A stretch of DNA of 64,000 nt, taken from assembly GCA_947492825.1 (NCBI GenBank), contig CANLNT010000001.1, positions 1,550,001 to 1,614,000 on the forward strand. The letters run 5' to 3'. Below are positions 1 through 64,000 of the stretch, in pieces (within the stretch, counting starts at the first letter, position 1; each line of letters opens with the position of its first letter). Position numbers and translations under genes: made by a program. The stretch is from an uncultured Paracoccaceae bacterium (GTDB lineage: Bacteria; Pseudomonadota; Alphaproteobacteria; Rhodobacterales; Rhodobacteraceae). The notes beneath the pieces were generated by a model. That model had not been told where the DNA came from, did not search any database, and was given only the letters and a program-made list of their open reading frames with translations.

Positions 1-644
1 CGCGACATCAGATGCATCAACATAAAAGCGATGCCATCACGCCGCAAAGTCACATCACAAAAGGTAAACGGTTCGACTTCCACAGCTGAAAATCCAGCAT
101 CTTTTGTCAGTCTGGGCCAAAGTGCAGCCACGCGGGCTTCAGTGTAGTGGTGATCCCATGCTTCTTGGACACGCTGCATTCGGTCGGTGTCTTCCGAGAA
201 CCAGTCAAGTGTTTTGCAGCCCGTGTCCACAGCAATGAATCTGCCGCCAACGCGCAAAACGCGGTGAGCTTCGCGAATAGCCGAAGGAATATCTGGCAAA
301 TACTCAAGCACTTGCACAGCCACCGCTTTGTCGGCTTCACCGTCTCGCAAAGGAAGCTGGTCAGCGACACCATCCTTGATTTGAGCCGACGGAAATGAGG
401 CACAGCGGCCTGATGCCAGTACGCGCATATCTTCACTGGGATCAATACCAATGACCTGGCCTGTCGTGCCAACAGCGCGCGCAATTTCTTCGGTCAGCAG
501 TCCATTCCCACAGCCAATATCAATGACCGTATCACCCTCGGCAAGGTAGAGAGCATCATAGGCTTTGCGTCTTCTACGCGTTACGTCACCTCCTTGATAC
601 GCGATTTCAAGCAGTTTTGCCGTCTCTTCATCAAACTTGAGCAT
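1..644 (-). CDS. class I SAM-dependent methyltransferase (3' end cut by window)
   Basis: The reading frame is open from an ATG at 644 to the left edge, so the C-terminus is missing. The translation begins MLKFDEETAK and has a clear Rossmann SAM-binding motif, VIDIGCGNGLL, near residue 42, followed by an acidic motif II region (GIDPSEDM). This resembles the UbiE/ArsM-type Methyltransf_11 family; the substrate cannot be told. Base composition is visibly lower in GC (about 50% over the first lines) than in the genes to its right, so it may be transferred or lie at an island edge. Confidence 0.8.
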   Translation of the reverse strand, partial: MLKFDEETAKLLEIAYQGGDVTRRRRKAYDALYLAEGDTVIDIGCGNGLLTEEIARAVGTTGQVIGIDPSEDMRVLASGRCASFPSAQIKDGVADQLPLRDGEADKAVAVQVLEYLPDIPSAIREAHRVLRVGGRFIAVDTGCKTLDWFSEDTDRMQRVQEAWDHHYTEARVAALWPRLTKDAGFSAVEVEPFTFCDVTLRRDGIAFMLMHLMS

Positions 645-874
645 GACCAACCTCTGATATGCGTACACGAGAGAATATATTGTGGATTGATATTAGCTGA
701 TTTTCACGCGCTTCGCAGCATAATGCACTTTGGTCTCTCTGCCGCCTCAGGCTGACACCCGCAATAATGCAAGGTCAGCCCCAAGCCCGCGTTCCAGATA
801 AGGCAAATCCGCTCTGGCAATTGGCGGGCCGCTACAGCATCTTGCGCCCGACACCTCCGCCAAAGGCACGGGCC

Positions 875-1507
875 ATGACCGAACTCGCGACCCTTATCAC
901 CGTCTTTTCCACGCTCTTCATCATCATTGACCCGCCGGGTCTTGCGCCGATCTTTGTGGCCCTGACCCAAGGCATGTCTCCGGCAGAGCGTCGGACAATC
1001 GCACTGCGCTCCTGCATCATCTCGGCCGTGCTGATGTTGATGTTCCTTTTTGTGGGCGAGGCTGTGCTGAATTTCATCGGCATCTCGATGCCCGCGTTTC
1101 GCATCGCAGGCGGTGTCCTTTTGTTCCTGACCGCGCTCGAGATGTTGTTCCAACGCCGTCAGGCACGGCGCGAGGACAACGCCGAAGAGGGTGCAGCCGA
1201 ACATAACGACGACCCGTCCGTCTTTCCCCTCGCCCTGCCGCTGATTGTAGGACCGGGCGCGATCACGACGATCATCCTTTTTGCGGGTCAAACCCAGACT
1301 GCGCTGGACATGGCAACACTGGCGGCCGTGATGCTTTCGGTGCTGGTGATCGTGTTTCTGGCGTTTCTGTCGTCATCCGCGATCGAGCGGGTGCTAGGAA
1401 AGACCGGCCTGAACATCCTGACCCGTGTGTTGGGCATGTTGCTCGCGGCATTGGCAATTCAGTTTATCCTCGATGGCATCCGCCAGTCTTTTGGTCTTGG
1501 CGGCTGA
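875..1507 (+). CDS. MarC family integral membrane protein
   Basis: A 210-residue hydrophobic protein with about six membrane segments and the family's conserved start (MTELATLITVFSTLF) and IDPPGLAPIF loop. The frame is open further upstream, but the ATG at 875 fits the family N-terminus. MarC proteins are inner-membrane proteins of unproven transport function; the old link to multiple antibiotic resistance was not upheld. The next gene starts 17 bases downstream on the same strand. Confidence 0.88.
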   Translation: MTELATLITVFSTLFIIIDPPGLAPIFVALTQGMSPAERRTIALRSCIISAVLMLMFLFVGEAVLNFIGISMPAFRIAGGVLLFLTALEMLFQRRQARREDNAEEGAAEHNDDPSVFPLALPLIVGPGAITTIILFAGQTQTALDMATLAAVMLSVLVIVFLAFLSSSAIERVLGKTGLNILTRVLGMLLAALAIQFILDGIRQSFGLGG

Positions 1508-1523
1508 TGCCTATATCAATGCG

Positions 1524-2102
1524 ATGAACAGTGACCAACTTCTGAATCTGACCTATCTGGGCCTGCTGGGCCTGGTAATTGGCGGCAGCTATCTGATCGC
1601 CAACCGGCACAACATGGGTCAAATGGCGCAATACGGGGCGATCTGGGGCCTGATCTTTGTGGGTGTCGTGGCCGCCTATGGTCTTTGGGGCGATGTCAGC
1701 CGTGATCTCAGCGGCGTGCAAAGCACCTCTGACGCCGGTGTCATCACCGTGCCACAGGCGCGTGACGGGCACTATTACCTGACGCTCGACATCAACGACA
1801 CGCCGGTCAATTTCGTCGTGGATACAGGGGCTTCCATGATGGTCCTCACCCAACGGGATGCCGCCCGCATCGACATTGATCCCACCGAACTGCGCTATCT
1901 GGGCAGCGCCAATACCGCCAACGGTGTCGTGCGCACAGCCGATGTCTGGCTGGACACCGTCGCCCTTGGCCCGATCATCGACACCGATTTTCGCGCCACC
2001 GTAAACCAGGGCCAGATGGAAGGCTCGCTTTTGGGCATGTCCTATCTTGACGGCTTTTCCGCGATCCAGTTCTCTGACGGCCAACTGACCCTTCGGAGAT
2101 AG
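1524..2102 (+). CDS. TIGR02281-type clan AA aspartic protease (retropepsin-like)
   Basis: A 192-residue protein with two N-terminal membrane segments (about residues 8-25 and 40-58) followed by a periplasmic retropepsin fold. The catalytic motif VDTGASMMVL is near residue 98 and the second hydrophobic-Gly motif (GSLLGMSYLDGF) is near the C-terminus. One motif per chain implies a homodimer, as in retroviral proteases. The ATG at 1524 is chosen because the family starts just before the first membrane helix; upstream in-frame starts overlap MarC. The substrate is unknown. Confidence 0.85.
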   Translation: MNSDQLLNLTYLGLLGLVIGGSYLIANRHNMGQMAQYGAIWGLIFVGVVAAYGLWGDVSRDLSGVQSTSDAGVITVPQARDGHYYLTLDINDTPVNFVVDTGASMMVLTQRDAARIDIDPTELRYLGSANTANGVVRTADVWLDTVALGPIIDTDFRATVNQGQMEGSLLGMSYLDGFSAIQFSDGQLTLRR

Positions 2103-2104
2103 CC

Positions 2105-2197
2105 ATGATCCGCGTTCTTCTACTTTGCCTGTCACTGGCCGCTTGCGCAGGCTCAAACGCGCTGCCAGAGGATTTCGACTCAAGCTTTGCGTTCTAG
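2105..2197 (+). CDS. 30-aa putative small lipoprotein
   Basis: A 30-codon frame starting two bases after the protease stop. The predicted peptide (begins MIRVLLLCLSLAACAGS) has a basic-hydrophobic signal and a lipobox-like LAAC, then about 16 residues ending in DSSFAF. Processing by Lsp would leave a 17-residue lipopeptide. The signal design and tight spacing support a real coding sequence, but it is very short and no homologue is recognised. Confidence 0.45.
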   Translation: MIRVLLLCLSLAACAGSNALPEDFDSSFAF

Positions 2198-2203
2198 CAA
2201 TCT

Positions 2204-2222
2204 GAATTTTCGACAAAAATTC
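2204..2222 (-). repeat. AT-rich palindrome, copy 1 of dispersed element
   Basis: An inverted repeat, GAATTTT-cgaca-AAAATTC, overlaps the holC stop codon. It closely resembles the palindromes at 10743-10761 and 22098-22116, and like them lies at the 3' end of a gene. It could form a hairpin in the holC mRNA. Confidence 0.5.
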
Positions 2223-2676
2223 ATGCGCCAGCTTCGGCCTTCTTGATCCAGCGACCATCGTCCTGCGCCCAGTATTGTGCTGTGCAGCCCTCTGCTGTCA
2301 GCGCCTTCCATTGGCCCCTTGCAGTGTCCAGTGCCGCCCCGTCGGCCCCGTCAAAGATCACGCAGACCCGCTCCGACAGGCCCACCTCGCTGGCGGTCAC
2401 GTCCGCACCGCCCACGCTCATCACGCAATCAAACCCATCCGCAGGCTCATTGCCCAGCAGGATCGGCTGATCCGCGTCATGCGGTCCGCCCGACAGCCCA
2501 TGCGGTAAGAACCCATCCGGGTCGCCGCCCCACAGCACCTGATCCAAGCGTTCCAACAGTGGCGCAGGCCCGCGCACCAGCACCCGCCAGCCCGCCTCGC
2601 GCGATTTGCCCAGCAGCATCGGCAATGTCGCCTCAAGCGGGCTTTCGGTCAGATGGTAAAAGAACGCAGCTCCCAT
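2221..2676 (-). CDS. holC: DNA polymerase III chi subunit
   Basis: A 151-residue protein with the HolC family pattern: N-terminal FYHLTESPLEATLPMLL, an RVLVRG strand, the LWGGDPDGFLPHG motif and a C-terminal YWAQDDGRW. Chi links the clamp loader (via psi) to single-strand-binding protein. It lies directly downstream of pepA on the same strand with two bases between them, an arrangement seen in many proteobacteria. Confidence 0.92.
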   Translation of the reverse strand: MGAAFFYHLTESPLEATLPMLLGKSREAGWRVLVRGPAPLLERLDQVLWGGDPDGFLPHGLSGGPHDADQPILLGNEPADGFDCVMSVGGADVTASEVGLSERVCVIFDGADGAALDTARGQWKALTAEGCTAQYWAQDDGRWIKKAEAGA

Positions 2677-2677
2677 G

Positions 2678-4144
2678 CTAGCCCTCGAACTGATCCGCGA
2701 TCAACCTGTTCAGCGCCGCCACGCCCCAGCCCGTCGCCCCACCGGGGGCCAGCGCCGTGCCGCTTTTGATATGCGCCACACCGGCGATATCCAGATGGCA
2801 CCACGGCATATCGTCCTTCACGAATCGTTGCAGGAATTGTGCCGCCGTGATCGACCCCGCAGGCCGCCCACCTGTGTTCTTGATATCGGCAATCCTGCTC
2901 TTGATCAGCTTGTCATAGCCCGCGCCCAAAGGCAGCCGCCACGCGCCTTCGCCTTCGGCCTCTGCGGCCTTCAGGAACTGCCCGGCCAGCGCGTCATCGT
3001 TGCTGAAAACCCCTGCGTTTTCATGGCCCAGCGCGATGATGACTGCCCCGGTCAGCGTCGCAAGGTTGATCATGCCCTTGGGCTTGAACCGCTCTTGCGC
3101 GTACCACAGCACGTCCGCCAGCACCAAACGCCCCTCGGCGTCGGTGTTGATGATCTCGATCGTGGTGCCCGACATCGCAGTCACCACATCACCGGGACGT
3201 GTTGCGGTACCGCTTGGCATGTTCTCGACCAGCCCCACCAGCCCGACCACATTGGCGCGGGCTTTGCGCAGTGCCAGCGTGCGCATCACCCCTGCCACCA
3301 CACCGGCCCCGCCCATATCCATCGTCATATCTTCCATGCCAGCGGCGGGCTTCAGGCTGATGCCACCGGTGTCAAAGACCACCCCCTTGCCGACAAGCGC
3401 GAACGGGTCCTCATCCCCGCCCCCGCGCCACTGCATGACCACCACCTTTGACGGGCTGGCAGAGCCTTGCCCGACACTCAGCAATGACCGCATCCCCAAC
3501 TTTTGCAGATCAGGCTCTTCAAGGATTTCGACCTCCAGCCCCAATTCCTGCATTGCGGCCAGCCGGGCGGCAAAGTCATCGGTGGTCAGCACATTCGCAG
3601 GTTCATTGGTCAGATCGCGGGTGAAAAATACACCCTCAGCGACGGCCATGCCAGTGCGCGCTGCCACGGCCACGCCTTCGGGTTTGGACACCATCAGCGT
3701 CACCCGCCCCTTGGGATCACTATCTTTCGATTTGTGAACGTCAAAGTCATAGGCGCGCAACGCGATGCCCAGCGCCACCTCTTCGGCGCGGCCCAAGGCA
3801 CCTGCAACAACACACAACCCCGCCTGCCCCAGCGCCTTGCCCAAGGCCGCACCCGCCTTGCGTGCTGCGGCCACATCCGGGCGCTTGGCCAGCTTGACCA
3901 CCAACACCGCCTCTGCCGCCATGCCCGCAGGAAAACCCATGCGCAGCACGTCACCTGTGCCTGCCTTCTCGAACCGCTCGCTTTCAACCAGGCGCGCCAA
4001 TGCCTTGCGGGTCAATGTGTTCACCTTGCGCGCACCGGCATCCAGCTTGCCGTCGGGGGTCACAAAGACCGCCACCAGCCCGGACAGATCGCCCAGCGCA
4101 TCCAGATCAACGGCCTCAATGCGGATATCGACAGGTGTGGTCAT
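2678..4144 (-). CDS. pepA: leucyl aminopeptidase (M17)
   Basis: A 488-residue M17 metallopeptidase. It shows the signature NTDAEGRLVLAD with metal ligands Asp and Glu, the catalytic-region VGKGVVFDTGGISLKP, and the C-terminal DIAG and GATGWG segments. It removes N-terminal residues from peptides in the cytosol as a hexamer. It diverges from lptF, and the 113-bp gap must hold both promoters. Together with holC it forms a two-gene unit. Confidence 0.96.
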   Translation of the reverse strand: MTTPVDIRIEAVDLDALGDLSGLVAVFVTPDGKLDAGARKVNTLTRKALARLVESERFEKAGTGDVLRMGFPAGMAAEAVLVVKLAKRPDVAAARKAGAALGKALGQAGLCVVAGALGRAEEVALGIALRAYDFDVHKSKDSDPKGRVTLMVSKPEGVAVAARTGMAVAEGVFFTRDLTNEPANVLTTDDFAARLAAMQELGLEVEILEEPDLQKLGMRSLLSVGQGSASPSKVVVMQWRGGGDEDPFALVGKGVVFDTGGISLKPAAGMEDMTMDMGGAGVVAGVMRTLALRKARANVVGLVGLVENMPSGTATRPGDVVTAMSGTTIEIINTDAEGRLVLADVLWYAQERFKPKGMINLATLTGAVIIALGHENAGVFSNDDALAGQFLKAAEAEGEGAWRLPLGAGYDKLIKSRIADIKNTGGRPAGSITAAQFLQRFVKDDMPWCHLDIAGVAHIKSGTALAPGGATGWGVAALNRLIADQFEG

Positions 4145-4257
4145 GGATGCAGCCTCTTGATTGGTTCGGTCTGCCCCAATCCCTAGCGGTCCCCCGCCGC
4201 AATGACCAGTTTGCAGTTTTGTCCGGCACCCGCATGCGCTAGTTTGCGGGCAAAAGA

Positions 4258-5397
4258 ATGGGGTGCGGGCGTTTGCCGCGATTTGACCGATACTTGCTGG
4301 CGCAACTGATGATGCTATTTGGCTTCTTCAGCCTTGTGCTTGTGATGGTCTACTGGATCAATCAGGCGGTGCGGCTCTTTGACCAACTGATCGCTGATGG
4401 CCAGTCCTTTGGCGTGTTTCTGGAATTCTCCGCCCTGTCCCTACCCGGTGTGATCCGCCTTGCTCTGCCGCTCGCTGCCTTTGCCGCCTCCGTCTACGTC
4501 ACCAACCGGATGAGCACCGAATCCGAGCTGGTTGTCGTGCAAGCCACCGGCTATTCACCGTGGCGCATGGCCCGTCCGGTTTTGGTCTTCGGGCTGATCG
4601 TGGCGGCGCTGATGTCGGTTCTGATGCATCTGCTGGTGCCGCTCTCCAGCGGGCAACTCAATGACCGCCGGGCCGAAATCGCCCAGAATGTGACGGCCCG
4701 CATCCTGACAGAGGGGCAGTTTCTTGAACCCGCCCCCGGCATCACCGTCTATATCCGCGAGATCACCCCGGCGGGCGAGCTGCGTGATGTGTTCCTGTCC
4801 GACCTGCGCGACCCCGCGGCAGAGGTGACCTATACCGCCGCACAGGCCTATCTGGTGCGCGCCGCCGATGACGCCCAGCTTGTGATGGTCGACGGGCTGA
4901 CCCAAACCCTGCGCACCGGCACCGGTCGGCTTTTTACCACCTCGTTTGACGACTTTGCCTACAACATCGGCGAGATGATCGCCGTCACCCCCAATGACAA
5001 CCGCACCGCGCGCGAGCTGATGACATGGGAACTTTTGGCCCCCACCCCCGCGCTTGAGGCGGAAACGGGCCGCACCGCAGCGCAGCTTGTGGCCGACGCC
5101 CATGACCGTATCTCTCAATCGCTCTTGGGCACCGTCGCGGCCCTTCTGGGATTCGCCGCGCTGATCGTGGGCGGGTTCAGCCGCTTCGGTGTTTGGCGGC
5201 AGATCGTTGGTGCCATCTTTTTGATCATCGTGATCAAGGCGCTGGAAACGACGGGACTGAACATCGCGCGCACCACTCCGTCGCTGTGGTTCGCCAGCTA
5301 TCTGGCCGTGGCCGCAGGGGCTGTAATCATCACTGTGCTGCTATTCCTCGCCACGCGCCCGTTTCTTTTCAAACGCAAACCGGGGGCGGTCGCATGA
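4258..5397 (+). CDS. lptF: LPS export ABC transporter permease LptF
   Basis: A 379-residue inner-membrane permease with three N-terminal helices, a periplasmic beta-jellyroll region (about residues 130-270) and three C-terminal helices. LptF and LptG with LptB drive lipopolysaccharide from the inner membrane to the LptA/D bridge. The family core begins at RFDRYLLAQLM, so the ATG at 4258 or the TTG at 4273 could be the start. It overlaps lptG by four bases (ATGA), which indicates coupling. Confidence 0.94.
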   Translation: MGCGRLPRFDRYLLAQLMMLFGFFSLVLVMVYWINQAVRLFDQLIADGQSFGVFLEFSALSLPGVIRLALPLAAFAASVYVTNRMSTESELVVVQATGYSPWRMARPVLVFGLIVAALMSVLMHLLVPLSSGQLNDRRAEIAQNVTARILTEGQFLEPAPGITVYIREITPAGELRDVFLSDLRDPAAEVTYTAAQAYLVRAADDAQLVMVDGLTQTLRTGTGRLFTTSFDDFAYNIGEMIAVTPNDNRTARELMTWELLAPTPALEAETGRTAAQLVADAHDRISQSLLGTVAALLGFAALIVGGFSRFGVWRQIVGAIFLIIVIKALETTGLNIARTTPSLWFASYLAVAAGAVIITVLLFLATRPFLFKRKPGAVA

Positions 5398-6488
5398 TCC
5401 TTGATCGCTATTTTGCCCGCCGCTTCCTGCTGATATTTGCGGGCGTATTCTTCATCTTTCTGCTGATCTCGGGCTTTGTCGGTCTTGTCGATCAACTGCG
5501 CCGCTTTTCGGGGGCTGATGCCACGTTCGGACAAATCTTCCGTTTGTCGCTTCTGGCCGTGCCACAATCCATCTACGGCATCCTGCCGCTGATTATGATC
5601 ATCTCGGCGATCTCGCTCTTTCTGGGGCTGGCGCGCAGCTCTGAAATGGTGGTCACGCGGGCCGCCGGGCGCTCTGCCCTGCGCGCTCTTGTACCGCCGG
5701 CGACCATGGCGCTGATGATCGGCCTTGTGGCCGTGGCCGTGCTGAACCCCATCGTGGCCGCCACCTCGCGGCAATACGACATCCGCGCCAATCTGCTGCA
5801 AGGCGAAAGTCCGATCCTGTCCTTGGGCGAAACCGGGCTTTGGCTGCGGCAGGGCGATGACACCGGCCAGACCGTGATCCGCGCCGCTGGGGCCAATCTC
5901 GGCGGCACGGTGCTGCAGGACGCGAGCTTTATCACCTTTGCCCCCTCTGGCGGCCCAATCGCGCGGATCGACGCCGCAACTGCCACACTGGCTGATGGCG
6001 CTTGGCAATTGCGCGACGCCAAGCGCTGGCCACTTGCCCCCGACACCACGCCAGAGGCGCAGGCCACCACCGCCGCCACGCTCAGCATCCCCTCGACCCT
6101 GACTCCCGATCAGATCCGCAACAGCTTTGGCACGCCCTCGTCCATTTCGATCTGGGATCTACCTGCGTTCATCGACCGCCTGCGCAGTGCGGGCTTTTCC
6201 GCCCAACGCCACACCGTCTGGTTCCAGATGGAGGCCGCGCTGCCGCTCTTTCTGGTCTCGATGGTGATGATCGGTGCCGCCTTTACCCTGCGCCACCAAC
6301 GCGGCGGACGCACCGGGCTTGCCGTGCTTCTGGCGATCCTGCTCAGCTTCGCGCTCTACTTTCTGCGCAACTTCGCGCAGATCCTGGGTGAGAATGGCGA
6401 TGTCCCCGTAACACTGGCCGCATGGGCCCCGCCACTGATTGCTATGGGCCTCGCCATGGGCCTCTTGCTGCACCGGGAAGAAGGCTGA
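5394..6488 (+). CDS. lptG: LPS export ABC transporter permease LptG
   Basis: A 364-residue LptF/LptG-family permease starting MILDRYFARRFLL, with the same three helices/periplasmic domain/three helices layout as its neighbour. The ATG at 5394 overlaps the lptF stop, and the stop overlaps the lptD start (TGATG). The gene trio therefore looks like one translational unit supplying LPS transport. Confidence 0.94.
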   Translation: MILDRYFARRFLLIFAGVFFIFLLISGFVGLVDQLRRFSGADATFGQIFRLSLLAVPQSIYGILPLIMIISAISLFLGLARSSEMVVTRAAGRSALRALVPPATMALMIGLVAVAVLNPIVAATSRQYDIRANLLQGESPILSLGETGLWLRQGDDTGQTVIRAAGANLGGTVLQDASFITFAPSGGPIARIDAATATLADGAWQLRDAKRWPLAPDTTPEAQATTAATLSIPSTLTPDQIRNSFGTPSSISIWDLPAFIDRLRSAGFSAQRHTVWFQMEAALPLFLVSMVMIGAAFTLRHQRGGRTGLAVLLAILLSFALYFLRNFAQILGENGDVPVTLAAWAPPLIAMGLAMGLLLHREEG

Positions 6489-8593
6489 TGCGCTGGCGCT
6501 TTCTGACCCTGATCCTGTTCCTGCTTTTGCCGTTCGCAGCACAGGCGCAAGTCCCTGCGACCCTGATCGCGGACAGCGTCACGGTCGAAGGCGGCAACCG
6601 TCTGGTGGCCAGCGGCAATATTGAGGTTTTCGCAGATGGCACCCGGCTGACCGCCAGCCAGATCACCTATGACCGCGCCGCTGACCGCCTGATCATAGCA
6701 GGTCCGATCCTGATCACTGCCCCTGATGGCACCATCCTGACCGCCGACCGTGCAACGCTCGACCCACGGTTGGAAAACGGCATGCTGCTGGGCGCGCGTC
6801 TGGTGCTGAACCAACAGCTGCAACTGGCCGCAAACCAGATCGACCGCACCGAGGGGCGGTTCTCGCAGCTTTACAAAACCGCCGTCACCTCCTGCAACGT
6901 TTGCGAAGGCCGTGCCCCATTGTGGGAAATTCGGGCCGAGCGGATCGTGCACGACGAAGACGCAGGCCAGCTTTACTTTACCGGCGCGCAATTCCGCGTG
7001 GCCGGGGTGCCGCTGGTCTACCTGCCACGTGTGCGCCTGCCTGACCCCAGCGTCGACCGCGCCACCGGGCTTTTGATCCCCCGCATCCGGTCCACCGACC
7101 GGTTGGGTGTCGGGCTCAAGCTGCCGTACTTTGTGACGCTGGGCGATCACCGCGACCTGCTGATCACCCCCTATCTCTCTGTCGAAACCCGCACGCTCGA
7201 AGCGCGCTATCGGCAGGCCTTTGCACGTGGCGACATCGCGGTCTCTGCCGCCATCAGTGACGACACCCTGCGCCCCGGCGAACAGCGCGGCTATGTCTTT
7301 GCCGAAGGTCTCTTTGATCTGGGCCGCGGTTACCGGCTGGCCTTTGACGCCGAAGCGACAACCGACGATGCCTATCTGCTGGACTATGGCTATTCGTCCA
7401 AGGACCGGCTGGACACCGCCGTGTCCTTGACGCGGATCACCGATAACGCGCTGCTGGATGCCAGCTTTACCTACTACCAGACCCTCCGCGATGATGAGCT
7501 CAACCGTTCTCTGCCGCCGATCGTGGCGGATGTGCGCTATGACCAACGCTTTGCCGCCGCAGGCGGAACGCTGACCCTTGGGGCCTCGGGCAATGCGATT
7601 GTGCGCTACGGCGCGGGCACCGGGGATGACGGGCGCGACGTGACCCGTATCGGCGGTGCGGCCACATGGGACCGCACATGGGTTGCGGACGCCGGGCTAT
7701 TGACAACGGCCACCGCTGATCTGCGCGCCGATTGGTTTCTGGTCAACGATGACCGCAGCTTTGACCAACACTTGCACCGGGTCGTGCCGACGCTGGGACT
7801 GACCTTGCGCTACCCGCTGTCCAAGCAAACCGCCAACGCCTCGCATCTGATTACACCTGCGCTGGCGCTGGCCTGGTCAGAGCATTATGGCGACACCCCC
7901 CCGAACGAAAGCAGCACCCGGCCCGAATTTGACCCCGCCAACCTGCTGTCCCTCACCCGGTTCCCCGGTGATGACGCGGTCGAGGTGGGCGGGCGCGGCG
8001 CGCTGGGGCTGACCTATACCCGCGTGGGACGCGGCGGCAGCCACACCGCCCTGACCTTTGGCCGCATCTTCCGGTCCGAGACGTCAGATGCCTTCACCAT
8101 CACATCCGGCCAGCGTGATACCCGGTCTGACTGGCTGGTCGCGGGCCATGTCCTTTTGCCGCAAGGGCTGCGCGTCGCAGGCCGCAGCCTGTGGTCGGAT
8201 GACTTTCGCCCCGTGCTGGCTCAGGCACTGGTGGATTGGGACACCGAAACGCTGAACCTTGGGGCGGCCTACATCTATCAGATCGCCGACGGCGAGGTCG
8301 GGCGCTCTGCCACCGTGTCGGAATGGTCCGTCGATGGGGCCGTGCGCCTGTCGCCCAGCTGGGCCGTCAGCTTTGACGCCCGCTATGACATCATTGCTGA
8401 CGCACCGGCCACCGCTGGCCTCGGTGTGGAATGGCGCAACGAATGCGTGACTGTCGATCTTTCGGTCTCGCGCCGCTATACGTCTTCCACTACGGTGGAC
8501 CCATCTACGGATTACGGGTTATCGGTGACCCTGGCGGGCTTTTCCGCCGCCAGCATCACCGGCAGACCTGTCGCCCGCTGTACGCATAACTGA
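6488..8593 (+). CDS. lptD: LPS-assembly outer-membrane protein LptD
   Basis: A 701-residue protein with a cleavable signal (LILFLLLPFAAQAQ), an N-terminal OstA/LptA-like domain (to about residue 130) and a long C-terminal beta-barrel region ending RPVARCTHN. A CNVC pair lies near residue 136 and other cysteines near the end, consistent with the disulfides that gate LptD maturation. It inserts LPS into the outer leaflet together with LptE. The next gene, surA, encodes a chaperone for outer-membrane barrels. Confidence 0.94.
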   Translation: MRWRFLTLILFLLLPFAAQAQVPATLIADSVTVEGGNRLVASGNIEVFADGTRLTASQITYDRAADRLIIAGPILITAPDGTILTADRATLDPRLENGMLLGARLVLNQQLQLAANQIDRTEGRFSQLYKTAVTSCNVCEGRAPLWEIRAERIVHDEDAGQLYFTGAQFRVAGVPLVYLPRVRLPDPSVDRATGLLIPRIRSTDRLGVGLKLPYFVTLGDHRDLLITPYLSVETRTLEARYRQAFARGDIAVSAAISDDTLRPGEQRGYVFAEGLFDLGRGYRLAFDAEATTDDAYLLDYGYSSKDRLDTAVSLTRITDNALLDASFTYYQTLRDDELNRSLPPIVADVRYDQRFAAAGGTLTLGASGNAIVRYGAGTGDDGRDVTRIGGAATWDRTWVADAGLLTTATADLRADWFLVNDDRSFDQHLHRVVPTLGLTLRYPLSKQTANASHLITPALALAWSEHYGDTPPNESSTRPEFDPANLLSLTRFPGDDAVEVGGRGALGLTYTRVGRGGSHTALTFGRIFRSETSDAFTITSGQRDTRSDWLVAGHVLLPQGLRVAGRSLWSDDFRPVLAQALVDWDTETLNLGAAYIYQIADGEVGRSATVSEWSVDGAVRLSPSWAVSFDARYDIIADAPATAGLGVEWRNECVTVDLSVSRRYTSSTTVDPSTDYGLSVTLAGFSAASITGRPVARCTHN

Positions 8594-8613
8594 CGACCCA
8601 AAGGACCTTGACG

Positions 8614-9810
8614 ATGCGCCTTGTGACCCTCCTGCTCTCGCTGCTGCTGGCCCTGCCAGCTGCCTTGGCCTCTGCCCAGAATTTTGCGCCTGCCATCACG
8701 GTCGACGACAAGGTGATCACGGTCTTCGAACTGGAACAGCGCCGCAAACTGCTGGAACTCTTCCGCACCCCCGGTGATCTGGACAAACTGGCGCGCGAAC
8801 AATTGATCGAGGACCGCCTCAAGCAAATCGCCTTCGACCGGCGCGGCCTTGCCATCACCCCCGAAGCCCTGGCAACCGAGGTCGAGGCCTTTGCCGGTCG
8901 TGCCAACCTCAGCACCGAACAATTCACCGCTATTCTGGCGCAAAACGGCGTGGCCTATGAAACGCTCGAGGAATTCGTGCGCATCGGTGCCAGCTGGCGG
9001 GACTACATCCGCTCGCGCTTTGGCAATGCGGTGAACATCACCGCCGCTGACATCGACCGCGCGCTGGGGCAATCCGGTGCCGGGGCCGACGGGATCGAAG
9101 TGCTCTTGTCCGAAATCATCATCCCCGCACCACCGCCACGGGCAGCGCAGGCCAACGCGCTGGCGCAACAAATCTCGCAGACCACGTCGCAAGCGCAGTT
9201 TTCCAGCTTTGCGCGCCAGTATTCAGCGCTGCCCTCGCGCAATAACGGTGGGCGTCTCGGCTGGCTGCCAATCTCGAACTACCCGCCACAACTGCAAAAC
9301 CTGATTTTGGGCCTGTCCCCGGGCGAGGTCACAGCCCCCATTGGTATCACCAATGGCGTCGCACTCTTTCAGATGCGCGGCGTGCGCGAAGTGGCGTTTT
9401 CCGCACCGGCCCCCGCCAGCATCGAATATGCCGCCTACTACATGCCCGGTGCCGGCACCGACGCAGGCCGTGCGGCAGCGGCTCGGCTGGCGCTCGATGT
9501 GGATGTCTGCGACGATCTTTACGGGGCCGCTCAAGGCCAGCCGCCAGAGGTGCTGGAACGCAATACCCTGACACCTGCCGAGATCCCGCAGGACATCGCG
9601 CTGGAACTGGCCCGGCTCGACCGGGGCGAGGTCAGCTATAACGTCACCCGTGGCGACAACATCGTCTTTGTGATGCTCTGCAACCGCTTGACCACCGGTG
9701 GTGGTGGCGACCGCGAGGCTGTGGCCAACCAATTGCGCAGCCAACGCCTTGCCGGTTTTGCAGCCGCCCTTCTGGAAGACCTGCGCGCCTCTGTTGTCAT
9801 CAACGGCTGA
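8614..9810 (+). CDS. surA: periplasmic peptidyl-prolyl isomerase/chaperone SurA
   Basis: A 398-residue exported protein: signal peptide ending ALASAQ, a SurA N-terminal chaperone domain (residues about 25-150) and a parvulin rotamase domain with SALPSRNNGGRLGW. A TTG at 8608 is in frame, but the AAAGGA sequence at 8600 is correctly spaced only for the ATG at 8614. SurA chaperones barrel proteins such as LptD to the BAM complex. Its stop overlaps the pdxA start (TGATG). Confidence 0.92.
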   Translation: MRLVTLLLSLLLALPAALASAQNFAPAITVDDKVITVFELEQRRKLLELFRTPGDLDKLAREQLIEDRLKQIAFDRRGLAITPEALATEVEAFAGRANLSTEQFTAILAQNGVAYETLEEFVRIGASWRDYIRSRFGNAVNITAADIDRALGQSGAGADGIEVLLSEIIIPAPPPRAAQANALAQQISQTTSQAQFSSFARQYSALPSRNNGGRLGWLPISNYPPQLQNLILGLSPGEVTAPIGITNGVALFQMRGVREVAFSAPAPASIEYAAYYMPGAGTDAGRAAAARLALDVDVCDDLYGAAQGQPPEVLERNTLTPAEIPQDIALELARLDRGEVSYNVTRGDNIVFVMLCNRLTTGGGGDREAVANQLRSQRLAGFAAALLEDLRASVVING

Positions 9811-10739
9811 TGTCCCGGCCTCCCATCGTCATCAGTTGCGGTGAACCCGCTGGCATCGGGCAAGAGGTGGCCGTGGCCGCTTGGGCCGCGCTCAAGTCAG
9901 AGATGCCGCTGGCGTGGATCGGTGATCCATCGCACCTGCCGCCTGGCACACCCAGTGATTTCCCGGTGATCGCGCGCGACTTTGGCGCACCGCGCACCCC
10001 CGGCGTGGCCAATCCCGCCCATGCCCAAGGGGTGATCGACGCCATCGCTGATGGGGTCGCAATGGTGCAATCCGGTCAGGCCCGTGCGATCTGTACCGCA
10101 CCCATCCACAAAGCCGCCCTGCAGGACGGCGCAGGCTTTGCCTACCCCGGCCATACCGAATACCTTGCCGCCTTGGCGGGTGACGTACCGGTCGTGATGA
10201 TGCTGGCCTGTGACGCGCTGCGGGTTGTGCCTGCGACCATTCACATTCCCCTTGCCGCTGTCCCTGCGCAACTGACCGCCCGGCTGTTGACCGACACGGT
10301 GTTGATTACCGCGCGCGCCTTGCAGCGGGACTTTGGCATTGCCGCACCCCGGATCGCCATCGCAGGCCTGAACCCGCATGCCGGTGAAGACGGCAAGATG
10401 GGGCAGGAAGAGTTTGAGATCATCCGCCCCGTTGTTACCGCGCTGCGCGCGCAGGGGCTTGATCTGCGCGGGCCGATGTCAGCCGATACGATGTTTCACG
10501 CAGGCGCGCGGGCTGGCTATGACGCGGCGATCTGCATGTACCATGATCAGGCCCTGATCCCGATCAAGACGCTGGATTTTGCAGGCGGGGTGAATGTGAC
10601 CCTTGGCCTGCCCTTTATCCGCACATCCCCCGATCACGGCACCGCCTTTGACATTGCAGGCACCGGTCAGGCGGACCCGACGTCAATGATTGCCGCTTTG
10701 CGCATGGCCGCGCAAATGGCCGAAACGCAGGGGCGGTAG
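9810..10739 (+). CDS. pdxA: 4-hydroxythreonine-4-phosphate dehydrogenase
   Basis: A 309-residue PdxA enzyme of the DXP-dependent pyridoxal phosphate pathway, oxidising 4-phosphohydroxythreonine with NAD+. Visible hallmarks are the GEPAGIG N-terminus, the metal-site His in PGHTEYLA, GLNPHAGE and the MYHDQALIPIK motif. The lptD-surA-pdxA-rsmA order is conserved in proteobacteria. A palindromic repeat follows the stop. Confidence 0.96.
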   Translation: MSRPPIVISCGEPAGIGQEVAVAAWAALKSEMPLAWIGDPSHLPPGTPSDFPVIARDFGAPRTPGVANPAHAQGVIDAIADGVAMVQSGQARAICTAPIHKAALQDGAGFAYPGHTEYLAALAGDVPVVMMLACDALRVVPATIHIPLAAVPAQLTARLLTDTVLITARALQRDFGIAAPRIAIAGLNPHAGEDGKMGQEEFEIIRPVVTALRAQGLDLRGPMSADTMFHAGARAGYDAAICMYHDQALIPIKTLDFAGGVNVTLGLPFIRTSPDHGTAFDIAGTGQADPTSMIAALRMAAQMAETQGR

Positions 10740-10742
10740 TGC

Positions 10743-10776
10743 GATTTTTCGTCGAAAAATCGGCGCCTCCGGCGGG
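10743..10776 (+). repeat. dispersed palindrome plus GC-rich tail, copy 2
   Basis: A perfect palindrome-like hairpin, GATTTTTCG-T-CGAAAAATC (10743-10761), begins three bases after the pdxA stop. It is followed by GGCGCCTCCGGCGGG and a T-rich stretch leading into rsmA. The same composite occurs on the other strand at 22080-22116. It may act as a 3'-end hairpin or partial terminator between genes. Confidence 0.7.
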
Positions 10777-10808
10777 CATATTTGTTTTCAAAAGAAAGAC
10801 CACGCCCC

Positions 10809-11642
10809 GTGATTGATGACCTGCCTCCACTGCGCGACGTGATTGATGAACACGGGATCGCAGCCAAGAAATCGCTGGGTCAGAATTTTCTGCTGGACCT
10901 GAACCTGACGGCCAAAATCGCGCGCCTGGCCGGTGATCTGTCAGAGACCGACGTGCTTGAAGTGGGGCCCGGCCCCGGTGGCCTGACCCGTGGGCTGCTG
11001 GCCGAAGGCGCGCGCCGGGTGCTGGCGATTGAAAAGGACCCGCGCTGTCTGCCTGCGCTCGATCAGATCGCGCAGCGCTATCCGGGCCGGTTGCAGGTGA
11101 TTGGTGGCGATGCGCTTGACGTGGATGTGGCGCAACACCTGACACCGCCTTACAAGATCGCCGCGAACCTGCCCTATAACGTCGGCACCGAATTGCTGGT
11201 GCGCTGGCTGTCGCCGCCTGATTGGCCGCCGCAATGGTCGTCACTGACGCTGATGTTCCAGCGCGAGGTGGCGCAGCGGATCACCGCACAACCGGGCAGC
11301 AAGGCCTACGGCCGCCTTGCGATCCTTGCACAATGGCGCAGCGATCCCCGGATCGTGCTTGATTTGCCGCCCGAGGCGTTCAGCCCCGCCCCCAAGGTAT
11401 CATCAGCGGTGGTGCATTTGACCGCCCTGCCCGCACCGCGCTTTCCCGCGGATGCCGCGACCTTGTCACGGGTTGTGGCCGCAGCGTTCAACCAGCGCCG
11501 CAAGATGCTGCGCTCTGCGCTCAAATCGGTCTCTCCTCAGATCGAGGATCATTTGATCGCCGCAGGCATCAAACCGACCGAACGCGCCGAACAGGTCGGG
11601 CTAGAGGCGTTCTGCGCCCTCGCCCGTAGCCTCGCCGGATGA
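10809..11642 (+). CDS. rsmA: 16S rRNA dimethyladenosine transferase
   Basis: A 277-residue KsgA/RsmA enzyme that dimethylates A1518 and A1519 of 16S rRNA. Motifs are [11 protein letters not shown], the SAM-binding [11 protein letters not shown] and the catalytic NLPYNVGT. The GTG at 10809 ([12 protein letters not shown]) is preferred over a TTG at 10782 because the family starts close to the PPLR motif and an AAAGAAAG ribosome-binding stretch lies upstream. Its 3' end overlaps the convergent gene by 42 bases. Confidence 0.94.
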
Positions 11643-12251
11643 GGGACGCGCGCGTGCGACAATCATGCAGTTCCGGCTGTAGCGCGGCACCATATCGCAA
11701 CTGACAACTTCGAACCCGGCGGTGCGCACCATCCGTTCAAGCGCCGCGCTGGTCACCATCGACATATGCGGTTTGCGGCCCATCATCCGGCGCAAAAGAT
11801 CGGGCAGTTTCAGCGCCTGCGTCGGGCCAGCCACCGTTACCGTCCGGGTGATCAACAGGCCACCGGGGCGCAGCAGCCAGTGCATGCGCTGCAAAGCGCG
11901 CGGCACGTCATCCAACAGGTGCAGCAGATCAATCCCCAGCACGATGTCCTGATTGCGCGGCAGGCTCGCGTCTTCGGTGCCAAGGCTGAGACAGCGCACA
12001 TTGCCAAGGCTGCGAGTCCGTGCGGCTGCCACGGACACCAGATCTTCGGCGGCATCGCTGCAGATATAGCTGTCCACATGCGGCGCGATGTCCATCGCCA
12101 GCCGCCCGTCGCCACCCCCCAGTTCAAGCACCTGATCGCCCGGTTTCACAAAACTCAGAATACGCTCTGCCGTCGCATGTTGTGTCGGACACACCGCATC
12201 ATGCGTATCCGCCCGCTGGCCCAATTGGGCCAGTGAAACCTTGTCTGGCAT
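11601..12251 (-). CDS. class I SAM-dependent methyltransferase
   Basis: A 216-residue methyltransferase with [15 protein letters not shown] (motif I), ICSDAAED (motif II) and [11 protein letters not shown] (motif post-III). The substrate is not identifiable; similar folds modify small molecules or lipids. The last 42 bases overlap rsmA tail to tail. Both frames are well formed there, so the overlap appears real. Confidence 0.82.
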
Positions 12252-12356
12252 TCAGTCTCTCTCCCTGTCGGCCACACACACGGCCAGTCTCCCACGTTTG
12301 ACTTACCCAAGGGTAAGCCATGTGAAAACCTGACTTTCGGACAGGTCAAAGCAAAA

Positions 12357-12374
12357 CCCCGCCAATTGGCGGGG
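12357..12374 (-). terminator. intrinsic terminator for the DUF4167 gene
   Basis: The stem CCCCGCC-aatt-GGCGGGG lies just past the DUF4167 stop. Read on the minus strand it is followed by TTTTGCTTT. Confidence 0.75.
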
Positions 12375-12381
12375 CTTGCGG

Positions 12382-12918
12382 TTATTCAGCAGCTTCGGGG
12401 GTGTTGCCGGAATCCTGCGGCGGCGCACCGCCGTCATTCTTGGGCGGGCGCGGCTTGCGTTGGCGCGGTTTGCGCTGTGGCTTGCCGCCCTCCGGGTTCG
12501 GCTGATCCTCTGACCGCGCCTCGGGTGTCTCGACCAATCCGCTATCTGGTTGATCGCCGCCACCGGCTGCGGCCTCTTCCTGCGCGCGCAGACGTTCGTT
12601 GCGCTCGCGGTCACGCTCAGCCTGGCGCTGGCGGTTCTGTTCTTCCTGCTCTTCGCGCTTGGCCTCAACCTCGCGCTGCGCCTCTGCCAGCAGGCGAGTG
12701 TAATGCTCTGCGTGCTGGGCGTAGTTTTCCGCATCCACCCGGTCGCCTGACAAGACGGCATCCCGGTGCATCTGGTTGTATTTCTCGATGATCTGCTGCG
12801 GCGTGCCGCGCACCTTTCCATCAGGGCCCGAGCTATCGAAAACCCGGTTGATGATATTCCCGCCTGAGGGACGGTTGTTGCGGTTCTTGTTCCGCGACCG
12901 CGACTTCGAAGATCTCAT
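12382..12918 (-). CDS. DUF4167 domain protein
   Basis: A 178-residue, highly charged protein. The N-terminal DUF4167 region (basic RSSKSRSRNKNRNNR, then KVRGTPQQIIEKYNQMHRDA) is followed by a Glu/Arg coiled-coil stretch (about 75-125) and a Pro/Lys/Gly-rich tail (RKPRQRKPRPPK). The composition suggests RNA or ribosome association, but no function is established. Position downstream of prfA-prmC on the same strand is typical of alphaproteobacteria. Confidence 0.88.
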   Translation of the reverse strand: MRSSKSRSRNKNRNNRPSGGNIINRVFDSSGPDGKVRGTPQQIIEKYNQMHRDAVLSGDRVDAENYAQHAEHYTRLLAEAQREVEAKREEQEEQNRQRQAERDRERNERLRAQEEAAAGGGDQPDSGLVETPEARSEDQPNPEGGKPQRKPRQRKPRPPKNDGGAPPQDSGNTPEAAE

Positions 12919-13086
12919 GATGTGCTTTCGTCAAGCCTGTGGCAAATGTTGCGCTTTGAAGGGCGTGTCGCAGCAGTGCGATCCAAGGGCCCAAGCGTTT
13001 TTGGCGACTTGCCGCGGTGAGCCGATGCTCAACCTGCGACGACCTTCAAAAAGCATGAAGTCTGCCGCAACACAAGCCCAAATCCC

Positions 13087-13953
13087 TTAAGATGTCGCTA
13101 AAATACCCTGACTGCGCGGTTTTTCACCGCTTACGACCCGGTCACGCCCGTCCAGATCGGGTGTCACGGCGATGTTTGCGAATCCCGCATCCGCCATCAT
13201 CGCGCGGACCGCATCGCCCTGCGTCGGGCCGATTTCCAGCAATAACCGCCCGCCTCGCGTCAAATGTGCCTGCGCCTGTGCGGTCAGAATACGGTAGGCC
13301 CCCAGCCCGTCACCCTCGTCGGTCAGCGCCATGCGCGGTTCAAAGTCGCGCACCTCGGGTGCCAACCCCGGCATTTCGTCGGCGGCGATGTAAGGCGGGT
13401 TGCTGACGATCAGGTCGAAATCCGCGCCCTCCGGCACGGCTGCAAACCAGTCGCCTGCGTGAAACTGCACCCGGTCCGCCACGCCCAATCGCGCCGCGTT
13501 GCGCCCCGCAACCGCCAGTGCAGCGGGCGATGCATCGGTGCCAACACCAAAACTCGCCACACCAGATTCCGCCAGCAGCGTGGCCAGAATGGCACCCGAT
13601 CCGGTGCCCAGATCCAGAACCCGCAGGAACGGACGTTTCAGCGCCTCGGCCACCAGAATTTCGGTTTCAGGCCTTGGGTCCAACACGTCGCCGTTCACTT
13701 CAAACTGGCGGCCGTAGAACGCGCGCAGGCCCGTCAGATGTGACACCGGCACACGACGCGCCCGCGCCGCCACCATGTCCATAAACGCCGCTTCCTGCGC
13801 CACACCCAAAGCGTCCGGCAACACCAGCGTCACCCGGCTGGCGTCGATGTCCAGCGCGTGGGCCAATATGCGACGCGCATCGCGGGCGGCATCGTCAATG
13901 CCCGCATCCTTGAGCGTCGCGATCGCCGCGGCCAACGCCTCTTGTGCGGTCAT
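13087..13953 (-). CDS. prmC: release factor glutamine methyltransferase
   Basis: A 288-residue PrmC/HemK that methylates the GGQ glutamine of release factors. It has a helical N-terminal domain, the SAM motif [11 protein letters not shown] and the catalytic [10 protein letters not shown]. The start overlaps the prfA stop by four bases, matching its role on the upstream product. Confidence 0.95.
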
Positions 13954-15008
13954 GCCTCGCCCATCTCGGCCAGCAATTGCGCCTGCGCATCCGCCTGCAG
14001 CGCGTCAATCGTTTCATCCAGATCGCCCTGCATCACCTGCCCCAGCGAATAAAGCGTCAGGTTGATCCGGTGATCCGTCATGCGGCCTTGCGGGAAATTA
14101 TAAGTCCTGATCCGCTCTGACCGGTCGCCCGACCCGACCTGAGACTTCCTGTCCGCCGACCGTTCCGCGTCCACCTTCTGGCGTTCGAGATCAAACAGTC
14201 GGGTTTTCAACACCTGCATCGCAATCTCGCGGTTGCGGTGCTGTGATTTTTCGGAACTGACCACAATGATCCCTGTGGGTTCGTGCAGGATACGGACGGC
14301 GGAATCGGTGGTGTTCACATGCTGCCCGCCTGACCCGCTGGCGCGCATGGTATCAATCCGAATGTCGCCAGGGTTGATCTCGATATCCACGTCCTCGGCC
14401 TCGGGCAGCACGGCCACCGTCGCGGCAGAGGTATGGATACGCCCCCCGCTTTCGGTCTCAGGCACCCGCTGCACGCGGTGCACACCGCTTTCATACTTCA
14501 ACCGGGCAAAAACCCCCTCGCCCGCGACCCGCGCCGTCACCTCTTTGACGCCGCCCAACTCGCTTAAGGATTGTTCGATGATCTCAAACGACCAGCCCTG
14601 CTTTTCGGCATAGCGCTGATACATGCGCAGCAGATCTGCTGCAAAAAGCCCCGCCTCATCCCCGCCCGTTCCGGGCCGGATTTCCAGCAGCGCAGGCCGG
14701 CCATCAGCGGCATCTTTGGGCAAAAGCGCCAGTTGCACGTCGCTTTCGGATCGCTCTAACGCAGCGCGCAGGTCCGGCAGCTCCATCTCTGCCAACTCTT
14801 TCATCTCGGGATCGTCCAGCATCGCCTCGGCATCCGCAATCTGGCTCACCAGCCCCTGATAATGCTGCACCGTCTCAACCACAGGCTTCAACTCGCTGTA
14901 TTCCTTGGCGAGCGCTGCGATATCGCCCCCATCCACGCCGCCCGACATCTTCGCCTCCAGAAACTGGAAACGGTCGATGATCTGGTGCATGCGGTCGGTG
15001 GGTATCAT
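13950..15008 (-). CDS. prfA: peptide chain release factor 1
   Basis: A 352-residue RF1 that ends translation at UAA/UAG. The GGQ motif sits in [16 protein letters not shown] with the usual upstream domain 2. Length and full co-linearity are normal, and the RNP-like [12 protein letters not shown] segment is present. It forms an operon with prmC downstream. Confidence 0.97.
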
Positions 15009-15039
15009 CCCTTGCAGATGCCGCCTGCGCCCGGTTTCG

Positions 15040-15480
15040 TCAAGACGGCGTCACAACCAGCGGGCCAAGCTGAGACAGCCAACCAATGATCCGATTGCGG
15101 TTCACCGCCAAATCCGCAGCACCAAACTTTGACCGGCCATAGATGACCAACAGCCCATCCTGAAACGCCACCGTGGTAAAATCAGGAAAACCCCAGATCA
15201 GGCTGCGGGTCTGAAACACCAGCATATTCTGATCGACGCCGCCCGCGATCAACTGCGTCCGTGGCGCTGCAATTGCGGCGCTTTCCAACGCGCGCAACAC
15301 GCCCTCTTGGGTGGTCTGCACCTCACGCGCCGCCAGATAGCTGCGCGGTCCGGTGATGCTTTGCACGCCATCAACAGGCGGGATGTCCACCCAATTTGCA
15401 GGATCAATCGGCGCAAACCGCACCCAAAACGCGGCGCAAATCAGAAAAACGCCGAGAAGCGCAAAGATTTTAGGAAACAA
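15040..15480 (-). CDS. DUF1499 domain protein
   Basis: A 146-residue protein with an N-terminal membrane anchor ([16 protein letters not shown]). It then has a DUF1499 domain with typical [23 protein letters not shown] and a terminal [10 protein letters not shown]. The domain's function is unknown and it probably faces the periplasm. It lies between prfA and the agmatinase pair on the same strand. Confidence 0.82.
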
Positions 15481-15504
15481 AGCCGTCCGCCCTTTTACTG
15501 CTGG

Positions 15505-16449
15505 CTACCGATATTGCACGCCGGGCAGGATCGACAAGAGTTCAAACATCAGGTTCGCCCCCGTCAGCGCGGTGTTCCCGCTGGTGTCGTAAGGCGGCGA
15601 CACCTCCACCAGATCGCAGCCCACAATGTTCAATCCTTTCAACCCCCGGATTAGCTCCATCGCTTGAGGCGTGGTCAGCCCGCCGATCTCTGGTGTGCCA
15701 GTGCCGGGGGCATAGGCCGGATCAAGTGAATCGATGTCGTAAGTGATATACGTCGGGTGATTCCCGATCTGCGCGCGGATACTTTCCCCCAATGGCGTCA
15801 AAGACTTATGCCACAAGGTTGGTGCCAGATACTGATTGAACCCCCAGCCCGCAGCCTCGGTGAAATCATCCGCAGTGTAGCCCGTGCCGCGCAACCCAAT
15901 CTGATGCACCTTGTCGGCCACGATAATCCCTTCTTCATAGGCGCGGCGGAAGACCGTGCCGTGGGTCTCGCGCTCGCCGAACATCTCGTCGTTGACATCC
16001 GCATGGGCATCCACATGCACCAGCGCGACAGGTCCGTGTTTCTTGGCAATCGACCGCAGGATCGGCAGCGTCATCGTGTGATCCCCGCCAAGGCCCATCG
16101 GAATCACATCATGAGTTAAGTGTGCATCGTAAGTCTCTGTAATAATGCGAATTGTGTCGCTCAGGCTAAACGTATTCACCGCCACATCACCCAGGTCCGC
16201 ACAGTTCAGCGCATCAAAAGGCGCGGCCCCCGTCTGAATGTTATAGGGCCGGATCATCGCGCTTTCCTGCCGCAGCTGTTTCGGCCCAAACCGGGTGCCT
16301 GACCGCCAGCTTGTGCCAATATCCATCGGCACCCCGATAAACCCCACATCCAGCCCCTCAGCCGTCGCCGCTTCTGGCAGCCGCATAAAGGTCTGCGGCC
16401 CGGAAAACCGCGCCAGATCATTCCCCGAAATCGGCATCGCTGGCATCAT
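15505..16449 (-). CDS. speB: agmatinase-family ureohydrolase (first of a pair)
   Basis: A 314-residue arginase/agmatinase-family enzyme with the dinuclear Mn motifs GGDHTMTLP, VHVDAHADVNDE and YDIDSLDPAYAPGTGTPE. It releases urea from a guanidino compound, probably agmatine, giving putrescine. The ATG at 16449 follows AAAAGGA closely and overlaps the upstream gene's stop, so the pair is translationally coupled. Guanidinobutyrase or guanidinopropionase activity is an alternative. Confidence 0.88.
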   Translation of the reverse strand: MMPAMPISGNDLARFSGPQTFMRLPEAATAEGLDVGFIGVPMDIGTSWRSGTRFGPKQLRQESAMIRPYNIQTGAAPFDALNCADLGDVAVNTFSLSDTIRIITETYDAHLTHDVIPMGLGGDHTMTLPILRSIAKKHGPVALVHVDAHADVNDEMFGERETHGTVFRRAYEEGIIVADKVHQIGLRGTGYTADDFTEAAGWGFNQYLAPTLWHKSLTPLGESIRAQIGNHPTYITYDIDSLDPAYAPGTGTPEIGGLTTPQAMELIRGLKGLNIVGCDLVEVSPPYDTSGNTALTGANLMFELLSILPGVQYR

Positions 16450-17414
16450 TTTTTCCTTTTGTTCCAAAGGTTCAGGCAAATCAGTTCCATCGCTACATGC
16501 GCCCCTGCAATCGCCGTGGCCCCGGTGGTGTCATAGGGTGGAGAGACTTCAACCACGTCGCCCCCCACCATGTTGATCCCCGCCAGATCGCGCAGCATCG
16601 CCGCCGCCTGCCAACTGGCCAGCCCGCCCCAGACCGGTGTGCCGGTGCCGGGCGCAAAGGCCGGGTCCAGCGCATCAATGTCAAAGGTCAGATAGGTGGG
16701 GTGCTGTCCGACAATTTCCTTAATCCGATCAACAACATGCGCGGCACCCTTCTCGTGACAGGTCCGCGCATCAATATAGGGCATCCCGCAGTAATCCTCG
16801 CACTCGGTCCGGATGCCGACCTGCACCGACCGCGTCACATCCACCAGCCCCAGTTTCACGGCCTTGTACATGAACGTCCCGTGATCAATCCGTTCCATGT
16901 CGTCATCCGCCCACAGATCACTGTGCGCATCAAACTGGATCACCGACATCGGCCCGAATTTCGCCGCGTAAGCCTTTAGAATCGGGAGCGTTATGAAATG
17001 ATCACCCCCCAGCGTGATCGATCCGACCCCGGCGTCCAGAATGCCCGCGATATGCGCCTCCAACAGGCCAGGAAAGCTGGGTGTATGGGCATAATCAAAG
17101 GCCACATCGCCGTAATCCACGACAGCAAACTCGCTCAGCGGGTCAAATCCGTCCCAGCCATAGGGCGGATCATAGGGTTGCAGGCATGATGCCTCTCGGA
17201 TCGCGCGCGGGCCGAACCGCGTGCCGGTCCGGTGCGTCACCGCCTGATCAAACGGCACACCAGTAATCGCCAGATCCGCCCCACTCAGATCCTTGGAGTA
17301 GGTCCGGCGCAGGAACGACACCGCCCCGCCAAAAGCGTTTTCATACCCCAACCCCGCCAGCCCCTTGCGGGTGAAGGCCAGATCAATCTGTTTCTTTGCA
17401 TTATCCAGCGTCAC
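16446..17414 (-). CDS. agmatinase-family ureohydrolase (second of a pair)
   Basis: A 322-residue paralogue of the downstream gene with the same metal motifs (LGGDHFITLP, IQFDAHSDLWAD, DIDALDPAFAPGTGTP). It has a different N-terminal extension of about 40 residues before the fold. Divergence between the two copies suggests different guanidino substrates. Its start is four bases downstream of the M20 peptidase stop, so the three genes form one unit. Confidence 0.88.
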   Translation of the reverse strand: MTLDNAKKQIDLAFTRKGLAGLGYENAFGGAVSFLRRTYSKDLSGADLAITGVPFDQAVTHRTGTRFGPRAIREASCLQPYDPPYGWDGFDPLSEFAVVDYGDVAFDYAHTPSFPGLLEAHIAGILDAGVGSITLGGDHFITLPILKAYAAKFGPMSVIQFDAHSDLWADDDMERIDHGTFMYKAVKLGLVDVTRSVQVGIRTECEDYCGMPYIDARTCHEKGAAHVVDRIKEIVGQHPTYLTFDIDALDPAFAPGTGTPVWGGLASWQAAAMLRDLAGINMVGGDVVEVSPPYDTTGATAIAGAHVAMELICLNLWNKRKK

Positions 17415-17418
17415 AAAG

Positions 17419-18585
17419 TTACCCCTTCACCGGCTGCGCCCGTTCAACCAATCGCGCAAAGAAGGACGCGCCATAAGCGGCTGTTTCATCGTCGAAATCA
17501 TAACCCGGGTGGTGCAGCCCGGCAGTTTCCCCATTGCCCACGAACAAATAGGCCCCGGGCCGCGCGTTCAGCAGATAGGAAAAATCCTCGGCGCCCATCT
17601 CGGCGGCGGCGCCCGTCTCTACGCCCGCGTCGCCCGCAATCTCGCGCGCGACCTCTGCGGCAAAGGCCGCGCGGTCGGGGTCATTCACCGTCGCGGGATA
17701 ACCGACCTCATAAGAAAACGCGGCTTCTACCCCATAAGACGCCGCCTGCCCGGCAATCACCTCTGGCAGACGCTTTTGCACCATCTCTTGCGTCTCCCTA
17801 TCAAAGGTCCGCACCGTGCCGTTGATATAGGCCGTCTCGGGGATCACGTTGTTAACCGTGCCCGCGTGAATTTGCGTCACCGAAATCACGATCTCCTTTC
17901 GGCCATCGTGGTTGCGGCTGACAATCGTCTGGATCGCCTGCACCATGCCCACCGCGGCCACAATCGGGTCAATGCAATCCTGCGGATAGGCGCCATGTCC
18001 GCCCTTGCCGGTGATGTGGACCTCAAACGTGTCCACCGCCGCCATGATCGGCCCCAGCGTGGTATAAAACTGCCCCACCGGCGTGCCGGGCGCATTGTGC
18101 AGCGCATAAACCTCGCCCACGTCAAACCGGTCCAGAACCCCTTCCTGCACCATCACATTGCCACCGCCGCCCTCTTCCTCGGCTGGCTGAAAGATCAGCG
18201 CCACACGGCCACTGAAATTGCGCGTCTCTGCCAGATATTGCGCGGCCCCCAGCAACATCGTGGTATGCCCGTCATGGCCGCAGGCATGCATCATGCCGTC
18301 CACCTTGCTGGCGTAGTCCAGCCCGGTCTGTTCCGCCATCGGCAGCGCATCCATATCCGCGCGCAACCCAATGGTCGGCCCCTCACCCTGCCCGTTGATG
18401 ATCGCCACAATCCCGCTTTCCGCGATACCTTCGTGAATTTCATCGACCCCAAAGGCGCGCAGCTTTTCGGCCACAAAACCCGCCGTCTTGTGACAGTCAA
18501 ACATCAGCTCTGGCATGGTGTGCAGATGCCGCCGCCAGGTCTTCATCTCTTCGGCATATCCCGCAATCCGGTTCACAACTGGCAT
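17419..18585 (-). CDS. M20 family amidohydrolase (hippurate hydrolase-like)
   Basis: A 388-residue M20D metallohydrolase with the metal motifs LRADMDALPM, HACGHDGHT and the catalytic EEEGGGG. It would hydrolyse an N-acyl amino acid or a similar amide. The ATG at 18585 sits eight bases after AGGGGAG; a GTG at 18594 is too close to that site. Linkage to two ureohydrolases suggests catabolism of an acylated guanidino or amino compound, which is inference. Confidence 0.9.
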   Translation of the reverse strand: MPVVNRIAGYAEEMKTWRRHLHTMPELMFDCHKTAGFVAEKLRAFGVDEIHEGIAESGIVAIINGQGEGPTIGLRADMDALPMAEQTGLDYASKVDGMMHACGHDGHTTMLLGAAQYLAETRNFSGRVALIFQPAEEEGGGGNVMVQEGVLDRFDVGEVYALHNAPGTPVGQFYTTLGPIMAAVDTFEVHITGKGGHGAYPQDCIDPIVAAVGMVQAIQTIVSRNHDGRKEIVISVTQIHAGTVNNVIPETAYINGTVRTFDRETQEMVQKRLPEVIAGQAASYGVEAAFSYEVGYPATVNDPDRAAFAAEVAREIAGDAGVETGAAAEMGAEDFSYLLNARPGAYLFVGNGETAGLHHPGYDFDDETAAYGASFFARLVERAQPVKG

Positions 18586-18642
18586 GGCCTTCACTCCCCT
18601 GGCTCGTTAGCCTCAGACAACACCAGCAAGGACGCTTTCGCA

Positions 18643-19464
18643 ATGCCCGACAATGACCCCCTGATCCATGATCCCAACGGCGGGATGCCGCGCCTTTTGG
18701 AAATCATGCGCCGGCTGCGCGACCCTGACACGGGCTGCCCCTGGGATATTGAACAGGATTTCGACACCATCGCCCCCTACACCATCGAAGAAGCCTATGA
18801 GGTCGCAGACGCCATCCAGCGCCGCGACTGGGCAGAGCTTGAAGGGGAGCTGGGCGATCTGCTTTTGCAATCCGTCTACCACACCCAAATGGGGGCCGAG
18901 GCCGGGCATTTCACCTTCGATACCGTTGTACGCAACATCTCTGACAAGATGGTCGCCCGTCACCCGCATGTCTTTGGCGACGAATCGCGCGACAAATCCG
19001 CCGATCAACAGACCGCCGACTGGGAGGCGATCAAAGCGCAAGAGCGCGCGGGCAAAAAGGAAACCCGCACGCTTGACGGCGTAGCCCTTGGCCTGCCCGC
19101 CCTGATGCGCGCCGTGAAACTGCAAAAACGCGCCGCCCGCGTGGGCTTTGACTGGCCCGATGTGTCGCACGTCGTCGACAAAATCACCGAAGAGGCCGCC
19201 GAACTGGTCGAAGCACGCGATACCCTTACCCATGAGGCTATGACCGAAGAATACGGCGATATGCTCTTTGTGATGGCCAACCTTGCCCGCCACCTCAAGA
19301 TCGACCCAGAGGAAGCCCTGCGCGCCGCCAACGCCAAATTCACCCGTCGTTTCGAAGCCATCGAAGACGCGCTCGCCGCCCAGGGCCGGAAACCTGCCGA
19401 CAGCGATCTGGCTGAAATGGACGCGCTCTGGGACGCCGCGAAAGCGGTAGAGAAACGCAACTGA
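18643..19464 (+). CDS. mazG: nucleoside triphosphate pyrophosphohydrolase MazG
   Basis: A 273-residue tandem-domain MazG that hydrolyses (d)NTPs to monophosphates. The first domain shows GCPWDIEQDFDTI, EEAYEVADAI and ELGDLLLQ; the second shows EEAAELVEAR and EYGDMLFVMANL. The frame is open far upstream across the M20 gene, but the ATG at 18643 fits the family start MPDNDPLIHDPNGG. It diverges from the amidohydrolase. Confidence 0.94.
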   Translation: MPDNDPLIHDPNGGMPRLLEIMRRLRDPDTGCPWDIEQDFDTIAPYTIEEAYEVADAIQRRDWAELEGELGDLLLQSVYHTQMGAEAGHFTFDTVVRNISDKMVARHPHVFGDESRDKSADQQTADWEAIKAQERAGKKETRTLDGVALGLPALMRAVKLQKRAARVGFDWPDVSHVVDKITEEAAELVEARDTLTHEAMTEEYGDMLFVMANLARHLKIDPEEALRAANAKFTRRFEAIEDALAAQGRKPADSDLAEMDALWDAAKAVEKRN

Positions 19465-19480
19465 CGCAGGGGATCAGCAC

Positions 19481-20209
19481 ATGGACATCACAACGACCCG
19501 CGCCATCGTCACCGGCGGCGCCTCCGGCCTTGGGGCTGCCACCGCCAAGGCACTGATCGACGCAGGCGCACAGGTCACGATCTTTGATCTGGCCGCCGGT
19601 GGCGCCGATTATGCCGCCCAGATCGGCGCTTTCTTTGCCGCGGTGGACGTTACCGATGAAACCAGTGTTGCCAAAGGCTTGAACAACGCAATTGATGCGA
19701 TGGGCGGGCTGAATGCAGCCGTCAATTGCGCAGGCATTGCCACCACCGAAAAGACCCTTGGCCGTGATGGCCCGCACGCGCAATCCAGCTTTGACCGCAC
19801 GCTCAAGATTAATCTCTCTGGCACCTTCAACATCTGCCGTCTCGCTGCCGCGCGCATGGATCAAGGTGGTGTGCTGGTCAACACAGCCTCGGTCGCAGCC
19901 TTCGACGGGCAAAAGGGTCAAGCCGCCTATGCCGCCTCGAAATCCGGCATCGCAGGCCTGTCCCTGCCAATGGCCCGCGATCTGGCGCGGGGCGGCATCC
20001 GCGTGATGGCAATCGCGCCGGGCATCTTCCGGACCCCGATGCTCGAAGGTCTGGGGCAAGAGGTGATGGATGGCCTTGCCGCTGACGTGATCTATCCGCC
20101 GCGCCTTGGCGACCCATCCGAATTTGCCGCCCTCGTGCGCCACATCATCGAAAACGACTACCTCAACGGCACCACCATCCGCCTCGATGGTGCGCTGCGG
20201 ATGCCTTAG
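19481..20209 (+). CDS. SDR oxidoreductase (3-hydroxyacyl-CoA dehydrogenase type-2-like)
   Basis: A 242-residue short-chain dehydrogenase with the NAD motif VTGGASGLG, the acidic DL after beta-2 (FDLA, NAD+ preference) and the active site S...YAASKSG. The PGIFRTPMLEGL and PPRLGDPSEFAALV segments resemble HSD17B10-type enzymes acting on short branched 3-hydroxyacyl-CoA. It starts 16 bases after mazG and its stop overlaps the convergent ABC-F gene by four bases. Confidence 0.87.
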   Translation: MDITTTRAIVTGGASGLGAATAKALIDAGAQVTIFDLAAGGADYAAQIGAFFAAVDVTDETSVAKGLNNAIDAMGGLNAAVNCAGIATTEKTLGRDGPHAQSSFDRTLKINLSGTFNICRLAAARMDQGGVLVNTASVAAFDGQKGQAAYAASKSGIAGLSLPMARDLARGGIRVMAIAPGIFRTPMLEGLGQEVMDGLAADVIYPPRLGDPSEFAALVRHIIENDYLNGTTIRLDGALRMP

Positions 20210-22017
20210 CTGGCCGCCTTCTCTTCCAGCTCCAGCCACTCGTCCTCAGCTGCCGCAAGTGCCGCCTGCCGTTCCACCAATGCCTCTGTCGCCTTCTGGA
20301 ACTTCACCGGGGCCTCTGCGAATAGCTTTGGATCTGCCAACAAGACCTCCAGCTTGCCAATCTCGGCGGTCAGCCGGTCGATCACATCCGGCAACTCCGC
20401 CAATCGGTGCTTTTCGGTAAACGACATCTTTGCCTTAGGGGCGGCCACCTCAACCTGCTTTTCCTTCTTGGCCAAGGGCTTGGACGCCACCTTGGCCTCT
20501 GCAAAATCGCCGCCGCGCTGGCTGCGATAGTCGCTCCATCCGCCCGCATAAACCACCGCTTGCCCGCGTCCCTCCATCGCGACCGTGGTCGTGGCGACGC
20601 GGTCCAGAAAATCGCGGTCGTGGCTGACCAGCAGCACCGTGCCGTCGTAATCGCCCAGAATGTCCTGCAACAAATCCAGCGTCTCGATGTCCAGATCGTT
20701 GGTCGGCTCGTCCAGCACGATCAGATTGGCGCTTTGCGCCATCAACCGCGCCAGCAACAGCCGCGCCTTCTCGCCACCAGAAAGCGATTTCACCTGCGCG
20801 CGCGCCTGCGCGTCATCAAACAGAAAATCCTTGAGGTAGCTGACCACATGGCGCGGCTTGCCCTGCACCATCACCTGATCGGACTTGCCAGCCCCCCCAA
20901 GGGCCGGATCATTGACCAGCGAATCCCAGAGCGTCGCTTCGGGATCCAACTGCGCGCGCGCCTGATCAAACACCACCACATCCAGGTTGGTGCCGTGCTT
21001 GACCGTGCCCGCATCCGGTTGAACGTCGCCCAGCAACATCTTGATCAACGTGGTTTTTCCCACGCCATTGGGCCCGACAAAGGCGACCCGGTCACCGCGC
21101 TGCACCGTCAGATCAAAGCCCGTCACGATGGATTTACCGTCAAAGGATTTCGCCAGCCCCTTGGCCTCGATCACCTTGCGACCCGATTGCTGGCCTGCCT
21201 CAAACGTCAACGCCGCATTGCCCTGCCGCTTGATCTGCGCGGCCCGCTCGGCGCGTAAATCCTGCAACGCTCGCACCCGGCCCATGTTACGCTTGCGCCG
21301 GGCCGAAATACCCTCAACTGCCCAACGCGCCTCGGCCTTGATCTTGCGGTTCAGCTTGTGGCGCTGCTGATCCTCTTCATCCCACAGCTTGTCGCGCCAG
21401 GCCTCAAACCGGTCAAAGCCTTCTTCTGCCCGCCGCACCTGCCCGCGATCAATCCACAGTGTCGCGCGGGTCAGTGCGGACAGAAACGCGCGGTCGTGAC
21501 TGATCAGCACGAAACCAGCCCGCGTCTGCGCCAGCTCCGCCTCCAGCCATTGCACCGCTTCGATGTCCAGATGATTGGTCGGCTCGTCCAGCAACATTAA
21601 CCCCGGCGCTTCCGCCATCAACTTGGCCAGTGCGGCGCGCCGCCGCTCGCCACCCGATGCGGTCGCCACATCGCCTGCGGGATCAAACTTCAACCCCTCG
21701 GCCACCATCTCGACCTTGTAGGCATCGGCCGCATCCATGCCGCTGACCGCATAATCGCCCAAGGTCGCAAACCCTGCCATATCAGGGTCCTGCTCCATGT
21801 AGCCCACCGTCACACCCGGTGCGGCCACGACACTTCCCGTGTCAGCTTCCACCAAGCCGGCCATCACCTTCATCAAGGTCGACTTGCCTGACCCGTTGCG
21901 CCCCACCAGCGCCACCCGGTCGCCCGGCTGCACAACCAATGACAGGTCTTCAAACACGGGATCGCCGCCAAAGGTCAGGGCGATGTCGGACAATTGCAAA
22001 AGCGGAGTACGGGCCAT
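20206..22017 (-). CDS. ABC-F family ATPase (Uup-like)
   Basis: A 603-residue soluble protein with two ABC ATPase domains: Walker A GRNGSGKST and GPNGVGKTT, signatures SGGERRRAAL and LSGGEKARLL, and Walker B LMLLDEPTNHLD and LIVLDEPTNDLD. A charged linker separates the domains. A C-terminal coiled coil (about 530-600) is the Uup-type DNA/ribosome-binding arm. ABC-F proteins act on ribosomes rather than as transporters. Confidence 0.92.
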   Translation of the reverse strand: MARTPLLQLSDIALTFGGDPVFEDLSLVVQPGDRVALVGRNGSGKSTLMKVMAGLVEADTGSVVAAPGVTVGYMEQDPDMAGFATLGDYAVSGMDAADAYKVEMVAEGLKFDPAGDVATASGGERRRAALAKLMAEAPGLMLLDEPTNHLDIEAVQWLEAELAQTRAGFVLISHDRAFLSALTRATLWIDRGQVRRAEEGFDRFEAWRDKLWDEEDQQRHKLNRKIKAEARWAVEGISARRKRNMGRVRALQDLRAERAAQIKRQGNAALTFEAGQQSGRKVIEAKGLAKSFDGKSIVTGFDLTVQRGDRVAFVGPNGVGKTTLIKMLLGDVQPDAGTVKHGTNLDVVVFDQARAQLDPEATLWDSLVNDPALGGAGKSDQVMVQGKPRHVVSYLKDFLFDDAQARAQVKSLSGGEKARLLLARLMAQSANLIVLDEPTNDLDIETLDLLQDILGDYDGTVLLVSHDRDFLDRVATTTVAMEGRGQAVVYAGGWSDYRSQRGGDFAEAKVASKPLAKKEKQVEVAAPKAKMSFTEKHRLAELPDVIDRLTAEIGKLEVLLADPKLFAEAPVKFQKATEALVERQAALAAAEDEWLELEEKAAS

Positions 22018-22079
22018 GCCGCCCAGCTAGAACGCGCGCAGGATCAGCGCAAGACCTTCACGTCTTCTGGCTAAAATAA

Positions 22080-22116
22080 TCCCCGTGCTGCAGGCGCAAT
22101 TTTTCGTCGAAAAATT
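22080..22116 (-). repeat. dispersed palindrome plus GC-rich tail, copy 3
   Basis: On the minus strand, one base past the acyltransferase stop, AATTTTTCG-A-CGAAAAATT (22116-22098) is followed by GCGCCTGCAGCACGGGG and a T-rich run. This matches the copy after pdxA in architecture and orientation to its upstream gene. Confidence 0.7.
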
Positions 22117-22117
22117 C

Positions 22118-22828
22118 CTATGCCAACATCGCACGCAGCGCCGCCGCCCGCCGCGCAGGCACTTTGGCCATCTCAAGCCCGGTGAACACATGCAGCGTCT
22201 GCATCTCCCGGTCGATCACAGCGTGATCACTGACCCATCCGCCCATGCCCAGATAACTGCGCAACAAGGGCGGCATCGGCGCCCGATCACTCCCGCTGCT
22301 GACCGCATCCAGCCGCACAACCTCTTGTGCCCTGATCCCCGGCGCGATCTCGGGCGGGGCCAGATGCCGGTCTGCCAGCCGCTGAAACACCGCCCTGTAA
22401 GGCCCCGGATCGACCCCTTCAAAGCTCGCACAGCCAAAGATCAGGCCAATCCGCCGCGCATCCACCACCTGTGTCAGCACACCCCACAAAAGCCGCAGCA
22501 CATCGCCGTCTTGCGCGCCCGGCGCGATACAGAACCGCCCCAGCTCCAGCATCGGCGCACCAAAATCGGCCAAACGGCGCAGATCATAGCGCGCCCCGCC
22601 ATAGGTCTGGGCCAAATCACCCCCGTCAACCACTCGGATGCGGCAGGTCGCCACCAACCGCCCGCCATCGGCGATCATCAGATGATCGCATGTCTGATCA
22701 TAGCTTTCCGCATCCAGCCCTTCGCAACCAAAGAAGCACCGATAGCGCAATTGCTGGCAGGCCACGATATCCGCGTCACTTCCAGCCTGGCGGACCCCAT
22801 ATCGGCCCATGCGAAACGCAATCGTCAT
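22118..22828 (-). CDS. olsB: OlsB-like N-acyltransferase (ornithine lipid synthesis candidate)
   Basis: A 236-residue GNAT-fold acyltransferase of the hemolysin/OlsB type. It starts YGVRQAGSDADIVACQQLRYRCFF, with the ELGRFCI core strand and an IGLIFGCASFEG segment. OlsB transfers a 3-hydroxyacyl group from ACP to ornithine to make lyso-ornithine lipid. The usual partner olsA is not adjacent, so the assignment to ornithine lipid rests on family resemblance only; another acyl-homoserine or amino-lipid role is possible. Confidence 0.72.
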   Translation of the reverse strand: MTIAFRMGRYGVRQAGSDADIVACQQLRYRCFFGCEGLDAESYDQTCDHLMIADGGRLVATCRIRVVDGGDLAQTYGGARYDLRRLADFGAPMLELGRFCIAPGAQDGDVLRLLWGVLTQVVDARRIGLIFGCASFEGVDPGPYRAVFQRLADRHLAPPEIAPGIRAQEVVRLDAVSSGSDRAPMPPLLRSYLGMGGWVSDHAVIDREMQTLHVFTGLEMAKVPARRAAALRAMLA

Positions 22829-22891
22829 AGCAACTCACCTTGCGGGTTGATCCGCGCTGACTAGATTAAGGCCACGGGCTGAAAAAGGAAT

Positions 22892-23299
22892 ATGACAGTG
22901 GTTGAAAAAGTGACCAAAACAGATGCCGAATGGCGCGCGGACCTTTCGGACATGGCCTATAAGGTGCTGCGCAAACATGGCACCGAACGCGCCGGCACCC
23001 ATGACAACTTTCCCAAAGACCCCGGCACATTTGCCTGCGCGGGCTGCGGGACGCCGCTTTTTGCGCAAGACACAAAATTCGAAAGCGGCACCGGCTGGCC
23101 GTCGTTCTACGCGCCCCTTGATGCTGAAATGGTTGGCGAAAAAGAGGATCGCAGCTTTTTCATGCGCCGCACAGAGGTGCATTGTAACCGCTGTGACGGA
23201 CATCTGGGCCATGTCTTTCCCGACGGGCCACAACCCACCGGCCTGCGCTATTGCATCAATGGCGCGGCGCTGTCGTTTGAACCCGACAGCACCGACTAA
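22892..23299 (+). CDS. msrB: peptide-methionine (R)-S-oxide reductase
   Basis: A 135-residue MsrB repairing methionine-R-sulfoxide. It has the two zinc CxxC pairs (CAGCG and [10 protein letters not shown]) and the catalytic cysteine in RYCING, followed by AALSF. No signal peptide is visible, so it is cytosolic. It converges with bamE across a short hairpin. Confidence 0.95.
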
Positions 23300-23307
23300 G
23301 CACCCCA

Positions 23308-23335
23308 GCACACCGGCCCCTTGGGCCGGGTGCAC
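23308..23335. terminator. hairpin between convergent msrB and bamE
   Basis: GCAC-ACCGGCCCC-ttg-GGCCGGG-TGC forms an imperfect GC-rich stem in the 36-bp gap between two convergent genes. There is no long T tract on either side, so termination strength is uncertain. Confidence 0.4.
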
Positions 23336-23800
23336 TTAGTTTTCACCGATGAAGTCAGCGGCGTTCACGCGCCCGATGTTGCCCAAAAGCTGCCGGATGA
23401 ACGTGGTATCGGCAATGTTATCGTCGGTGACGCGCCGCGACAGCACGATCACGCGCCCATCTTCCAGCCCGAACCGCTCGATATTGCGGACCACTCCGGC
23501 GCTATCAAAACGAATGGCCAGCACCTCGCGCGAAATCTCTACGGGCGCTACGGCACCGTAATGGCGGAACTTGCTGGCGACATAGTAATAGTCACCGCCT
23601 GCCAGCACACCACCCGCACTGGGCGGCCCCACAAGTTGCGCCACAGCCTCGCGGCTGTCCTGTCCGATCACGATCCGGTCCAGATCTTCCTGAAACGGGA
23701 TAAAGCCGTGATTGCGGATGACCGGGTTGCAAGCCACCGCCAGGATCAGCACACCCAACGCCATCACAGACCGCATCCGCGCACTCAAGCCAAGTTTCAT
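23336..23800 (-). CDS. bamE: outer-membrane assembly lipoprotein BamE
   Basis: A 154-residue SmpA/OmlA-type lipoprotein with a signal and lipobox (LILAVAC, Cys near residue 24), then the BamE fold (RIVIGQDSREAVAQLVGPPS, a DYYYVASKFRHYG strand). It stabilises the BAM complex that folds barrels such as LptD. It diverges from the DUF177 gene. Confidence 0.85.
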   Translation of the reverse strand: MKLGLSARMRSVMALGVLILAVACNPVIRNHGFIPFQEDLDRIVIGQDSREAVAQLVGPPSAGGVLAGGDYYYVASKFRHYGAVAPVEISREVLAIRFDSAGVVRNIERFGLEDGRVIVLSRRVTDDNIADTTFIRQLLGNIGRVNAADFIGEN

Positions 23801-23828
23801 TCCGGTCTGCCCTCTTGCCTCGGCCGAT

Positions 23829-24461
23829 ATGGCCTTTTATCCCCCCTACAACATCGCAGTGCCCCAATTCAAGAATGGAACCATTCCCTTGGTGACCTTG
23901 CCCAGCACGATCCTGCGCCTCGCAGACCTCACAAACCGCCGCGCAACGACCTTTGCGCTGGTACCTTCGGGTGATGAAATGCGCGCAATTGCGGCACATC
24001 TTGACCTGCGTGGCCTGCGTAAACTGCGTTTTGCCGGTGAAATTGCCCCGCTGGGTGACACCGATTGGACCCTGACCGCGCAACTGGGCGCCACCGTGAC
24101 ACAAGATTGTGTTGTGACACTCGATGCGGTGAACACCCGCATTGATACCCCCGTGACCCGGACCTATGCCGCCGATCTGGCGGAACCCGACGCGGCAGAG
24201 GTCGAAATGCCCGAAGACGACACGGTCGAACCTTTGCCCGCAACCGTCGATGTCGCCGCGGTGATGATCGAGGCGCTCTCGCTCGCCCTGCCCGATTTCC
24301 CCCGCGCCGAAGGTGCCAACCTTGGTCAGGCCCAGTTCACCGAACCGGGATCCACCGCGATGTCGGACGATGATGCCAAGCCTTTTGCGGGCCTTGCCGC
24401 CCTGCGTGACAGCCTCGCGGATGACGCCCCGAATGACGCCGGCGAAGAGGGTGAAAAATAG
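23829..24461 (+). CDS. DUF177/YceD family protein
   Basis: A 210-residue protein of the DUF177 (YceD) family, with LRKLRFAGEIAPLGDTDWTLTAQL, the DCVVTLDAV core and an acidic linker before a conserved C-terminal PFAGLAALRDSL. The family is almost always upstream of rpmF, as here, and is linked to 23S rRNA/ribosome maturation. In-frame codons exist upstream of the chosen ATG, but they would overlap the divergent bamE start. Confidence 0.88.
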   Translation: MAFYPPYNIAVPQFKNGTIPLVTLPSTILRLADLTNRRATTFALVPSGDEMRAIAAHLDLRGLRKLRFAGEIAPLGDTDWTLTAQLGATVTQDCVVTLDAVNTRIDTPVTRTYAADLAEPDAAEVEMPEDDTVEPLPATVDVAAVMIEALSLALPDFPRAEGANLGQAQFTEPGSTAMSDDDAKPFAGLAALRDSLADDAPNDAGEEGEK

Positions 24462-24474
24462 CCCCGAAAAAGGG

Positions 24475-24502
24475 TTGCGCTGAAAAGGAATCGCAGTATG
24501 TT
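24475..24502 (+). promoter_or_regulatory. candidate promoter upstream of rpmF
   Basis: TTGCGC (24475-24480), a 16-base spacer and TATGTT (24497-24502) make a plausible sigma-70-type promoter about 110 bases before rpmF. Confidence 0.45.
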
Positions 24503-24611
24503 CCGCCAACTTCTAACACCCCCACTCGACAGGGCCGCCCCAGTGGCATAAGACCCCGCAGAGTTCTTGAAAATCCGGGCCGTTATGGCCCCCCAGACGA
24601 TAGGTGGCGAT

Positions 24612-24818
24612 ATGGCCGTCCAGCAGAATAAAGTCTCCAAGTCACGCCGCAACAATCGCCGCGCGCATGATGCATTGGTGGCTGCAAACCCCAACGAATG
24701 CGACAACTGTGGCGAGCTGAAGCGCCCGCACCACGTTTGCCCCTCTTGCGGTCACTACGCCACGCGCGAAGTTGTGGCACAGGCAAACGAGATTGATCTG
24801 GACGACGACGCAGCCTAA
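24612..24818 (+). CDS. rpmF: 50S ribosomal protein L32
   Basis: A 68-residue L32 starting [21 protein letters not shown] with the zinc-ribbon cysteines CDNC and CPSC intact. The ATG at 24612 matches the universal start; 15 upstream in-frame codons are not part of the protein. It precedes plsX in the conserved rpmF-plsX-fabH cluster. Confidence 0.97.
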
Positions 24819-24840
24819 AGGCTGAGACAGGCAGCATCCC

Positions 24841-25959
24841 ATGACCAACGGCCAGACGGACCACAATCCGACGCCTGCGTCAGCTGCCCACGTCCTCTCT
24901 GTTGACGCCATGGGTGGCGATTCCGGGCCTGCAACGGTGGTTGCGGGCCTTGCGCGTTTTCTGTCCAAGAACCCGCGCGCACAGGCGATTTTGCACGGGT
25001 CCGAAACCAAGCTGCAAAAGCACGTCACCAAACACCGGATCGCCGACCGGGTGACGATCCGCAACACCACCGATGTCGTGAAAATGACCGATAAGCCAAG
25101 CCAGGCGCTGCGCTCGGGCAAGCAGACCTCGATGTGGTCCGCGATCGAGGCGGTGCGCAATGGCGAAGCGGGCGTGGTGATCTCTTGCGGCAACACCGGC
25201 GCGCTGATGGCGATGTCGATGCTGCGCCTGCGCAAGGCCGAAGGCGTGAACCGCCCCGCCATCGCCTGCCTCTGGCCCAGCCGCAATGCGCAGGGCTATA
25301 ACGTCATGCTTGACGCGGGTGCCGACATCCGCGCCGATCAGGACGACCTTTTGACCTATGCGCTGATGGGCGCATCCTATGCCCGCAACGCCTTTGATCT
25401 GGCCCGCCCCCGCATCGGCCTGCTGAACGTGGGCGTCGAAGAACACAAAGGACGCGCCGAACTCAAAGTCGCACATGAAATGATCGGCTCTGCCGCGCCC
25501 AAGGGCGAATTTGAATATATCGGTTTTGTCGAAGGCGGCGATCTCCCGTCCGAGCGTGTGGACGTCATCGTCACCGATGGGTTCACCGGCAACGTGGCGC
25601 TAAAAACCGGCGAAGGTACGGCCAACCTGATCTCTGAATCGCTGCGCTCCGCGTTCAAGCGCAATCCGCTCTCGGGTCTTGGCGCGCTGCTGGCGCGCGG
25701 TTCACTGAACTGGCTGCGCAAACGGATCGACCCGCGCCGTGTGAACGGCGGCGTGTTCCTGGGCCTCAACAAGACCGTGATCAAAAGTCACGGCTCTGCG
25801 GATGCCACTGGCGTTGCCGCCGCACTTGCCCTTGGCTACCGCCTCGCACAATCGGGCTTTTCGGACAAACTGGCCGCACGGGTTGCCACCGCCGCCGCCC
25901 TCGCCCAAGATACGATCCAAACAGGTGCACAAGACACCACAAAGGATACAGGCAAATGA
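24841..25959 (+). CDS. plsX: phosphate acyltransferase PlsX
   Basis: A 372-residue PlsX converting acyl-ACP to acyl-phosphate for glycerolipid synthesis. It shows the LSVDAMGGDSGP start, ISCGNTGALMAMS, ALMGASYAR and TDGFTGNVALKTGEG motifs. The stop overlaps the fabH start (ATGA). Confidence 0.96.
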   Translation: MTNGQTDHNPTPASAAHVLSVDAMGGDSGPATVVAGLARFLSKNPRAQAILHGSETKLQKHVTKHRIADRVTIRNTTDVVKMTDKPSQALRSGKQTSMWSAIEAVRNGEAGVVISCGNTGALMAMSMLRLRKAEGVNRPAIACLWPSRNAQGYNVMLDAGADIRADQDDLLTYALMGASYARNAFDLARPRIGLLNVGVEEHKGRAELKVAHEMIGSAAPKGEFEYIGFVEGGDLPSERVDVIVTDGFTGNVALKTGEGTANLISESLRSAFKRNPLSGLGALLARGSLNWLRKRIDPRRVNGGVFLGLNKTVIKSHGSADATGVAAALALGYRLAQSGFSDKLAARVATAAALAQDTIQTGAQDTTKDTGK

Positions 25960-26927
25960 CAAGACGCGCTGTGGTCAAAGGTGTCGGGCACTACCTGCCC
26001 GAACGCGTGGTGCCAAATGCCGAGTTTGAAAAATCGCTCGACACGTCCAATGAATGGATCATCAGCCGTTCCGGCATAGAACGCCGCCACTTCGCAGCCG
26101 AAGGCGAAACCACCTCAGACCTGGCCACCCACGCCGCCAAAGCGGCCCTTGCCGACGCTGGCATTGACGGCGCAGACATCGACGCCATCGTGTTGGCGAC
26201 TTCCACCGCCGATATGACCTTTCCCTCTGCGGCCACGATGGTGCAGGCCAATATCGGCAACACCAAAGGGTTTGCCTTTGATGTGCAAGCCGTTTGCGCG
26301 GGCTTTGTTTTTGCGCTGACCAACGCCAATGCGCTGATCGCCTCCGGTCAGGCCGACCGCGTGCTGGTCATTGGCGCGGAAACCTTCAGCCGCATCATGG
26401 ACTGGACAGACCGGTCCACCTGCGTGCTCTTTGGCGACGGCGCAGGCGCGCTGGTGCTCGCGGCGGAAACCGGTGATGGCACCGCCGCCGACCGCGGCGT
26501 GCTGTCAACCGACCTCAATTCGGACGGACGCTACCGCGACCTGCTTTATGTGGACGGCGGTGTTGCCACCCAAAACACCGGTGTCCTCCGCATGGAAGGC
26601 AAAGAGGTGTTCCGCCACGCCGTTGAAAAGCTTGCACAAACCGCACACACCGCCCTTGATAAAGTGGGCCTGGGCGCGGATGACGTCGACTGGGTCGTTC
26701 CGCATCAGGCCAATATCCGCATCATCCAATCCACCGCCAAAAAGCTGGGTGTCGGCATGGATCGCGTCGTTGTCACCGTACAGGATCACGGCAATACCTC
26801 TGCCGCATCCATCCCCTTGGCCCTGTCCGTGGGCAAGGCCAACGGCCAGATCAAACCCGGTGATTTGATCGTGACAGAGGCGATCGGCGGCGGTCTGGCT
26901 TGGGGTGCCGTGGTTCTGCGCTGGTAA
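25956..26927 (+). CDS. fabH: beta-ketoacyl-ACP synthase III
   Basis: A 323-residue FabH that starts fatty acid synthesis from acetyl-CoA and malonyl-ACP. The catalytic triad is visible: Cys in QAVCAGFVFA, His in WVVPHQANIRI and Asn in DHGNTSAASIPLA. Coupled to plsX and followed by ihfA, a common alphaproteobacterial arrangement. Confidence 0.96.
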   Translation: MTRRAVVKGVGHYLPERVVPNAEFEKSLDTSNEWIISRSGIERRHFAAEGETTSDLATHAAKAALADAGIDGADIDAIVLATSTADMTFPSAATMVQANIGNTKGFAFDVQAVCAGFVFALTNANALIASGQADRVLVIGAETFSRIMDWTDRSTCVLFGDGAGALVLAAETGDGTAADRGVLSTDLNSDGRYRDLLYVDGGVATQNTGVLRMEGKEVFRHAVEKLAQTAHTALDKVGLGADDVDWVVPHQANIRIIQSTAKKLGVGMDRVVVTVQDHGNTSAASIPLALSVGKANGQIKPGDLIVTEAIGGGLAWGAVVLRW

Positions 26928-26973
26928 ATTGGGCAAAAGCCCACCTTTAACGCCGCCATCCAAGCCCTTGTTA

Positions 26974-27003
26974 TTGACTCTGAAAATCCCCTCCGCCTAA
27001 GGT
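26974..27003 (+). promoter_or_regulatory. candidate promoter for ihfA
   Basis: TTGACT (26974-26979), an 18-base spacer and TAAGGT (26998-27003) precede ihfA by 24 bases. A GCAGGGGGAAA ribosome-binding stretch follows. Confidence 0.5.
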
Positions 27004-27027
27004 CTTCCGAAACCGCAGGGGGAAATT

Positions 27028-27330
27028 ATGGCCGATAAGACTTTGACACGTATGGATCTCGCAGATGCCGTCCACAGCCAGGTGGGCCTGTCGCGCAACG
27101 AAAGCGCTGATCTTGTTGAACGTGTGCTGACCCATGTCTCTGATGCGCTGGTGCGTGGCGAGCAGGTCAAAATCTCGTCCTTCGGCACCTTCTCGGTCCG
27201 TGAAAAAGCCGCCCGCGTGGGCCGCAACCCCAAGACCGGGGAAGAGGTGCCGATCCACCCCCGCCGCGTTCTGACCTTCCGTCCAAGCCACCTGATGAAA
27301 GATCGGGTTGCGGCAGGCAACAAGAAATAA
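27028..27330 (+). CDS. ihfA: integration host factor alpha subunit
   Basis: A 100-residue HU/IHF-family protein. The DNA-intercalating arm region [23 protein letters not shown] and the N-terminal [16 protein letters not shown] identify the alpha subunit. It bends DNA as a heterodimer with IhfB. The MerR-type gene follows 15 bases later. Confidence 0.95.
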
Positions 27331-27345
27331 CGACAGGAGCCGCCC

Positions 27346-28023
27346 GTGGCCAAAGCCCGCGACGCCTTCCGCACCATCTCTGAAGTCTCTGACTGGCTGG
27401 ATACGCCCGCCCATGTGCTGCGCTTCTGGGAAAGCAAGTTTGCTCAGGTGAAACCCGTCAAACGTGCAGGTGGCCGGCGGTATTACCGGCCAGAGGATAT
27501 GCAGCTTCTGGGTGGCATCAAGATCCTGTTGCATGAACAGGGCATGACGATCAAAGGCGCGCAGAAACTGATGCGCGAACAGGGCGTCAAACATGTGGCG
27601 GCCCTGTCACCCGATCCCACCGCATCTGCGCCAGAGGTGAAGGCGGCGATGCCGCCACCGGCACAGGCCCCGGCGGCTGAACCGGCACCCGTCGTTCCGG
27701 CAGATGTTGAACCACCGGCCCCCGCCCCTGTCACCGCAGCACCTGCGGCAGCACCGGACCCAACGCCTGTGGCCGACAATGTCACACCATTGACCGCCAT
27801 GCCGCCGCCCACAGCACCTGCAGAACCGGTCAATACGCCCGCAGCGCCTGCAGCAACGGCCCCTGAACCGGCCCTCCCGCGCGAGGCGAAAACACCAGCA
27901 GAACCGCGCATTTTCGCTGCCCTGCGTGACGCCAGCGACGACCGCTTGCGCGCCAAGGCTGCCCAGATCGCACCGCTTGTCGCACGGCTTCAGGATGTGC
28001 GCGACCGGATGCGGCAAAGCTGA
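27346..28023 (+). CDS. MerR-type HTH protein with Pro/Ala-rich linker
   Basis: A 225-residue protein starting at a GTG after CAGGAG. Residues 1-75 form a MerR winged helix ([37 protein letters not shown]). Residues about 88-185 are a low-complexity Pro/Ala linker. A short C-terminal helix ([22 protein letters not shown]) could be a dimerisation coil. No effector domain is visible. This gene typically follows ihfA in Rhodobacterales; targets are unknown. Confidence 0.85.
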
Positions 28024-28071
28024 CACTTCGGGCTTGCCCTGCCGCGATTTTCGGGTAAACACGCGCTCAGT

Positions 28072-28148
28072 CGGGCTATAGCGCAGCCTGGTAGCGCGTC
28101 CGTCTGGGGGACGGAAGGTCGCAGGTTCGAGTCCTGCTAGCCCGACCA
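28072..28148 (+). tRNA. tRNA-Pro (anticodon GGG)
   Basis: A 77-base cloverleaf including encoded CCA. The acceptor arm CGGGCTA pairs with TAGCCCG, the anticodon stem is TCCGT/ACGGA around a CTGGGGG loop (anticodon GGG), and the T arm is GCAGG-TTCGAGT-CCTGC. It lies between the MerR gene and the dCTP deaminase gene and is followed by a terminator. Confidence 0.95.
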
Positions 28149-28155
28149 ATCAAAC

Positions 28156-28180
28156 CGCCCGCGTCCGTCGCGGGCGTTTT
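28156..28180 (+). terminator. intrinsic terminator after tRNA-Pro
   Basis: An 8-bp perfect stem, CGCCCGCG-tccgt-CGCGGGCG, followed by TTTT, eight bases downstream of the tRNA 3' end. Confidence 0.85.
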
Positions 28181-28198
28181 GCTATCGTGGGGGACGAC

Positions 28199-29278
28199 AT
28201 GGATCAGGGCGTTTTAGCCGATCACCAGATCACAGACCTGATCACCGCAGGCGCGATCACCGCGACGGCCCCCATTGCCGATGGCCAGGTGCAACCCGCC
28301 TCGCTTGATCTGCGTCTTGGGCCCGTAGCCTACCGCGTTCGCGCCTCGTTTCTGGCGGGGCAAAGCCGCACCGTGACCGACCGCCTCCGCGATTTTCAGA
28401 TGCATGAGATTCCGCTGACCGATGGGGCCGTGCTGGAAAAGGGCTGCGTCTATGTGGTGCCGCTGCTGGAATCGCTGGACCTGCCGCAGACCATGACTGC
28501 CGCCGCTTCGGCCAAATCCTCCATCGGGCGGCTAGACCTTCTGACCCGGATCATCACCGACCACGGGACCGAATTTGACCGCGTGCCTGCGGGCTACACC
28601 GGCCCGCTTTATGTTGAGATTTGTCCGCGCAGCTTTTCTGTCGTCGCGCAAACCGGGCAGATGCTCAACCAGATCATCTTTCGCAACGGCGACACCCGCA
28701 TGTCGGACGCCGCCCTGCGCGCCCTGCACGCCGACACGCCCATCGTTGACGGTGATCCGGTCATTTCCGACGGTCTTGGCTTTTCGGTCGACCTCAAACC
28801 CGACAACGGCACGCTTGTCGGTTACCGTGCCAAGCCGCACACCGGCGTTGTCGATCTGGGCAAGCTGAACCACTACGACCCCGCCGATTATTGGGAACCG
28901 GTCCATGCAGAGGATGGCTGGATCATCCTTGACCCCGGTGCCTTCTACATCCTCGTCAGCCGCGAAAGCATCGCGATCCCGCCGATGCAAGCGGCTGAAA
29001 TGGCCCCCTATCTGGCCATGGTCGGAGAGTTCCGCGTGCATTACGCCGGTTTCTTTGATCCCGGCTTTGGCTGGGCCGGGGCCGGTGGCACCGGCTCGCG
29101 CGGCGTGCTCGAAGTGCGCTGCCACGAAGCCCCCTTTGTGCTGGAACATGGTCAGGTTGTCGGGCGGTTGATCTACGAACAGATGGCCGCCCTGCCCCAA
29201 GCGCTTTATGGGATTGATATCAAATCGAATTATCAGGGTCAGGGGTTGAAGCTGTCAAAGCACTTCAAATCCCCCTGA
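28199..29278 (+). CDS. dcd: 2'-deoxycytidine 5'-triphosphate deaminase, long form
   Basis: A 359-residue protein of the dUTPase/dCTP deaminase superfamily, about twice the usual 190 residues. The N-terminal half carries QPASLDLRLG and SAKSSIGRLDLL; the C-terminal half has a second dUTPase-like fold with GAFYILVSRE and FFDPGFGW. It supplies dUMP precursor by deaminating dCTP. The ATG at 28199 is preferred over a GTG at 28187. Confidence 0.86.
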   Translation: MDQGVLADHQITDLITAGAITATAPIADGQVQPASLDLRLGPVAYRVRASFLAGQSRTVTDRLRDFQMHEIPLTDGAVLEKGCVYVVPLLESLDLPQTMTAAASAKSSIGRLDLLTRIITDHGTEFDRVPAGYTGPLYVEICPRSFSVVAQTGQMLNQIIFRNGDTRMSDAALRALHADTPIVDGDPVISDGLGFSVDLKPDNGTLVGYRAKPHTGVVDLGKLNHYDPADYWEPVHAEDGWIILDPGAFYILVSRESIAIPPMQAAEMAPYLAMVGEFRVHYAGFFDPGFGWAGAGGTGSRGVLEVRCHEAPFVLEHGQVVGRLIYEQMAALPQALYGIDIKSNYQGQGLKLSKHFKSP

Positions 29279-29306
29279 CCCGATCGGTGCACGCGCTGGG
29301 GGAGGA

Positions 29307-29414
29307 TCAGCTGCGCACCAGATAAAGCCGCCGTGCCGGTTTAGGTGTCGGGACTGGCACATTGATCCACATCTGCCAGCACTGCGATTTGCCGCATAAT
29401 GCCGTGACAATCAT
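29307..29414 (-). CDS. 35-aa putative small protein coupled to the PACE gene
   Basis: A short frame whose ATG overlaps the stop of the upstream efflux gene (ATGA). The peptide starts MIVTALCGKSQCWQMW and has a basic tail KPARRLYLVRS. The overlap suggests translational coupling, but the length and lack of a recognised family leave it doubtful. Confidence 0.3.
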   Translation of the reverse strand: MIVTALCGKSQCWQMWINVPVPTPKPARRLYLVRS

Positions 29415-29845
29415 GATGCCCTCCGCACCGGGCGCAGCCGGTCGTAAATCAGGAAAAAGCCATAGGCGTAGGCCACGTAGAACAGCGTCAGCCAAATGTT
29501 CAGCCCAATGGCCTGACCGAATGTCAGCCCGCCAATCGCCATCGCCAGCGGCAGCGTGACGCTCACGGCTGTGAGCTCGTACAGAACCGCGTGCAGAACC
29601 CGCACCGCGTTGGGTCGGTCGCTTGCAACACGCCCGGTGCGGCGGCCCTCGATCCGGTCAAAGATGAACCCGTAAAGCGGGGCCCAGATCATCACCGCCA
29701 GTGATATGGCGATCATCAGCGCCAGGCTTTCGCTGGCGTGCCCGCCGTAGAACGCCATGAACAATGGGGTGACGCAGGCAATGCCAATCGCCTCAAAGGC
29801 GCAGGTCTGTAGAATGCGCTCGCGCAGGGTACGTGTGGCCAGCAT
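29411..29845 (-). CDS. PACE-family efflux transporter (BTP-domain pair)
   Basis: A 144-residue, four-helix membrane protein with two bacterial transmembrane pair repeats. The RERILQTCAFEAIG start of the first repeat and NAVRVLHAVLYELTAVSV of the second are typical, as is FDRIEGRRTGR after helix 2. PACE proteins such as AceI export biocides and possibly polyamines. An ATG at 29896 would add 17 residues; the start at 29845 aligns best with the repeat. Confidence 0.78.
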   Translation of the reverse strand: MLATRTLRERILQTCAFEAIGIACVTPLFMAFYGGHASESLALMIAISLAVMIWAPLYGFIFDRIEGRRTGRVASDRPNAVRVLHAVLYELTAVSVTLPLAMAIGGLTFGQAIGLNIWLTLFYVAYAYGFFLIYDRLRPVRRAS

Positions 29846-30006
29846 GGTGAAAATCCCAATCTTTTCGGTATCTTGCAGCGCCGCTCGGGCCTGCATCTCT
29901 TGGGATTTAACTTAACGCCCCCCTGCCTGCGCAACAGTGGGGGTTTCCATACTCCGGCCTGCTTCGGGGTCAGGAATACCCGACCAAACCCGTGCTAATT
30001 GCGCGA

Positions 30007-31407
30007 TCAGGCGGCCGCTGTCAGTTTTTTGTGGTCCAGAAACGCTTGATTGCGACCCGCGTCCTTGGCCCGATACAGCGCCAGATCGGCGCGCTTGATC
30101 ATCTGATTGGGGCTGTCGTCGCTGACCAGCATCGCGGCAACCCCAAAGGATGCCGTGACCGGTCCCAGATGCGTAGGGTAGCCCGCAGCGCCCGCGACTT
30201 TCGCCGCAATCGTGCTGCGCAACCGTTCGGCCAGCGTCGTGGCCTGCGCCTCGGTGTCAGCGCCGGTGACCACCAGAAACTCCTCTCCGCCCCAGCGGCC
30301 CACGGCGTCACCATTGCGTAACTGCGCCTTTGTCAGGCGGCCCACTGTCGCTAACACCCGGTCGCCCGCATCATGGCCCAGCCTGTCGTTGATCTGCTTG
30401 AAATGGTCCAGATCAAACAGGATCACATGGCATGGCTTATTCTCGGTTTGAAACCGGGTCCACTGGGCCTGCAAGGCGGCCTTGATCCCATTGCGGTTCA
30501 ACACCCCTGTCAGTTGGTCCATCGTCGCCATGCGGTGCAACTCCGCGCTGAGCATCCGGCGTGCGCGTTCGGCGCGCTCTTGCTGAAACCCCGATGCCAG
30601 CGCCACTGTGCAAGTGCTTAGCAGGATCACCCCGATCACAAGGGCCTCAGCCGGGATCAGCCTGTCCGGCACACCGACCATCCGATGCAGAACGATCCCC
30701 CCCAACAGCGGCACAAAGAACCCAACCACCAACATCACTCGGGTCCGAAGCCCCACCGGCCCGGCCAGCAGCAGCACCCGCGCAAAAGGCCGGTGCGCGT
30801 AAAGTGTCAGCACCGCCAAGGCCGCGGGCACCAAGGCGATCAGCGTCGACACCGCCATCTGCCCTTCAAACAAATCCGCCCCAAAGCTCAGCGCCAGCAC
30901 GTCGCAAACCAAAACCGCCACGCCCATCAGCGCCAACGCCAGCCCCGCGCGGCCCGCGTGGCGGCGGGTGATGGCAGAGGCAAAGAACAAGGCCAGAACC
31001 AATGCGGTGTCTGATCCCATGCCAGAGAACGACGCCAAGATCGGCCCAATGATGGCCCCCGCCTCGCCGCCCGACGCCACGAAAAGCCGCATGGCCAAAA
31101 GCACCACCAGCCCGCTCAGCAACGTGCCAGACATCGCATAACGCCACACCGGCGTCGGGCGTTGCGGGCGATAGCTTATCAACCCACCGGCCAGAAAAAG
31201 CAGGCCCACAGCAGTGGCCGGATGGGTCACCGCGTCGCCCATGATCGCGCGCACAACATCTTCTGGCCCCACAAAGGGCAACAGCAACCCGGCCAACCCC
31301 AGCAAGACTGACACCGCCGCCAACGGCCGCCGCAGCCGTTGCGCTAACAGAATAAACCGATAGCGACTGTGAAAATCGCCCGCGGGGTCAACATACATAT
31401 CCAACAC
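30007..31407 (-). CDS. membrane diguanylate cyclase (GGDEF domain)
   Basis: A 466-residue protein. About eight N-terminal hydrophobic segments (residues 28-290) are followed by a GGDEF domain with DQLTGVLNRNG, FDLDHFKQINDRLGHDAGD and the active-site loop GGEEF at residues 373-377. RNGD lies five residues before the loop, matching the inhibitory I-site. It should make c-di-GMP and be product-inhibited. The membrane sensor part is not a recognised domain. Confidence 0.9.
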   Translation of the reverse strand: MLDMYVDPAGDFHSRYRFILLAQRLRRPLAAVSVLLGLAGLLLPFVGPEDVVRAIMGDAVTHPATAVGLLFLAGGLISYRPQRPTPVWRYAMSGTLLSGLVVLLAMRLFVASGGEAGAIIGPILASFSGMGSDTALVLALFFASAITRRHAGRAGLALALMGVAVLVCDVLALSFGADLFEGQMAVSTLIALVPAALAVLTLYAHRPFARVLLLAGPVGLRTRVMLVVGFFVPLLGGIVLHRMVGVPDRLIPAEALVIGVILLSTCTVALASGFQQERAERARRMLSAELHRMATMDQLTGVLNRNGIKAALQAQWTRFQTENKPCHVILFDLDHFKQINDRLGHDAGDRVLATVGRLTKAQLRNGDAVGRWGGEEFLVVTGADTEAQATTLAERLRSTIAAKVAGAAGYPTHLGPVTASFGVAAMLVSDDSPNQMIKRADLALYRAKDAGRNQAFLDHKKLTAAA

Positions 31408-31486
31408 ACTTCCCGTTTTGGCAGGAGTGCTAGGTCGTTATGAATGACGAAACGTTAAGATCAGACAATCGATTAAAATGCGATCT

Positions 31487-32131
31487 TTAATCTTCTTCGA
31501 ACATATCCACCTGATCGGTGTCGTCCTCGGATGCCTCTTCGGGGTCCGGCAAGGCACCGGGTGGCGGGCGGTTTTCCAACAATCCCGCAGAGCGTAGTTC
31601 CTTCAGCCCCGGCAGGTCGCGGGCGTTTTCCAGCCCAAAGTGATCAAGGAACCCTTGGGTCACCACAAAGGTCACAGGTCGGCCCGGCGTCATCCGTCTG
31701 CGGCCAAAGCGGATCCACTCCAGCTCGATCAATTGATCAATCGTACCGCGGCTGACGCTCACGCCGCGAATTTCCTCGATCTCGGCCCGTGTTACCGGCT
31801 GATGATAGGCCACAATCGCCAGCGTTTCGATCGCCGCGCGGCTCAGCTTGCGGGTCTCAACCGTTTCCTTTTGCATCAGGAACCCAAGGTCAGATGCCGT
31901 GCGAATAGCCCAGGCATCCCCCACCTTGACCACGTTGACCCCGCGCCCCTCATAGCGTTTGCGCAGATGCGCCAGCGCCTCTGCCGGGTCCGACCCGTGC
32001 GGCATCCGCCCGGTCAGTTCCGTCACCGTCACCGGATCAGCTGTGGCAAACAGGATCGCCTCGACCATGCGTTCCTGTTCGCCCATGGGCGGGGCCTCGA
32101 ACAGGCTGTCGTTTTGGGGGGCGTCAGTCAT
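31487..32131 (-). CDS. scpB: segregation and condensation protein B
   Basis: A 214-residue ScpB with two winged-helix domains (ERMVEAILFATADPVTVTEL; ETLAIVAYHQPVTRAEIEEIRG, SRGTIDQLIELEWI) and an acidic Asp/Glu tail ending DMFEED. It forms the condensin complex with ScpA and Smc. The start at 32131 overlaps scpA by eight bases. Confidence 0.94.
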   Translation of the reverse strand: MTDAPQNDSLFEAPPMGEQERMVEAILFATADPVTVTELTGRMPHGSDPAEALAHLRKRYEGRGVNVVKVGDAWAIRTASDLGFLMQKETVETRKLSRAAIETLAIVAYHQPVTRAEIEEIRGVSVSRGTIDQLIELEWIRFGRRRMTPGRPVTFVVTQGFLDHFGLENARDLPGLKELRSAGLLENRPPPGALPDPEEASEDDTDQVDMFEED

Positions 32132-32915
32132 CTTGAGGCGCTCTTTTTCGAATTTGAATGGGGGCAAAAGTGTCGGACTGGCGGATGTCGATCTTGCCTT
32201 CTTTCGCCAGTTCCAGACTGGCAGCAAAGGTGGCGGCGGTCGATGACCGGCGCTTGGCGGGGTCCATTTCCCACCCTTCGGGCAGATAGCTGGAAATGTC
32301 GGTCCACTCGCCCGCAAAGCCAATCAACTGGCGCATCCGGTCCAGCGCCTGCTCCATCGTCATCACCGCCTCGCGGTCCAGCACGAAGGGGCGGAATTCA
32401 TCCTTGGTGCGGATGCGCGCATAGCCCTGCATCAGGTCCAGCAACGTTGCGGTATAGGTCACGCGCCGCACGCGTTGCACGTCTTCGGTGATACCTCGGG
32501 CAAAGAAATCACGCCCCAATTGATCCCGCGCCATCAGCTTGGCCGCCGCCCCGCGCATCGCTTCAAGCCGTTCCAGCTGGAACGCAAGGTGCGCGGCAAG
32601 TTCCTCGCCCGATGGTCCCTCTTCAGTCGGGTCAGGCGGCAACAACAGGCGCGATTTGAGGAACGCAAGCCAGGCGGCCATCACCAGATAATCGGCGGCC
32701 AGTTCCAGCCGCAATTCCTTGGCCTGTTCGACAAAGGCCAGATATTGCTCTGCCAGCGCCAGAATCGAAATTTCGCGCAGGTCCACCTTTTGCGTGCGGC
32801 TCAGCGTCAGCAGCAGGTCCAGCGGGCCCTCAAACGCGCCCACGTCCACGATCAGCGCCTCGGCGGCAAGCCGTTCGGTCACGCTGACTGCGTCTTCCTG
32901 AAACTCCGATGGCAC
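32124..32915 (-). CDS. scpA: segregation and condensation protein A
   Basis: A 263-residue kleisin, ScpA, with the N-terminal Smc-binding FEGPLDLLLTLSRTQKVDLREISI, the middle ADYLVMAAWLAFLKSRLLLP and a C-terminal winged helix. It bridges Smc heads in chromosome segregation. It sits between nagZ and scpB in the argS-SPOR-nagZ-scpA-scpB unit. Confidence 0.94.
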   Translation of the reverse strand: MPSEFQEDAVSVTERLAAEALIVDVGAFEGPLDLLLTLSRTQKVDLREISILALAEQYLAFVEQAKELRLELAADYLVMAAWLAFLKSRLLLPPDPTEEGPSGEELAAHLAFQLERLEAMRGAAAKLMARDQLGRDFFARGITEDVQRVRRVTYTATLLDLMQGYARIRTKDEFRPFVLDREAVMTMEQALDRMRQLIGFAGEWTDISSYLPEGWEMDPAKRRSSTAATFAASLELAKEGKIDIRQSDTFAPIQIRKRAPQDD

Positions 32916-32927
32916 TGCCCGATACCC

Positions 32928-33917
32928 TTACGCCAAAAGCGCTTCAAGTTCGGCAATGGCGGCGGGAATGTCAATCGGAACCGGGGGTTTGCGCTGCGCC
33001 AATGCCCGCTCTGCGCGGGCCATCGCCGCATCACTCATCTGCCCCGCTGTGGCGGCAACCGCTTCCACCTCGGCCCGGTCGCCATTGCAGTGCAACACAA
33101 GATCACACCCCGCGGCCAGTGACGCCTGCGCGCGGTCTGGCACTGTGCCGCGCAGCGCGTCCATCCCAATATCATCGGTCATAATCAACCCGTCAAAGCC
33201 GATGTCAGCCCGGATCACTTGCATCATCGTGGTACTTGTGGTCGCCGGCTGGCCCGGATCAATCGCGTCAAAGACGATATGCGCGGTCATCCCCATCGCC
33301 ATGTCATTCAGTGCCACAAATGGCGCGAAATCCCGTTCTTCCAGCGCCTTACGCGATACTCTTACAGTGGGCAATTCCTTGTGGCTGTCGACCGTTGCGC
33401 GGCCATAGCCCGGAATATGCTTCAGGATTGGCAGCACCCCACCGGCCAGATGCGCCTCTGCACAGGTGCGCGCGGCCTGCACCACCGTGTCCACGTCGCG
33501 CCCATACAGCCGGTTGCGCATCACCGGGTGTGCTGCGTCTTCCAGCAGGTCGGCAAGTGGCGCGCAATTGGCGTCAATGCCCACGTCATGCAGTTCCGCA
33601 GCGATCAGCCGGTTGCGCAGCCACATCGCCCGGATCGGGTCGCGCGCCCGCTCCATCTGATCCAATGCGGGCAGATATTCGCGCCAATGAGGCGCGCGCA
33701 TCCGCTGCACGCGACCGCCTTCCTGATCAATCATGATCGGGGCGTCGCGCCCCACCGCCTCGCGCAATTCGCTCGTCAGGCGGCGCAGCTGGTCAGGGTC
33801 AACCACATTGCGTGCAAACAGGATGAACCCCCAAGGGTCCGCATCGCGGAAATGCGCCTTTTCCCAATCGGTAATCTCGGGCGCTTGCGGCCCGACGATA
33901 ACAGCGCCATGCGCCAC
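32928..33917 (-). CDS. nagZ: beta-N-acetylhexosaminidase NagZ (GH3)
   Basis: A 329-residue cytosolic GH3 enzyme that removes GlcNAc from recycled anhydromuropeptides. KHIPGYGRATVDSHKELP carries the catalytic His loop and MTDDIGMDAL the Asp nucleophile; the family's more usual HIPGHG is HIPGYG here. Its stop touches the SPOR gene's stretch (two genes abut). Confidence 0.93.
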   Translation of the reverse strand: MAHGAVIVGPQAPEITDWEKAHFRDADPWGFILFARNVVDPDQLRRLTSELREAVGRDAPIMIDQEGGRVQRMRAPHWREYLPALDQMERARDPIRAMWLRNRLIAAELHDVGIDANCAPLADLLEDAAHPVMRNRLYGRDVDTVVQAARTCAEAHLAGGVLPILKHIPGYGRATVDSHKELPTVRVSRKALEERDFAPFVALNDMAMGMTAHIVFDAIDPGQPATTSTTMMQVIRADIGFDGLIMTDDIGMDALRGTVPDRAQASLAAGCDLVLHCNGDRAEVEAVAATAGQMSDAAMARAERALAQRKPPVPIDIPAAIAELEALLA

Positions 33918-34889
33918 TTAGCGCACGACCACAGGGATACAATCGGCATTGCCCGCCTCAAGGGCGGCACAGAACCGGCGCGCGTCGCTAAGGTCAGCAA
34001 AACCCTTGGCCCGCAGGCGATAGAACGCCTTGCCGTTGCGTTCGGCCTCTTGGATCAATTGTTCCTTGCCGCCCAGATAGGCGCTGAAGCGGCCTTCCAG
34101 CCCGACCCAGGCTTGTGCGGCGGCCTCTGGCGTCGGGAATGCGCCCAATTGCACCAGCTTGGTGCCCGTGGGCAAGGCGGCGGTGGTCACTTCGGCCTGC
34201 GGTGCAACGGCCTCTGCCACGGCGGCGGCCACGGCACTTTCCGGGGTCACAGCCAAGGCGGCCGGGCGCAATAGCGGCCGCAAAGAGGTCGTGACACCGG
34301 GAATGCTGCGGTCGATGATCGTCACCACCGGCGCACCATCCAGCGTCACCGTGGGTTCCACAACTGCGGCGTCATCCAGCGGGGCCATCGGCTCAACCCC
34401 TGCGGCCAGCTGATCCACAAGGGCCAGAATGTCGTCTGTCTCAAGCGGGTCCGCAGGCGCATCAGGCTCCGCATCGGTCAGCGCGGCGGGCACCTCAGCG
34501 GCTTCAACGGCGGGATCAGTTGGGACCACCTCGTCAGCTTCGGCCATCGGCTGCACGGTCAGGTCTTCCTCGGCCAGATCGGTGACCGCAGGGGCCAGCA
34601 CCAGCCGATCCTCGGGCGCTGCAGCCGCCCCTTCGGCGGCCACCGCGTTTACGGCCAGCCCGGTGTGCAGGGCGACTTCTCCTCCGGGGTTCTCCGGGGC
34701 CACACGCATGGCACCCTCCATTGCACGCACCACCGGGATGCCGGTCACGTCGCGCATGATCAACTGATAGCCCCAGACACCGATCCCGGCCATCAGGCCA
34801 AGCGACACTGCCGCACCTGCATAATTCGCGAAAACACCCGCCTTGCGGGTCAGGGGCACGTGTTCTGTGCCCTCTTCATAAACTGCCAT
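33918..34889 (-). CDS. SPOR domain protein
   Basis: A 323-residue bitopic protein. A short cytosolic segment is followed by a single membrane helix (about residues 24-45), a long acidic Ala/Pro/Val/Thr-rich periplasmic linker (60-235) and a C-terminal SPOR domain. The domain begins KLVQLGAFPTPEAAAQAW and contains the AFYRLRAKGFADLSDARRFCAAL core. SPOR domains bind denuded glycan strands at the division site. Confidence 0.87.
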   Translation of the reverse strand: MAVYEEGTEHVPLTRKAGVFANYAGAAVSLGLMAGIGVWGYQLIMRDVTGIPVVRAMEGAMRVAPENPGGEVALHTGLAVNAVAAEGAAAAPEDRLVLAPAVTDLAEEDLTVQPMAEADEVVPTDPAVEAAEVPAALTDAEPDAPADPLETDDILALVDQLAAGVEPMAPLDDAAVVEPTVTLDGAPVVTIIDRSIPGVTTSLRPLLRPAALAVTPESAVAAAVAEAVAPQAEVTTAALPTGTKLVQLGAFPTPEAAAQAWVGLEGRFSAYLGGKEQLIQEAERNGKAFYRLRAKGFADLSDARRFCAALEAGNADCIPVVVR

Positions 34890-34958
34890 GTCCGCCTCAC
34901 TGCACGGGGCGTTTGCCGCCCTCGATTGGTTACCTCAGCTCACCCGGACACGTGCGCT

Positions 34959-36695
34959 TTAGCGCATCTCTTCTGCCGGGGTCACACCAAGAATACCAAG
35001 GCCGGAGGCCAAAACAACCTGAACCGCGCGGATCAGGGCGATTTTCGCCTGTGTTGTGGCAATGTCACCCTCCTGCAGGAACCGCAGGCTGGTGTCGTCA
35101 TTGCCCCGGTTCCACAGCCCGTGGAAATCCGACGCCAGATCATAAAGGTAAAACGCAATCCTGTGCGGCTCATGCCCCTTTGCGGCAATCTCAACCAGCC
35201 GTGGCCACTCCGCCACCCGCTTGGCGACCTTCAGCTCGGCCTCATGCGCGGCGCGCGTCATATCAGCGCCCGCCAAAGTCGCGTCATCCACGTCCACCTC
35301 TGCCTTGCGCAGCACCGAATTGATCCGCGCATGGGCGTATTGCACGTAAAACACCGGGTTGTCCTTGGACTGCTCGGTCACCTTGTCGAAATCGAAATCC
35401 AGTGGCGCGTCGTTCTTGCGCGTCAGCATGTGGAACCGGGTCACGTCCGACCCCACCTGATCGACCACATCGCGCAGGGTCACGAACGTCCCTGCCCGCT
35501 TGGACATCTTGAACGGCTCCCCGTTCTTATAAAGCTTCACCAGCTGGGTCAGCTTGATATCGAAATCGACCTTTTCATCCGACAGCGCCGCGACAGCCGC
35601 CTTCATCCGCTTCACGTAACCGCCGTGATCGGCCCCGAAGACATCAATCATCGCGTCAAAGCCGCGCACAACCTTGTCATAGTGATAGGCAATGTCGGGC
35701 GCGAAATAGGTCCAGGCCCCGTCCGATTTCTTCACCGGCCGGTCCACATCATCCCCGTAAGCGGTTGACTTGAACAAGGTCTGCTCGCGCGGTTCCCAAT
35801 CCTCTGGCAGCTTGCCCTTGGGCGGCTCAAGCGTGCCGCGATAGATCAGACCCTTCTGGTCCAGCGACTGGATCGCATCCTCAATCCGACCGGTGCCATA
35901 AAGCCCCTTCTCGGAAAAGAAGTTGTCCATCTTGATGCCAAGCGACGCCAGATCGCTGCGGATCAGATCCATCATCGCCTCTGTGGCATAGGCCCGCACG
36001 TCTTCCAGCCAGAACTGCTCGCCCTTGCCAACATAGGCGTCACCCATCTTGGCCTTCAGCGCCTCGCCCACCGGGATCAGATAGTCGCCGGGATACGTGC
36101 CATCCTCAAACGCGACCTCTTGGCCATGCGCCTCAAGATACCGCAGGTACACCGACCGGGCGAGCACATCGACCTGCGCGCCACCGTCGTTGATGTAGTA
36201 TTCGCGGGTGACGTCAAAACCTGCGTAATCCAGCAGGCTCGCCAATGCGTCACCAAAGACCGCACCCCGTGTGTGACCCACATGCAGCGGGCCGGTGGGG
36301 TTGGCACTGACATATTCCACCATCATCTTTTTGCCCTGACCCATCCCGGACCGGCCGTAACCGTCCGAAGAGGTCAGAACATGACCGATGAGGCCACCCC
36401 AGACGCCCGCCCCCAGCCGCATGTTCAGAAATCCGGGCCCGGCAACCTCTGCCACGGTGATCCGGTCATCCTTGGACAATTCACCGGCCAGCGCCTCTGC
36501 AATGGCGCGCGGGTTCATCTTGGCAGGCTTGGCCAACACCATCGCCGCATTGGTCGCCATATCGCCGTGGGCGGCATCGCGCGGTGGCTCAACCGTGATG
36601 GCGGCGCGGTTCAACCCGGCAGGCAATACGCCCGCGCCCTCCAGCGTATCAAGGCAGGTCATCACAAGCGCACGGATATCGGCAAAGACGTTCAT
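34959..36695 (-). CDS. argS: arginyl-tRNA synthetase
   Basis: A 578-residue class I synthetase with the HIGH-equivalent HVGHTRG in [16 protein letters not shown], the KMSK-equivalent FKMSKRAG and the C-terminal DALR domain. The ATG at 36695 ([11 protein letters not shown]) is the family start; a longer frame exists upstream. It heads the five-gene unit running leftward to scpB. Confidence 0.96.
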
Positions 36696-36837
36696 CAGGG
36701 TGGTTCCTTGGGGATTGAAGGGCCGGTTTACCACGCGCGGCACACGCGTCAATCAGCGCGGCACCGGAATCAGGTGGAAAAGTGGGCCAAACTGTGTTAA
36801 GAATAAGGCATTGATTAACCTTTGTTCGGTGACAGTA

Positions 36838-37653
36838 ATGTACAAAACGATTGCGTCCGGCCTTTTGGCGGGCATGTTTCTAGCAACTTCCGCAGCACAA
36901 GCAGCAGATGTGAACCTCAACGATTGGGTGGCAGAGAATTACCCCCCAGTCAGCGGATTCTCGGGTGCCAACTGGATGGTGAATGGGCCGGGCGGTGAAT
37001 CCGTCACCCAAACCATCAACGGCCAACCCACAATTTTTTATGCGGATACGCAGGCCCAAGGGACGCAAGTCACCGGCAAGGCCAGCGTGATTACCAACAG
37101 CGACAACGACTTCTTTGGCTTCGTGCTGGGCTTCAATCCCGGCGACACCATGAACAGCGCCGCGGATTATCTTCTGGTGGATTGGAAGCAAGCCGACCAG
37201 AATTTCAACTTTACGGGCGGTACAGCCAATCTGACCCCCGGCTCGACCGCAACAGCTGGCCTTGCGGTGTCGCGCGTGTCCGGCATTCCAACAGCGGATG
37301 AACTTTGGGGCCACTTCGACGGCGCAGGCAATGCGAATGGCGGGGTTCAGGAACTGGCCCGCGCCTCGACCTCTTTGGGCAGCACCGGCTGGAACAACTT
37401 TGAAGAATACGAATTTTCATTCGACTTCGGCCCAAACAATCTGGTGATCAAGGTCAACGGGGTGGAGCAATTCAATCTGGCTGGCAGCTTCTCGAATGGC
37501 CGGATTGGCTTTTACAACTTCAGTCAGGACACGGTGAAGTATTCCGCTTTCACCACCGATCCCGGCTCATTTGCTGTGCCACTACCCGCCTCTGCATGGC
37601 TGCTCATCGCGGCCTTTGGCGGGCTTGGTCTGGCGAAACGACGCAAGGCCTGA
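36838..37653 (+). CDS. secreted VPLPA-CTERM sorting-domain protein
   Basis: A 271-residue exported protein: signal peptide ending AAQA (about residue 22), then a single beta-sandwich domain resembling the thrombospondin C-terminal/laminin-G-like fold. At residue 247 there is a C-terminal sorting signal, VPLPASAWLLIAAFGG, followed by a helix and basic RRKA. Such tails are processed by exosortases and mark proteins made with exopolysaccharide or biofilm matrix. No exosortase is in this window. The true start is the ATG at 36838, since the open frame upstream is antisense to argS. Confidence 0.86.
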   Translation: MYKTIASGLLAGMFLATSAAQAADVNLNDWVAENYPPVSGFSGANWMVNGPGGESVTQTINGQPTIFYADTQAQGTQVTGKASVITNSDNDFFGFVLGFNPGDTMNSAADYLLVDWKQADQNFNFTGGTANLTPGSTATAGLAVSRVSGIPTADELWGHFDGAGNANGGVQELARASTSLGSTGWNNFEEYEFSFDFGPNNLVIKVNGVEQFNLAGSFSNGRIGFYNFSQDTVKYSAFTTDPGSFAVPLPASAWLLIAAFGGLGLAKRRKA

Positions 37654-37700
37654 CGGTCTTCGATCCCGCCTGCTCACGGGCACTTTAATGGAACGTTAAA

Positions 37701-37726
37701 AACGCCCCGGTTTCTTACCGGGGCGT
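37701..37726 (+). terminator. intrinsic terminator after the VPLPA-CTERM gene
   Basis: The 10-bp stem AACGCCCCGG-tttcta-type loop-CCGGGGCGTT is followed by a T-rich stretch (TCATCATTTT) and lies 48 bases past the stop. Confidence 0.75.
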
Positions 37727-37799
37727 TCATCATTTTATCCAACTGATTCAACGCGACAGCCGAGGTGTTAACGTAAATTCAGGGTTTGAGGCTGCATGG

Positions 37800-37832
37800 T
37801 TTGTGCATGGGATGTGCATGCTTTGTGCATCA
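37800..37832. repeat. three tandem 11-bp units with TGTGCATG core
   Basis: TTTGTGCATGG, GATGTGCATGC and TTTGTGCATCA follow each other at an 11-base period in the gap between two convergent genes. The period is close to one DNA turn, so a protein-binding array is possible, but chance or a repeat remnant is equally open. Confidence 0.4.
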
Positions 37833-37855
37833 CCCAAAATCACCGTGCGGTGGGG

Positions 37856-38698
37856 TCAACCATCCAGCGTGATGCCCTGTCGGCCTGCCAGATCGGTGAA
37901 ATATTGCCAGGCCACCCGGCCCGATCGCGACCCACGTGTGGCCTGCCATTCGATCGCTTCGGCGCGCATTGTGTCGGCGTCGATCTTGACCCCATGCGCC
38001 GCGCAATACCCTGAAATCATGTCCAAATATTCATCCTGGGTACAAGGATGAAAGCCCAACCAAAGCCCAAACCGATCACTGAGAGAGACCTTCTCCTCCA
38101 CCGCTTCCGATGGGTTAATGCCTGATTGACGTTCATTCTCTATCATATCGCGTGGCATCAGATGCCGCCGGTTCGACGTGGCATACAGCACCACATTCTC
38201 TGGCCGCCCCTCAATCCCGCCGTCCAGAACCGCCTTCAGCGATTTGTAGTGGGCATCGTCATGCGAAAACGAAAGATCGTCACAGAACAGAATGAACCGC
38301 TCCTGCGCGTGGCGCAGCAAGCCTAACAAACGGTTAATGCTGGGCAGGTCTTCACGTTGGATCTCGATGATCTTGAGGTCTTTGAAATCCGCCTGAACCG
38401 CGCCATGTATCGCCTTGACAAGGCTCGATTTTCCCATGCCACGCGCGCCCCACAGCAGGGCGTTGTTTGCAGGCATGCCACCGGCAAATTGGCGGGTATT
38501 GGCAAGCAGTGTGTCGCGTGACCGATCAATACCCACCAGAAGGTCCACATCGACGCGATTGACCTTTGGCACCGGCACCAGCATATCAGGATCGGCCTGC
38601 CAGACAAAGGCCGTCGCCATCCCGAACTCAGGTGCCTTCGCCGGTGGCGGCCTCAGCCGTTCCAGCGCCGCTGCGATCCGCTCCATCGGATCACTCAC
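37856..38698 (-). CDS. DUF815 AAA-type ATPase
   Basis: A 280-residue P-loop protein with Walker A WGARGMGKSS, Walker B ILFCDDLSF, a sensor ATSNRRHL and the DRFGLWLGFHPC segment typical of DUF815. Function is unproven. The start overlaps the tatC stop (ATGA), so it is translated with the Tat translocase genes. This linkage recurs in alphaproteobacteria. Confidence 0.88.
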   Translation of the reverse strand: MSDPMERIAAALERLRPPPAKAPEFGMATAFVWQADPDMLVPVPKVNRVDVDLLVGIDRSRDTLLANTRQFAGGMPANNALLWGARGMGKSSLVKAIHGAVQADFKDLKIIEIQREDLPSINRLLGLLRHAQERFILFCDDLSFSHDDAHYKSLKAVLDGGIEGRPENVVLYATSNRRHLMPRDMIENERQSGINPSEAVEEKVSLSDRFGLWLGFHPCTQDEYLDMISGYCAAHGVKIDADTMRAEAIEWQATRGSRSGRVAWQYFTDLAGRQGITLDG

Positions 38699-39564
38699 GC
38701 CTTGGGCTCCTCGTCCTCGATGTCGCCATAAAGGTCTTCATCTTCGTCCAAAATCCCCTCTGCGCGCATCTTGGCAACCTTCTGCCGTTCAACCCTTGCA
38801 ACCAGTTGGATCGAGACCTCATAGAGGCCATAAACCACAACGAAAAGAATGACTTGGCTGATCATATCGGGCGGTGTGGCAAGGGCGGCAAGCATCAGAA
38901 TACCGACCACTGCGTACTTGCGTGTGTTGCGCAATCCCCGCGCCGACACCAAACCGGCCTTGCCCATCAGGGTCAGCAAAACCGGCAGTTGAAAGCACAG
39001 ACCAAATGCCACGATGAATTTGATCGTCAGGCTCAGATAGGCCTGCGCTGATCCTTGAAACACGGTGCCCGCCGCCTGGGTATCAGACGGAACACCATCA
39101 ATCAGGCTCTCAGTGCTTTGAAAACCAAGGAAAAAGTCAAAGGCCAACGGGGTGATGACGTAGAACGCGAAGGACGCGCCCAACAGGAACATGAAGGGCG
39201 AGGCAATCAGAAATGGCAGAAACGCGCCCTTTTCCGATTTGTACAGGCCCGGCGCGATGAACCGCCACAACTGGAAAGAAATGATCGGAAACGATAGCAC
39301 CAATCCCCCCAGCAAAGAGATTGATATTGCTGTGAAAAATCCCTCTTCGAGCTTGATGAAGATCAACGCGCAATTGGCTCCGTCACGCTCCAGCGCGTCG
39401 CACAGGGGCCGCGTCAGAAACTCGAAAATCGGACGCCAGACCGTAAAACAGATCACCATGCCAACGATAAACGCCAGCACCGACCGGATCAGCCTGGTCC
39501 GCAACTCGGCCAGGTGTTCGATCAGTGGTGCTGCGCTGTCATCCATGTCTTCGCTGGAACTCAT
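38695..39564 (-). CDS. tatC: Sec-independent protein translocase TatC
   Basis: A 289-residue six-helix protein with the conserved HLAELRTRLIRSV start and a FIAPGLYKSEKGAFLPFL periplasmic loop. It has a charged C-terminal tail longer than that of E. coli. TatC binds twin-arginine signal peptides. It overlaps tatB by four bases. Confidence 0.95.
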   Translation of the reverse strand: MSSSEDMDDSAAPLIEHLAELRTRLIRSVLAFIVGMVICFTVWRPIFEFLTRPLCDALERDGANCALIFIKLEEGFFTAISISLLGGLVLSFPIISFQLWRFIAPGLYKSEKGAFLPFLIASPFMFLLGASFAFYVITPLAFDFFLGFQSTESLIDGVPSDTQAAGTVFQGSAQAYLSLTIKFIVAFGLCFQLPVLLTLMGKAGLVSARGLRNTRKYAVVGILMLAALATPPDMISQVILFVVVYGLYEVSIQLVARVERQKVAKMRAEGILDEDEDLYGDIEDEEPKA

Positions 39565-40022
39565 TGCGCATCACCCTTTTCTGGCGTCGCAGAAGGGATT
39601 TCAGCCGGTTTTGCGGGTGGATCGACCGTCACCTCGGGTGCCGCAGCAGCAGCCTCTTTGGCCTTGCGCGCCTCAACCGCCTTGGCGCTGGCGTCCAGCA
39701 TCCGGTCCTTGGCAGCTTGGCGTTCTTCCGACAGCTTCGCCGTTTCGCTGCCGGGCTTAAAGGCTGACCCGGTGGCCTCGCGCACTTTATCCAAACCGAA
39801 TTTCTGTGGGTTTGCAGCGGCTTGCACTGTCTTGCTTATGTCCTTCACGCCACTTTCATCAGCGGCGGCTTCCATCGCGCGGGAAAACTCGCGCGCCATG
39901 CCCTTTGCCTTGCCCGTGAACTGTCCAAGCGCACGGAACATGTTGGGCAAGTCCTTTGGACCAATCACAATCAGGGCGACGATGCTTAACAGCACCATCT
40001 CGCTCCAGCCAAGGCCGAACAT
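39561..40022 (-). CDS. tatB: Sec-independent protein translocase TatB
   Basis: A 153-residue protein with an N-terminal membrane helix (MFGLGWSEMVLLSIVALIVIGPKDLP), an amphipathic helix and an Ala/Pro/Lys-rich tail. TatB works with TatC in substrate recognition. It lies 24 bases after tatA. Confidence 0.93.
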   Translation of the reverse strand: MFGLGWSEMVLLSIVALIVIGPKDLPNMFRALGQFTGKAKGMAREFSRAMEAAADESGVKDISKTVQAAANPQKFGLDKVREATGSAFKPGSETAKLSEERQAAKDRMLDASAKAVEARKAKEAAAAAPEVTVDPPAKPAEIPSATPEKGDAQ

Positions 40023-40046
40023 CGCAGTTCCCTCCGGGGCTGTGGC

Positions 40047-40259
40047 TTAGGCTTTGTCTTTTTCGCTCTCAGGCGTCACGTCGCGTGCTTCAGCCATGCT
40101 GTCTTCCAGCTCGGCCTTGCCATCGTCGACACCTTTCTTGAAGGCGGTGATCCCTTTGCCGACTTCGCCCATCAGCGACGAGATCTTTCCGCGACCAAAA
40201 AGCACCAGCACCACAACAGCGATCAGCAGAAGGCCGGGCAATCCAATGTTATTGAGCAT
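40047..40259 (-). CDS. tatA: Sec-independent protein translocase TatA
   Basis: A 70-residue pore-forming component with the hinge [18 protein letters not shown] after a short membrane helix, and an acidic tail. It is the first gene of tatA-tatB-tatC-DUF815. Confidence 0.94.
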
Positions 40260-40415
40260 GATATTCTCCTCAAGCAGGCCACACAGCCCGCATTTGCATC
40301 AATCCTTGGGTTCTAAATAGGGATGCAACATCCAGTTGGAAAGCCGGAAAACCGGGAAATCACCCCTCACAACCCCCTTTTTTTCTTGGCTTTTCGCAAT
40401 TTTGCGCCAATAAAC

Positions 40416-40438
40416 TGTCAACTGACAAAAATATGTCA
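40416..40438. promoter_or_regulatory. TGTCA inverted repeats upstream of the WYL regulator
   Basis: TGTCA-ac-TGACA (40416-40427) is followed by a further TGTCA (40434-40438) in the divergent region between tatA and the HTH/WYL regulator gene. The position suits an operator for autoregulation. Confidence 0.35.
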
Positions 40439-40456
40439 CAAGACGAAGGAATCGCA

Positions 40457-41122
40457 ATGCGACGTGCCGACCGGCTGATGCAGATTGTGCAGCTTCTGCG
40501 CGATGGTGACCTGCACAAGGCCGGTGACATCGCCGCTGCGACCGGTTCATCGCTCCGCACAATCTATCGGGATATGGAAACGCTCGCGGCCTCTGGCGTC
40601 CCGATCGAAGGCGCGCGCGGGATCGGCTACCGGGTCACTGCCGCCGTTACCCTGCCCCCGTTGAACCTGACAATCACAGAGGTGGAGGCCCTGCATCTTG
40701 GCCTCGCCTCAGTCGGGCAATCAAACGACGGGGAATTGGCGGCAGCGGCCCAGACCCTGAGCGCCAAGATCGACGCGGTGATGCCAGAAGACCGCAGTCG
40801 CGCACCCGCCACGATCAACTTTGCCATCTATCCCTTTGCCGATGCTGCAAAGGGTTTCCAGCACCTTCCGACGATCCGCGCCGCGATCCGGGCGCGGCAA
40901 AAGCTGCAACTGACGCTTGCAGATCGCGACCGGACCGTGCGGCCATTGCAGCTGGACTATTGGGGGCGGCTGTGGACCTGCGTGGTTTGGTGTGAAACCA
41001 CGCGCGGCTTTGATGAATTACGCGTCGATCAGATCACAGCGCTGCGCACCTTGCCGGGGTTGTTTGTGGATGAGCAAGGTAAATCCCTCAAGGATTTCAA
41101 CCAGATCAAGTCTGCGCGTTAA
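40457..41122 (+). CDS. YafY-type HTH/WYL transcriptional regulator
   Basis: A 221-residue DeoR-like winged helix (MRRADRLMQIVQLLRDG, TGSSLRTIYRDMETL) followed by a WYL ligand-binding domain (PLQLDYWGRLWTCVVWCETTRGF...LRVDQI). The ATG at 40457 has a well-spaced GAAGGA; an ATG at 40433 would precede it. It probably controls itself or the convergent oxygenase-like gene, which is inference. Confidence 0.85.
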   Translation: MRRADRLMQIVQLLRDGDLHKAGDIAAATGSSLRTIYRDMETLAASGVPIEGARGIGYRVTAAVTLPPLNLTITEVEALHLGLASVGQSNDGELAAAAQTLSAKIDAVMPEDRSRAPATINFAIYPFADAAKGFQHLPTIRAAIRARQKLQLTLADRDRTVRPLQLDYWGRLWTCVVWCETTRGFDELRVDQITALRTLPGLFVDEQGKSLKDFNQIKSAR

Positions 41123-41125
41123 GGG

Positions 41126-41848
41126 TCAAAGCCAATCTTGCGGCGCAATCAACGGTCGGAAATAGGCAATCGGTCGCGGTGCTGCGCCATCCCCCCAAGG
41201 GGCCACGCCGTGGATCAGATGCCGGTGCAGCAGCGTCGCTTCGCCCATACGGGCGGGCAGCGCGACCCGCGCGCAGGTTTTAAAAACTTCGCGCCGCGCG
41301 TCTTGATAGATCTCGGTCACATCCACGTCGCCCCAGCTCGCCGGGTCAATCCCGTCAAAGGCACGGGCGAAAGCCGCTTGCATGATCTTGTGCGACCCGC
41401 GCCAGACCACCAGCGGGCTATCCGCCGCGTCAGCCAGCGGTAGCCCAAGGATAAACCCATGCGGTTCTCGCAGATGTCTGCGACGCGCTGATCCCTCAGG
41501 CAGTAACCCATCCATGTGTGCAGCGTCGCGATTGCGTCGGAACCGGTGCGCGGTCTCGCTTTCATCAGTGTCTTTCTGCGGGTAGCCCGGATAGACGATG
41601 GACAGTTGGGCGCGGTGCCATGTGGCGGGCGGGGTGACCAAAGAGGTCCATGGCCCGTCCAATGGAACGCCGTCTATTGCGCCATCTTTGGTGTTAGGCA
41701 GCGCGTCAACGCCGACAAACCACGTCCCTCCGTGGCGTTTCTCGCTTCGATCAACCCGGTGCGCAGCCTTGGCAGCAGCCCTTGCCCACTGGTCGACACG
41801 CGGGTCTTGCCCGAAGTGAACACACCCGTCTGCCGCCCAATCTACCAC
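41126..41848 (-). CDS. putative 2-oxoglutarate/Fe(II) (phytanoyl-CoA-type) dioxygenase
   Basis: A 240-residue protein starting at a GTG (VVDWAADGCVHFGQD) that overlaps the upstream tauE-like gene's stop. A facial-triad pattern is visible: HMD in DAAHMDGLLPEG, a distal His in LLHRHLIHGVAPW, and an Arg in PRPIAYFRP. WRGSHKIMQ is also typical of phytanoyl-CoA-type oxygenases. The substrate is unknown. It converges with the WYL regulator, three bases apart. Confidence 0.75.
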   Translation of the reverse strand: MVDWAADGCVHFGQDPRVDQWARAAAKAAHRVDRSEKRHGGTWFVGVDALPNTKDGAIDGVPLDGPWTSLVTPPATWHRAQLSIVYPGYPQKDTDESETAHRFRRNRDAAHMDGLLPEGSARRRHLREPHGFILGLPLADAADSPLVVWRGSHKIMQAAFARAFDGIDPASWGDVDVTEIYQDARREVFKTCARVALPARMGEATLLHRHLIHGVAPWGDGAAPRPIAYFRPLIAPQDWL

Positions 41849-42660
41849 CCGACTGCCTTGCGCAGCATGTTCAGCGCGACAAGGATCAGGAACACACCAA
41901 ACACCCGCTTGAGCGGCCCCGCGTCCAAGCGGTGCGCCAATGCCGCCCCCCACGGCGCTGTGACCAGAGTCATCGCGATCACCAACACGAATGCAACAAG
42001 GTTAACTGATCCAAATGTCAGCGGCGGGGCCACGGCGATCGGCGTCATCAGAAACCCGATGACCGCAGGCACAGCGATGATCACACCAAACCCTGCTGCT
42101 GTTGCCACAGCACGGTGAATCGGCACGCTGTAAAGGCTCATCACCGGCACTCCAAAGGACCCGCCGCCTATGCCCATCAGCACTGACAGAAACCCCAGGA
42201 CGGGCGACAGGACCAACCGCATGACCCCTTGCGGCATGGCCGCGCCCAAGCGCCAGCCCGCTTTGCCGAAAGTCATATACAGCCCAACGATCACAGCGAG
42301 CATCCCAAAAATCGCCTGAAGCGCGCCAGACCGAAGCGCTGCCGCCGTCACCACCCCCAAAACAGCGCCGACCACAATCCCGGGCGCCCAGCTTTTCAGT
42401 ATGTCCCAGTCCACCGCGCCCTTTTTGTTGTGCGACAGGACCGAACGGATTGAGGTGACGATGATCGTCGCCAGCGAGGTGGCAAGGCAAAGCTGCATCA
42501 GTTGCGGGCTGTCAAAGCCCAGCACACTAAAGGCATAGAAAAACGCAGGCACCAACACGATACCGCCACCGACACCCAAAAGCCCCGCCAGCACGCCCGC
42601 AAAGGCCCCAATCAGCAGGATCAGCGCAGCCATGCCGGCCAGCAAGCCAAAGTCTTCCAT
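41842..42660 (-). CDS. TauE/SafE family sulfite/organosulfonate exporter
   Basis: A 272-residue membrane protein with about eight helices and the TauE/SafE repeats (GVLAGLLGVGGGIVLVPAF and FLSVLMGIGGGSFGVPVM). The family exports sulfite, sulfoacetate or related anions. The ATG at 42660 overlaps the dusA stop (TGATG). It lies about 1 kb from the SsuD-like monooxygenase cluster and could dispose of sulfite from it. Confidence 0.88.
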   Translation of the reverse strand: MEDFGLLAGMAALILLIGAFAGVLAGLLGVGGGIVLVPAFFYAFSVLGFDSPQLMQLCLATSLATIIVTSIRSVLSHNKKGAVDWDILKSWAPGIVVGAVLGVVTAAALRSGALQAIFGMLAVIVGLYMTFGKAGWRLGAAMPQGVMRLVLSPVLGFLSVLMGIGGGSFGVPVMSLYSVPIHRAVATAAGFGVIIAVPAVIGFLMTPIAVAPPLTFGSVNLVAFVLVIAMTLVTAPWGAALAHRLDAGPLKRVFGVFLILVALNMLRKAVGW

Positions 42661-43652
42661 CAAGCGGCCTTTTCTGTGACGTGACCCAGTGCTTTCAGCA
42701 CAACATCCGGTCCTGCACCGTCACGATGCGATTCCTCTGACAGCGTCCGCCGCCATCCACGCGCTCCGGGGCGGCCTTGAAAAAGGCCCAGCATGTGACG
42801 GGTGACATGATGCAGGCGGCCGCCGCTGGCGATATGGTCCGCGATATAGGGCAGCATCAGGTGCACCACGTCTTCCGCGGACCGGTCCAGACCGCCGCCA
42901 AAGATACGACGATCTGCGTCCAGCAACACGCTGGCCGGGTTGTGATAAGCCGCGCGCCCGATCATCACGCCATCGAGGCCGCCGTCCAAGAATTCTTCTG
43001 CAACCTCAAGAGTTTCGACACCGCCGTTAATGCTGATATGCAGGTGTGGAAAGGTCGCCTTCATCTGTCGCACAAGGTCATAATCCAAGGGCGGGATATC
43101 GCGGTTTTCCTTGGGGCTAAGGCCCTGAAGCCAGGCCTTGCGCGCATGGATCGCAAAGCGATCAACCCCAGCGGCACTGACCCGCGCAATAAAGTCCGGT
43201 AGCACGTGCTGCGGATCCTGATCGTCAACACCGATCCGGCATTTGACCGTCACGGGCACCGAAACTGCCGCGCGTATCGCCGCGACACAATCTGCCACCA
43301 GCACTGGGCTTTCCATCAAGACCGCACCAAAGGACCCCGATTGCACCCGATCAGATGGACAGCCGCAGTTGAGATTGACCTCATCATAGCCGAACCCTTC
43401 GCAAATCCGCGCAGCCTCGGCCAGTTGTGCGGGGTTCGATCCGCCCAGCTGTACAGCAACGGGGTGTTCTGTGGCATCAAAGCCCAGCAACCTGTCGCGG
43501 TCGCCGTGGATCACCGCAGGTGCGGTGACCATTTCGGTATAAAGCAACGCGTGCCGGGTCATGGACCGATGCAGCACCCGGCAGTGCCGGTCCGTCCAAT
43601 CCATCATCGGGGCCACCGAAAGGCGCGCGTTATGTGCCACAACATCGTTCAT
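42660..43652 (-). CDS. dusA: tRNA-dihydrouridine synthase A
   Basis: A 330-residue FMN enzyme reducing U20/U20a in the tRNA D-loop. It begins RLSVAPMMDWTDRHCRVLHR and has the catalytic-Cys motif NLNCGCPSDRVQ, IHARKAWLQGLSPKENR and NGGVETLE. It is coupled to the TauE-like gene. Confidence 0.94.
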   Translation of the reverse strand: MNDVVAHNARLSVAPMMDWTDRHCRVLHRSMTRHALLYTEMVTAPAVIHGDRDRLLGFDATEHPVAVQLGGSNPAQLAEAARICEGFGYDEVNLNCGCPSDRVQSGSFGAVLMESPVLVADCVAAIRAAVSVPVTVKCRIGVDDQDPQHVLPDFIARVSAAGVDRFAIHARKAWLQGLSPKENRDIPPLDYDLVRQMKATFPHLHISINGGVETLEVAEEFLDGGLDGVMIGRAAYHNPASVLLDADRRIFGGGLDRSAEDVVHLMLPYIADHIASGGRLHHVTRHMLGLFQGRPGARGWRRTLSEESHRDGAGPDVVLKALGHVTEKAA

Positions 43653-43720
43653 GCGCAGCGATATAGGCGATGCTTTGCGCCCTGACCAGCCACGCAGGCG
43701 TCTGAGCTTGCGATCAAGAC

Positions 43721-44809
43721 CTAAAGCAACACCGCCTGCCCCGTCGCCGCGCTTTCCTGCGCCGCAAGGCCCATCGCTACCGCGCGCGCACCGTCGTCCA
43801 CCGTCACTTCCACGGTACCCTCCCCCCGGATCACAGCGTTAAAGCGCTGATGCTGGTAAAAGGTCGACCCGTTGTGATCGCCAGCTTCCAAAAGGGCGGG
43901 ATCAACCGGGACTTCGCTGACAATCGGCCCTTTGGGTGCGCGGGGGCTGATCACCAATTGCGGCACAGGTGCGGGGCCAAGCAATTGCGGCCAGAACCTG
44001 CCCGGCCCCGGCACCAACGCCTCAATCTTACCCTTGGGACCCACGGCGCTGATTTCTTCCTGATACTTTGAGCCTTCCGCAAACATGCACAATTCCAGCA
44101 TTGCGCGTTTGCCGCCTTCGAAATCCAGAATGACATAGCCATTGTCCCAGATATCCGGCACCCGACCGCCATAATCCTCGTCCTTGTGGTTCAGCGTCTG
44201 CCCGGCACTGGCCATGACCCGCACAGGCTCTGCCTTGAGGATCAGCCGCATCAGATCAAAGAAATGGCAGCACTTTTCCACCAGCGTCCCGCCGGTATTG
44301 GCGTTAAACCGGTTCCAGTCGCCAATCTTGGGCAGAAACGGAAAGCGATGCTCGCGCACCGTCAGCATCGAAATGCCGCCTGTTGCCGCCTCGACCTGAT
44401 TGATCAGCGCCTGGATCGGCGGCATATAGCGGTATTCCATCGCGACCCAGACCGGCGCGTCATAGCTATTGGCAAAATCCGCCACCTTCGCGGCATCCGC
44501 CGGATCGGTATAAAGAGGCTTTTCGCATAGGATTGGCAAGGTTCTTTTGGCGGCAATCTGGTGCAATTGGTCCACATGCAGGAAATTGGGGCTGACGATG
44601 ACAACTGCGTCCAGCTCGGGGTGATCCATCAACGCATCGACGCTTTCGGCCACGGTCGCGTTCTGCGCCAGCACCGCCGCTGATTGCGCCAGTTCATCCA
44701 CCGGATCATAGACAACGCTGACCCGCCCCTGCGGCAACAGGTTGATATTCTGGATGTGCTCGCGGCCCATCATACCACAGCCAATCAGGCCATAGTTCAC
44801 CATCTTCAT
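43721..44809 (-). CDS. Gfo/Idh/MocA family oxidoreductase or NAD+-dependent glycosidase
   Basis: A 362-residue protein with an N-terminal Rossmann fold (YGLIGCGMMGREH), the EKP motif (LCEKPLYTD) and the C-terminal beta-sheet domain containing NTGGTLVEKCCHFFDLMRL. Members oxidise sugars or inositols, or act as NAD+-dependent glycosidases (GH109 and the sulfoquinovosidase family GH188). Next to a GntR regulator and an SsuD-like monooxygenase cluster, sulfoquinovosidase is an attractive guess. Sequence alone does not decide. Confidence 0.85.
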   Translation of the reverse strand: MKMVNYGLIGCGMMGREHIQNINLLPQGRVSVVYDPVDELAQSAAVLAQNATVAESVDALMDHPELDAVVIVSPNFLHVDQLHQIAAKRTLPILCEKPLYTDPADAAKVADFANSYDAPVWVAMEYRYMPPIQALINQVEAATGGISMLTVREHRFPFLPKIGDWNRFNANTGGTLVEKCCHFFDLMRLILKAEPVRVMASAGQTLNHKDEDYGGRVPDIWDNGYVILDFEGGKRAMLELCMFAEGSKYQEEISAVGPKGKIEALVPGPGRFWPQLLGPAPVPQLVISPRAPKGPIVSEVPVDPALLEAGDHNGSTFYQHQRFNAVIRGEGTVEVTVDDGARAVAMGLAAQESAATGQAVLL

Positions 44810-44815
44810 CGGTCG

Positions 44816-45523
44816 TTACCCTTTTCCCATGCGCGACACATAGCGCGCCTTCGTGTTGTCAAACCATGTGCGCGAAAATTCAACCGGCGTGCCATCTGCT
44901 GTCCAGCCAATCCGCTCAATATATCCGACGGCAAAGCCTGCGCGTAAGTGAAAGCTGTCAGGTGTCCAGCGCGGCAGTTGCGCGACACCAATCCGATCCT
45001 CAACGCTGGCGATCACAACACCCAGTTCATCGCGGTAAAATTCGTACAGGGAATCGGATAAATCTCCAACCGTGACCGCCGCACGTTGCGCACCGTCCAG
45101 CCAGATTTCTTCCAGTGCAATCAGGTCGCCATCGAGGCGTCGCAAGCGACGTATGCGGTGCCCTTCGCTGTCCGGCCCAAAGGCCGGTGCATCCTTGGGC
45201 TTGGGCATCCGTTCGACCGACAAGACGTCTGCGGTCGGCAAACCACCACCGCGCACCTTTTCGAGCCGGAAAAACGCATAGACGCTTTTGACATCCGGTT
45301 TATGCCTGACATAGTTGCCTGAACCTTGCACCCGATCCAAAAGCCCCTTGGATTCGAGATCAGCAAGGGATTTGCGCAGCGTTCCAACAGAGATGCCAAG
45401 CTCTGCCGCCATCTCGCGCTCGGGCGGCAATCGCGCGCCGTCGGCAAGATGCCCAGCTGCGATTTCACGGATCAGCATCTCGCTGACGGCGACGTATTTG
45501 GGCAGCGCCGAAGCCGTTGCCAT
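44816..45523 (-). CDS. GntR/HutC-family transcriptional regulator
   Basis: A 235-residue regulator with an N-terminal GntR winged helix (LPPEREMAAELGISVGTLRKSLADLESKGLL) and a UTRA effector domain (RRLDGDLIALEEIWLDG ... FSRTWFDNTKARYV). UTRA domains sense small ligands such as phosphosugars. It lies six bases upstream of the Gfo/Idh gene and diverges from the monooxygenase operon, so it likely controls both. Confidence 0.9.
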   Translation of the reverse strand: MATASALPKYVAVSEMLIREIAAGHLADGARLPPEREMAAELGISVGTLRKSLADLESKGLLDRVQGSGNYVRHKPDVKSVYAFFRLEKVRGGGLPTADVLSVERMPKPKDAPAFGPDSEGHRIRRLRRLDGDLIALEEIWLDGAQRAAVTVGDLSDSLYEFYRDELGVVIASVEDRIGVAQLPRWTPDSFHLRAGFAVGYIERIGWTADGTPVEFSRTWFDNTKARYVSRMGKG

Positions 45524-45561
45524 CCCGCTGACCTCCCTGACTGCGGAAAATTGATACACTA

Positions 45562-45590
45562 TTGTTTCACTCAAAAACCCGTGCTAGGCA
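45562..45590 (+). promoter_or_regulatory. candidate promoter of the monooxygenase operon
   Basis: TTGTTT (45562-45567), a 17-base spacer and TAGGCA (45585-45590) lie 38 bases before the monooxygenase ATG, in the 105-bp divergent gap. TTGA and TCAA half-sites flank the -35 region and may be part of an operator. Confidence 0.4.
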
Positions 45591-45628
45591 AGTCCCAAGT
45601 TGAGATTCTTTTGGGGGAAGCCGACACC

Positions 45629-46789
45629 ATGGATCAAGTGGTCCCAGTCACAAGCGCAGACCTAGACGCCGCAGAGGTATCATGGTTTTCCGCTTTGTGC
45701 TCAGATGATTACCAGTTCCTCGGCGTGCCAGACGGCGCGCTGCGATCATCCTGGGAGCACTGCCGCGACATCGCACTTGAGGCCGAAAGGCAAGGCTTTC
45801 GCAATATCCTTGCGCCGTCTTCTTATCAGGTTGGTCAGGACACCTTGTCCTTTGTGGCCGGCATGGCCCCACTGACCGAAAGGATGAATTTTCTGGCGGC
45901 AATTCGCTGCGGCGAAGTGCAACCAATCATGCTCGCGCGGACCATCGCCACGCTTGACCACATGCTCAAGGGGCGGCTGACGCTGAACGTGATCTCGTCA
46001 GATTTTCCGGGCGAGGTGGCAGACAGCGCCTACCGCTACAAGCGCAGCCATGAGGTGGTCGAGATCCTGCGCAAGTGCTGGACTCAGGATGAAGTCAGCT
46101 ATGACGGCGAGATCTACCAGATCTCCAAGCTCAGCACCGATCCTGCACGCCCCTATCAGCAAAACGGTGGCCCGCTACTGTACTTTGGTGGCTACTCACC
46201 CGCCGCGATGGAGCTTTGCGGGGCGCAATGTGACGTCTACCTGATGTGGCCGGAGGTTCAGGAGCAGCTGGCCCAGCGCATGAAGGACGTGCACGCACGC
46301 GCGGCCGCGCATGGCCGCACGCTGGATTACGGTCTGCGGGTGCACATGATCGTGCGCGACACGGAACAAGAAGCCAAGGAATACGCCGATTACATCGCCT
46401 CCAAGCTGGATGATGAATACGGCAAGCTGATCCGCGACCGCGCCCATGACAGCATCAGCCTTGGCGTGGCCCATCAGGCCCGCGCGCGCGAGCTGGCGGA
46501 CAAATACGGCTACATCGAACCCGGCCTGTGGACCGGTGTCGGGCGCGCCCGCTCTGGCTGTGGCGCCGCCCTTGTGGGGTCGACCGATCAGATCCTGTCG
46601 AAAATTGAGGCTTACAAAAAGATGGGCATCCGTGCTTTCATCTTTTCAGGCTACCCGCATATCGACGAGGCCAAGCATTTTGGCCAACGCGTCATGCCCG
46701 AACTGAAAACCTGTTCTTTGCCGCACGCTCATGGGCGTGTCCCGGCAGAAACACCCGCTACGCCTTTGGGCACAGGAGAGCGTCGCTAA
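45629..46789 (+). CDS. SsuD-like flavin-dependent (LLM class) monooxygenase; candidate sulfoquinovose monooxygenase
   Basis: A 386-residue bacterial-luciferase-fold enzyme of the alkanesulfonate monooxygenase group. It has NILAPSSYQVGQDTLSF, AIRCGEVQPIMLARTIATLDHML, PLLYFGGYSPAAMEL and GSTDQILSKIEAYKKMGI with a terminal FSGYPH. Such enzymes use FMNH2 to split a C-S bond, releasing sulfite and an aldehyde. The next two genes encode an aldo/keto reductase and a flavin reductase, the set found in the Agrobacterium sulfo-SMO pathway (SmoC/B/A). The ATG at 45629 excludes an upstream open stretch antisense to the regulator. Confidence 0.85.
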   Translation: MDQVVPVTSADLDAAEVSWFSALCSDDYQFLGVPDGALRSSWEHCRDIALEAERQGFRNILAPSSYQVGQDTLSFVAGMAPLTERMNFLAAIRCGEVQPIMLARTIATLDHMLKGRLTLNVISSDFPGEVADSAYRYKRSHEVVEILRKCWTQDEVSYDGEIYQISKLSTDPARPYQQNGGPLLYFGGYSPAAMELCGAQCDVYLMWPEVQEQLAQRMKDVHARAAAHGRTLDYGLRVHMIVRDTEQEAKEYADYIASKLDDEYGKLIRDRAHDSISLGVAHQARARELADKYGYIEPGLWTGVGRARSGCGAALVGSTDQILSKIEAYKKMGIRAFIFSGYPHIDEAKHFGQRVMPELKTCSLPHAHGRVPAETPATPLGTGERR

Positions 46790-47686
46790 ATGGATCGCGT
46801 CCAGATTACACCAAACCTTGATTTCAGTCGCATCGTCTATGGCATGTGGCGACTGGCAGAGGCAGATGACACGTCAGCCGCCCACGTGCAGGCCAAGGTC
46901 GAGGCCTGCCTAGCCCAAGGCATCACAACGATGGATCAGGCCGACATCTATGGCGGCTATGAAGCGGAAGAAGTGTTTGGGGCAGCCCTGAAAGCCGCCC
47001 CTGCCCTGCGCGACCAGATCGAGATCGTGACAAAATGCGATATCGTGGCCCCTGCAGGTCGCTATGCTGATGCGCGGGTCAAATACTACGACACGTCTGC
47101 GGCACACATTCGTGCCTCGGTCGATCATTCGCTGCGGCTGATGAACATCGACCACATCGACATGCTGCTGGTGCACCGCCCCGATCCTTTCATGGATCAT
47201 CTCGAAACCGGCGCTGTTCTGGACGAAGTTGTGGCCGCGGGCAAGGTCCGCGCAGTTGGCGTGTCGAATTTCAAATTGCACGATTGGACCCTGTTGCAAT
47301 CGGGCATGAAAACCCAACTTGCGACCAACCAGATCGAACTGAGCGTCACCGCGCATCAGGGCTTTACGAACGGTGATGTGGCCTACCTGCAGGAACGTGC
47401 CAAGCCAATCATGGCGTGGTCACCCTTGGGCGGCGGCAGCCTTGTCACGGGTGAAGGCGATGCCGCAGTGCGCACCACCATGACCAAGGTTGCACAAGAC
47501 AACGGCGTCGATCTTGGCGCGGTGGCTGTCGCGTGGCTGCTGGCGCATCCAGCCAATATCATGCCAGTCATGGGGACAAATAACCTCAAGCGCATCAATG
47601 CCTTGTCAGACGCAATGAAGGTCCGAATGGATCGCCAGACCTGGTACGAAATCTACACCGCAGCGCTCGGTCAGGAGGTCCCGTAA
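46790..47686 (+). CDS. aldo/keto reductase (candidate 6-oxo-glucose reductase)
   Basis: A 298-residue (beta/alpha)8 NAD(P)H reductase with the catalytic tetrad Asp, Tyr, Lys, His in MDQADIYGGYEAEEVFG, IVTKCD and LLVHRPDP. It resembles the YdhF group. It starts right after the monooxygenase stop, preceded by CAGGAGAG. In sulfo-SMO an aldo/keto reductase (SmoB) reduces the monooxygenase product to glucose; this role is inferred from context. Confidence 0.88.
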   Translation: MDRVQITPNLDFSRIVYGMWRLAEADDTSAAHVQAKVEACLAQGITTMDQADIYGGYEAEEVFGAALKAAPALRDQIEIVTKCDIVAPAGRYADARVKYYDTSAAHIRASVDHSLRLMNIDHIDMLLVHRPDPFMDHLETGAVLDEVVAAGKVRAVGVSNFKLHDWTLLQSGMKTQLATNQIELSVTAHQGFTNGDVAYLQERAKPIMAWSPLGGGSLVTGEGDAAVRTTMTKVAQDNGVDLGAVAVAWLLAHPANIMPVMGTNNLKRINALSDAMKVRMDRQTWYEIYTAALGQEVP

Positions 47687-48192
47687 TGGACGCAGGCACA
47701 ATCGCCACGTTTGACCCGTCAACCGATGCCGACAGTTTTCGCGGCGCGCTCGGGACCTTTGTGACCGGCGTCACCGTGGTCACAACGGACAGTCCCGAAG
47801 GCCCGGTGGCGATTGTCGCCAACAGCTTTGCCTCAGTCTCGCTTGATCCGCCGCTGGTGCTTTGGTCGCCTGCGAAGTCGTCCAAACGGTTCGAACATTT
47901 TGCAGGCTCGCGCCGCTTTGCAATCCATGTCCTTTCTGCTGATCAGCGCGACATTTGCGCCGCAATCGTCAAATCCAAGACAGCGATCTCAGAGGTGCCA
48001 ACACAGCTTAGTCACTGTGGCATGCCGCTGATCGACGGCGCGCTTGCTACGTTTGAATGCAATTTGCACACGACCCACGACGCCGGTGATCATGTCATCA
48101 TCGTGGGCCTCGTCACCAAAGCCCATCACACCGACGGGGAACCGCTTGTGTTCCATGCCGGCAAATACGGAACGTTCAACACCACTCCCTAA
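47686..48192 (+). CDS. flavin reductase domain protein
   Basis: A 168-residue FMN-binding split-barrel reductase (FRGALGTFVTGVTVVTT, ANSFASVSLDPPLVLWS, and a C-terminal HAGKYGTF). It would supply reduced FMN to the monooxygenase. It overlaps the aldo/keto reductase gene (TAATG) and has AGGAGG for ribosome binding. Confidence 0.93.
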   Translation: MDAGTIATFDPSTDADSFRGALGTFVTGVTVVTTDSPEGPVAIVANSFASVSLDPPLVLWSPAKSSKRFEHFAGSRRFAIHVLSADQRDICAAIVKSKTAISEVPTQLSHCGMPLIDGALATFECNLHTTHDAGDHVIIVGLVTKAHHTDGEPLVFHAGKYGTFNTTP

Positions 48193-48227
48193 GCCTTTCT
48201 TTTGAATAGAAATATGCCCGGGGGTTT

Positions 48228-48306
48228 TGGGGGCTGGCCCCCAAGATAAAACGGAGCGTTTGGGGGCTAGCCCCCACCAAAAAATGAAGCGACCGCGCTA
48301 GCGGTC
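48228..48306. repeat. three hairpins between the enzyme genes and the TRAP genes
   Basis: TGGGGGCTGGCCCCCA (48228-48243) and TGGGGGCTAGCCCCCA (48261-48276) are near-identical perfect palindromes 33 bases apart. GACCGC-gcta-GCGGTC (48291-48306) follows. They lie in the only sizeable gap of the operon and may cap the enzyme mRNA or set different expression of the transporter. Confidence 0.7.
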
Positions 48307-48331
48307 ACCATATAACAGGGGAGGAGCCGCA

Positions 48332-48931
48332 ATGTCGGTCCTGTTTGGGGTCCTTTGGCCCTTAGAGCGGTTCAATACCGCAATACTCGCCATTGGGCGG
48401 TTCATCTCGGTTGCGGCCCTCGCGATCATGGTCTGCTTTATTCTGGGGCAGGTTTTCTTCCGTTACGTGCTCAACGACGCGCCCAACTGGACCGAAGAAG
48501 GGGCGCGCTTTGGGATGCTGTGGATGACCGGGCTGATGGCGCCCGTTGCCTACCGTATGGGCGGCTTTGTTGCGATCGACATGCTTGAGCGCGCCCTACC
48601 CCGCCTGCTGGCGGGCATCCTGTCGCTGGTTCTGATGGCGATCACCATGTGGGTGCTCTTCATTTTCTGGGAACGCGGGTTGAACAACCACCTCGACACG
48701 CTCTCGGGCCGTGGTTGTTCGTCCACACTGCGCTGGCCCTTCGGGATCGAGATCGGCAAATGCGGCGAGAAATTTCAGAACCGGTTCCAATACGCATCGC
48801 TTTGGGTGGGTGTGAACCTGCTGATCCTGGTCAATATCGAACTCTTCATCCGACAACTGATCACGCTGGGGGGCCGTGGCGATGGCCTGACCTCCTTTAC
48901 CTCTGACGAAGAAATTGCGGGGTCGTCCTGA
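48332..48931 (+). CDS. TRAP transporter small permease (DctQ)
   Basis: A 199-residue four-helix protein (FISVAALAIMVCFILGQVFFRY, PNWTEEGARFGMLWMTG). It carries an unusually long loop between helices 3 and 4 (about residues 118-160) containing two cysteines. It starts at an ATG after GGGGAGGAG. It forms the membrane unit with DctM. Confidence 0.88.
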   Translation: MSVLFGVLWPLERFNTAILAIGRFISVAALAIMVCFILGQVFFRYVLNDAPNWTEEGARFGMLWMTGLMAPVAYRMGGFVAIDMLERALPRLLAGILSLVLMAITMWVLFIFWERGLNNHLDTLSGRGCSSTLRWPFGIEIGKCGEKFQNRFQYASLWVGVNLLILVNIELFIRQLITLGGRGDGLTSFTSDEEIAGSS

Positions 48932-50421
48932 TGCTTCTTTGGTTCCTTCCGCTTTTCCTTGTCTTGATCATGGTCGGCCTGCCGGTGGTCTTTGCGCTGC
49001 TGGCATCCCCAATCGCACTGATCCTGATGGAAGGCGACACACGTAACGTTGTCGCAGGCCTTTATCGCAACCTTTACAACGGCATGGACAGCTTTCCGCT
49101 GATGGCCTTGCCGTTCTTCATGCTCGCAGGCGAAGTCATGAACCGGGGCGGCATCACCGTGCGCCTCGTTGAATTCTCCCAAGCCTTCATGGGCCACCTG
49201 AGGGGGGGATTGGCGCACGTCAACATCCTCTCCTCCATTCTCTTTGCGGGGCTTTCGGGTTCTGCCGTGGCGGATACATCCGCGCTGGGATCAACCCTGA
49301 TCCCCGCGATGGAAAAGAACGGCTATACACGCCGGTTTGCCGCCGCGATTACCGCCGCATCCTCCGTTATCGGCCCGATCATCCCGCCCTCGGGCATCAT
49401 GATCATCTACGCCTATGTCATGGGCGAAAGCGTCGCGGCGTTGTTCCTTGCGGGCATTGTCCCCGGCATCATGGTCGGCGTCGGCCTAATGGTCATGGTC
49501 CGGTTGTTGGCTGACCGCTATGACCTGCCCAAAGCCGAACGGATTGTCACCAAGAACCAGACAATCACACCGGTGGAATACTGGGTCAGCTTTGCGCTGC
49601 TGCGCCTCAACCTCGCCTTCGTCCTTTACGCCCTTGGCGCATTGGTGATCCGGATTGCAGGCACCGAAACCTCCCTGCCCGCTGGCTGGACCACCTTGAT
49701 CATGCTGATCCCCGCGCACTTTATCCTGATGGGATATCGCAAACGGTGCAGCCATGATTTCCGCATGGTGGCGAAAAAGGCCGTGGCCCCACTGCAGACG
49801 CCCATCATCATTCTGGGCGGTATCCTCGTGGGCATCATGACCCCGACAGAGGCCTCGGCCATGGCGGTGTTCTACGCGCTGATCGTGTCTTTCTTTGTGT
49901 TGCGCTCAATGAATGGCCGTGACCTGTGGCAGGTGCTGACTAAATCTGCACTTTCCACCTCTGCGGTTCTGCTGCTGGTGGGGGCCGCCGTCAGCTTCAA
50001 AACCGTGGTCTCGCTGTCCTATGCGCCGCAGATCATGTCGGACTACATCCTGTCGCTTTCCGAGAACCCGCTGATCCTTTTGTTCCTGATCAACATCCTG
50101 CTCTTCATTGTGGGCATGTTCTTGGATGCAGGGCCTGCGATCATCATTCTGGGGCCAATCCTGGGGCCGATCTTTGTCGACCTTGGCGTGCACCCCGTCC
50201 ACTTTGCCATCATCATGTCGGTCAACCTGACCGTCGGTCTGGCAACTCCGCCCATGGGCTTGGTCTTATTCGTGGCGAGTACCGTCTCGGGCGAAAAGGT
50301 CGAAACGATTGCCAAAGCAATCCTGCCCTTCCTTGCGGTCGAGATTTTCGTGATCTTCCTGATTACCTACGTCCCGGCCATCTCAATGACGATTCCGCGC
50401 TTGACGGGGTTCGTTCAATAA
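48931..50421 (+). CDS. TRAP transporter large permease (DctM)
   Basis: A 496-residue ion-coupled permease with about 12 helices and typical segments (FMLAGEVMNRGGI, SGSAVADTSALGSTLIPAM, IIPPSGIMIIYA, LTVGLATPPMGLVLF). An extra stretch around residues 185-275 enlarges it over the usual 430 residues. The ATG overlaps the dctQ stop. Confidence 0.92.
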   Translation: MLLWFLPLFLVLIMVGLPVVFALLASPIALILMEGDTRNVVAGLYRNLYNGMDSFPLMALPFFMLAGEVMNRGGITVRLVEFSQAFMGHLRGGLAHVNILSSILFAGLSGSAVADTSALGSTLIPAMEKNGYTRRFAAAITAASSVIGPIIPPSGIMIIYAYVMGESVAALFLAGIVPGIMVGVGLMVMVRLLADRYDLPKAERIVTKNQTITPVEYWVSFALLRLNLAFVLYALGALVIRIAGTETSLPAGWTTLIMLIPAHFILMGYRKRCSHDFRMVAKKAVAPLQTPIIILGGILVGIMTPTEASAMAVFYALIVSFFVLRSMNGRDLWQVLTKSALSTSAVLLLVGAAVSFKTVVSLSYAPQIMSDYILSLSENPLILLFLINILLFIVGMFLDAGPAIIILGPILGPIFVDLGVHPVHFAIIMSVNLTVGLATPPMGLVLFVASTVSGEKVETIAKAILPFLAVEIFVIFLITYVPAISMTIPRLTGFVQ

Positions 50422-50466
50422 AGGGACAGTCGTCCCCATAACCGACCAATGAACAGGGAGAGAATA

Positions 50467-51531
50467 ATGCTCAAAGGTCTACTGAAAGGCGCGCTTGCCG
50501 CCACGCTGTTTGCCGGGGCCTCTGCGGCCTATGCCGATGGCCATCAAGAGTTCACGATCCGCGCGACCGCGAACTCGAACGAAAACGACGAGGACTATGA
50601 CGGTCTGGTCGTCTTCAAGAACTACGTCGAAGCTGCCTCAAACGGCCGCATCGGTGTGGAGCTTTTCATCGGCACGCAACTGTGCGCCACAGGTGCGGAA
50701 TGCATCGAAGGTGTCTCTGAGGGTTCGATCGACGTTTACGTGTCCACCTCTGGTGGTGCGGCAGGCATCTTCCCTTATGTGCAGGTTCTTGATCTGCCCT
50801 ACCTGATGGCTGACGACCGGATCGCCGAAGAAGTGCTGACCAGCGACTTTGTCCGCACCATGCGCGACATGGCCCTGGCTGACAGTGGCGATTCCGTACG
50901 CCTGATGACCATCGGTAACACCGGTGGCTGGCGTAACTTTGCCAACACGCAGCGTCGTGTGGCGATGCCATCCGATATGGAAGGCCTGAAGATCCGGACT
51001 GTTGTGGCAGACCTGCCGCAGGAATTGGTGCGCGCATTGGGTGCCTCTCCGACTCCAATCCCGTGGCCCGAACTGTTCACATCGTTCCAGACCGGCGTTG
51101 TTGAAGGGTCCAAGAACGGCATCACCGACATCATGGGCATGAAATTCCCGGATGCGGGCCTGCAGTACGTGACCCTCGACGGTCACGCCTACATGGGTGC
51201 GCTTTGGTGGATGAGCAACGAAAACTTCATGGCGATGCCAGAGGACCTGCGCCGCGTTGTGGTCGACGGTTTCTCTCAGCTGCAGCAGGCCACTTTCGCC
51301 TCGCCCAAGCGCAAGTCGATTGAAGCCTATGAGGCCTTCGTCGCGGGTGGTGGTGACCTTTACGTCCCAACCCCCGAAGAGAAAGCCGCATTCGCAGAAG
51401 CCGCTGCCCCTGTGCAGGACTGGTTCCGCGCAAATGTTGACGGTGGTGACGCGATCCTTGACGCGCTGATCGCCGCTGTGGCCGATGCCGAAGCCGCACT
51501 GGCTGATGACTACGCCAAAGACCTAAACTAA
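50467..51531 (+). CDS. TRAP transporter substrate-binding protein (DctP)
   Basis: A 354-residue periplasmic protein with a signal peptide ending SAAYA. It has the family core MPSDMEGLKIRTV and PIPWPELFTSFQTGVVEGSKNGI. The conserved Arg in LKIRTV normally grips the ligand's acid group, so the ligand is probably an organic acid, compatible with a sulfonate. The ATG at 50467 follows AGGGAGAGA. A strong terminator follows, closing the operon. Confidence 0.93.
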   Translation: MLKGLLKGALAATLFAGASAAYADGHQEFTIRATANSNENDEDYDGLVVFKNYVEAASNGRIGVELFIGTQLCATGAECIEGVSEGSIDVYVSTSGGAAGIFPYVQVLDLPYLMADDRIAEEVLTSDFVRTMRDMALADSGDSVRLMTIGNTGGWRNFANTQRRVAMPSDMEGLKIRTVVADLPQELVRALGASPTPIPWPELFTSFQTGVVEGSKNGITDIMGMKFPDAGLQYVTLDGHAYMGALWWMSNENFMAMPEDLRRVVVDGFSQLQQATFASPKRKSIEAYEAFVAGGGDLYVPTPEEKAAFAEAAAPVQDWFRANVDGGDAILDALIAAVADAEAALADDYAKDLN

Positions 51532-51553
51532 GGATCATCTGATCCTCAAGACA

Positions 51554-51581
51554 GGGCCGTCCTTCGGGGCGGCCCTTTTTT
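51554..51581 (+). terminator. intrinsic terminator of the monooxygenase/TRAP operon
   Basis: The stem GGGCCGTCC-ttcg-GGGCGGCCC (one G-U-type step) followed by TTTTTT begins 22 bases past the DctP stop. Confidence 0.9.
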
Positions 51582-51702
51582 GTGCAAAGGGGTGGCCTTG
51601 CGCACCATGTTTTTGCTCAAGCATCCCCTTGTTCGCCGCCATCGCCTTGCGTCACGCTCTGCGTGTGCTAGCTCTTTGTCACCACACAACAGGAGAGCCG
51701 CC

Positions 51703-52551
51703 ATGACCACCTATACCCCGCCCAAAGTCTGGACATGGGATGCCGAGAATGGCGGCGAATGGGCCAAGCTGAACCGCCCAATCGCAGGTGCAACACACGA
51801 CAAAGATTTGCCCGTTGGTGACCACCCGCTGCAGCTCCATTCCCTGGCGACCCCCAATGGCGTCAAAGTCACGCTGATGCTGGAAGAGCTGTTGGCCGCA
51901 GGCCATGCCGCCGAATACGACGCCTGGATCATCAAGATCACCGAAGGCGATCAGTTCGGATCGGGTTTTGTCGACATCAACCCCAATTCCAAGATTCCAG
52001 CGTTGTTTGACCGGGAAACCGGCCAGCGCGTGTTTGAAAGCGGTGCGATCCTGCTTTATCTGGCCGAGAAGTTTGACGCGTTCCTGCCCGCAAGTGGTGC
52101 GGCCCGGACCGAGGCGCTGAACTGGCTCTTTTGGCTGCAAGGCTCTGCCCCCTATCTGGGTGGCGGCTTTGGTCACTTCTACGCTTATGCACCCGAGAAA
52201 TTCGAATACCCGATCAACCGCTTCGCAATGGAGGCCAAGCGCCAGTTGGATGTGCTGGACAGGCATCTGGCCGACAACCGCTATCTGGCTGGTGACGACT
52301 ATACCATCGCCGACATGGCAACCGCCCCTTGGTATGGGCGCACGGTCATGGGTGCCAGCTATGACGCCGGTGACTTCCTGTCTGTGCATGAATACACCCA
52401 CGTGATCCGCTGGATGGATGAGATCTACAACCGCCCGGCCTATCAGCGTGGCATGATCGTCAATCGGTCCTGGGGCGAAGATTGGGAACAATGCCCCAAT
52501 CGCCACGCGGCCGCTGACATCGACGCGGTGCTGGCGAAAAAGCCCGACTAA
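51703..52551 (+). CDS. yghU: YghU-type glutathione S-transferase
   Basis: A 282-residue GST close to E. coli YghU, with YTPPKVWTWD at the start, the N-terminal thioredoxin fold (LHSLATPNGVKVTLMLEEL, NPNSKIPALFD) and the C-terminal RYLAGDDYTIADMAT domain. This Nu-class type acts as a disulfide-bond reductase/peroxidase. The ATG at 51703 follows AGGAGAG. It ends four bases inside the convergent SH3 gene. Confidence 0.92.
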   Translation: MTTYTPPKVWTWDAENGGEWAKLNRPIAGATHDKDLPVGDHPLQLHSLATPNGVKVTLMLEELLAAGHAAEYDAWIIKITEGDQFGSGFVDINPNSKIPALFDRETGQRVFESGAILLYLAEKFDAFLPASGAARTEALNWLFWLQGSAPYLGGGFGHFYAYAPEKFEYPINRFAMEAKRQLDVLDRHLADNRYLAGDDYTIADMATAPWYGRTVMGASYDAGDFLSVHEYTHVIRWMDEIYNRPAYQRGMIVNRSWGEDWEQCPNRHAAADIDAVLAKKPD

Positions 52552-52832
52552 CGCGGGACCAAATAGTCGGCGGCAGCGTATCCTGTGACACCGGATGCGC
52601 CCGCAAGCGAGACTTTGCACCAGCGCTGACCTTCTTCAGTTACGCAATCAAAGCGCTGCAAGCTTGTTCCATCCGGCAAGCCCAGCAAGACCCTGAACCC
52701 CAGTCCGGGGCCAGCGCGTAGCTTTAGCATGTCCACGCCTGTGCCGCTGACCTCCACCTCGTCACCCGTCACAGCAGCGCAAGCGCCAAGCCACAAAACG
52801 ACGCCCAGAACTGTTAAGCTGCGCACCTGCAT
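52548..52832 (-). CDS. SH3-domain lipoprotein
   Basis: A 94-residue protein with a signal and lipobox (LWLGAC) and one bacterial SH3 domain (LKLRAGPGLGFRVLLGLPDGT ... WCKVSLAGASGVTGYAAADYL). It is probably an outer-membrane lipoprotein binding peptidoglycan or protein ligands. The ATG at 52832 sits after GGAAGAGG; a GTG at 52835 is the alternative. It may be coupled to a small frame upstream. Confidence 0.8.
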   Translation of the reverse strand: MQVRSLTVLGVVLWLGACAAVTGDEVEVSGTGVDMLKLRAGPGLGFRVLLGLPDGTSLQRFDCVTEEGQRWCKVSLAGASGVTGYAAADYLVPR

Positions 52833-53032
52833 CACCTCTTCCGTGTTTTCTTCATGCTCACCCTGACAGATGCACCGCCATTAGGCACGTGTTGGTTGGG
52901 GCATGGGTCAAGAAAGGAGCGGCCAGTAAAAATTGATACGATCACCGTCGAACTCACGGCCGCCATTGCAAGAACAACTGCCAATACGGTCACTGTTGAT
53001 GTGAAAACATTAAATGATCCTGCAAAGGGCAT
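52832..53032 (-). CDS. putative 66-aa single-span membrane protein
   Basis: A small frame encodes a hydrophobic segment (about residues 8-36: TVTVLAVVLAMAAVSSTVIV) followed by a polar, basic tail ending KKTRKR. Its stop overlaps the start of the SH3 lipoprotein gene, suggesting coupling. A TATACT element lies on the same strand at 53153-53148. Codon third positions are less GC-rich than in neighbours, so it could equally be spurious. Confidence 0.3.
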   Translation of the reverse strand: MPFAGSFNVFTSTVTVLAVVLAMAAVSSTVIVSIFTGRSFLDPCPNQHVPNGGASVRVSMKKTRKR

Positions 53033-53223
53033 GATCCCGCAACCAATGGTGATAAAACCACCCCGGCATAGCTACGACAATGGAAAGCGCGAGATCGCGA
53101 TGCCACTGAGAAAGAAGCGCCCCCTCGCGCCCCGACCAACGGATAGAAGTATACCGCAAAATCACCCTCTGAAAGAAAGTTGCGAAAAATCGCCCCTTGG
53201 CGACATTTTCTCCACGCGGGCAG
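53033..53223. other. intergenic region between SH3/small-ORF unit and ilv leader
   Basis: About 190 bases without a convincing gene. It is somewhat AT-richer than its surroundings. A minus-strand TATACT (53153-53148) could serve the leftward genes, and the ilv promoter begins at 53224. Confidence 0.5.
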
Positions 53224-53252
53224 TTGACCCCTGCCGCACTGCCGCATAGGGT
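53224..53252 (+). promoter_or_regulatory. candidate ilv operon promoter
   Basis: TTGACC (53224-53229), a 17-base spacer and TAGGGT (53247-53252). The expected start of transcription, 7-8 bases on, coincides with the A of the leader peptide ATG at 53260. Confidence 0.55.
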
Positions 53253-53259
53253 CCGCTCC

Positions 53260-53307
53260 ATGATACAGATTGTACTAGTCGTAGGAAGTATGCGCATGGG
53301 CCGGTAA
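53260..53307 (+). CDS. branched-chain leader peptide of the ilv operon
   Basis: A 15-residue peptide, MIQIVLVVGSMRMGR, with five consecutive branched-chain residues (Ile-Val-Leu-Val-Val). Several use codons uncommon in this GC-rich genome (ATA, GTA, CTA). It lies directly before an antiterminator/terminator hairpin pair and the acetolactate synthase gene, so it is a classic attenuation control peptide. Ribosome stalling at 53269-53283 would leave the 53292-53300 segment free to pair. Confidence 0.85.
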   Translation: MIQIVLVVGSMRMGR

Positions 53308-53335
53308 CGGTTGACCCATTCAGGTTCCCATGCGC
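53292..53335 (+). promoter_or_regulatory. predicted antiterminator stem of the ilv attenuator
   Basis: GCGCATGGG (53292-53300, inside the leader frame) is perfectly complementary to CCCATGCGC (53327-53335). The downstream arm includes the first two bases of the terminator stem, so the two structures compete. A ribosome at the leader stop codon (53305-53307) would mask the upstream arm and favour termination. Confidence 0.7.
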
Positions 53336-53359
53336 CCCCGAAACTTCGGGGGCTTTTTT
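53334..53359 (+). terminator. ilv attenuator (rho-independent terminator)
   Basis: GCCCCCGAA-ac-TTCGGGGGC is followed by TTTTTT, 28 bases before ilvI. It lies upstream of a biosynthetic gene and downstream of the leader peptide. Confidence 0.9.
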
Positions 53360-53387
53360 ATGACTGGCGCTCAAAAGGACAAAGAAG

Positions 53388-55142
53388 ATGAGCAAACAGA
53401 TGACCGGCGCGAAAATGGTGGTGCAGGCCCTGATCGACCAAGGTGTCGACACGGTCTTTGGATACCCCGGTGGCGCAGTCCTGCCGATCTATGATGAGAT
53501 CTTTCAGCAGAACCACATCCAGCACATCCTTGTCCGCCACGAACAAGGGGCCGTCCATGCCGCTGAAGGCTATGCGCGGTCGACCGGCAAACCGGGCGTG
53601 GCGCTTGTGACCTCTGGCCCCGGTGCTACCAATGCGGTGACCGGCCTGACGGACGCGCTGATGGACAGCATACCAATCATCGTGCTGACCGGTCAGGTCC
53701 CGACGTTCATGATCGGCTCTGACGCGTTCCAAGAGGCGGACACCGTGGGCATCACACGCCCTTGTACGAAACACAACTGGCTGGTGAAAGAGACCGACAA
53801 CTTGGCCGGTGTCTTGCACGAAGCGTTCCACGTCGCCACCTCTGGCCGTCCCGGCCCTGTCCTGATCGACATCCCCAAGGACGTGCAGTTTGCCAGCGGG
53901 ACCTACACCGAAAAGGCCAAACGCAAATCGCACTACGCCCCGCAGGTGAAGGGCGATATCGACATGATCACCGAACTTGCCAAAGCGATGGAGAAAGCAA
54001 AACGCCCGGTGTTCTACACTGGCGGCGGTGTCATCAACTCCGGCCCCGCCGCGACGCAGCTTTTGCGTGAACTCGTGGCGGCCACAAACTTTCCGATCAC
54101 GTCAACCCTGATGGGGCTGGGCTGTTACCCGGCCTCTGGCGACAATTGGATCGGAATGCTGGGCATGCATGGCCTCTACGAGGCCAATATGGCAATGCAC
54201 GACTGTGATCTGATGATCAACATCGGTGCGCGCTTTGACGACCGCATCACTGGCCGGATCGACGCCTTCAGTCCGGGTTCGAAGAAAGCGCACATCGACA
54301 TTGACGCATCGTCCATCAACAAGGTGATCCACGTTGATATGCCGATCCTTGGCGACTGCGCCCACGTGCTTGAGGATTTGCTGAATGTCTGGAAATCCCG
54401 TGGCCGCAAGACCGACAAGGAAGGGCTCGCCAAATGGTGGGGCCAGATCAACGAATGGCGCAGGGTCGATTGTCTGGCCTTTAAACAGGAAGGCAAAGTC
54501 ATCAAGCCGCAGTACGCGCTCGCCCGGCTTGAAGCGCTGACCAAGGACCACGACCGCTACATCACCACCGAAGTCGGTCAGCATCAGATGTGGGCCGCAC
54601 AGTATCTGGGGTTCGAAGACCCCAACCGCTGGATGACCTCCGGGGGCTTGGGCACGATGGGCTACGGTTTTCCCGCGTCAATCGGTGTGCAACTGGCCCA
54701 CCGCGACAGCCTTGTGATTAACGTCGCGGGTGAGGCTTCTTGGCTGATGAACATGCAGGAACTCGGCACCGCAGCGCAGTATCAGCTGCCCGTGAAACAA
54801 TTCATCCTCAACAACGAACGCCTTGGCATGGTGCGCCAATGGCAGGAACTCTTGCACGGCGAACGCTATAGCCAATCCTGGTCAGAGGCCCTGCCCGATT
54901 TTGTGAAACTCGCGGATGCCTTCGGTGCCAAGGGCATTCTGTGTTCGGACCCTGACGACCTCGACGATGCGATCATGGAAATGATCAACCACGACGGCCC
55001 GGTTGTGTTCGACTGTCTGGTGGAAAAGCACGAAAACTGCTTCCCGATGATCCCATCAGGCAAACCGCACAACGAAATGCTCTTGGGCGAAAACGCCGAC
55101 ACCGCGAACGCGATTCAGGGTGCCGGTGGGGCATTGGTATGA
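53388..55142 (+). CDS. ilvI: acetolactate synthase large subunit (biosynthetic)
   Basis: A 584-residue ThDP enzyme making acetolactate or acetohydroxybutyrate for valine, leucine and isoleucine. It has FGYPGGAVLPIYDE, RHEQGAVHAAEGYAR, the FAD/ThDP-binding RFDDRITGR and the HQMWAAQY segment. The metal-binding GDG motif reads AGEASWLMNMQEL, ending NN at the normal distance; to my knowledge relatives in this clade share that form. Expression is under the leader-peptide attenuator. Confidence 0.95.
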   Translation: MSKQMTGAKMVVQALIDQGVDTVFGYPGGAVLPIYDEIFQQNHIQHILVRHEQGAVHAAEGYARSTGKPGVALVTSGPGATNAVTGLTDALMDSIPIIVLTGQVPTFMIGSDAFQEADTVGITRPCTKHNWLVKETDNLAGVLHEAFHVATSGRPGPVLIDIPKDVQFASGTYTEKAKRKSHYAPQVKGDIDMITELAKAMEKAKRPVFYTGGGVINSGPAATQLLRELVAATNFPITSTLMGLGCYPASGDNWIGMLGMHGLYEANMAMHDCDLMINIGARFDDRITGRIDAFSPGSKKAHIDIDASSINKVIHVDMPILGDCAHVLEDLLNVWKSRGRKTDKEGLAKWWGQINEWRRVDCLAFKQEGKVIKPQYALARLEALTKDHDRYITTEVGQHQMWAAQYLGFEDPNRWMTSGGLGTMGYGFPASIGVQLAHRDSLVINVAGEASWLMNMQELGTAAQYQLPVKQFILNNERLGMVRQWQELLHGERYSQSWSEALPDFVKLADAFGAKGILCSDPDDLDDAIMEMINHDGPVVFDCLVEKHENCFPMIPSGKPHNEMLLGENADTANAIQGAGGALV

Positions 55143-55152
55143 GGCGGCCAAT

Positions 55153-55635
55153 ATGCCAGACTACATCAGGTTAATGTCCCGCGATCAGGTTCTTGATCTT
55201 GTCGGCGTAGGGGCATGCTTGCGTGAGAGTAGGCAAGGATACGAATTGGAAGAAGGCGCCGACGGCGATCCGCTGCGTGCGAGACTGTTCATTCAAAAGA
55301 GGCACTGGGGAGGTTTGAAAGTCTCGAATGCGACACTTGGCGTTTTGGAAGTCACTCCGCAAAACGGCGCGATTTTTAAAGAAGAAACAGAGGACGCAAT
55401 CAGCCGTTGCACAGACGGAGGTGTCGGCAACAAGGACCGCATCCTGCAAATGCTGCGGGATTGTAAAAGCATCGTAGCTATTCAAATCATTGATGAAGAT
55501 CGCAGTCGCAGCGATACGATCAAGCTCTTGGATCCTGCGATCAAAGCGCTCGAGGCGGCCCTGCCCGCCTTTCTTTATGACTGGGGGGTCGCGTTCTACG
55601 AAGGCGAAACCTGCATCTATGAACTGTCTAAATAA
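55153..55635 (+). CDS. unrecognised protein inserted between ilvI and ilvH
   Basis: A 160-residue soluble protein starting MPDYIRLMSRDQVLDLVGVG at an ATG ten bases after the ilvI stop. It has no signal or membrane segment and no motif I recognise. Its predicted pattern alternates short strands and helices (LLDPAIKALEAALPAFLYDWGVAF near the end). Base composition is near 50% GC in several stretches versus about 60% in ilvI, and codon use is less biased, suggesting a later insertion. It could be a regulator of the synthase, a stand-alone cargo gene or an immunity-like protein; none is supported. Confidence 0.7.
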   Translation: MPDYIRLMSRDQVLDLVGVGACLRESRQGYELEEGADGDPLRARLFIQKRHWGGLKVSNATLGVLEVTPQNGAIFKEETEDAISRCTDGGVGNKDRILQMLRDCKSIVAIQIIDEDRSRSDTIKLLDPAIKALEAALPAFLYDWGVAFYEGETCIYELSK

Positions 55636-55653
55636 TACGAAGTTGGAAAAACA

Positions 55654-56217
55654 ATGTCCCCATTGAAGATCAAAAAAGGCTCTACCAGCCATTCCGCCTA
55701 TGACCTCCGCTCGACCTTCGGGGACGAGGTTGAGCGTCACACATTGGCTGTCATTGTCGAAAACGAACCGGGGGTTCTAGCAAGGGTCATCGGGTTATTC
55801 TCGGGCCGTGGCTATAACATCGAAAGCCTGACCGTGGCCGAGATCGATCACACAGGTCATCTCTCACGCATCACGATTGTCACCTCTGGGACGCCGCAGG
55901 TGATCAACCAGATCAAGGCGCAGCTTGGCCGGATTGTGCCGGTGCACGAGGTGCATGATCTGACCGTAGAAGGCGCGTCGGTGGAACGTGAACTGGCGCT
56001 GTTCAAAGTCGCAGGCAAAGGCGATCACCGGATCGAGGCGATCCGTCTGGCCGATATCTTCCGCGCCAATGTGGTCGATAGCACATTGGAATCATTCGTG
56101 TTTGAGATTACGGGCACACCTGAAAAGATTGACGCTTTTGCAGACCTGATGCGCCCTCTGGGCCTGCAAGAGGTCGCGCGTACTGGCGTTGCCGCCTTGT
56201 CGCGTGGTGTGGAGTAG
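55654..56217 (+). CDS. ilvH: acetolactate synthase small (regulatory) subunit
   Basis: A 187-residue protein with an N-terminal ACT domain (HTLAVIVENEPGVLARVIGLFSGRGYNIESLTV) and the C-terminal ALS_ss_C domain. It confers valine feedback on IlvI. It is 18 bases downstream of the inserted gene and keeps its own weak ribosome-binding site. Confidence 0.94.
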   Translation: MSPLKIKKGSTSHSAYDLRSTFGDEVERHTLAVIVENEPGVLARVIGLFSGRGYNIESLTVAEIDHTGHLSRITIVTSGTPQVINQIKAQLGRIVPVHEVHDLTVEGASVERELALFKVAGKGDHRIEAIRLADIFRANVVDSTLESFVFEITGTPEKIDAFADLMRPLGLQEVARTGVAALSRGVE

Positions 56218-56234
56218 CACCCCCATAAACGCGC

Positions 56235-56264
56235 AACTGCCCGGCAGGGAGGCTCCGGGCAGTT
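56235..56264 (+). terminator. terminator-like hairpin after ilvH
   Basis: The 10-bp stem AACTGCCCGG-cagggaggct-CCGGGCAGTT is followed by GGCAGTTTT. It lies 17 bases past the ilvH stop. Confidence 0.6.
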
Positions 56265-56340
56265 GGCAGTTTTGACGGCCCTAAACGTGCGATTGGGGCG
56301 ACACGTAAAGGGCCTGGGCCGATCAGCTACATAGGCCCGA

Positions 56341-56589
56341 TCAGCCGTCCATTGCAGGCAGGATGCCCGCTTCTGTAGCCGCGGCAATTTCGTCCGCGTC
56401 CAGCAGGCCATCGCCCGAGACATCAAGTGTTGTGAAGTCTTCTTCGGTCATCTCAGGCATGGCCGCCTGAAGCTCTGGGAAACTGTACATACCGTCGGCA
56501 TCCACGTCGATCGCCGCATCCTGCGCAATGGCAGGCAGAGCCATAAGAACAAGGGCTACGGGGAGTGTCAGGATTGTCTTGGCAGTCAT
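56341..56589 (-). CDS. exported EF-hand calcium-binding protein
   Basis: An 82-residue protein with a signal peptide (LTLPVALVLMALPAIAQ) and two EF-hand loops, DVDADGMYSFPE and DVSGDGLLDADE, that keep the Asp/Glu ligand spacing. It is a small periplasmic or secreted Ca2+-binding protein of unknown partner. The ATG at 56589 follows AAAGGAGA eight bases away. Confidence 0.85.
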   Translation of the reverse strand: MTAKTILTLPVALVLMALPAIAQDAAIDVDADGMYSFPELQAAMPEMTEEDFTTLDVSGDGLLDADEIAAATEAGILPAMDG

Positions 56590-56920
56590 GTTGGATTTCT
56601 CCTTTGGACATCGCACCAGACGTTATGTCGGTGCTGCAGCGAACATGGATGTGGCATCGGTCGGGTGCCAGATGATGGCCCCCAATGCCGTTAGAACCGG
56701 CAGCACTGTGCCAAATCTTAGCCCAACACTCGGCATCCTCGTGCCGGGTGTGGAGCGGGATTTGCCAACCGGCAATTCTTGACCGACGCATCAGGTCTGC
56801 ATGGGCATCTCCTCGCGCAAGAGGTCGCTGTGAAGAAAGTGAAAGTCGCCTACAAACATCTCAAACAAGGGGTGATCTGCTATTGTGATTCCACGCAATC
56901 TGCATTGAAGGACCCTCAAG
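56590..56920. other. 331-bp divergent intergenic region
   Basis: It separates the leftward EF-hand gene from the rightward Rieske gene and must hold both promoters. I found no convincing gene, tRNA or strong hairpin in it. The last 100 bases before the Rieske gene are AT-richer. Confidence 0.5.
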
Positions 56921-58078
56921 ATGGCCAAAGACCTGCCTCTGTCCGACCTGTCAGCTGTTCGCCGCGATGTGGCGACCGCCCAAGGGCTGCCCAACGCGCA
57001 TTACGTCGATCCAACTGTTTTTGAAGAAGAAAAACACGCCGTCTTGTTTGCAAACTGGACAGGATTGGCGGTGACATCCGACGTACCAGAGAATGGCGAT
57101 GCCAAGCCGATCGAGTTGCTGGGCATCCCGCTGTTGTTGATCCGCGACAAGACTGGCCAGGTCCGTGTCTTTCAAAACATCTGTCGCCACCGGGGCATGG
57201 TCTTGGTGTCAGAGCCGCGCAAGATCGAAGGGGCAATCCGCTGCCCCTATCATTCCTGGTGCTACTCGACCGAGGGCAAATTGGTCAGCACGCCGCACGT
57301 CGGCGGCCCCGGTTACAACACGCACGAGGCCATCGTCAAAGACGACCTTGGTCTGATCGAAGTGCGCAGCCACATCTGGTTCAACACCGTTTTTGTCAAC
57401 ATCGACGGCAACGCAGCCCCGTTTGAAACCGTACACGCCGACCTCTTGGACCGCTGGGCCGAATTTGACGTCCCGATGCATGCAGGTGGTGCCGAAAGCA
57501 GCTTTGATCTGGAGGTTCAGACCAACTGGAAGCTTGCGGTTGAAAACTATTGTGAAAGCTATCACTTGCCGTGGGTTCATCCCGGCCTGAACAGCTATTC
57601 GCGCCTTGAGGACCATTATAATATCGTTGAATCGGGGCGTTACGCTGGTCAGGGCACGTTGGTTTATCGCCAGCTCAAAGGCCCTGACGACGCCGTATTT
57701 CCAGACTTTGAAGGCTTGGCCGAGAAGTGGGACGAGGGTGCGGAATACATCAGCGTCTTTCCCAATGTCCTGTTGGGCGCGCAACGCGACCATACCTTTG
57801 TCATCATCCTCCAGCCCAATGATCTGAACAGCACAACAGAACATGTTCATTTGTTCTATGCAAAAGATCAGGTGAACGAGGATATGCGGCACCGCAACGC
57901 CCATCTTTGGAAAACCGTGTTCGAAGAAGACATTTTTGTTGTTGAAGGCATGCAGAAAGGCCGCCGAGCGCCAGGGTTTGACGGCGGGCGATTCAGCCCG
58001 GCGATGGACAGCCCCACCCATACGTTCCACGATTGGGTCGCAGGCCAATTGCAGGTGCACCGCGCCAACGCGGGCTGA
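56921..58078 (+). CDS. Rieske ring-hydroxylating-type oxygenase, alpha subunit
   Basis: A 385-residue oxygenase. The Rieske [2Fe-2S] ligands are in CRHRG (about residue 89) and CPYHSWCY (about 109). The mononuclear iron site is in NYCESYHLPWVHPGL with a late Asp (EEDIFVVEGM). This single-subunit type includes N-demethylases and monooxygenases acting on quaternary amines as well as ring hydroxylases. No reductase gene is adjacent. The stop overlaps the next start (TGATG). Confidence 0.9.
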   Translation: MAKDLPLSDLSAVRRDVATAQGLPNAHYVDPTVFEEEKHAVLFANWTGLAVTSDVPENGDAKPIELLGIPLLLIRDKTGQVRVFQNICRHRGMVLVSEPRKIEGAIRCPYHSWCYSTEGKLVSTPHVGGPGYNTHEAIVKDDLGLIEVRSHIWFNTVFVNIDGNAAPFETVHADLLDRWAEFDVPMHAGGAESSFDLEVQTNWKLAVENYCESYHLPWVHPGLNSYSRLEDHYNIVESGRYAGQGTLVYRQLKGPDDAVFPDFEGLAEKWDEGAEYISVFPNVLLGAQRDHTFVIILQPNDLNSTTEHVHLFYAKDQVNEDMRHRNAHLWKTVFEEDIFVVEGMQKGRRAPGFDGGRFSPAMDSPTHTFHDWVAGQLQVHRANAG

Positions 58079-58287
58079 TGACGTCACTGGATGACAGCCT
58101 GCTCGCCGCGCATGCGTCGGGCGATCATTGGGCGTTGGTTGATCTATATCTGCAGGCCGCGGATCAGGCCAATGATCTGGACGCCTCATGCTTCTATCTG
58201 ACCCACGCATATGTTTTTGCACTGGAACAAAACCATCCGGCACAAAATGACATTCGCGCCCGGTTGCGGCGTCATGGACGCATCTGA
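58078..58287 (+). CDS. 69-aa conserved small protein coupled to the Rieske oxygenase
   Basis: A 69-residue helical protein (SLLAAHASGDHWALVDLYLQAAD, ASCFYLTHAYVFALE), TPR-like in pattern but too short to assign. The start overlaps the oxygenase stop. I have an impression of similar small proteins in Rhodobacterales, but no function is known. Confidence 0.65.
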   Translation: MTSLDDSLLAAHASGDHWALVDLYLQAADQANDLDASCFYLTHAYVFALEQNHPAQNDIRARLRRHGRI

Positions 58288-58345
58288 CCCCTTGCCCCCG
58301 ACAGCGCCAGACGACACACTGCGCCCCTGAAGACAAGGAAGACCC

Positions 58346-59287
58346 ATGGCGCCCCGCAAGATTATTATCGACACAGACCCCGGACAGGACGATGCTGTCG
58401 CGATCCTGTTGGCGCTGGCGTCTCCAGAAGACATCACAGTGCTGGGCATAACCGCCGTGGCCGGGAACGTCCCTCTGCCCTTGACCGAAAAGAATGCCCG
58501 GATCGTTTGCGAACTTGCTGGCAAGACCGACACCAAGGTGTTTGCTGGCTGTGATCGACCACTGGTGCGCACTCTGGTTACGGCAGAGCATGTGCATGGC
58601 AAGACCGGCCTTGACGGTCCACAGATGGATGATCCGACCATGCCGCTGCAGGATCAGCACGCTGTCGACTTCATCATCGAGACGTTGCGCACCGAACCGG
58701 CAAGCAGTGTCACGCTTTGCCCGCTTGGCCCCCTGACGAATATTGCGACAGCCTTTGAGCGTGCGCCGGATATCATTGAAAAGGTGCAGGAAATCGTGCT
58801 GATGGGAGGCGCCTATTTTGAGGTGGGCAACATTACACCGGCAGCCGAATTCAACATCTACGTAGACCCCGAAGCTGCCAAAGCGGTATTTGCGTCAGGC
58901 GTGCCAATTGTGGTGATGCCGCTCGATGTGACCCATAAGGCGCTGACAACCCGCGAACGCGTTGATGCCTTTCGCGCAATGGGAACCCGTGTTGGGGACA
59001 TGGTTGCAGCCTGGACCGACTTTTTCGAACGGTTCGACAAGGAAAAGTACGGCTCCGAAGGTGCGCCGCTGCATGACCCTTGCGTGATCGCCTTTCTGAT
59101 CGCACCTGCGCTGTTTTCCGGCCGCACCGTGAATGTCGAGATTGAGACGACATCGGATCTGACCCTAGGCATGACCGTTGCCGACTGGTGGCGCGTCACG
59201 GACCGCCCGGCCAATGCGCTGTTCATGGGGGATATGGATGCCGCCGGGTTCTTTGATTTGCTGACCGAACGGTTGGCGCGGCTATGA
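58346..59287 (+). CDS. inosine/uridine-preferring nucleoside hydrolase
   Basis: A 313-residue IunH-type hydrolase with the Ca2+ motif IIDTDPGQDDAVAILLAL, the LCPLGPLTNIATA and VLMGGAYFEVGNITPAAEFNI segments, and the active-site DPC...HDPCVIAFL. It splits ribonucleosides into base and ribose. The stop overlaps the GNAT start (ATGA). Confidence 0.93.
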   Translation: MAPRKIIIDTDPGQDDAVAILLALASPEDITVLGITAVAGNVPLPLTEKNARIVCELAGKTDTKVFAGCDRPLVRTLVTAEHVHGKTGLDGPQMDDPTMPLQDQHAVDFIIETLRTEPASSVTLCPLGPLTNIATAFERAPDIIEKVQEIVLMGGAYFEVGNITPAAEFNIYVDPEAAKAVFASGVPIVVMPLDVTHKALTTRERVDAFRAMGTRVGDMVAAWTDFFERFDKEKYGSEGAPLHDPCVIAFLIAPALFSGRTVNVEIETTSDLTLGMTVADWWRVTDRPANALFMGDMDAAGFFDLLTERLARL

Positions 59288-59733
59288 CCACGGCATTGAT
59301 CCTTGCGGGTCCACAGGACGCGCCGCGCGCTTTGGACCTGATGGCGCGGCATCATGAAGAGACGCAGCAACCCTATGATGATGCCCATCGCGAGGCTGTC
59401 GTTGCCCCAATCCTTGAAGGTTCACCCCTTGGTGCGATCTGGCTGATTGGGCCACAACGCGCCCCGCTGGGCTATGTGATGGTGACATTCGGTTGGTCTG
59501 TGCCCTTGGGCGGTATGATCGGTTGGCTGACAGAGGTTTTTATCCGGCCGTCCGTCAGGCGGCGCGGGATTGGGACAGAGGTGGTTCATTCTGTTGCTGT
59601 CTCGCTGCGCGAGGCCGGCATGAAGGCGCTTCACGCCCACGCCGCCGGACCTGACGACATCGCCAGCCGCTTTTGCCGCAGAGTTGGATTTACGGGATCA
59701 GAGACGGTCATCTTGATGACCGACCGGTTGTGA
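59284..59733 (+). CDS. GNAT family N-acetyltransferase
   Basis: A 149-residue acetyltransferase with the acetyl-CoA loop RRRGIGTEVV preceded by LTEVFIRPSV and a C-terminal FCRRVGFTGSE strand. The substrate is unknown. The stop overlaps the GTG of the SelO gene (GTGA). Confidence 0.87.
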   Translation: MTTALILAGPQDAPRALDLMARHHEETQQPYDDAHREAVVAPILEGSPLGAIWLIGPQRAPLGYVMVTFGWSVPLGGMIGWLTEVFIRPSVRRRGIGTEVVHSVAVSLREAGMKALHAHAAGPDDIASRFCRRVGFTGSETVILMTDRL

Positions 59734-61148
59734 CCGCGATCCCCTTTGACAATTCATTTGCGCGCTTGCCGGCGCAGATGTTCACGGCATTGCCGCCAAC
59801 CCCTGTGAAAGCGCCCGCGTGGATTGCGCGGAATGATGATCTGGCGGCCCTTCTTGGCATTGACGGTGCTTGGTTCGGCGCTGATGCAGCGCGGGATGTC
59901 TTTGCAGGCAATGCAGTCGCAGACGGCAGCACCCCGCTTGCACAGCTTTATGCGGCGCATCAGTTCGGCCAGTGGAACCCGCAGCTGGGTGACGGCCGCG
60001 CGATCCTGTTGGGGGAAGTTGTCGGCACCGATGGGGTGCGGCGCGACATTCAGCTGAAAGGGTCCGGTCGCACGCCCTATTCGCGCAGCGGTGATGGCCG
60101 ATCATGGCTGGGGCCGGTGCTGCGCGAATATCTGGTGTCAGAGGCGATGCACGCCCTTGGTGTGCCCACGACGCGCACGCTTGCAGCTGTTACGACAGGC
60201 GAGGACGTCTATCGCGAAACCCGCCTGCCCGGCGCGATCCTCACCCGCGTTGCGCAAAGCCATATCCGTGTCGGCACATTTCAGGTGCATGCAGCGCGTG
60301 GTGATCTGGAAGCGCTCGAAGCGCTTTATCAACACACCACAGCGCGACATTATCCTGACGCCACATCACCCGATGCGTTTCTGCGCGCAGTCGTCGCCCG
60401 GCAAGCCACGCTTGTCGCGCAATGGATGGGGCTGGGGTTCATTCATGGGGTGATGAACACCGACAATTGCAGTGTCGCAGGCGAGACCATTGATTATGGT
60501 CCCTGCGCCTTTGTGGATGCCTATCACCCCGGTAAGGTCTTTAGCTCTATCGACCAGATGGGCCGCTATGCCTATGGTAACCAGCCGGGAATTGCCGCGT
60601 GGAATTGCGCGCAACTGGCAACGGCGCTGATCCCGCTTATGCCGGATCAGGATAAAGCCATTGAGGTGTTTACCGCCAGCGTGAACACTTTTCCCGACCT
60701 TTACGAGGCGGCCCACCTTGAGGTTTTCGCTGGTAAGTTGGGGCTGACCAATCCGACGCCCGACGACAAAACACTGATCGAGGATCTGCTGGCGCTGATG
60801 GCCAAAGATGGCTCGGACTTCACCAATACCTTTGCCGCGCTGGCTGGAGCGGATGCACAAGATCAATTTGCCGATCGCGATGCCTTCGCAGGTTGGCAGG
60901 CCCGCTGGTCAGCCCGGCACGCACCGGATTACGTGGCGATCATGGCGCGTTGCAATCCGCAGGTTATCCCTCGCAATCACCAGATAGAGGCGGTGATCGC
61001 TGCAGGCGTCGCAGGCAACTTTGATCCCTTCCACGAAATGTTGGCTGTCATCACACAACCATTCGCCCTGCTTGATGGCACCCGCCAACCTTATGCTGTC
61101 CCACCGACAGAGACCGAGATCGTCACGCGCACCTTTTGCGGCACCTAA
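59730..61148 (+). CDS. selO: SelO/YdiU protein AMPylase
   Basis: A 472-residue pseudokinase that transfers AMP to protein hydroxyls in redox stress. It shows the family blocks GDGRAILLGEVVG, QLKGSGRTPYSRSGDGR, EYLVSEAMHALGVPTTRTL and MNTDNCSVAGETIDYGP. The GTG at 59730 is chosen because the family starts at the IPFDNSFARLP region. There is no C-terminal selenocysteine, as expected for bacteria. Confidence 0.93.
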   Translation: MTAIPFDNSFARLPAQMFTALPPTPVKAPAWIARNDDLAALLGIDGAWFGADAARDVFAGNAVADGSTPLAQLYAAHQFGQWNPQLGDGRAILLGEVVGTDGVRRDIQLKGSGRTPYSRSGDGRSWLGPVLREYLVSEAMHALGVPTTRTLAAVTTGEDVYRETRLPGAILTRVAQSHIRVGTFQVHAARGDLEALEALYQHTTARHYPDATSPDAFLRAVVARQATLVAQWMGLGFIHGVMNTDNCSVAGETIDYGPCAFVDAYHPGKVFSSIDQMGRYAYGNQPGIAAWNCAQLATALIPLMPDQDKAIEVFTASVNTFPDLYEAAHLEVFAGKLGLTNPTPDDKTLIEDLLALMAKDGSDFTNTFAALAGADAQDQFADRDAFAGWQARWSARHAPDYVAIMARCNPQVIPRNHQIEAVIAAGVAGNFDPFHEMLAVITQPFALLDGTRQPYAVPPTETEIVTRTFCGT

Positions 61149-61218
61149 GCAGCGCTACCGCACGATCAAACGGGCTCAGATCACCGAAGCACCATGATGT
61201 CGTGCGGGCTTTGCCCGC

Positions 61219-62187
61219 TCAATTTGGCAACATCCACGTGCCGTCCGGCCAGAAAGCGTGAAAGGCAAAGGCAAACATTACGTCGTGGGCCACGTCAGCA
61301 CCACTGGCATCGCGCACCCGTACATTGCCAACATCGCGACCTGCCGCAATCCGCTGGCTGTCAAGCGCCGATGCCTGTCCGGCAGTCCAGCTGAGTGTGA
61401 CACCCGCCTCTTCGACTTTGCCCTCTTCGGCCAACCGGGTCATCGGCCAAGCGCGATTACCGACGCGGACCACGCGCGCCAAGGCGGGGATGTCGTGCGG
61501 CGGCATCTCTCCGGAATACAGGAACGGCCGTTGCGAGCTGTCATATTGCACATATGGATTGGCCCCATACCGACGCGGAAAATTGGGTTCCTGCATTACC
61601 AGACCATCTGGGTTGCGGGCGGCAAAAAGCTCCCAACTTTCCATCCAACTGGGCAGCGTGTCCAATTCGACACCAGTCAATTCACCGACGATGCCGGTGC
61701 CAACAGCCTGCTGCCACCAACTTTCGGTTTGGCGGTCATACATGACCATATCGGAATTGCGGAGTTTGCCAGAGACGCCAAATTCCAGCACCTGCCCTTG
61801 CACCCGGCGATCAAAGGTGATGCCAGAGTTGCACAAAGGGCAGAACGTCACCGCGACCGGCAGGCCACCCACAGTATCGTTCACGATTTCATGCCATGTC
61901 AGGTAGCGGATCGGATAGGCGCGCGGTACTTCGCCCTCAATCTCGAGCGTGATGACCGGCTCCAGCGGTTGCAGACGGTTTTCCTCTGCCACGGCAATAA
62001 AATCCGGCCCGGTCAGTGCCGGGATGCCATCCTTGGGCGGGCCGCCAGAGAGGATTTCGACCCAGTTTTCAACGGTGGTTTTTTCGAAGTCCGTGTTCGG
62101 CCATTCATGGACCCAGAAATCGGGATTGGCATGGGCCGGTGTCATCCACAGCAGCGTGGCGGTCATTAGGGAAATCAAGCGCATCAA
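61219..62187 (-). CDS. DUF3179 domain exported protein
   Basis: A 322-residue exported protein (signal LMTATLLWMTPAHA) with the DUF3179 blocks VNDTVGGLPVAVTFCPLCNSGITFDR, KLRNSDMVMYDRQTESWWQQ and a CPLC pair. Function is unknown; the cysteines may bind metal or form a disulfide. It converges with selO. Confidence 0.88.
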   Translation of the reverse strand: MMRLISLMTATLLWMTPAHANPDFWVHEWPNTDFEKTTVENWVEILSGGPPKDGIPALTGPDFIAVAEENRLQPLEPVITLEIEGEVPRAYPIRYLTWHEIVNDTVGGLPVAVTFCPLCNSGITFDRRVQGQVLEFGVSGKLRNSDMVMYDRQTESWWQQAVGTGIVGELTGVELDTLPSWMESWELFAARNPDGLVMQEPNFPRRYGANPYVQYDSSQRPFLYSGEMPPHDIPALARVVRVGNRAWPMTRLAEEGKVEEAGVTLSWTAGQASALDSQRIAAGRDVGNVRVRDASGADVAHDVMFAFAFHAFWPDGTWMLPN

Positions 62188-62236
62188 AGGTCTCCGGGTC
62201 GTGGTTGCCTTACCCTGACCTTTCAGGCGCTTGCGG

Positions 62237-62270
62237 CATAGCCCCCTCGCGCGAACGTGAGGGGGCTATG
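62237..62270 (-). terminator. strong hairpin downstream of the cyclophilin pair
   Basis: CATAGCCCCCTC-gcgcgaacgt-GAGGGGGCTATG is a perfect 12-bp stem located 11 bases past the exported cyclophilin stop. No T tract follows on the minus strand, so it may stabilise the mRNA end rather than terminate alone. Confidence 0.6.
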
Positions 62271-62281
62271 AAAAAGAAGTG

Positions 62282-62827
62282 TTAGTCCGTGACCCGGACC
62301 GCAGACATCATGTCGGGTTCGCCGATCACCGCGCCGTTTGGACCGTCGCCGCGTTTGATTGCATCGACCACATCCATGCCCGAGGTCACCTCGCCCACGA
62401 TCGTGTACTGACCGTTCAGGAAGAGACCCGGTTCAAACATGATGAAGAATTGGCTGTTGGCCGAATTCGGATTTTGCGCCCGGGCCATGCCCACGACACC
62501 ACGCTCAAAGCTAAGTTCAGAGAATTCGGCCGGAATGTCAGGCAGGCTGGACCCGCCGGTGCCAGCACGCCGCATGTCGCCGCCGGCCTTGCCAAACTCA
62601 ACATCGCCGGTCTGGGCCATGAAGCCATCAATCACCCGGTGAAAGACCACACCATCATATGCCCCATCCGCGGCGATCGAGGTGATCTGGGCCACGTGCA
62701 AAGGTGCAACATCTTCGAACAGATCAACGACGATTGTGCCGTTCGCCTCGCCCGCGATGTCGATCTCAAGCCCGGTTGCCTGCGCTGTCCCGGCGCACAG
62801 CGCCAGTGGGATGATCCACTTAAACAT
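62282..62827 (-). CDS. exported cyclophilin-type peptidyl-prolyl isomerase
   Basis: A 181-residue cyclophilin with a signal peptide (IIPLALCAGTAQA) and the catalytic VVFHRVIDGFMAQTGD and NSANSQFFIMF motifs. The chosen ATG at 62827 overlaps the upstream cyclophilin's 3' end by eight bases. It acts in the periplasm. Confidence 0.9.
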   Translation of the reverse strand: MFKWIIPLALCAGTAQATGLEIDIAGEANGTIVVDLFEDVAPLHVAQITSIAADGAYDGVVFHRVIDGFMAQTGDVEFGKAGGDMRRAGTGGSSLPDIPAEFSELSFERGVVGMARAQNPNSANSQFFIMFEPGLFLNGQYTIVGEVTSGMDVVDAIKRGDGPNGAVIGEPDMMSAVRVTD

Positions 62828-63326
62828 CGGCGGCAACCTTGACGCTGACCATCCGGTCAGGGTTCGCAGGCGGCTCGCCCTTGGCGATGGCGTCAACGTG
62901 TTCCATGCCTGAAATCACCTGCCCATAGACCGTGTATTGACCGTTCAAGAAGTCATTGTCTTTGAAGTTGATAAAGAACTGGCTGTTGGCAGAATTCGGG
63001 TTGGCCGAACGTGCCGCACCCAGCGAACCGCGTGCGTGCGGGATTTTAGAGAATTCCGCGGGCAGATCAGGCATGTCCGACCCGCCGGTTCCGGCACGGC
63101 CCGGGTTATAGTTGTTTTCCATATTGGCATGTTCGACATCGCCCGTCTGGGCCATGAACCCATCAATAACCCGGTGAAAGGCCACGTTGTCATATTTGCC
63201 AGCGCGGGCCAGTTCCTTCATCCGTTCAACGTGCTTGGGCGCCACATCGGGCAGCAGTTGAATGGTCACATCACCATCCTTGAGGGTCATGATGATTGTG
63301 TTTTCGGGGTCTTTGATGTCGGCCAT
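62820..63326 (-). CDS. ppiB: cytosolic cyclophilin-type peptidyl-prolyl isomerase
   Basis: A 168-residue cyclophilin lacking a signal peptide (starts MADIKDPENTIIMTLKDG), with VAFHRVIDGFMAQTGD and NSANSQFFINF. It and the following exported copy form an overlapping pair covering two compartments. It diverges from pgk. Confidence 0.92.
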   Translation of the reverse strand: MADIKDPENTIIMTLKDGDVTIQLLPDVAPKHVERMKELARAGKYDNVAFHRVIDGFMAQTGDVEHANMENNYNPGRAGTGGSDMPDLPAEFSKIPHARGSLGAARSANPNSANSQFFINFKDNDFLNGQYTVYGQVISGMEHVDAIAKGEPPANPDRMVSVKVAADV

Positions 63327-63454
63327 GCCGTTCTCCTACACTTGTTTGTTGGGGCCAGACATATGGCCCAACGGCGCAATTGCCAAGCACGCGCTGTTGA
63401 CGTTCACGCATCCTTGCCGCATCTGAGCGTCACGTTGACCCAAAGGAGCGTGAA

Positions 63455-64000
63455 ATGGCCTGGAAAACCCTTGATGAGATGGATCTGAACAAGAAACGGG
63501 TCCTTGTACGGGTCGATATCAATGTTCCGATGGAAAACGGCGAAGTGACAGATGCCACACGGATCGAGCGCATTGTGCCGACGGTGGACCATATCCAGCA
63601 CGCAGGTGGCACGGTGATCCTGATGGCGCATTTCGGTCGCCCCAAGGGCAAGGTCGTACCAGAGATGTCGCTGGAGCATATTGCGGGAACAGTTGCTGAG
63701 GTGCTGGGCTGGCCTGTGGTTTGGGCGAATGCGGATTACCGCGATGCGGTCAAAGAGCTGGAAGGCGACGAGATTTTGCTGCTGGAAAACCTGCGCTTCA
63801 ATCCCGGCGAAGAAGCCAATGACCCGGCCTTTGCCAAGCGTCTTGCCTCACTCGCCGATATCTACGTCAATGACGCCTTTTCCGCCGCCCACCGCGCCCA
63901 TGCCAGCACAGAGGCGATTGCCCACCTGTTGCCCGCCTGCGCTGGCCGACTGATGGAAGAGGAGTTGCGCGCGCTGGAAAACGCGCTGGAGACACCAAAG
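63455..64000 (+). CDS. pgk: phosphoglycerate kinase (5' part, cut by window)
   Basis: The first 182 codons of Pgk, open to the right edge. [17 protein letters not shown], the substrate-binding HFGRPKG and [17 protein letters not shown], and [14 protein letters not shown] are all present. It interconverts 1,3-bisphosphoglycerate and 3-phosphoglycerate. The ATG at 63455 follows AAAGGAG. Confidence 0.96.

Follow-up and report, generated by a model that had tools for sequence, protein, structure and literature searches.

Sulfoquinovose (SQ) is the sulfur-containing sugar found in the membranes of plants and algae. Its production is put at about 10 billion tons a year in the accessible part of one report (PMC10755693), and the importers named for it in the available portions of the literature are ABC systems. 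Agrobacterium tumefaciens and Novosphingobium convert SQ to glucose and sulfite by the sulfo-SMO (sulfo-ASMO) pathway according to the available excerpts (PMC9594981, PMC12890257), and Agrobacterium is reported there with an SQ-glycerol ABC transporter (PMC9594981). The excerpted text of PMC10755693 describes GH188 sulfoquinovosidases as near-universal in marine Roseobacter sulfo-SMO clusters, and the words TRAP and transporter are absent from its main text as excerpted. A further route, sulfo-EMP2 (SqvD/SqiK/SqiA), is placed only in Firmicutes by the accessible part of a review, which assigns EMP1/2 hybrids to Proteobacteria and Actinobacteria. We analysed a 64,000-nucleotide stretch of DNA (the window) from an uncultured Paracoccaceae bacterium. 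The SmoC, SmoB and SmoA chemistry predicted for its gene cluster is that of Agrobacterium and Novosphingobium, and the enzymes are those of the Roseobacter clusters with the GH188 enzyme SqgA; sulfo-EMP2-type genes are absent from the window. Its importer genes encode a TRAP system, standing where Agrobacterium reportedly has an ABC transporter, as the preliminary description had proposed.

All eight genes located in that description were recovered as open frames at the same positions, and their products scored over the Pfam cut-offs for GFO_IDH_MocA, GntR with UTRA, Bac_luciferase, Aldo_ket_red, Flavin_Reduct, DctQ, DctM and DctP. The monooxygenase encoded at 45629-46789 (+ strand), FMNH2-dependent and of the LLM type, is by its matches the SQ monooxygenase SmoC (SquD). 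It scored 744 bits against PDB entry 7olf and 721 bits against 7oh2, both of which name SQ desulfurisation in their titles, versus 213 bits against MsuD and 203 bits against SsuD. Its score of 251 in the SsuD equivalog model is half of the 518 bits required, so an SsuD or MsuD identity was rejected, and the product first called SsuD-like groups with the SQ monooxygenases. The adjoining gene at 46790-47686 (+ strand) encodes an aldo/keto reductase predicted to convert 6-dehydroglucose to glucose. It matched 7bby with 415 bits and the next family with 216 bits; we take 7bby to be SmoB (SquF), its PDB molecule name reading only 'Aryl-alcohol dehydrogenase', and the suggested kinship with SmoB was thus borne out. 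The flavin reductase SmoA (47686-48192, + strand), predicted to supply reduced flavin, was assigned at family level and lies in the cluster in 79 of the best 80 loci among 220 relatives. SmoB and SmoC are encoded by adjacent genes, within the 10-ORF window by which the accessible part of PMC13372026 recognises sulfo-SMO.

On the opposite strand, 43721-44809 encodes a protein of the Gfo/Idh/MocA fold. The preliminary description had named this family correctly and missed the role: judged by homology, the protein is SqgA, the GH188 NAD-dependent sulfoquinovosidase of the pathway. It scored 518 bits against 8zn9 and 378 and 375 bits against 8qc3 and 8qc2 (ArSqgA and FlSqgA), versus 69 bits for the next match. 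An inositol dehydrogenase identity was rejected in favour of GH188 (124 bits, cut-off 355). The Agrobacterium sulfoquinovosidase is a GH31 enzyme, different from that of the window; a search with the GH31 model (PF01055) gave no match in the genome of the window organism, and the control search matched in 6 of 14 genomes. Alignment showed that all eight listed SQ contacts are conserved: those given for GH188 in the available text of PMC10755693 (R166, L170 and K172 to the sulfonate; the further contacts K107, Y136, E189, H193 and H321) correspond to R155, L159, K161 and to K97, Y126, E178, H182 and H312. SqgA was taken as cytoplasmic because no signal peptide was seen on inspection by eye.

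Among the best 80 loci of the 220 relatives, a sample biased to close kin, the genes for SmoB, SmoA and SqgA each stood on the expected side and strand in 79 and that for the GntR regulator in 76, and DctM and DctP were present in 62 of the 74 loci with enough downstream DNA. This arrangement is far from chance. On the sequence evidence, the enzyme identities and the conserved gene order are established, and the cluster is a full sulfo-SMO island comprising SmoC, SmoB, SmoA, SqgA and GntR.

The GntR/UTRA regulator is encoded on the minus strand. Its listed ORF (44816-45574) starts with TTG at 45574, and an ATG at 45523, giving 44816..45523, was judged by eye to be likelier. A candidate operator, TTGATACACTATTGTTTCACTCAA, lies between the regulator and smoC (45551..45574, + strand). 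Its pattern occurs once in the window with no mismatch (chance mean 0.37 at ≤2 mismatches) and once in the organism's own genome at ≤2 mismatches (control 0). The exact pattern was found, once each, in 103 of 197 loci, some of which are repeats of one genome, and the best match to a 15-base consensus, hand-made and without a shuffled control, had 2-5 mismatches in all 32 intergenic stretches (the window and 31 loci). GntR would control both divergent promoters through the TTGATACACTATTG site. A gap of 139 bases separates smoA from dctQ, and a GC-rich inverted-repeat pair in it (48229..48275, strand unassigned) makes up two sites with none elsewhere in the window at ≤1 mismatch; the folding z was −3.0 for 48190-48334, and the repeats may stabilise or attenuate the transcript. 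Outside the cluster, a TauE/SafE gene at 41842-42663, encoding a candidate sulfite exporter, is separated from it by dusA; it adjoins the cluster in part of the relatives only.

The preliminary proposal of an SQ island around a TRAP importer is supported by the SmoC and SmoB scores and the GH188 assignment, and the locus is very probably a complete oxidative SQ operon with TRAP uptake of SQ and probably SQ-glycerol, GH188 cleavage and SMO desulfonation. Driven by an ion gradient, the DctP receptor and DctQM permease would bring SQ, and probably also the SQ glycoside SQ-glycerol, into the cytoplasm, where SqgA is predicted to cleave the glycoside with bound NAD+. SmoA would reduce flavin, and SmoC, with reduced flavin and O2, would split the C-S bond to give sulfite and 6-dehydroglucose, which SmoB would reduce to glucose. 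The glucose could enter the Entner-Doudoroff route; Edd scored 934 bits in the own genome (cut-off 708). On the fate of the sulfite, a search of the organism's genome confined to sulfite oxidases of the Mo-co_dimer type (PF03404) gave no match.

The importer genes follow on the + strand: dctQ, the small permease (48332-48931), dctM, the large permease (48931-50421), and dctP, the solute-binding protein and predicted SQ or SQ-glycoside receptor (50449-51531). Among 394 genomes of the family, SmoC was found in 165, DctP of at least 65% identity in 142 and both in 110 (Fisher p 2e-27, uncorrected for relatedness). Matches in three genomes (G317, G326, G613) run across a single TAA and were included as positives, and a rare miss is possible since at most four or five candidates were scored per genome. 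DctP lay 2,967-3,949 bases downstream of SmoC on the same strand in 95 of 102 checkable genomes, the other seven having the two on different contigs. Some locus neighbourhoods were read from mechanically picked ORFs, antisense frames included, with Pfam scans on representatives. Of the 32 genomes with DctP and without SmoC, 22 carry the TRAP genes beside an SQ-isomerase-type (sulfo-EMP2-like) cluster with a gene resembling that for the SQ isomerase of L130; the single NCBIfam match of the L130 isomerase was sulfoquinovose isomerase (252 bits, under the cut-off of 700). All 22 of these loci also encode a PfkB kinase, 21 a LacD-type aldolase and 16 a GH188 enzyme (one truncated by a region end), so that the SQ-isomerase-like gene, kinase and aldolase, the gene types of sulfo-EMP2, occur together next to this TRAP subfamily in 21 sister loci. 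In a quick 94-row DctP tree, in which 34 of 91 inner branches are weak and L041, L050, L067, L122, L139 and L141 are omitted for length, the SMO and SQ-isomerase labels need at least nine changes, and therefore one importer subfamily appears to have been re-paired with two pathways that share SQ. The SQ genes linked to this TRAP subfamily in the genomes thus belong to more than a single pathway.

Conversely, 55 of the 165 SmoC genomes lack DctP of at least 65% identity. Among the 40 of these examined, at least seven have an ABC importer directly downstream, many have neither ABC nor TRAP genes nearby, the importer types sought, and SqgA is kept in 36; TRAP is therefore one of several importer options. 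The marine, Rhodobacterales TRAP form envisaged at first does occur in that order and is not confined to it: Rhizobium, Peteryoungia and Pannonibacter have it too, and root nodules were the source of one of these. In Ruegeria sp. TM1040, a culturable relative, the cluster lies on the megaplasmid. Locus L217 has a TauD-family dioxygenase with SqgA, GntR and SmoB; replacement of SmoC by such an enzyme in partial loci was rejected, the dioxygenase matching, across all loci, only L217 and L222 (33%).

When the DctP model, weak at residues 1-30, 210-219 and 228-235, was searched with Foldseek, the best PDB match was the sulfonate TRAP receptor IseP (8t9t, 8te9; about 22% identity). DctP residues R162, R183, N223 and W206 align with IseP R156, R177, N217 and W200, and the Arg, Arg and Asn are invariant in both DctP sets (A1, 40 rows; A2, 28 rows), whereas the invariant C79 and C85 of DctP face non-Cys residues in aligned IseP. 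DctP thus keeps, by alignment, an anion anchor like that of IseP; the same trio is also the general TRAP carboxylate anchor and so is no proof of a sulfonate cargo. IseP carries a C2 sulfonate, whereas a sulfonated hexose is predicted for DctP, the cargo of which is likely SQ or SQ-glycerol.

It is possible, if doubtful, that in the same pathway the TRAP system imports free SQ only and the substrates of SqgA enter by another route. According to the accessible part of PMC11668362, IseP fails to close on HEPES and MES, which are larger sulfonates, and TRAP receptors can therefore be size-selective; the 55 SmoC genomes that manage without this DctP point the same way. Against this, SqgA, taken as cytoplasmic, is retained in 79 of the best 80 loci and in those 36 of 40, so the glycoside must enter the cell, and the window cluster holds no second importer. 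Rather improbable is another cargo, for instance a dicarboxylate or, among C2/C3 sulfonates, isethionate, taurine or sulfolactate, with the TRAP genes placed here by operon drift. The literature excerpts available propose TRAP uptake of taurine, sulfolactate and isethionate by gut bacteria, DctP bears only a generic name on the annotated plasmids examined, and SQ genes are missing around a few close orthologues: L113 and L129, among the 32 loci with DctP and without SmoC, have no recognised SQ enzyme at the locus, and that of L213 (outside the family, DctP 78%) adjoins catabolic genes of aromatic-ring type (HpcH aldolase, FAA hydrolase, glyoxalase-family, Aldedh, MarR). This reading is opposed by the SMO linkage in the 95 checkable genomes and the separate SQ-isomerase linkage in 22, by the fact that sulfo-SMO yields neither C2 nor C3 sulfonates, and by both groups having most of the conserved receptor columns in common. 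Another organosulfonate substrate, allowed for at the outset, is now unlikely. Very improbable is an SsuD- or MsuD-like enzyme acting on another alkanesulfonate, in an island not meant for SQ: it would fit the LLM fold in common with MsuD and the identity of about 35% to that enzyme, but the 500-bit gap to the SQ monooxygenases, the low SsuD model score and the presence of SmoB and a GH188 sulfoquinovosidase in the cluster argue against it.

It is moderately probable that this DctPQM subfamily serves SQ and SQ glycosides as a dedicated importer, independent of the pathway downstream. It would have been re-paired repeatedly, with sulfo-SMO in the window, a sulfo-EMP2-like pathway in the 22 family loci, probably sulfo-SDO in L217 and, by way of a more remote relative of the subfamily, sulfo-EMP (Photobacterium L202; L221, L222). 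Sulfo-SMO with GH188 is already published for Roseobacter, and any novelty would lie in the importer: a limited literature search found no paper linking TRAP to SQ, and as far as that search shows, no TRAP system has been proposed for a sulfonated sugar before. If shared across pathways, it would explain how SQ-glycerol reaches GH188 in many marine bacteria, and DctP of at least 65% identity would be a genome marker of SQ use, whatever the downstream pathway.

The preliminary description had read the monooxygenase as a candidate SmoC of the oxidative sulfoquinovose (SQ) route, SMO, with SsuD as the protein to compare, and this reading was borne out: in phmmer searches of PDB sequences the SQ monooxygenases 7olf (744 bits) and 7oh2 (721 bits), whose titles name an FMNH2-dependent monooxygenase and SQ oxidative desulfurization, ranked far above MsuD (7jv3, 213 bits) and SsuD (1m41, 202.5 bits). 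The predicted structure of SmoC (pLDDT 74) likewise had 7oh2 and 7olf as top matches, and the protein reached 251 on the SsuD model, for which the cut-off is 518. The best match of the aldo/keto reductase SmoB was 7bby (415 bits; next family 216), which we take to be Agrobacterium SmoB, and SmoA was assigned as a flavin reductase at family level only. The Gfo/Idh/MocA protein matched 8zn9 (518 bits), 8qc3 (378) and 8qc2 (375) before a drop to 69; the latter two are ArSqgA and FlSqgA, both GH188 sulfoquinovosidases, and all eight SQ-touching residues listed for them were conserved (accessible text of PMC10755693). Since GH31 gave no match in the genome of the window, this SqgA is the sole sulfoquinovosidase candidate found there.

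The coordinates of the eight genes in the preliminary description were confirmed. The genes smoC, smoB and smoA are tightly packed, SmoC stopping at 46789 and SmoB starting at 46790, with a 1-base overlap of the SmoB and SmoA frames. A 139-base gap carrying a GC-rich hairpin pair separates smoA from dctQMP, which is again packed, and SqgA and GntR lie on the strand opposite to the rest. Within this gap, two GGGGGCTNGCCCCC palindromes at 48229-48275 would form a strong hairpin. Near the cluster lie dusA (42660-43652) and a presumably TauE/SafE-like frame (41842-42663), assigned by eye. Downstream, at 51580-52551, is a glutathione-dependent disulfide-bond oxidoreductase (484 bits against a cut-off of 325), which was not included in the cluster.

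To trace the linkage of this TRAP importer to SQ enzymes, 394 genomes of the family were surveyed for SmoC (E ≤1e-100) and the receptor DctP (E ≤1e-60). SmoC was present in 165 and DctP in 145 (142 at ≥65% identity, three at ≤50%); at ≥65%, 110 genomes had both, 55 SmoC alone, 32 DctP alone and 197 neither. DctP lay 2,967-3,949 bases downstream of SmoC on the same strand in 95 of the 102 genomes (among the 110) with both positions listed, and on a separate contig in the other seven. All 32 DctP-only regions at ≥65% and three distant ones (L143-L145) were inspected. The results revealed an SQ-isomerase-like gene beside the TRAP genes at 22 of the 32 (L111, L112, L114, L117-L121, L123, L125-L128, L130, L132-L136, L138, L140 and L142), accompanied by a PfkB kinase in 22/22, a LacD-type aldolase in 21/22 (not L118) and GH188 in 16/22 (the L130 copy cut at the region end). 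This isomerase type resembles sulfo-EMP2, which a 2026 review, in its accessible part, places in Firmicutes only, with hybrids elsewhere (PMC12890257). Seven further loci held a partial SMO cluster: in L137 SmoC is present, cut by the contig end, and in L115, L116, L122, L124, L131 and L141 smoB, smoA or sqgA/gntR remain with the TRAP genes, smoC being absent from the stretch and two queries finding no replacement oxygenase nearby. L139 meets a contig end, and no SQ enzyme was recognised in L113 and L129. Among the distant loci, L143 combined GH188 with an isomerase and a kinase, L144 had a kinase and L145 nothing clear.

A quick DctP tree of 94 rows required at least nine label changes between the SMO and isomerase types, three (SMO) or four (isomerase) being forced by strongly supported branches alone. 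Such re-pairing of one DctP subfamily with two pathways would place its cargo upstream of both, and points to SQ or an SQ glycoside. PhyH-type dioxygenases were also observed near the TRAP genes in L113 (636-1379) and L129 (4997-5758), and at the isomerase-type loci L118, L121 and L140. A di-haem cytochrome c peroxidase family gene, assigned by a Pfam scan of one representative, adjoins the TRAP genes in isomerase-type clusters (L130, 11247-12992, and similar frames of sister loci), and in Ruegeria TM1040 the annotation shows a cytochrome c peroxidase close to the SMO cluster.

Among the 55 genomes with SmoC and without this DctP, 40 were inspected. An ABC importer lay directly downstream in at least seven (L148, L149, L156, L157, L167, L168 and L171); for L156 and L157 the SBP_bac_1 receptor and BPD_transp_1 permease come from Pfam scans, and the other five were assigned by clustering. 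Several others had ABC genes at greater distance, and many had neither ABC nor TRAP genes within the stretch, so that the importer slot is exchangeable.

A TTGATACACTATTG-type site occurred upstream of smoC in all 32 stretches examined, and of 197 loci, 103 carry the exact pattern, a single time each, with all of L111-L145 lacking it. In the genome of the window it occurs once at ≤2 mismatches, and the site is the obvious putative operator of GntR.

The DctP structure (50449-51531) was predicted from 40 sequences (pLDDT 79), and among PDB entries Foldseek placed the model nearest to 8t9t, the apo form of the isethionate TRAP receptor IseP, with many TRAP receptors, including sialic acid ones, close behind. 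In IseP the sulfonate is held by Arg156, Arg177 and Asn217, with Trp200 below, and these positions bind carboxylate in other TRAP receptors (PMC11668362, accessible text). The aligned DctP residues R162, R183, N223 and W206 were invariant in 28 rows from both pathway types; given the carboxylate binding elsewhere, a sulfonate is allowed, not proven. C79 and C85, which could possibly form a disulfide, are invariant across both DctP alignments, and IseP and 4p47 have residues other than Cys where they align.

Among the best 80 of 220 relatives' loci, SmoB, SmoA and SqgA were each present in 79 and GntR in 76, and DctM plus DctP in 62 of the 74 with enough DNA. Carriers of the TRAP form include Loktanella, Yoonia, Octadecabacter, Pseudorhodobacter, Rhizobium and Pannonibacter. 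DctP matched 12 plasmid records, and five of the seven inspected for gene content carry the whole set (Ruegeria TM1040, Paracoccus seriniphilus, Rhizobium SL42, Roseicitreum antarcticum and Roseivivax THAF40); a Qingshengfaniella plasmid has SmoC, GntR and TRAP, with SmoB, SmoA and SqgA absent from the stretch, and the seventh record, of Photobacterium DA100, is described below. On plasmids L198, L201 and L203 the TRAP genes are followed, directly so in the latter two, by a gene named 'putative sulfate exporter family transporter', whose product may export sulfite.

Beyond the family, 385 class and 398 phylum genomes (own family included; DctP at E ≤1e-50) gave 17 and 16 genomes with a match. 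Twenty regions were inspected, all of them outside the family except L224. Of the eight at ≥65% identity, L209, L211 and L224 were SMO and L206 and L210 isomerase type; L208 meets a contig end, and L213 has aromatic-ring-type neighbours and no SQ genes. L217, from another class, has SqgA, GntR, SmoB and TRAP without SmoC, and the TauD-family dioxygenase adjoining its SqgA (3778-4755) is a candidate SQ dioxygenase, the gene set fitting sulfo-SDO. At 35-50% (12 regions), L214 and L218 were isomerase type, L212 had kinase and aldolase, L221 and L222 were sulfo-EMP type, and L219 held an Entner-Doudoroff-like set of uncertain sugar, since its dehydratase passes as L-arabinonate dehydratase; no clear SQ set was seen in L205, L207, L215, L216, L220 and L223. 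In Photobacterium DA100 (L202; DctP identity 42-45%), the TRAP genes are accompanied by a PfkB kinase, a class II aldolase, a sulfolactaldehyde 3-reductase (508 bits against a cut-off of 348) and an isomerase of the AGE family; among NCBIfam models this isomerase matches D-mannose isomerase best, with a score below cut-off. The DctP-SQ link is strong at ≥65% identity, with exceptions, and weaker below.

No SQ-TRAP link was found in the literature searched, and an earlier mention elsewhere is possible. In their accessible parts, PMC10507020 proposes TRAP for taurine and sulfolactate and PMC6386719 for isethionate, both with SQ in the reference list only, and the 'trap' of PMC6278857 is a mass spectrometer; PMC13372026, PMC12890257 and PMC9594981 do not use the word TRAP in their main text. 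A 2025 paper assigns SQ uptake to ABC transporters (PMC12421959, accessible text), and sulfo-SMO with GH188 in Roseobacters is already published (PMC10755693, likewise). The operon of the window represents a known pathway in variant form, its importer being the part that merits testing.
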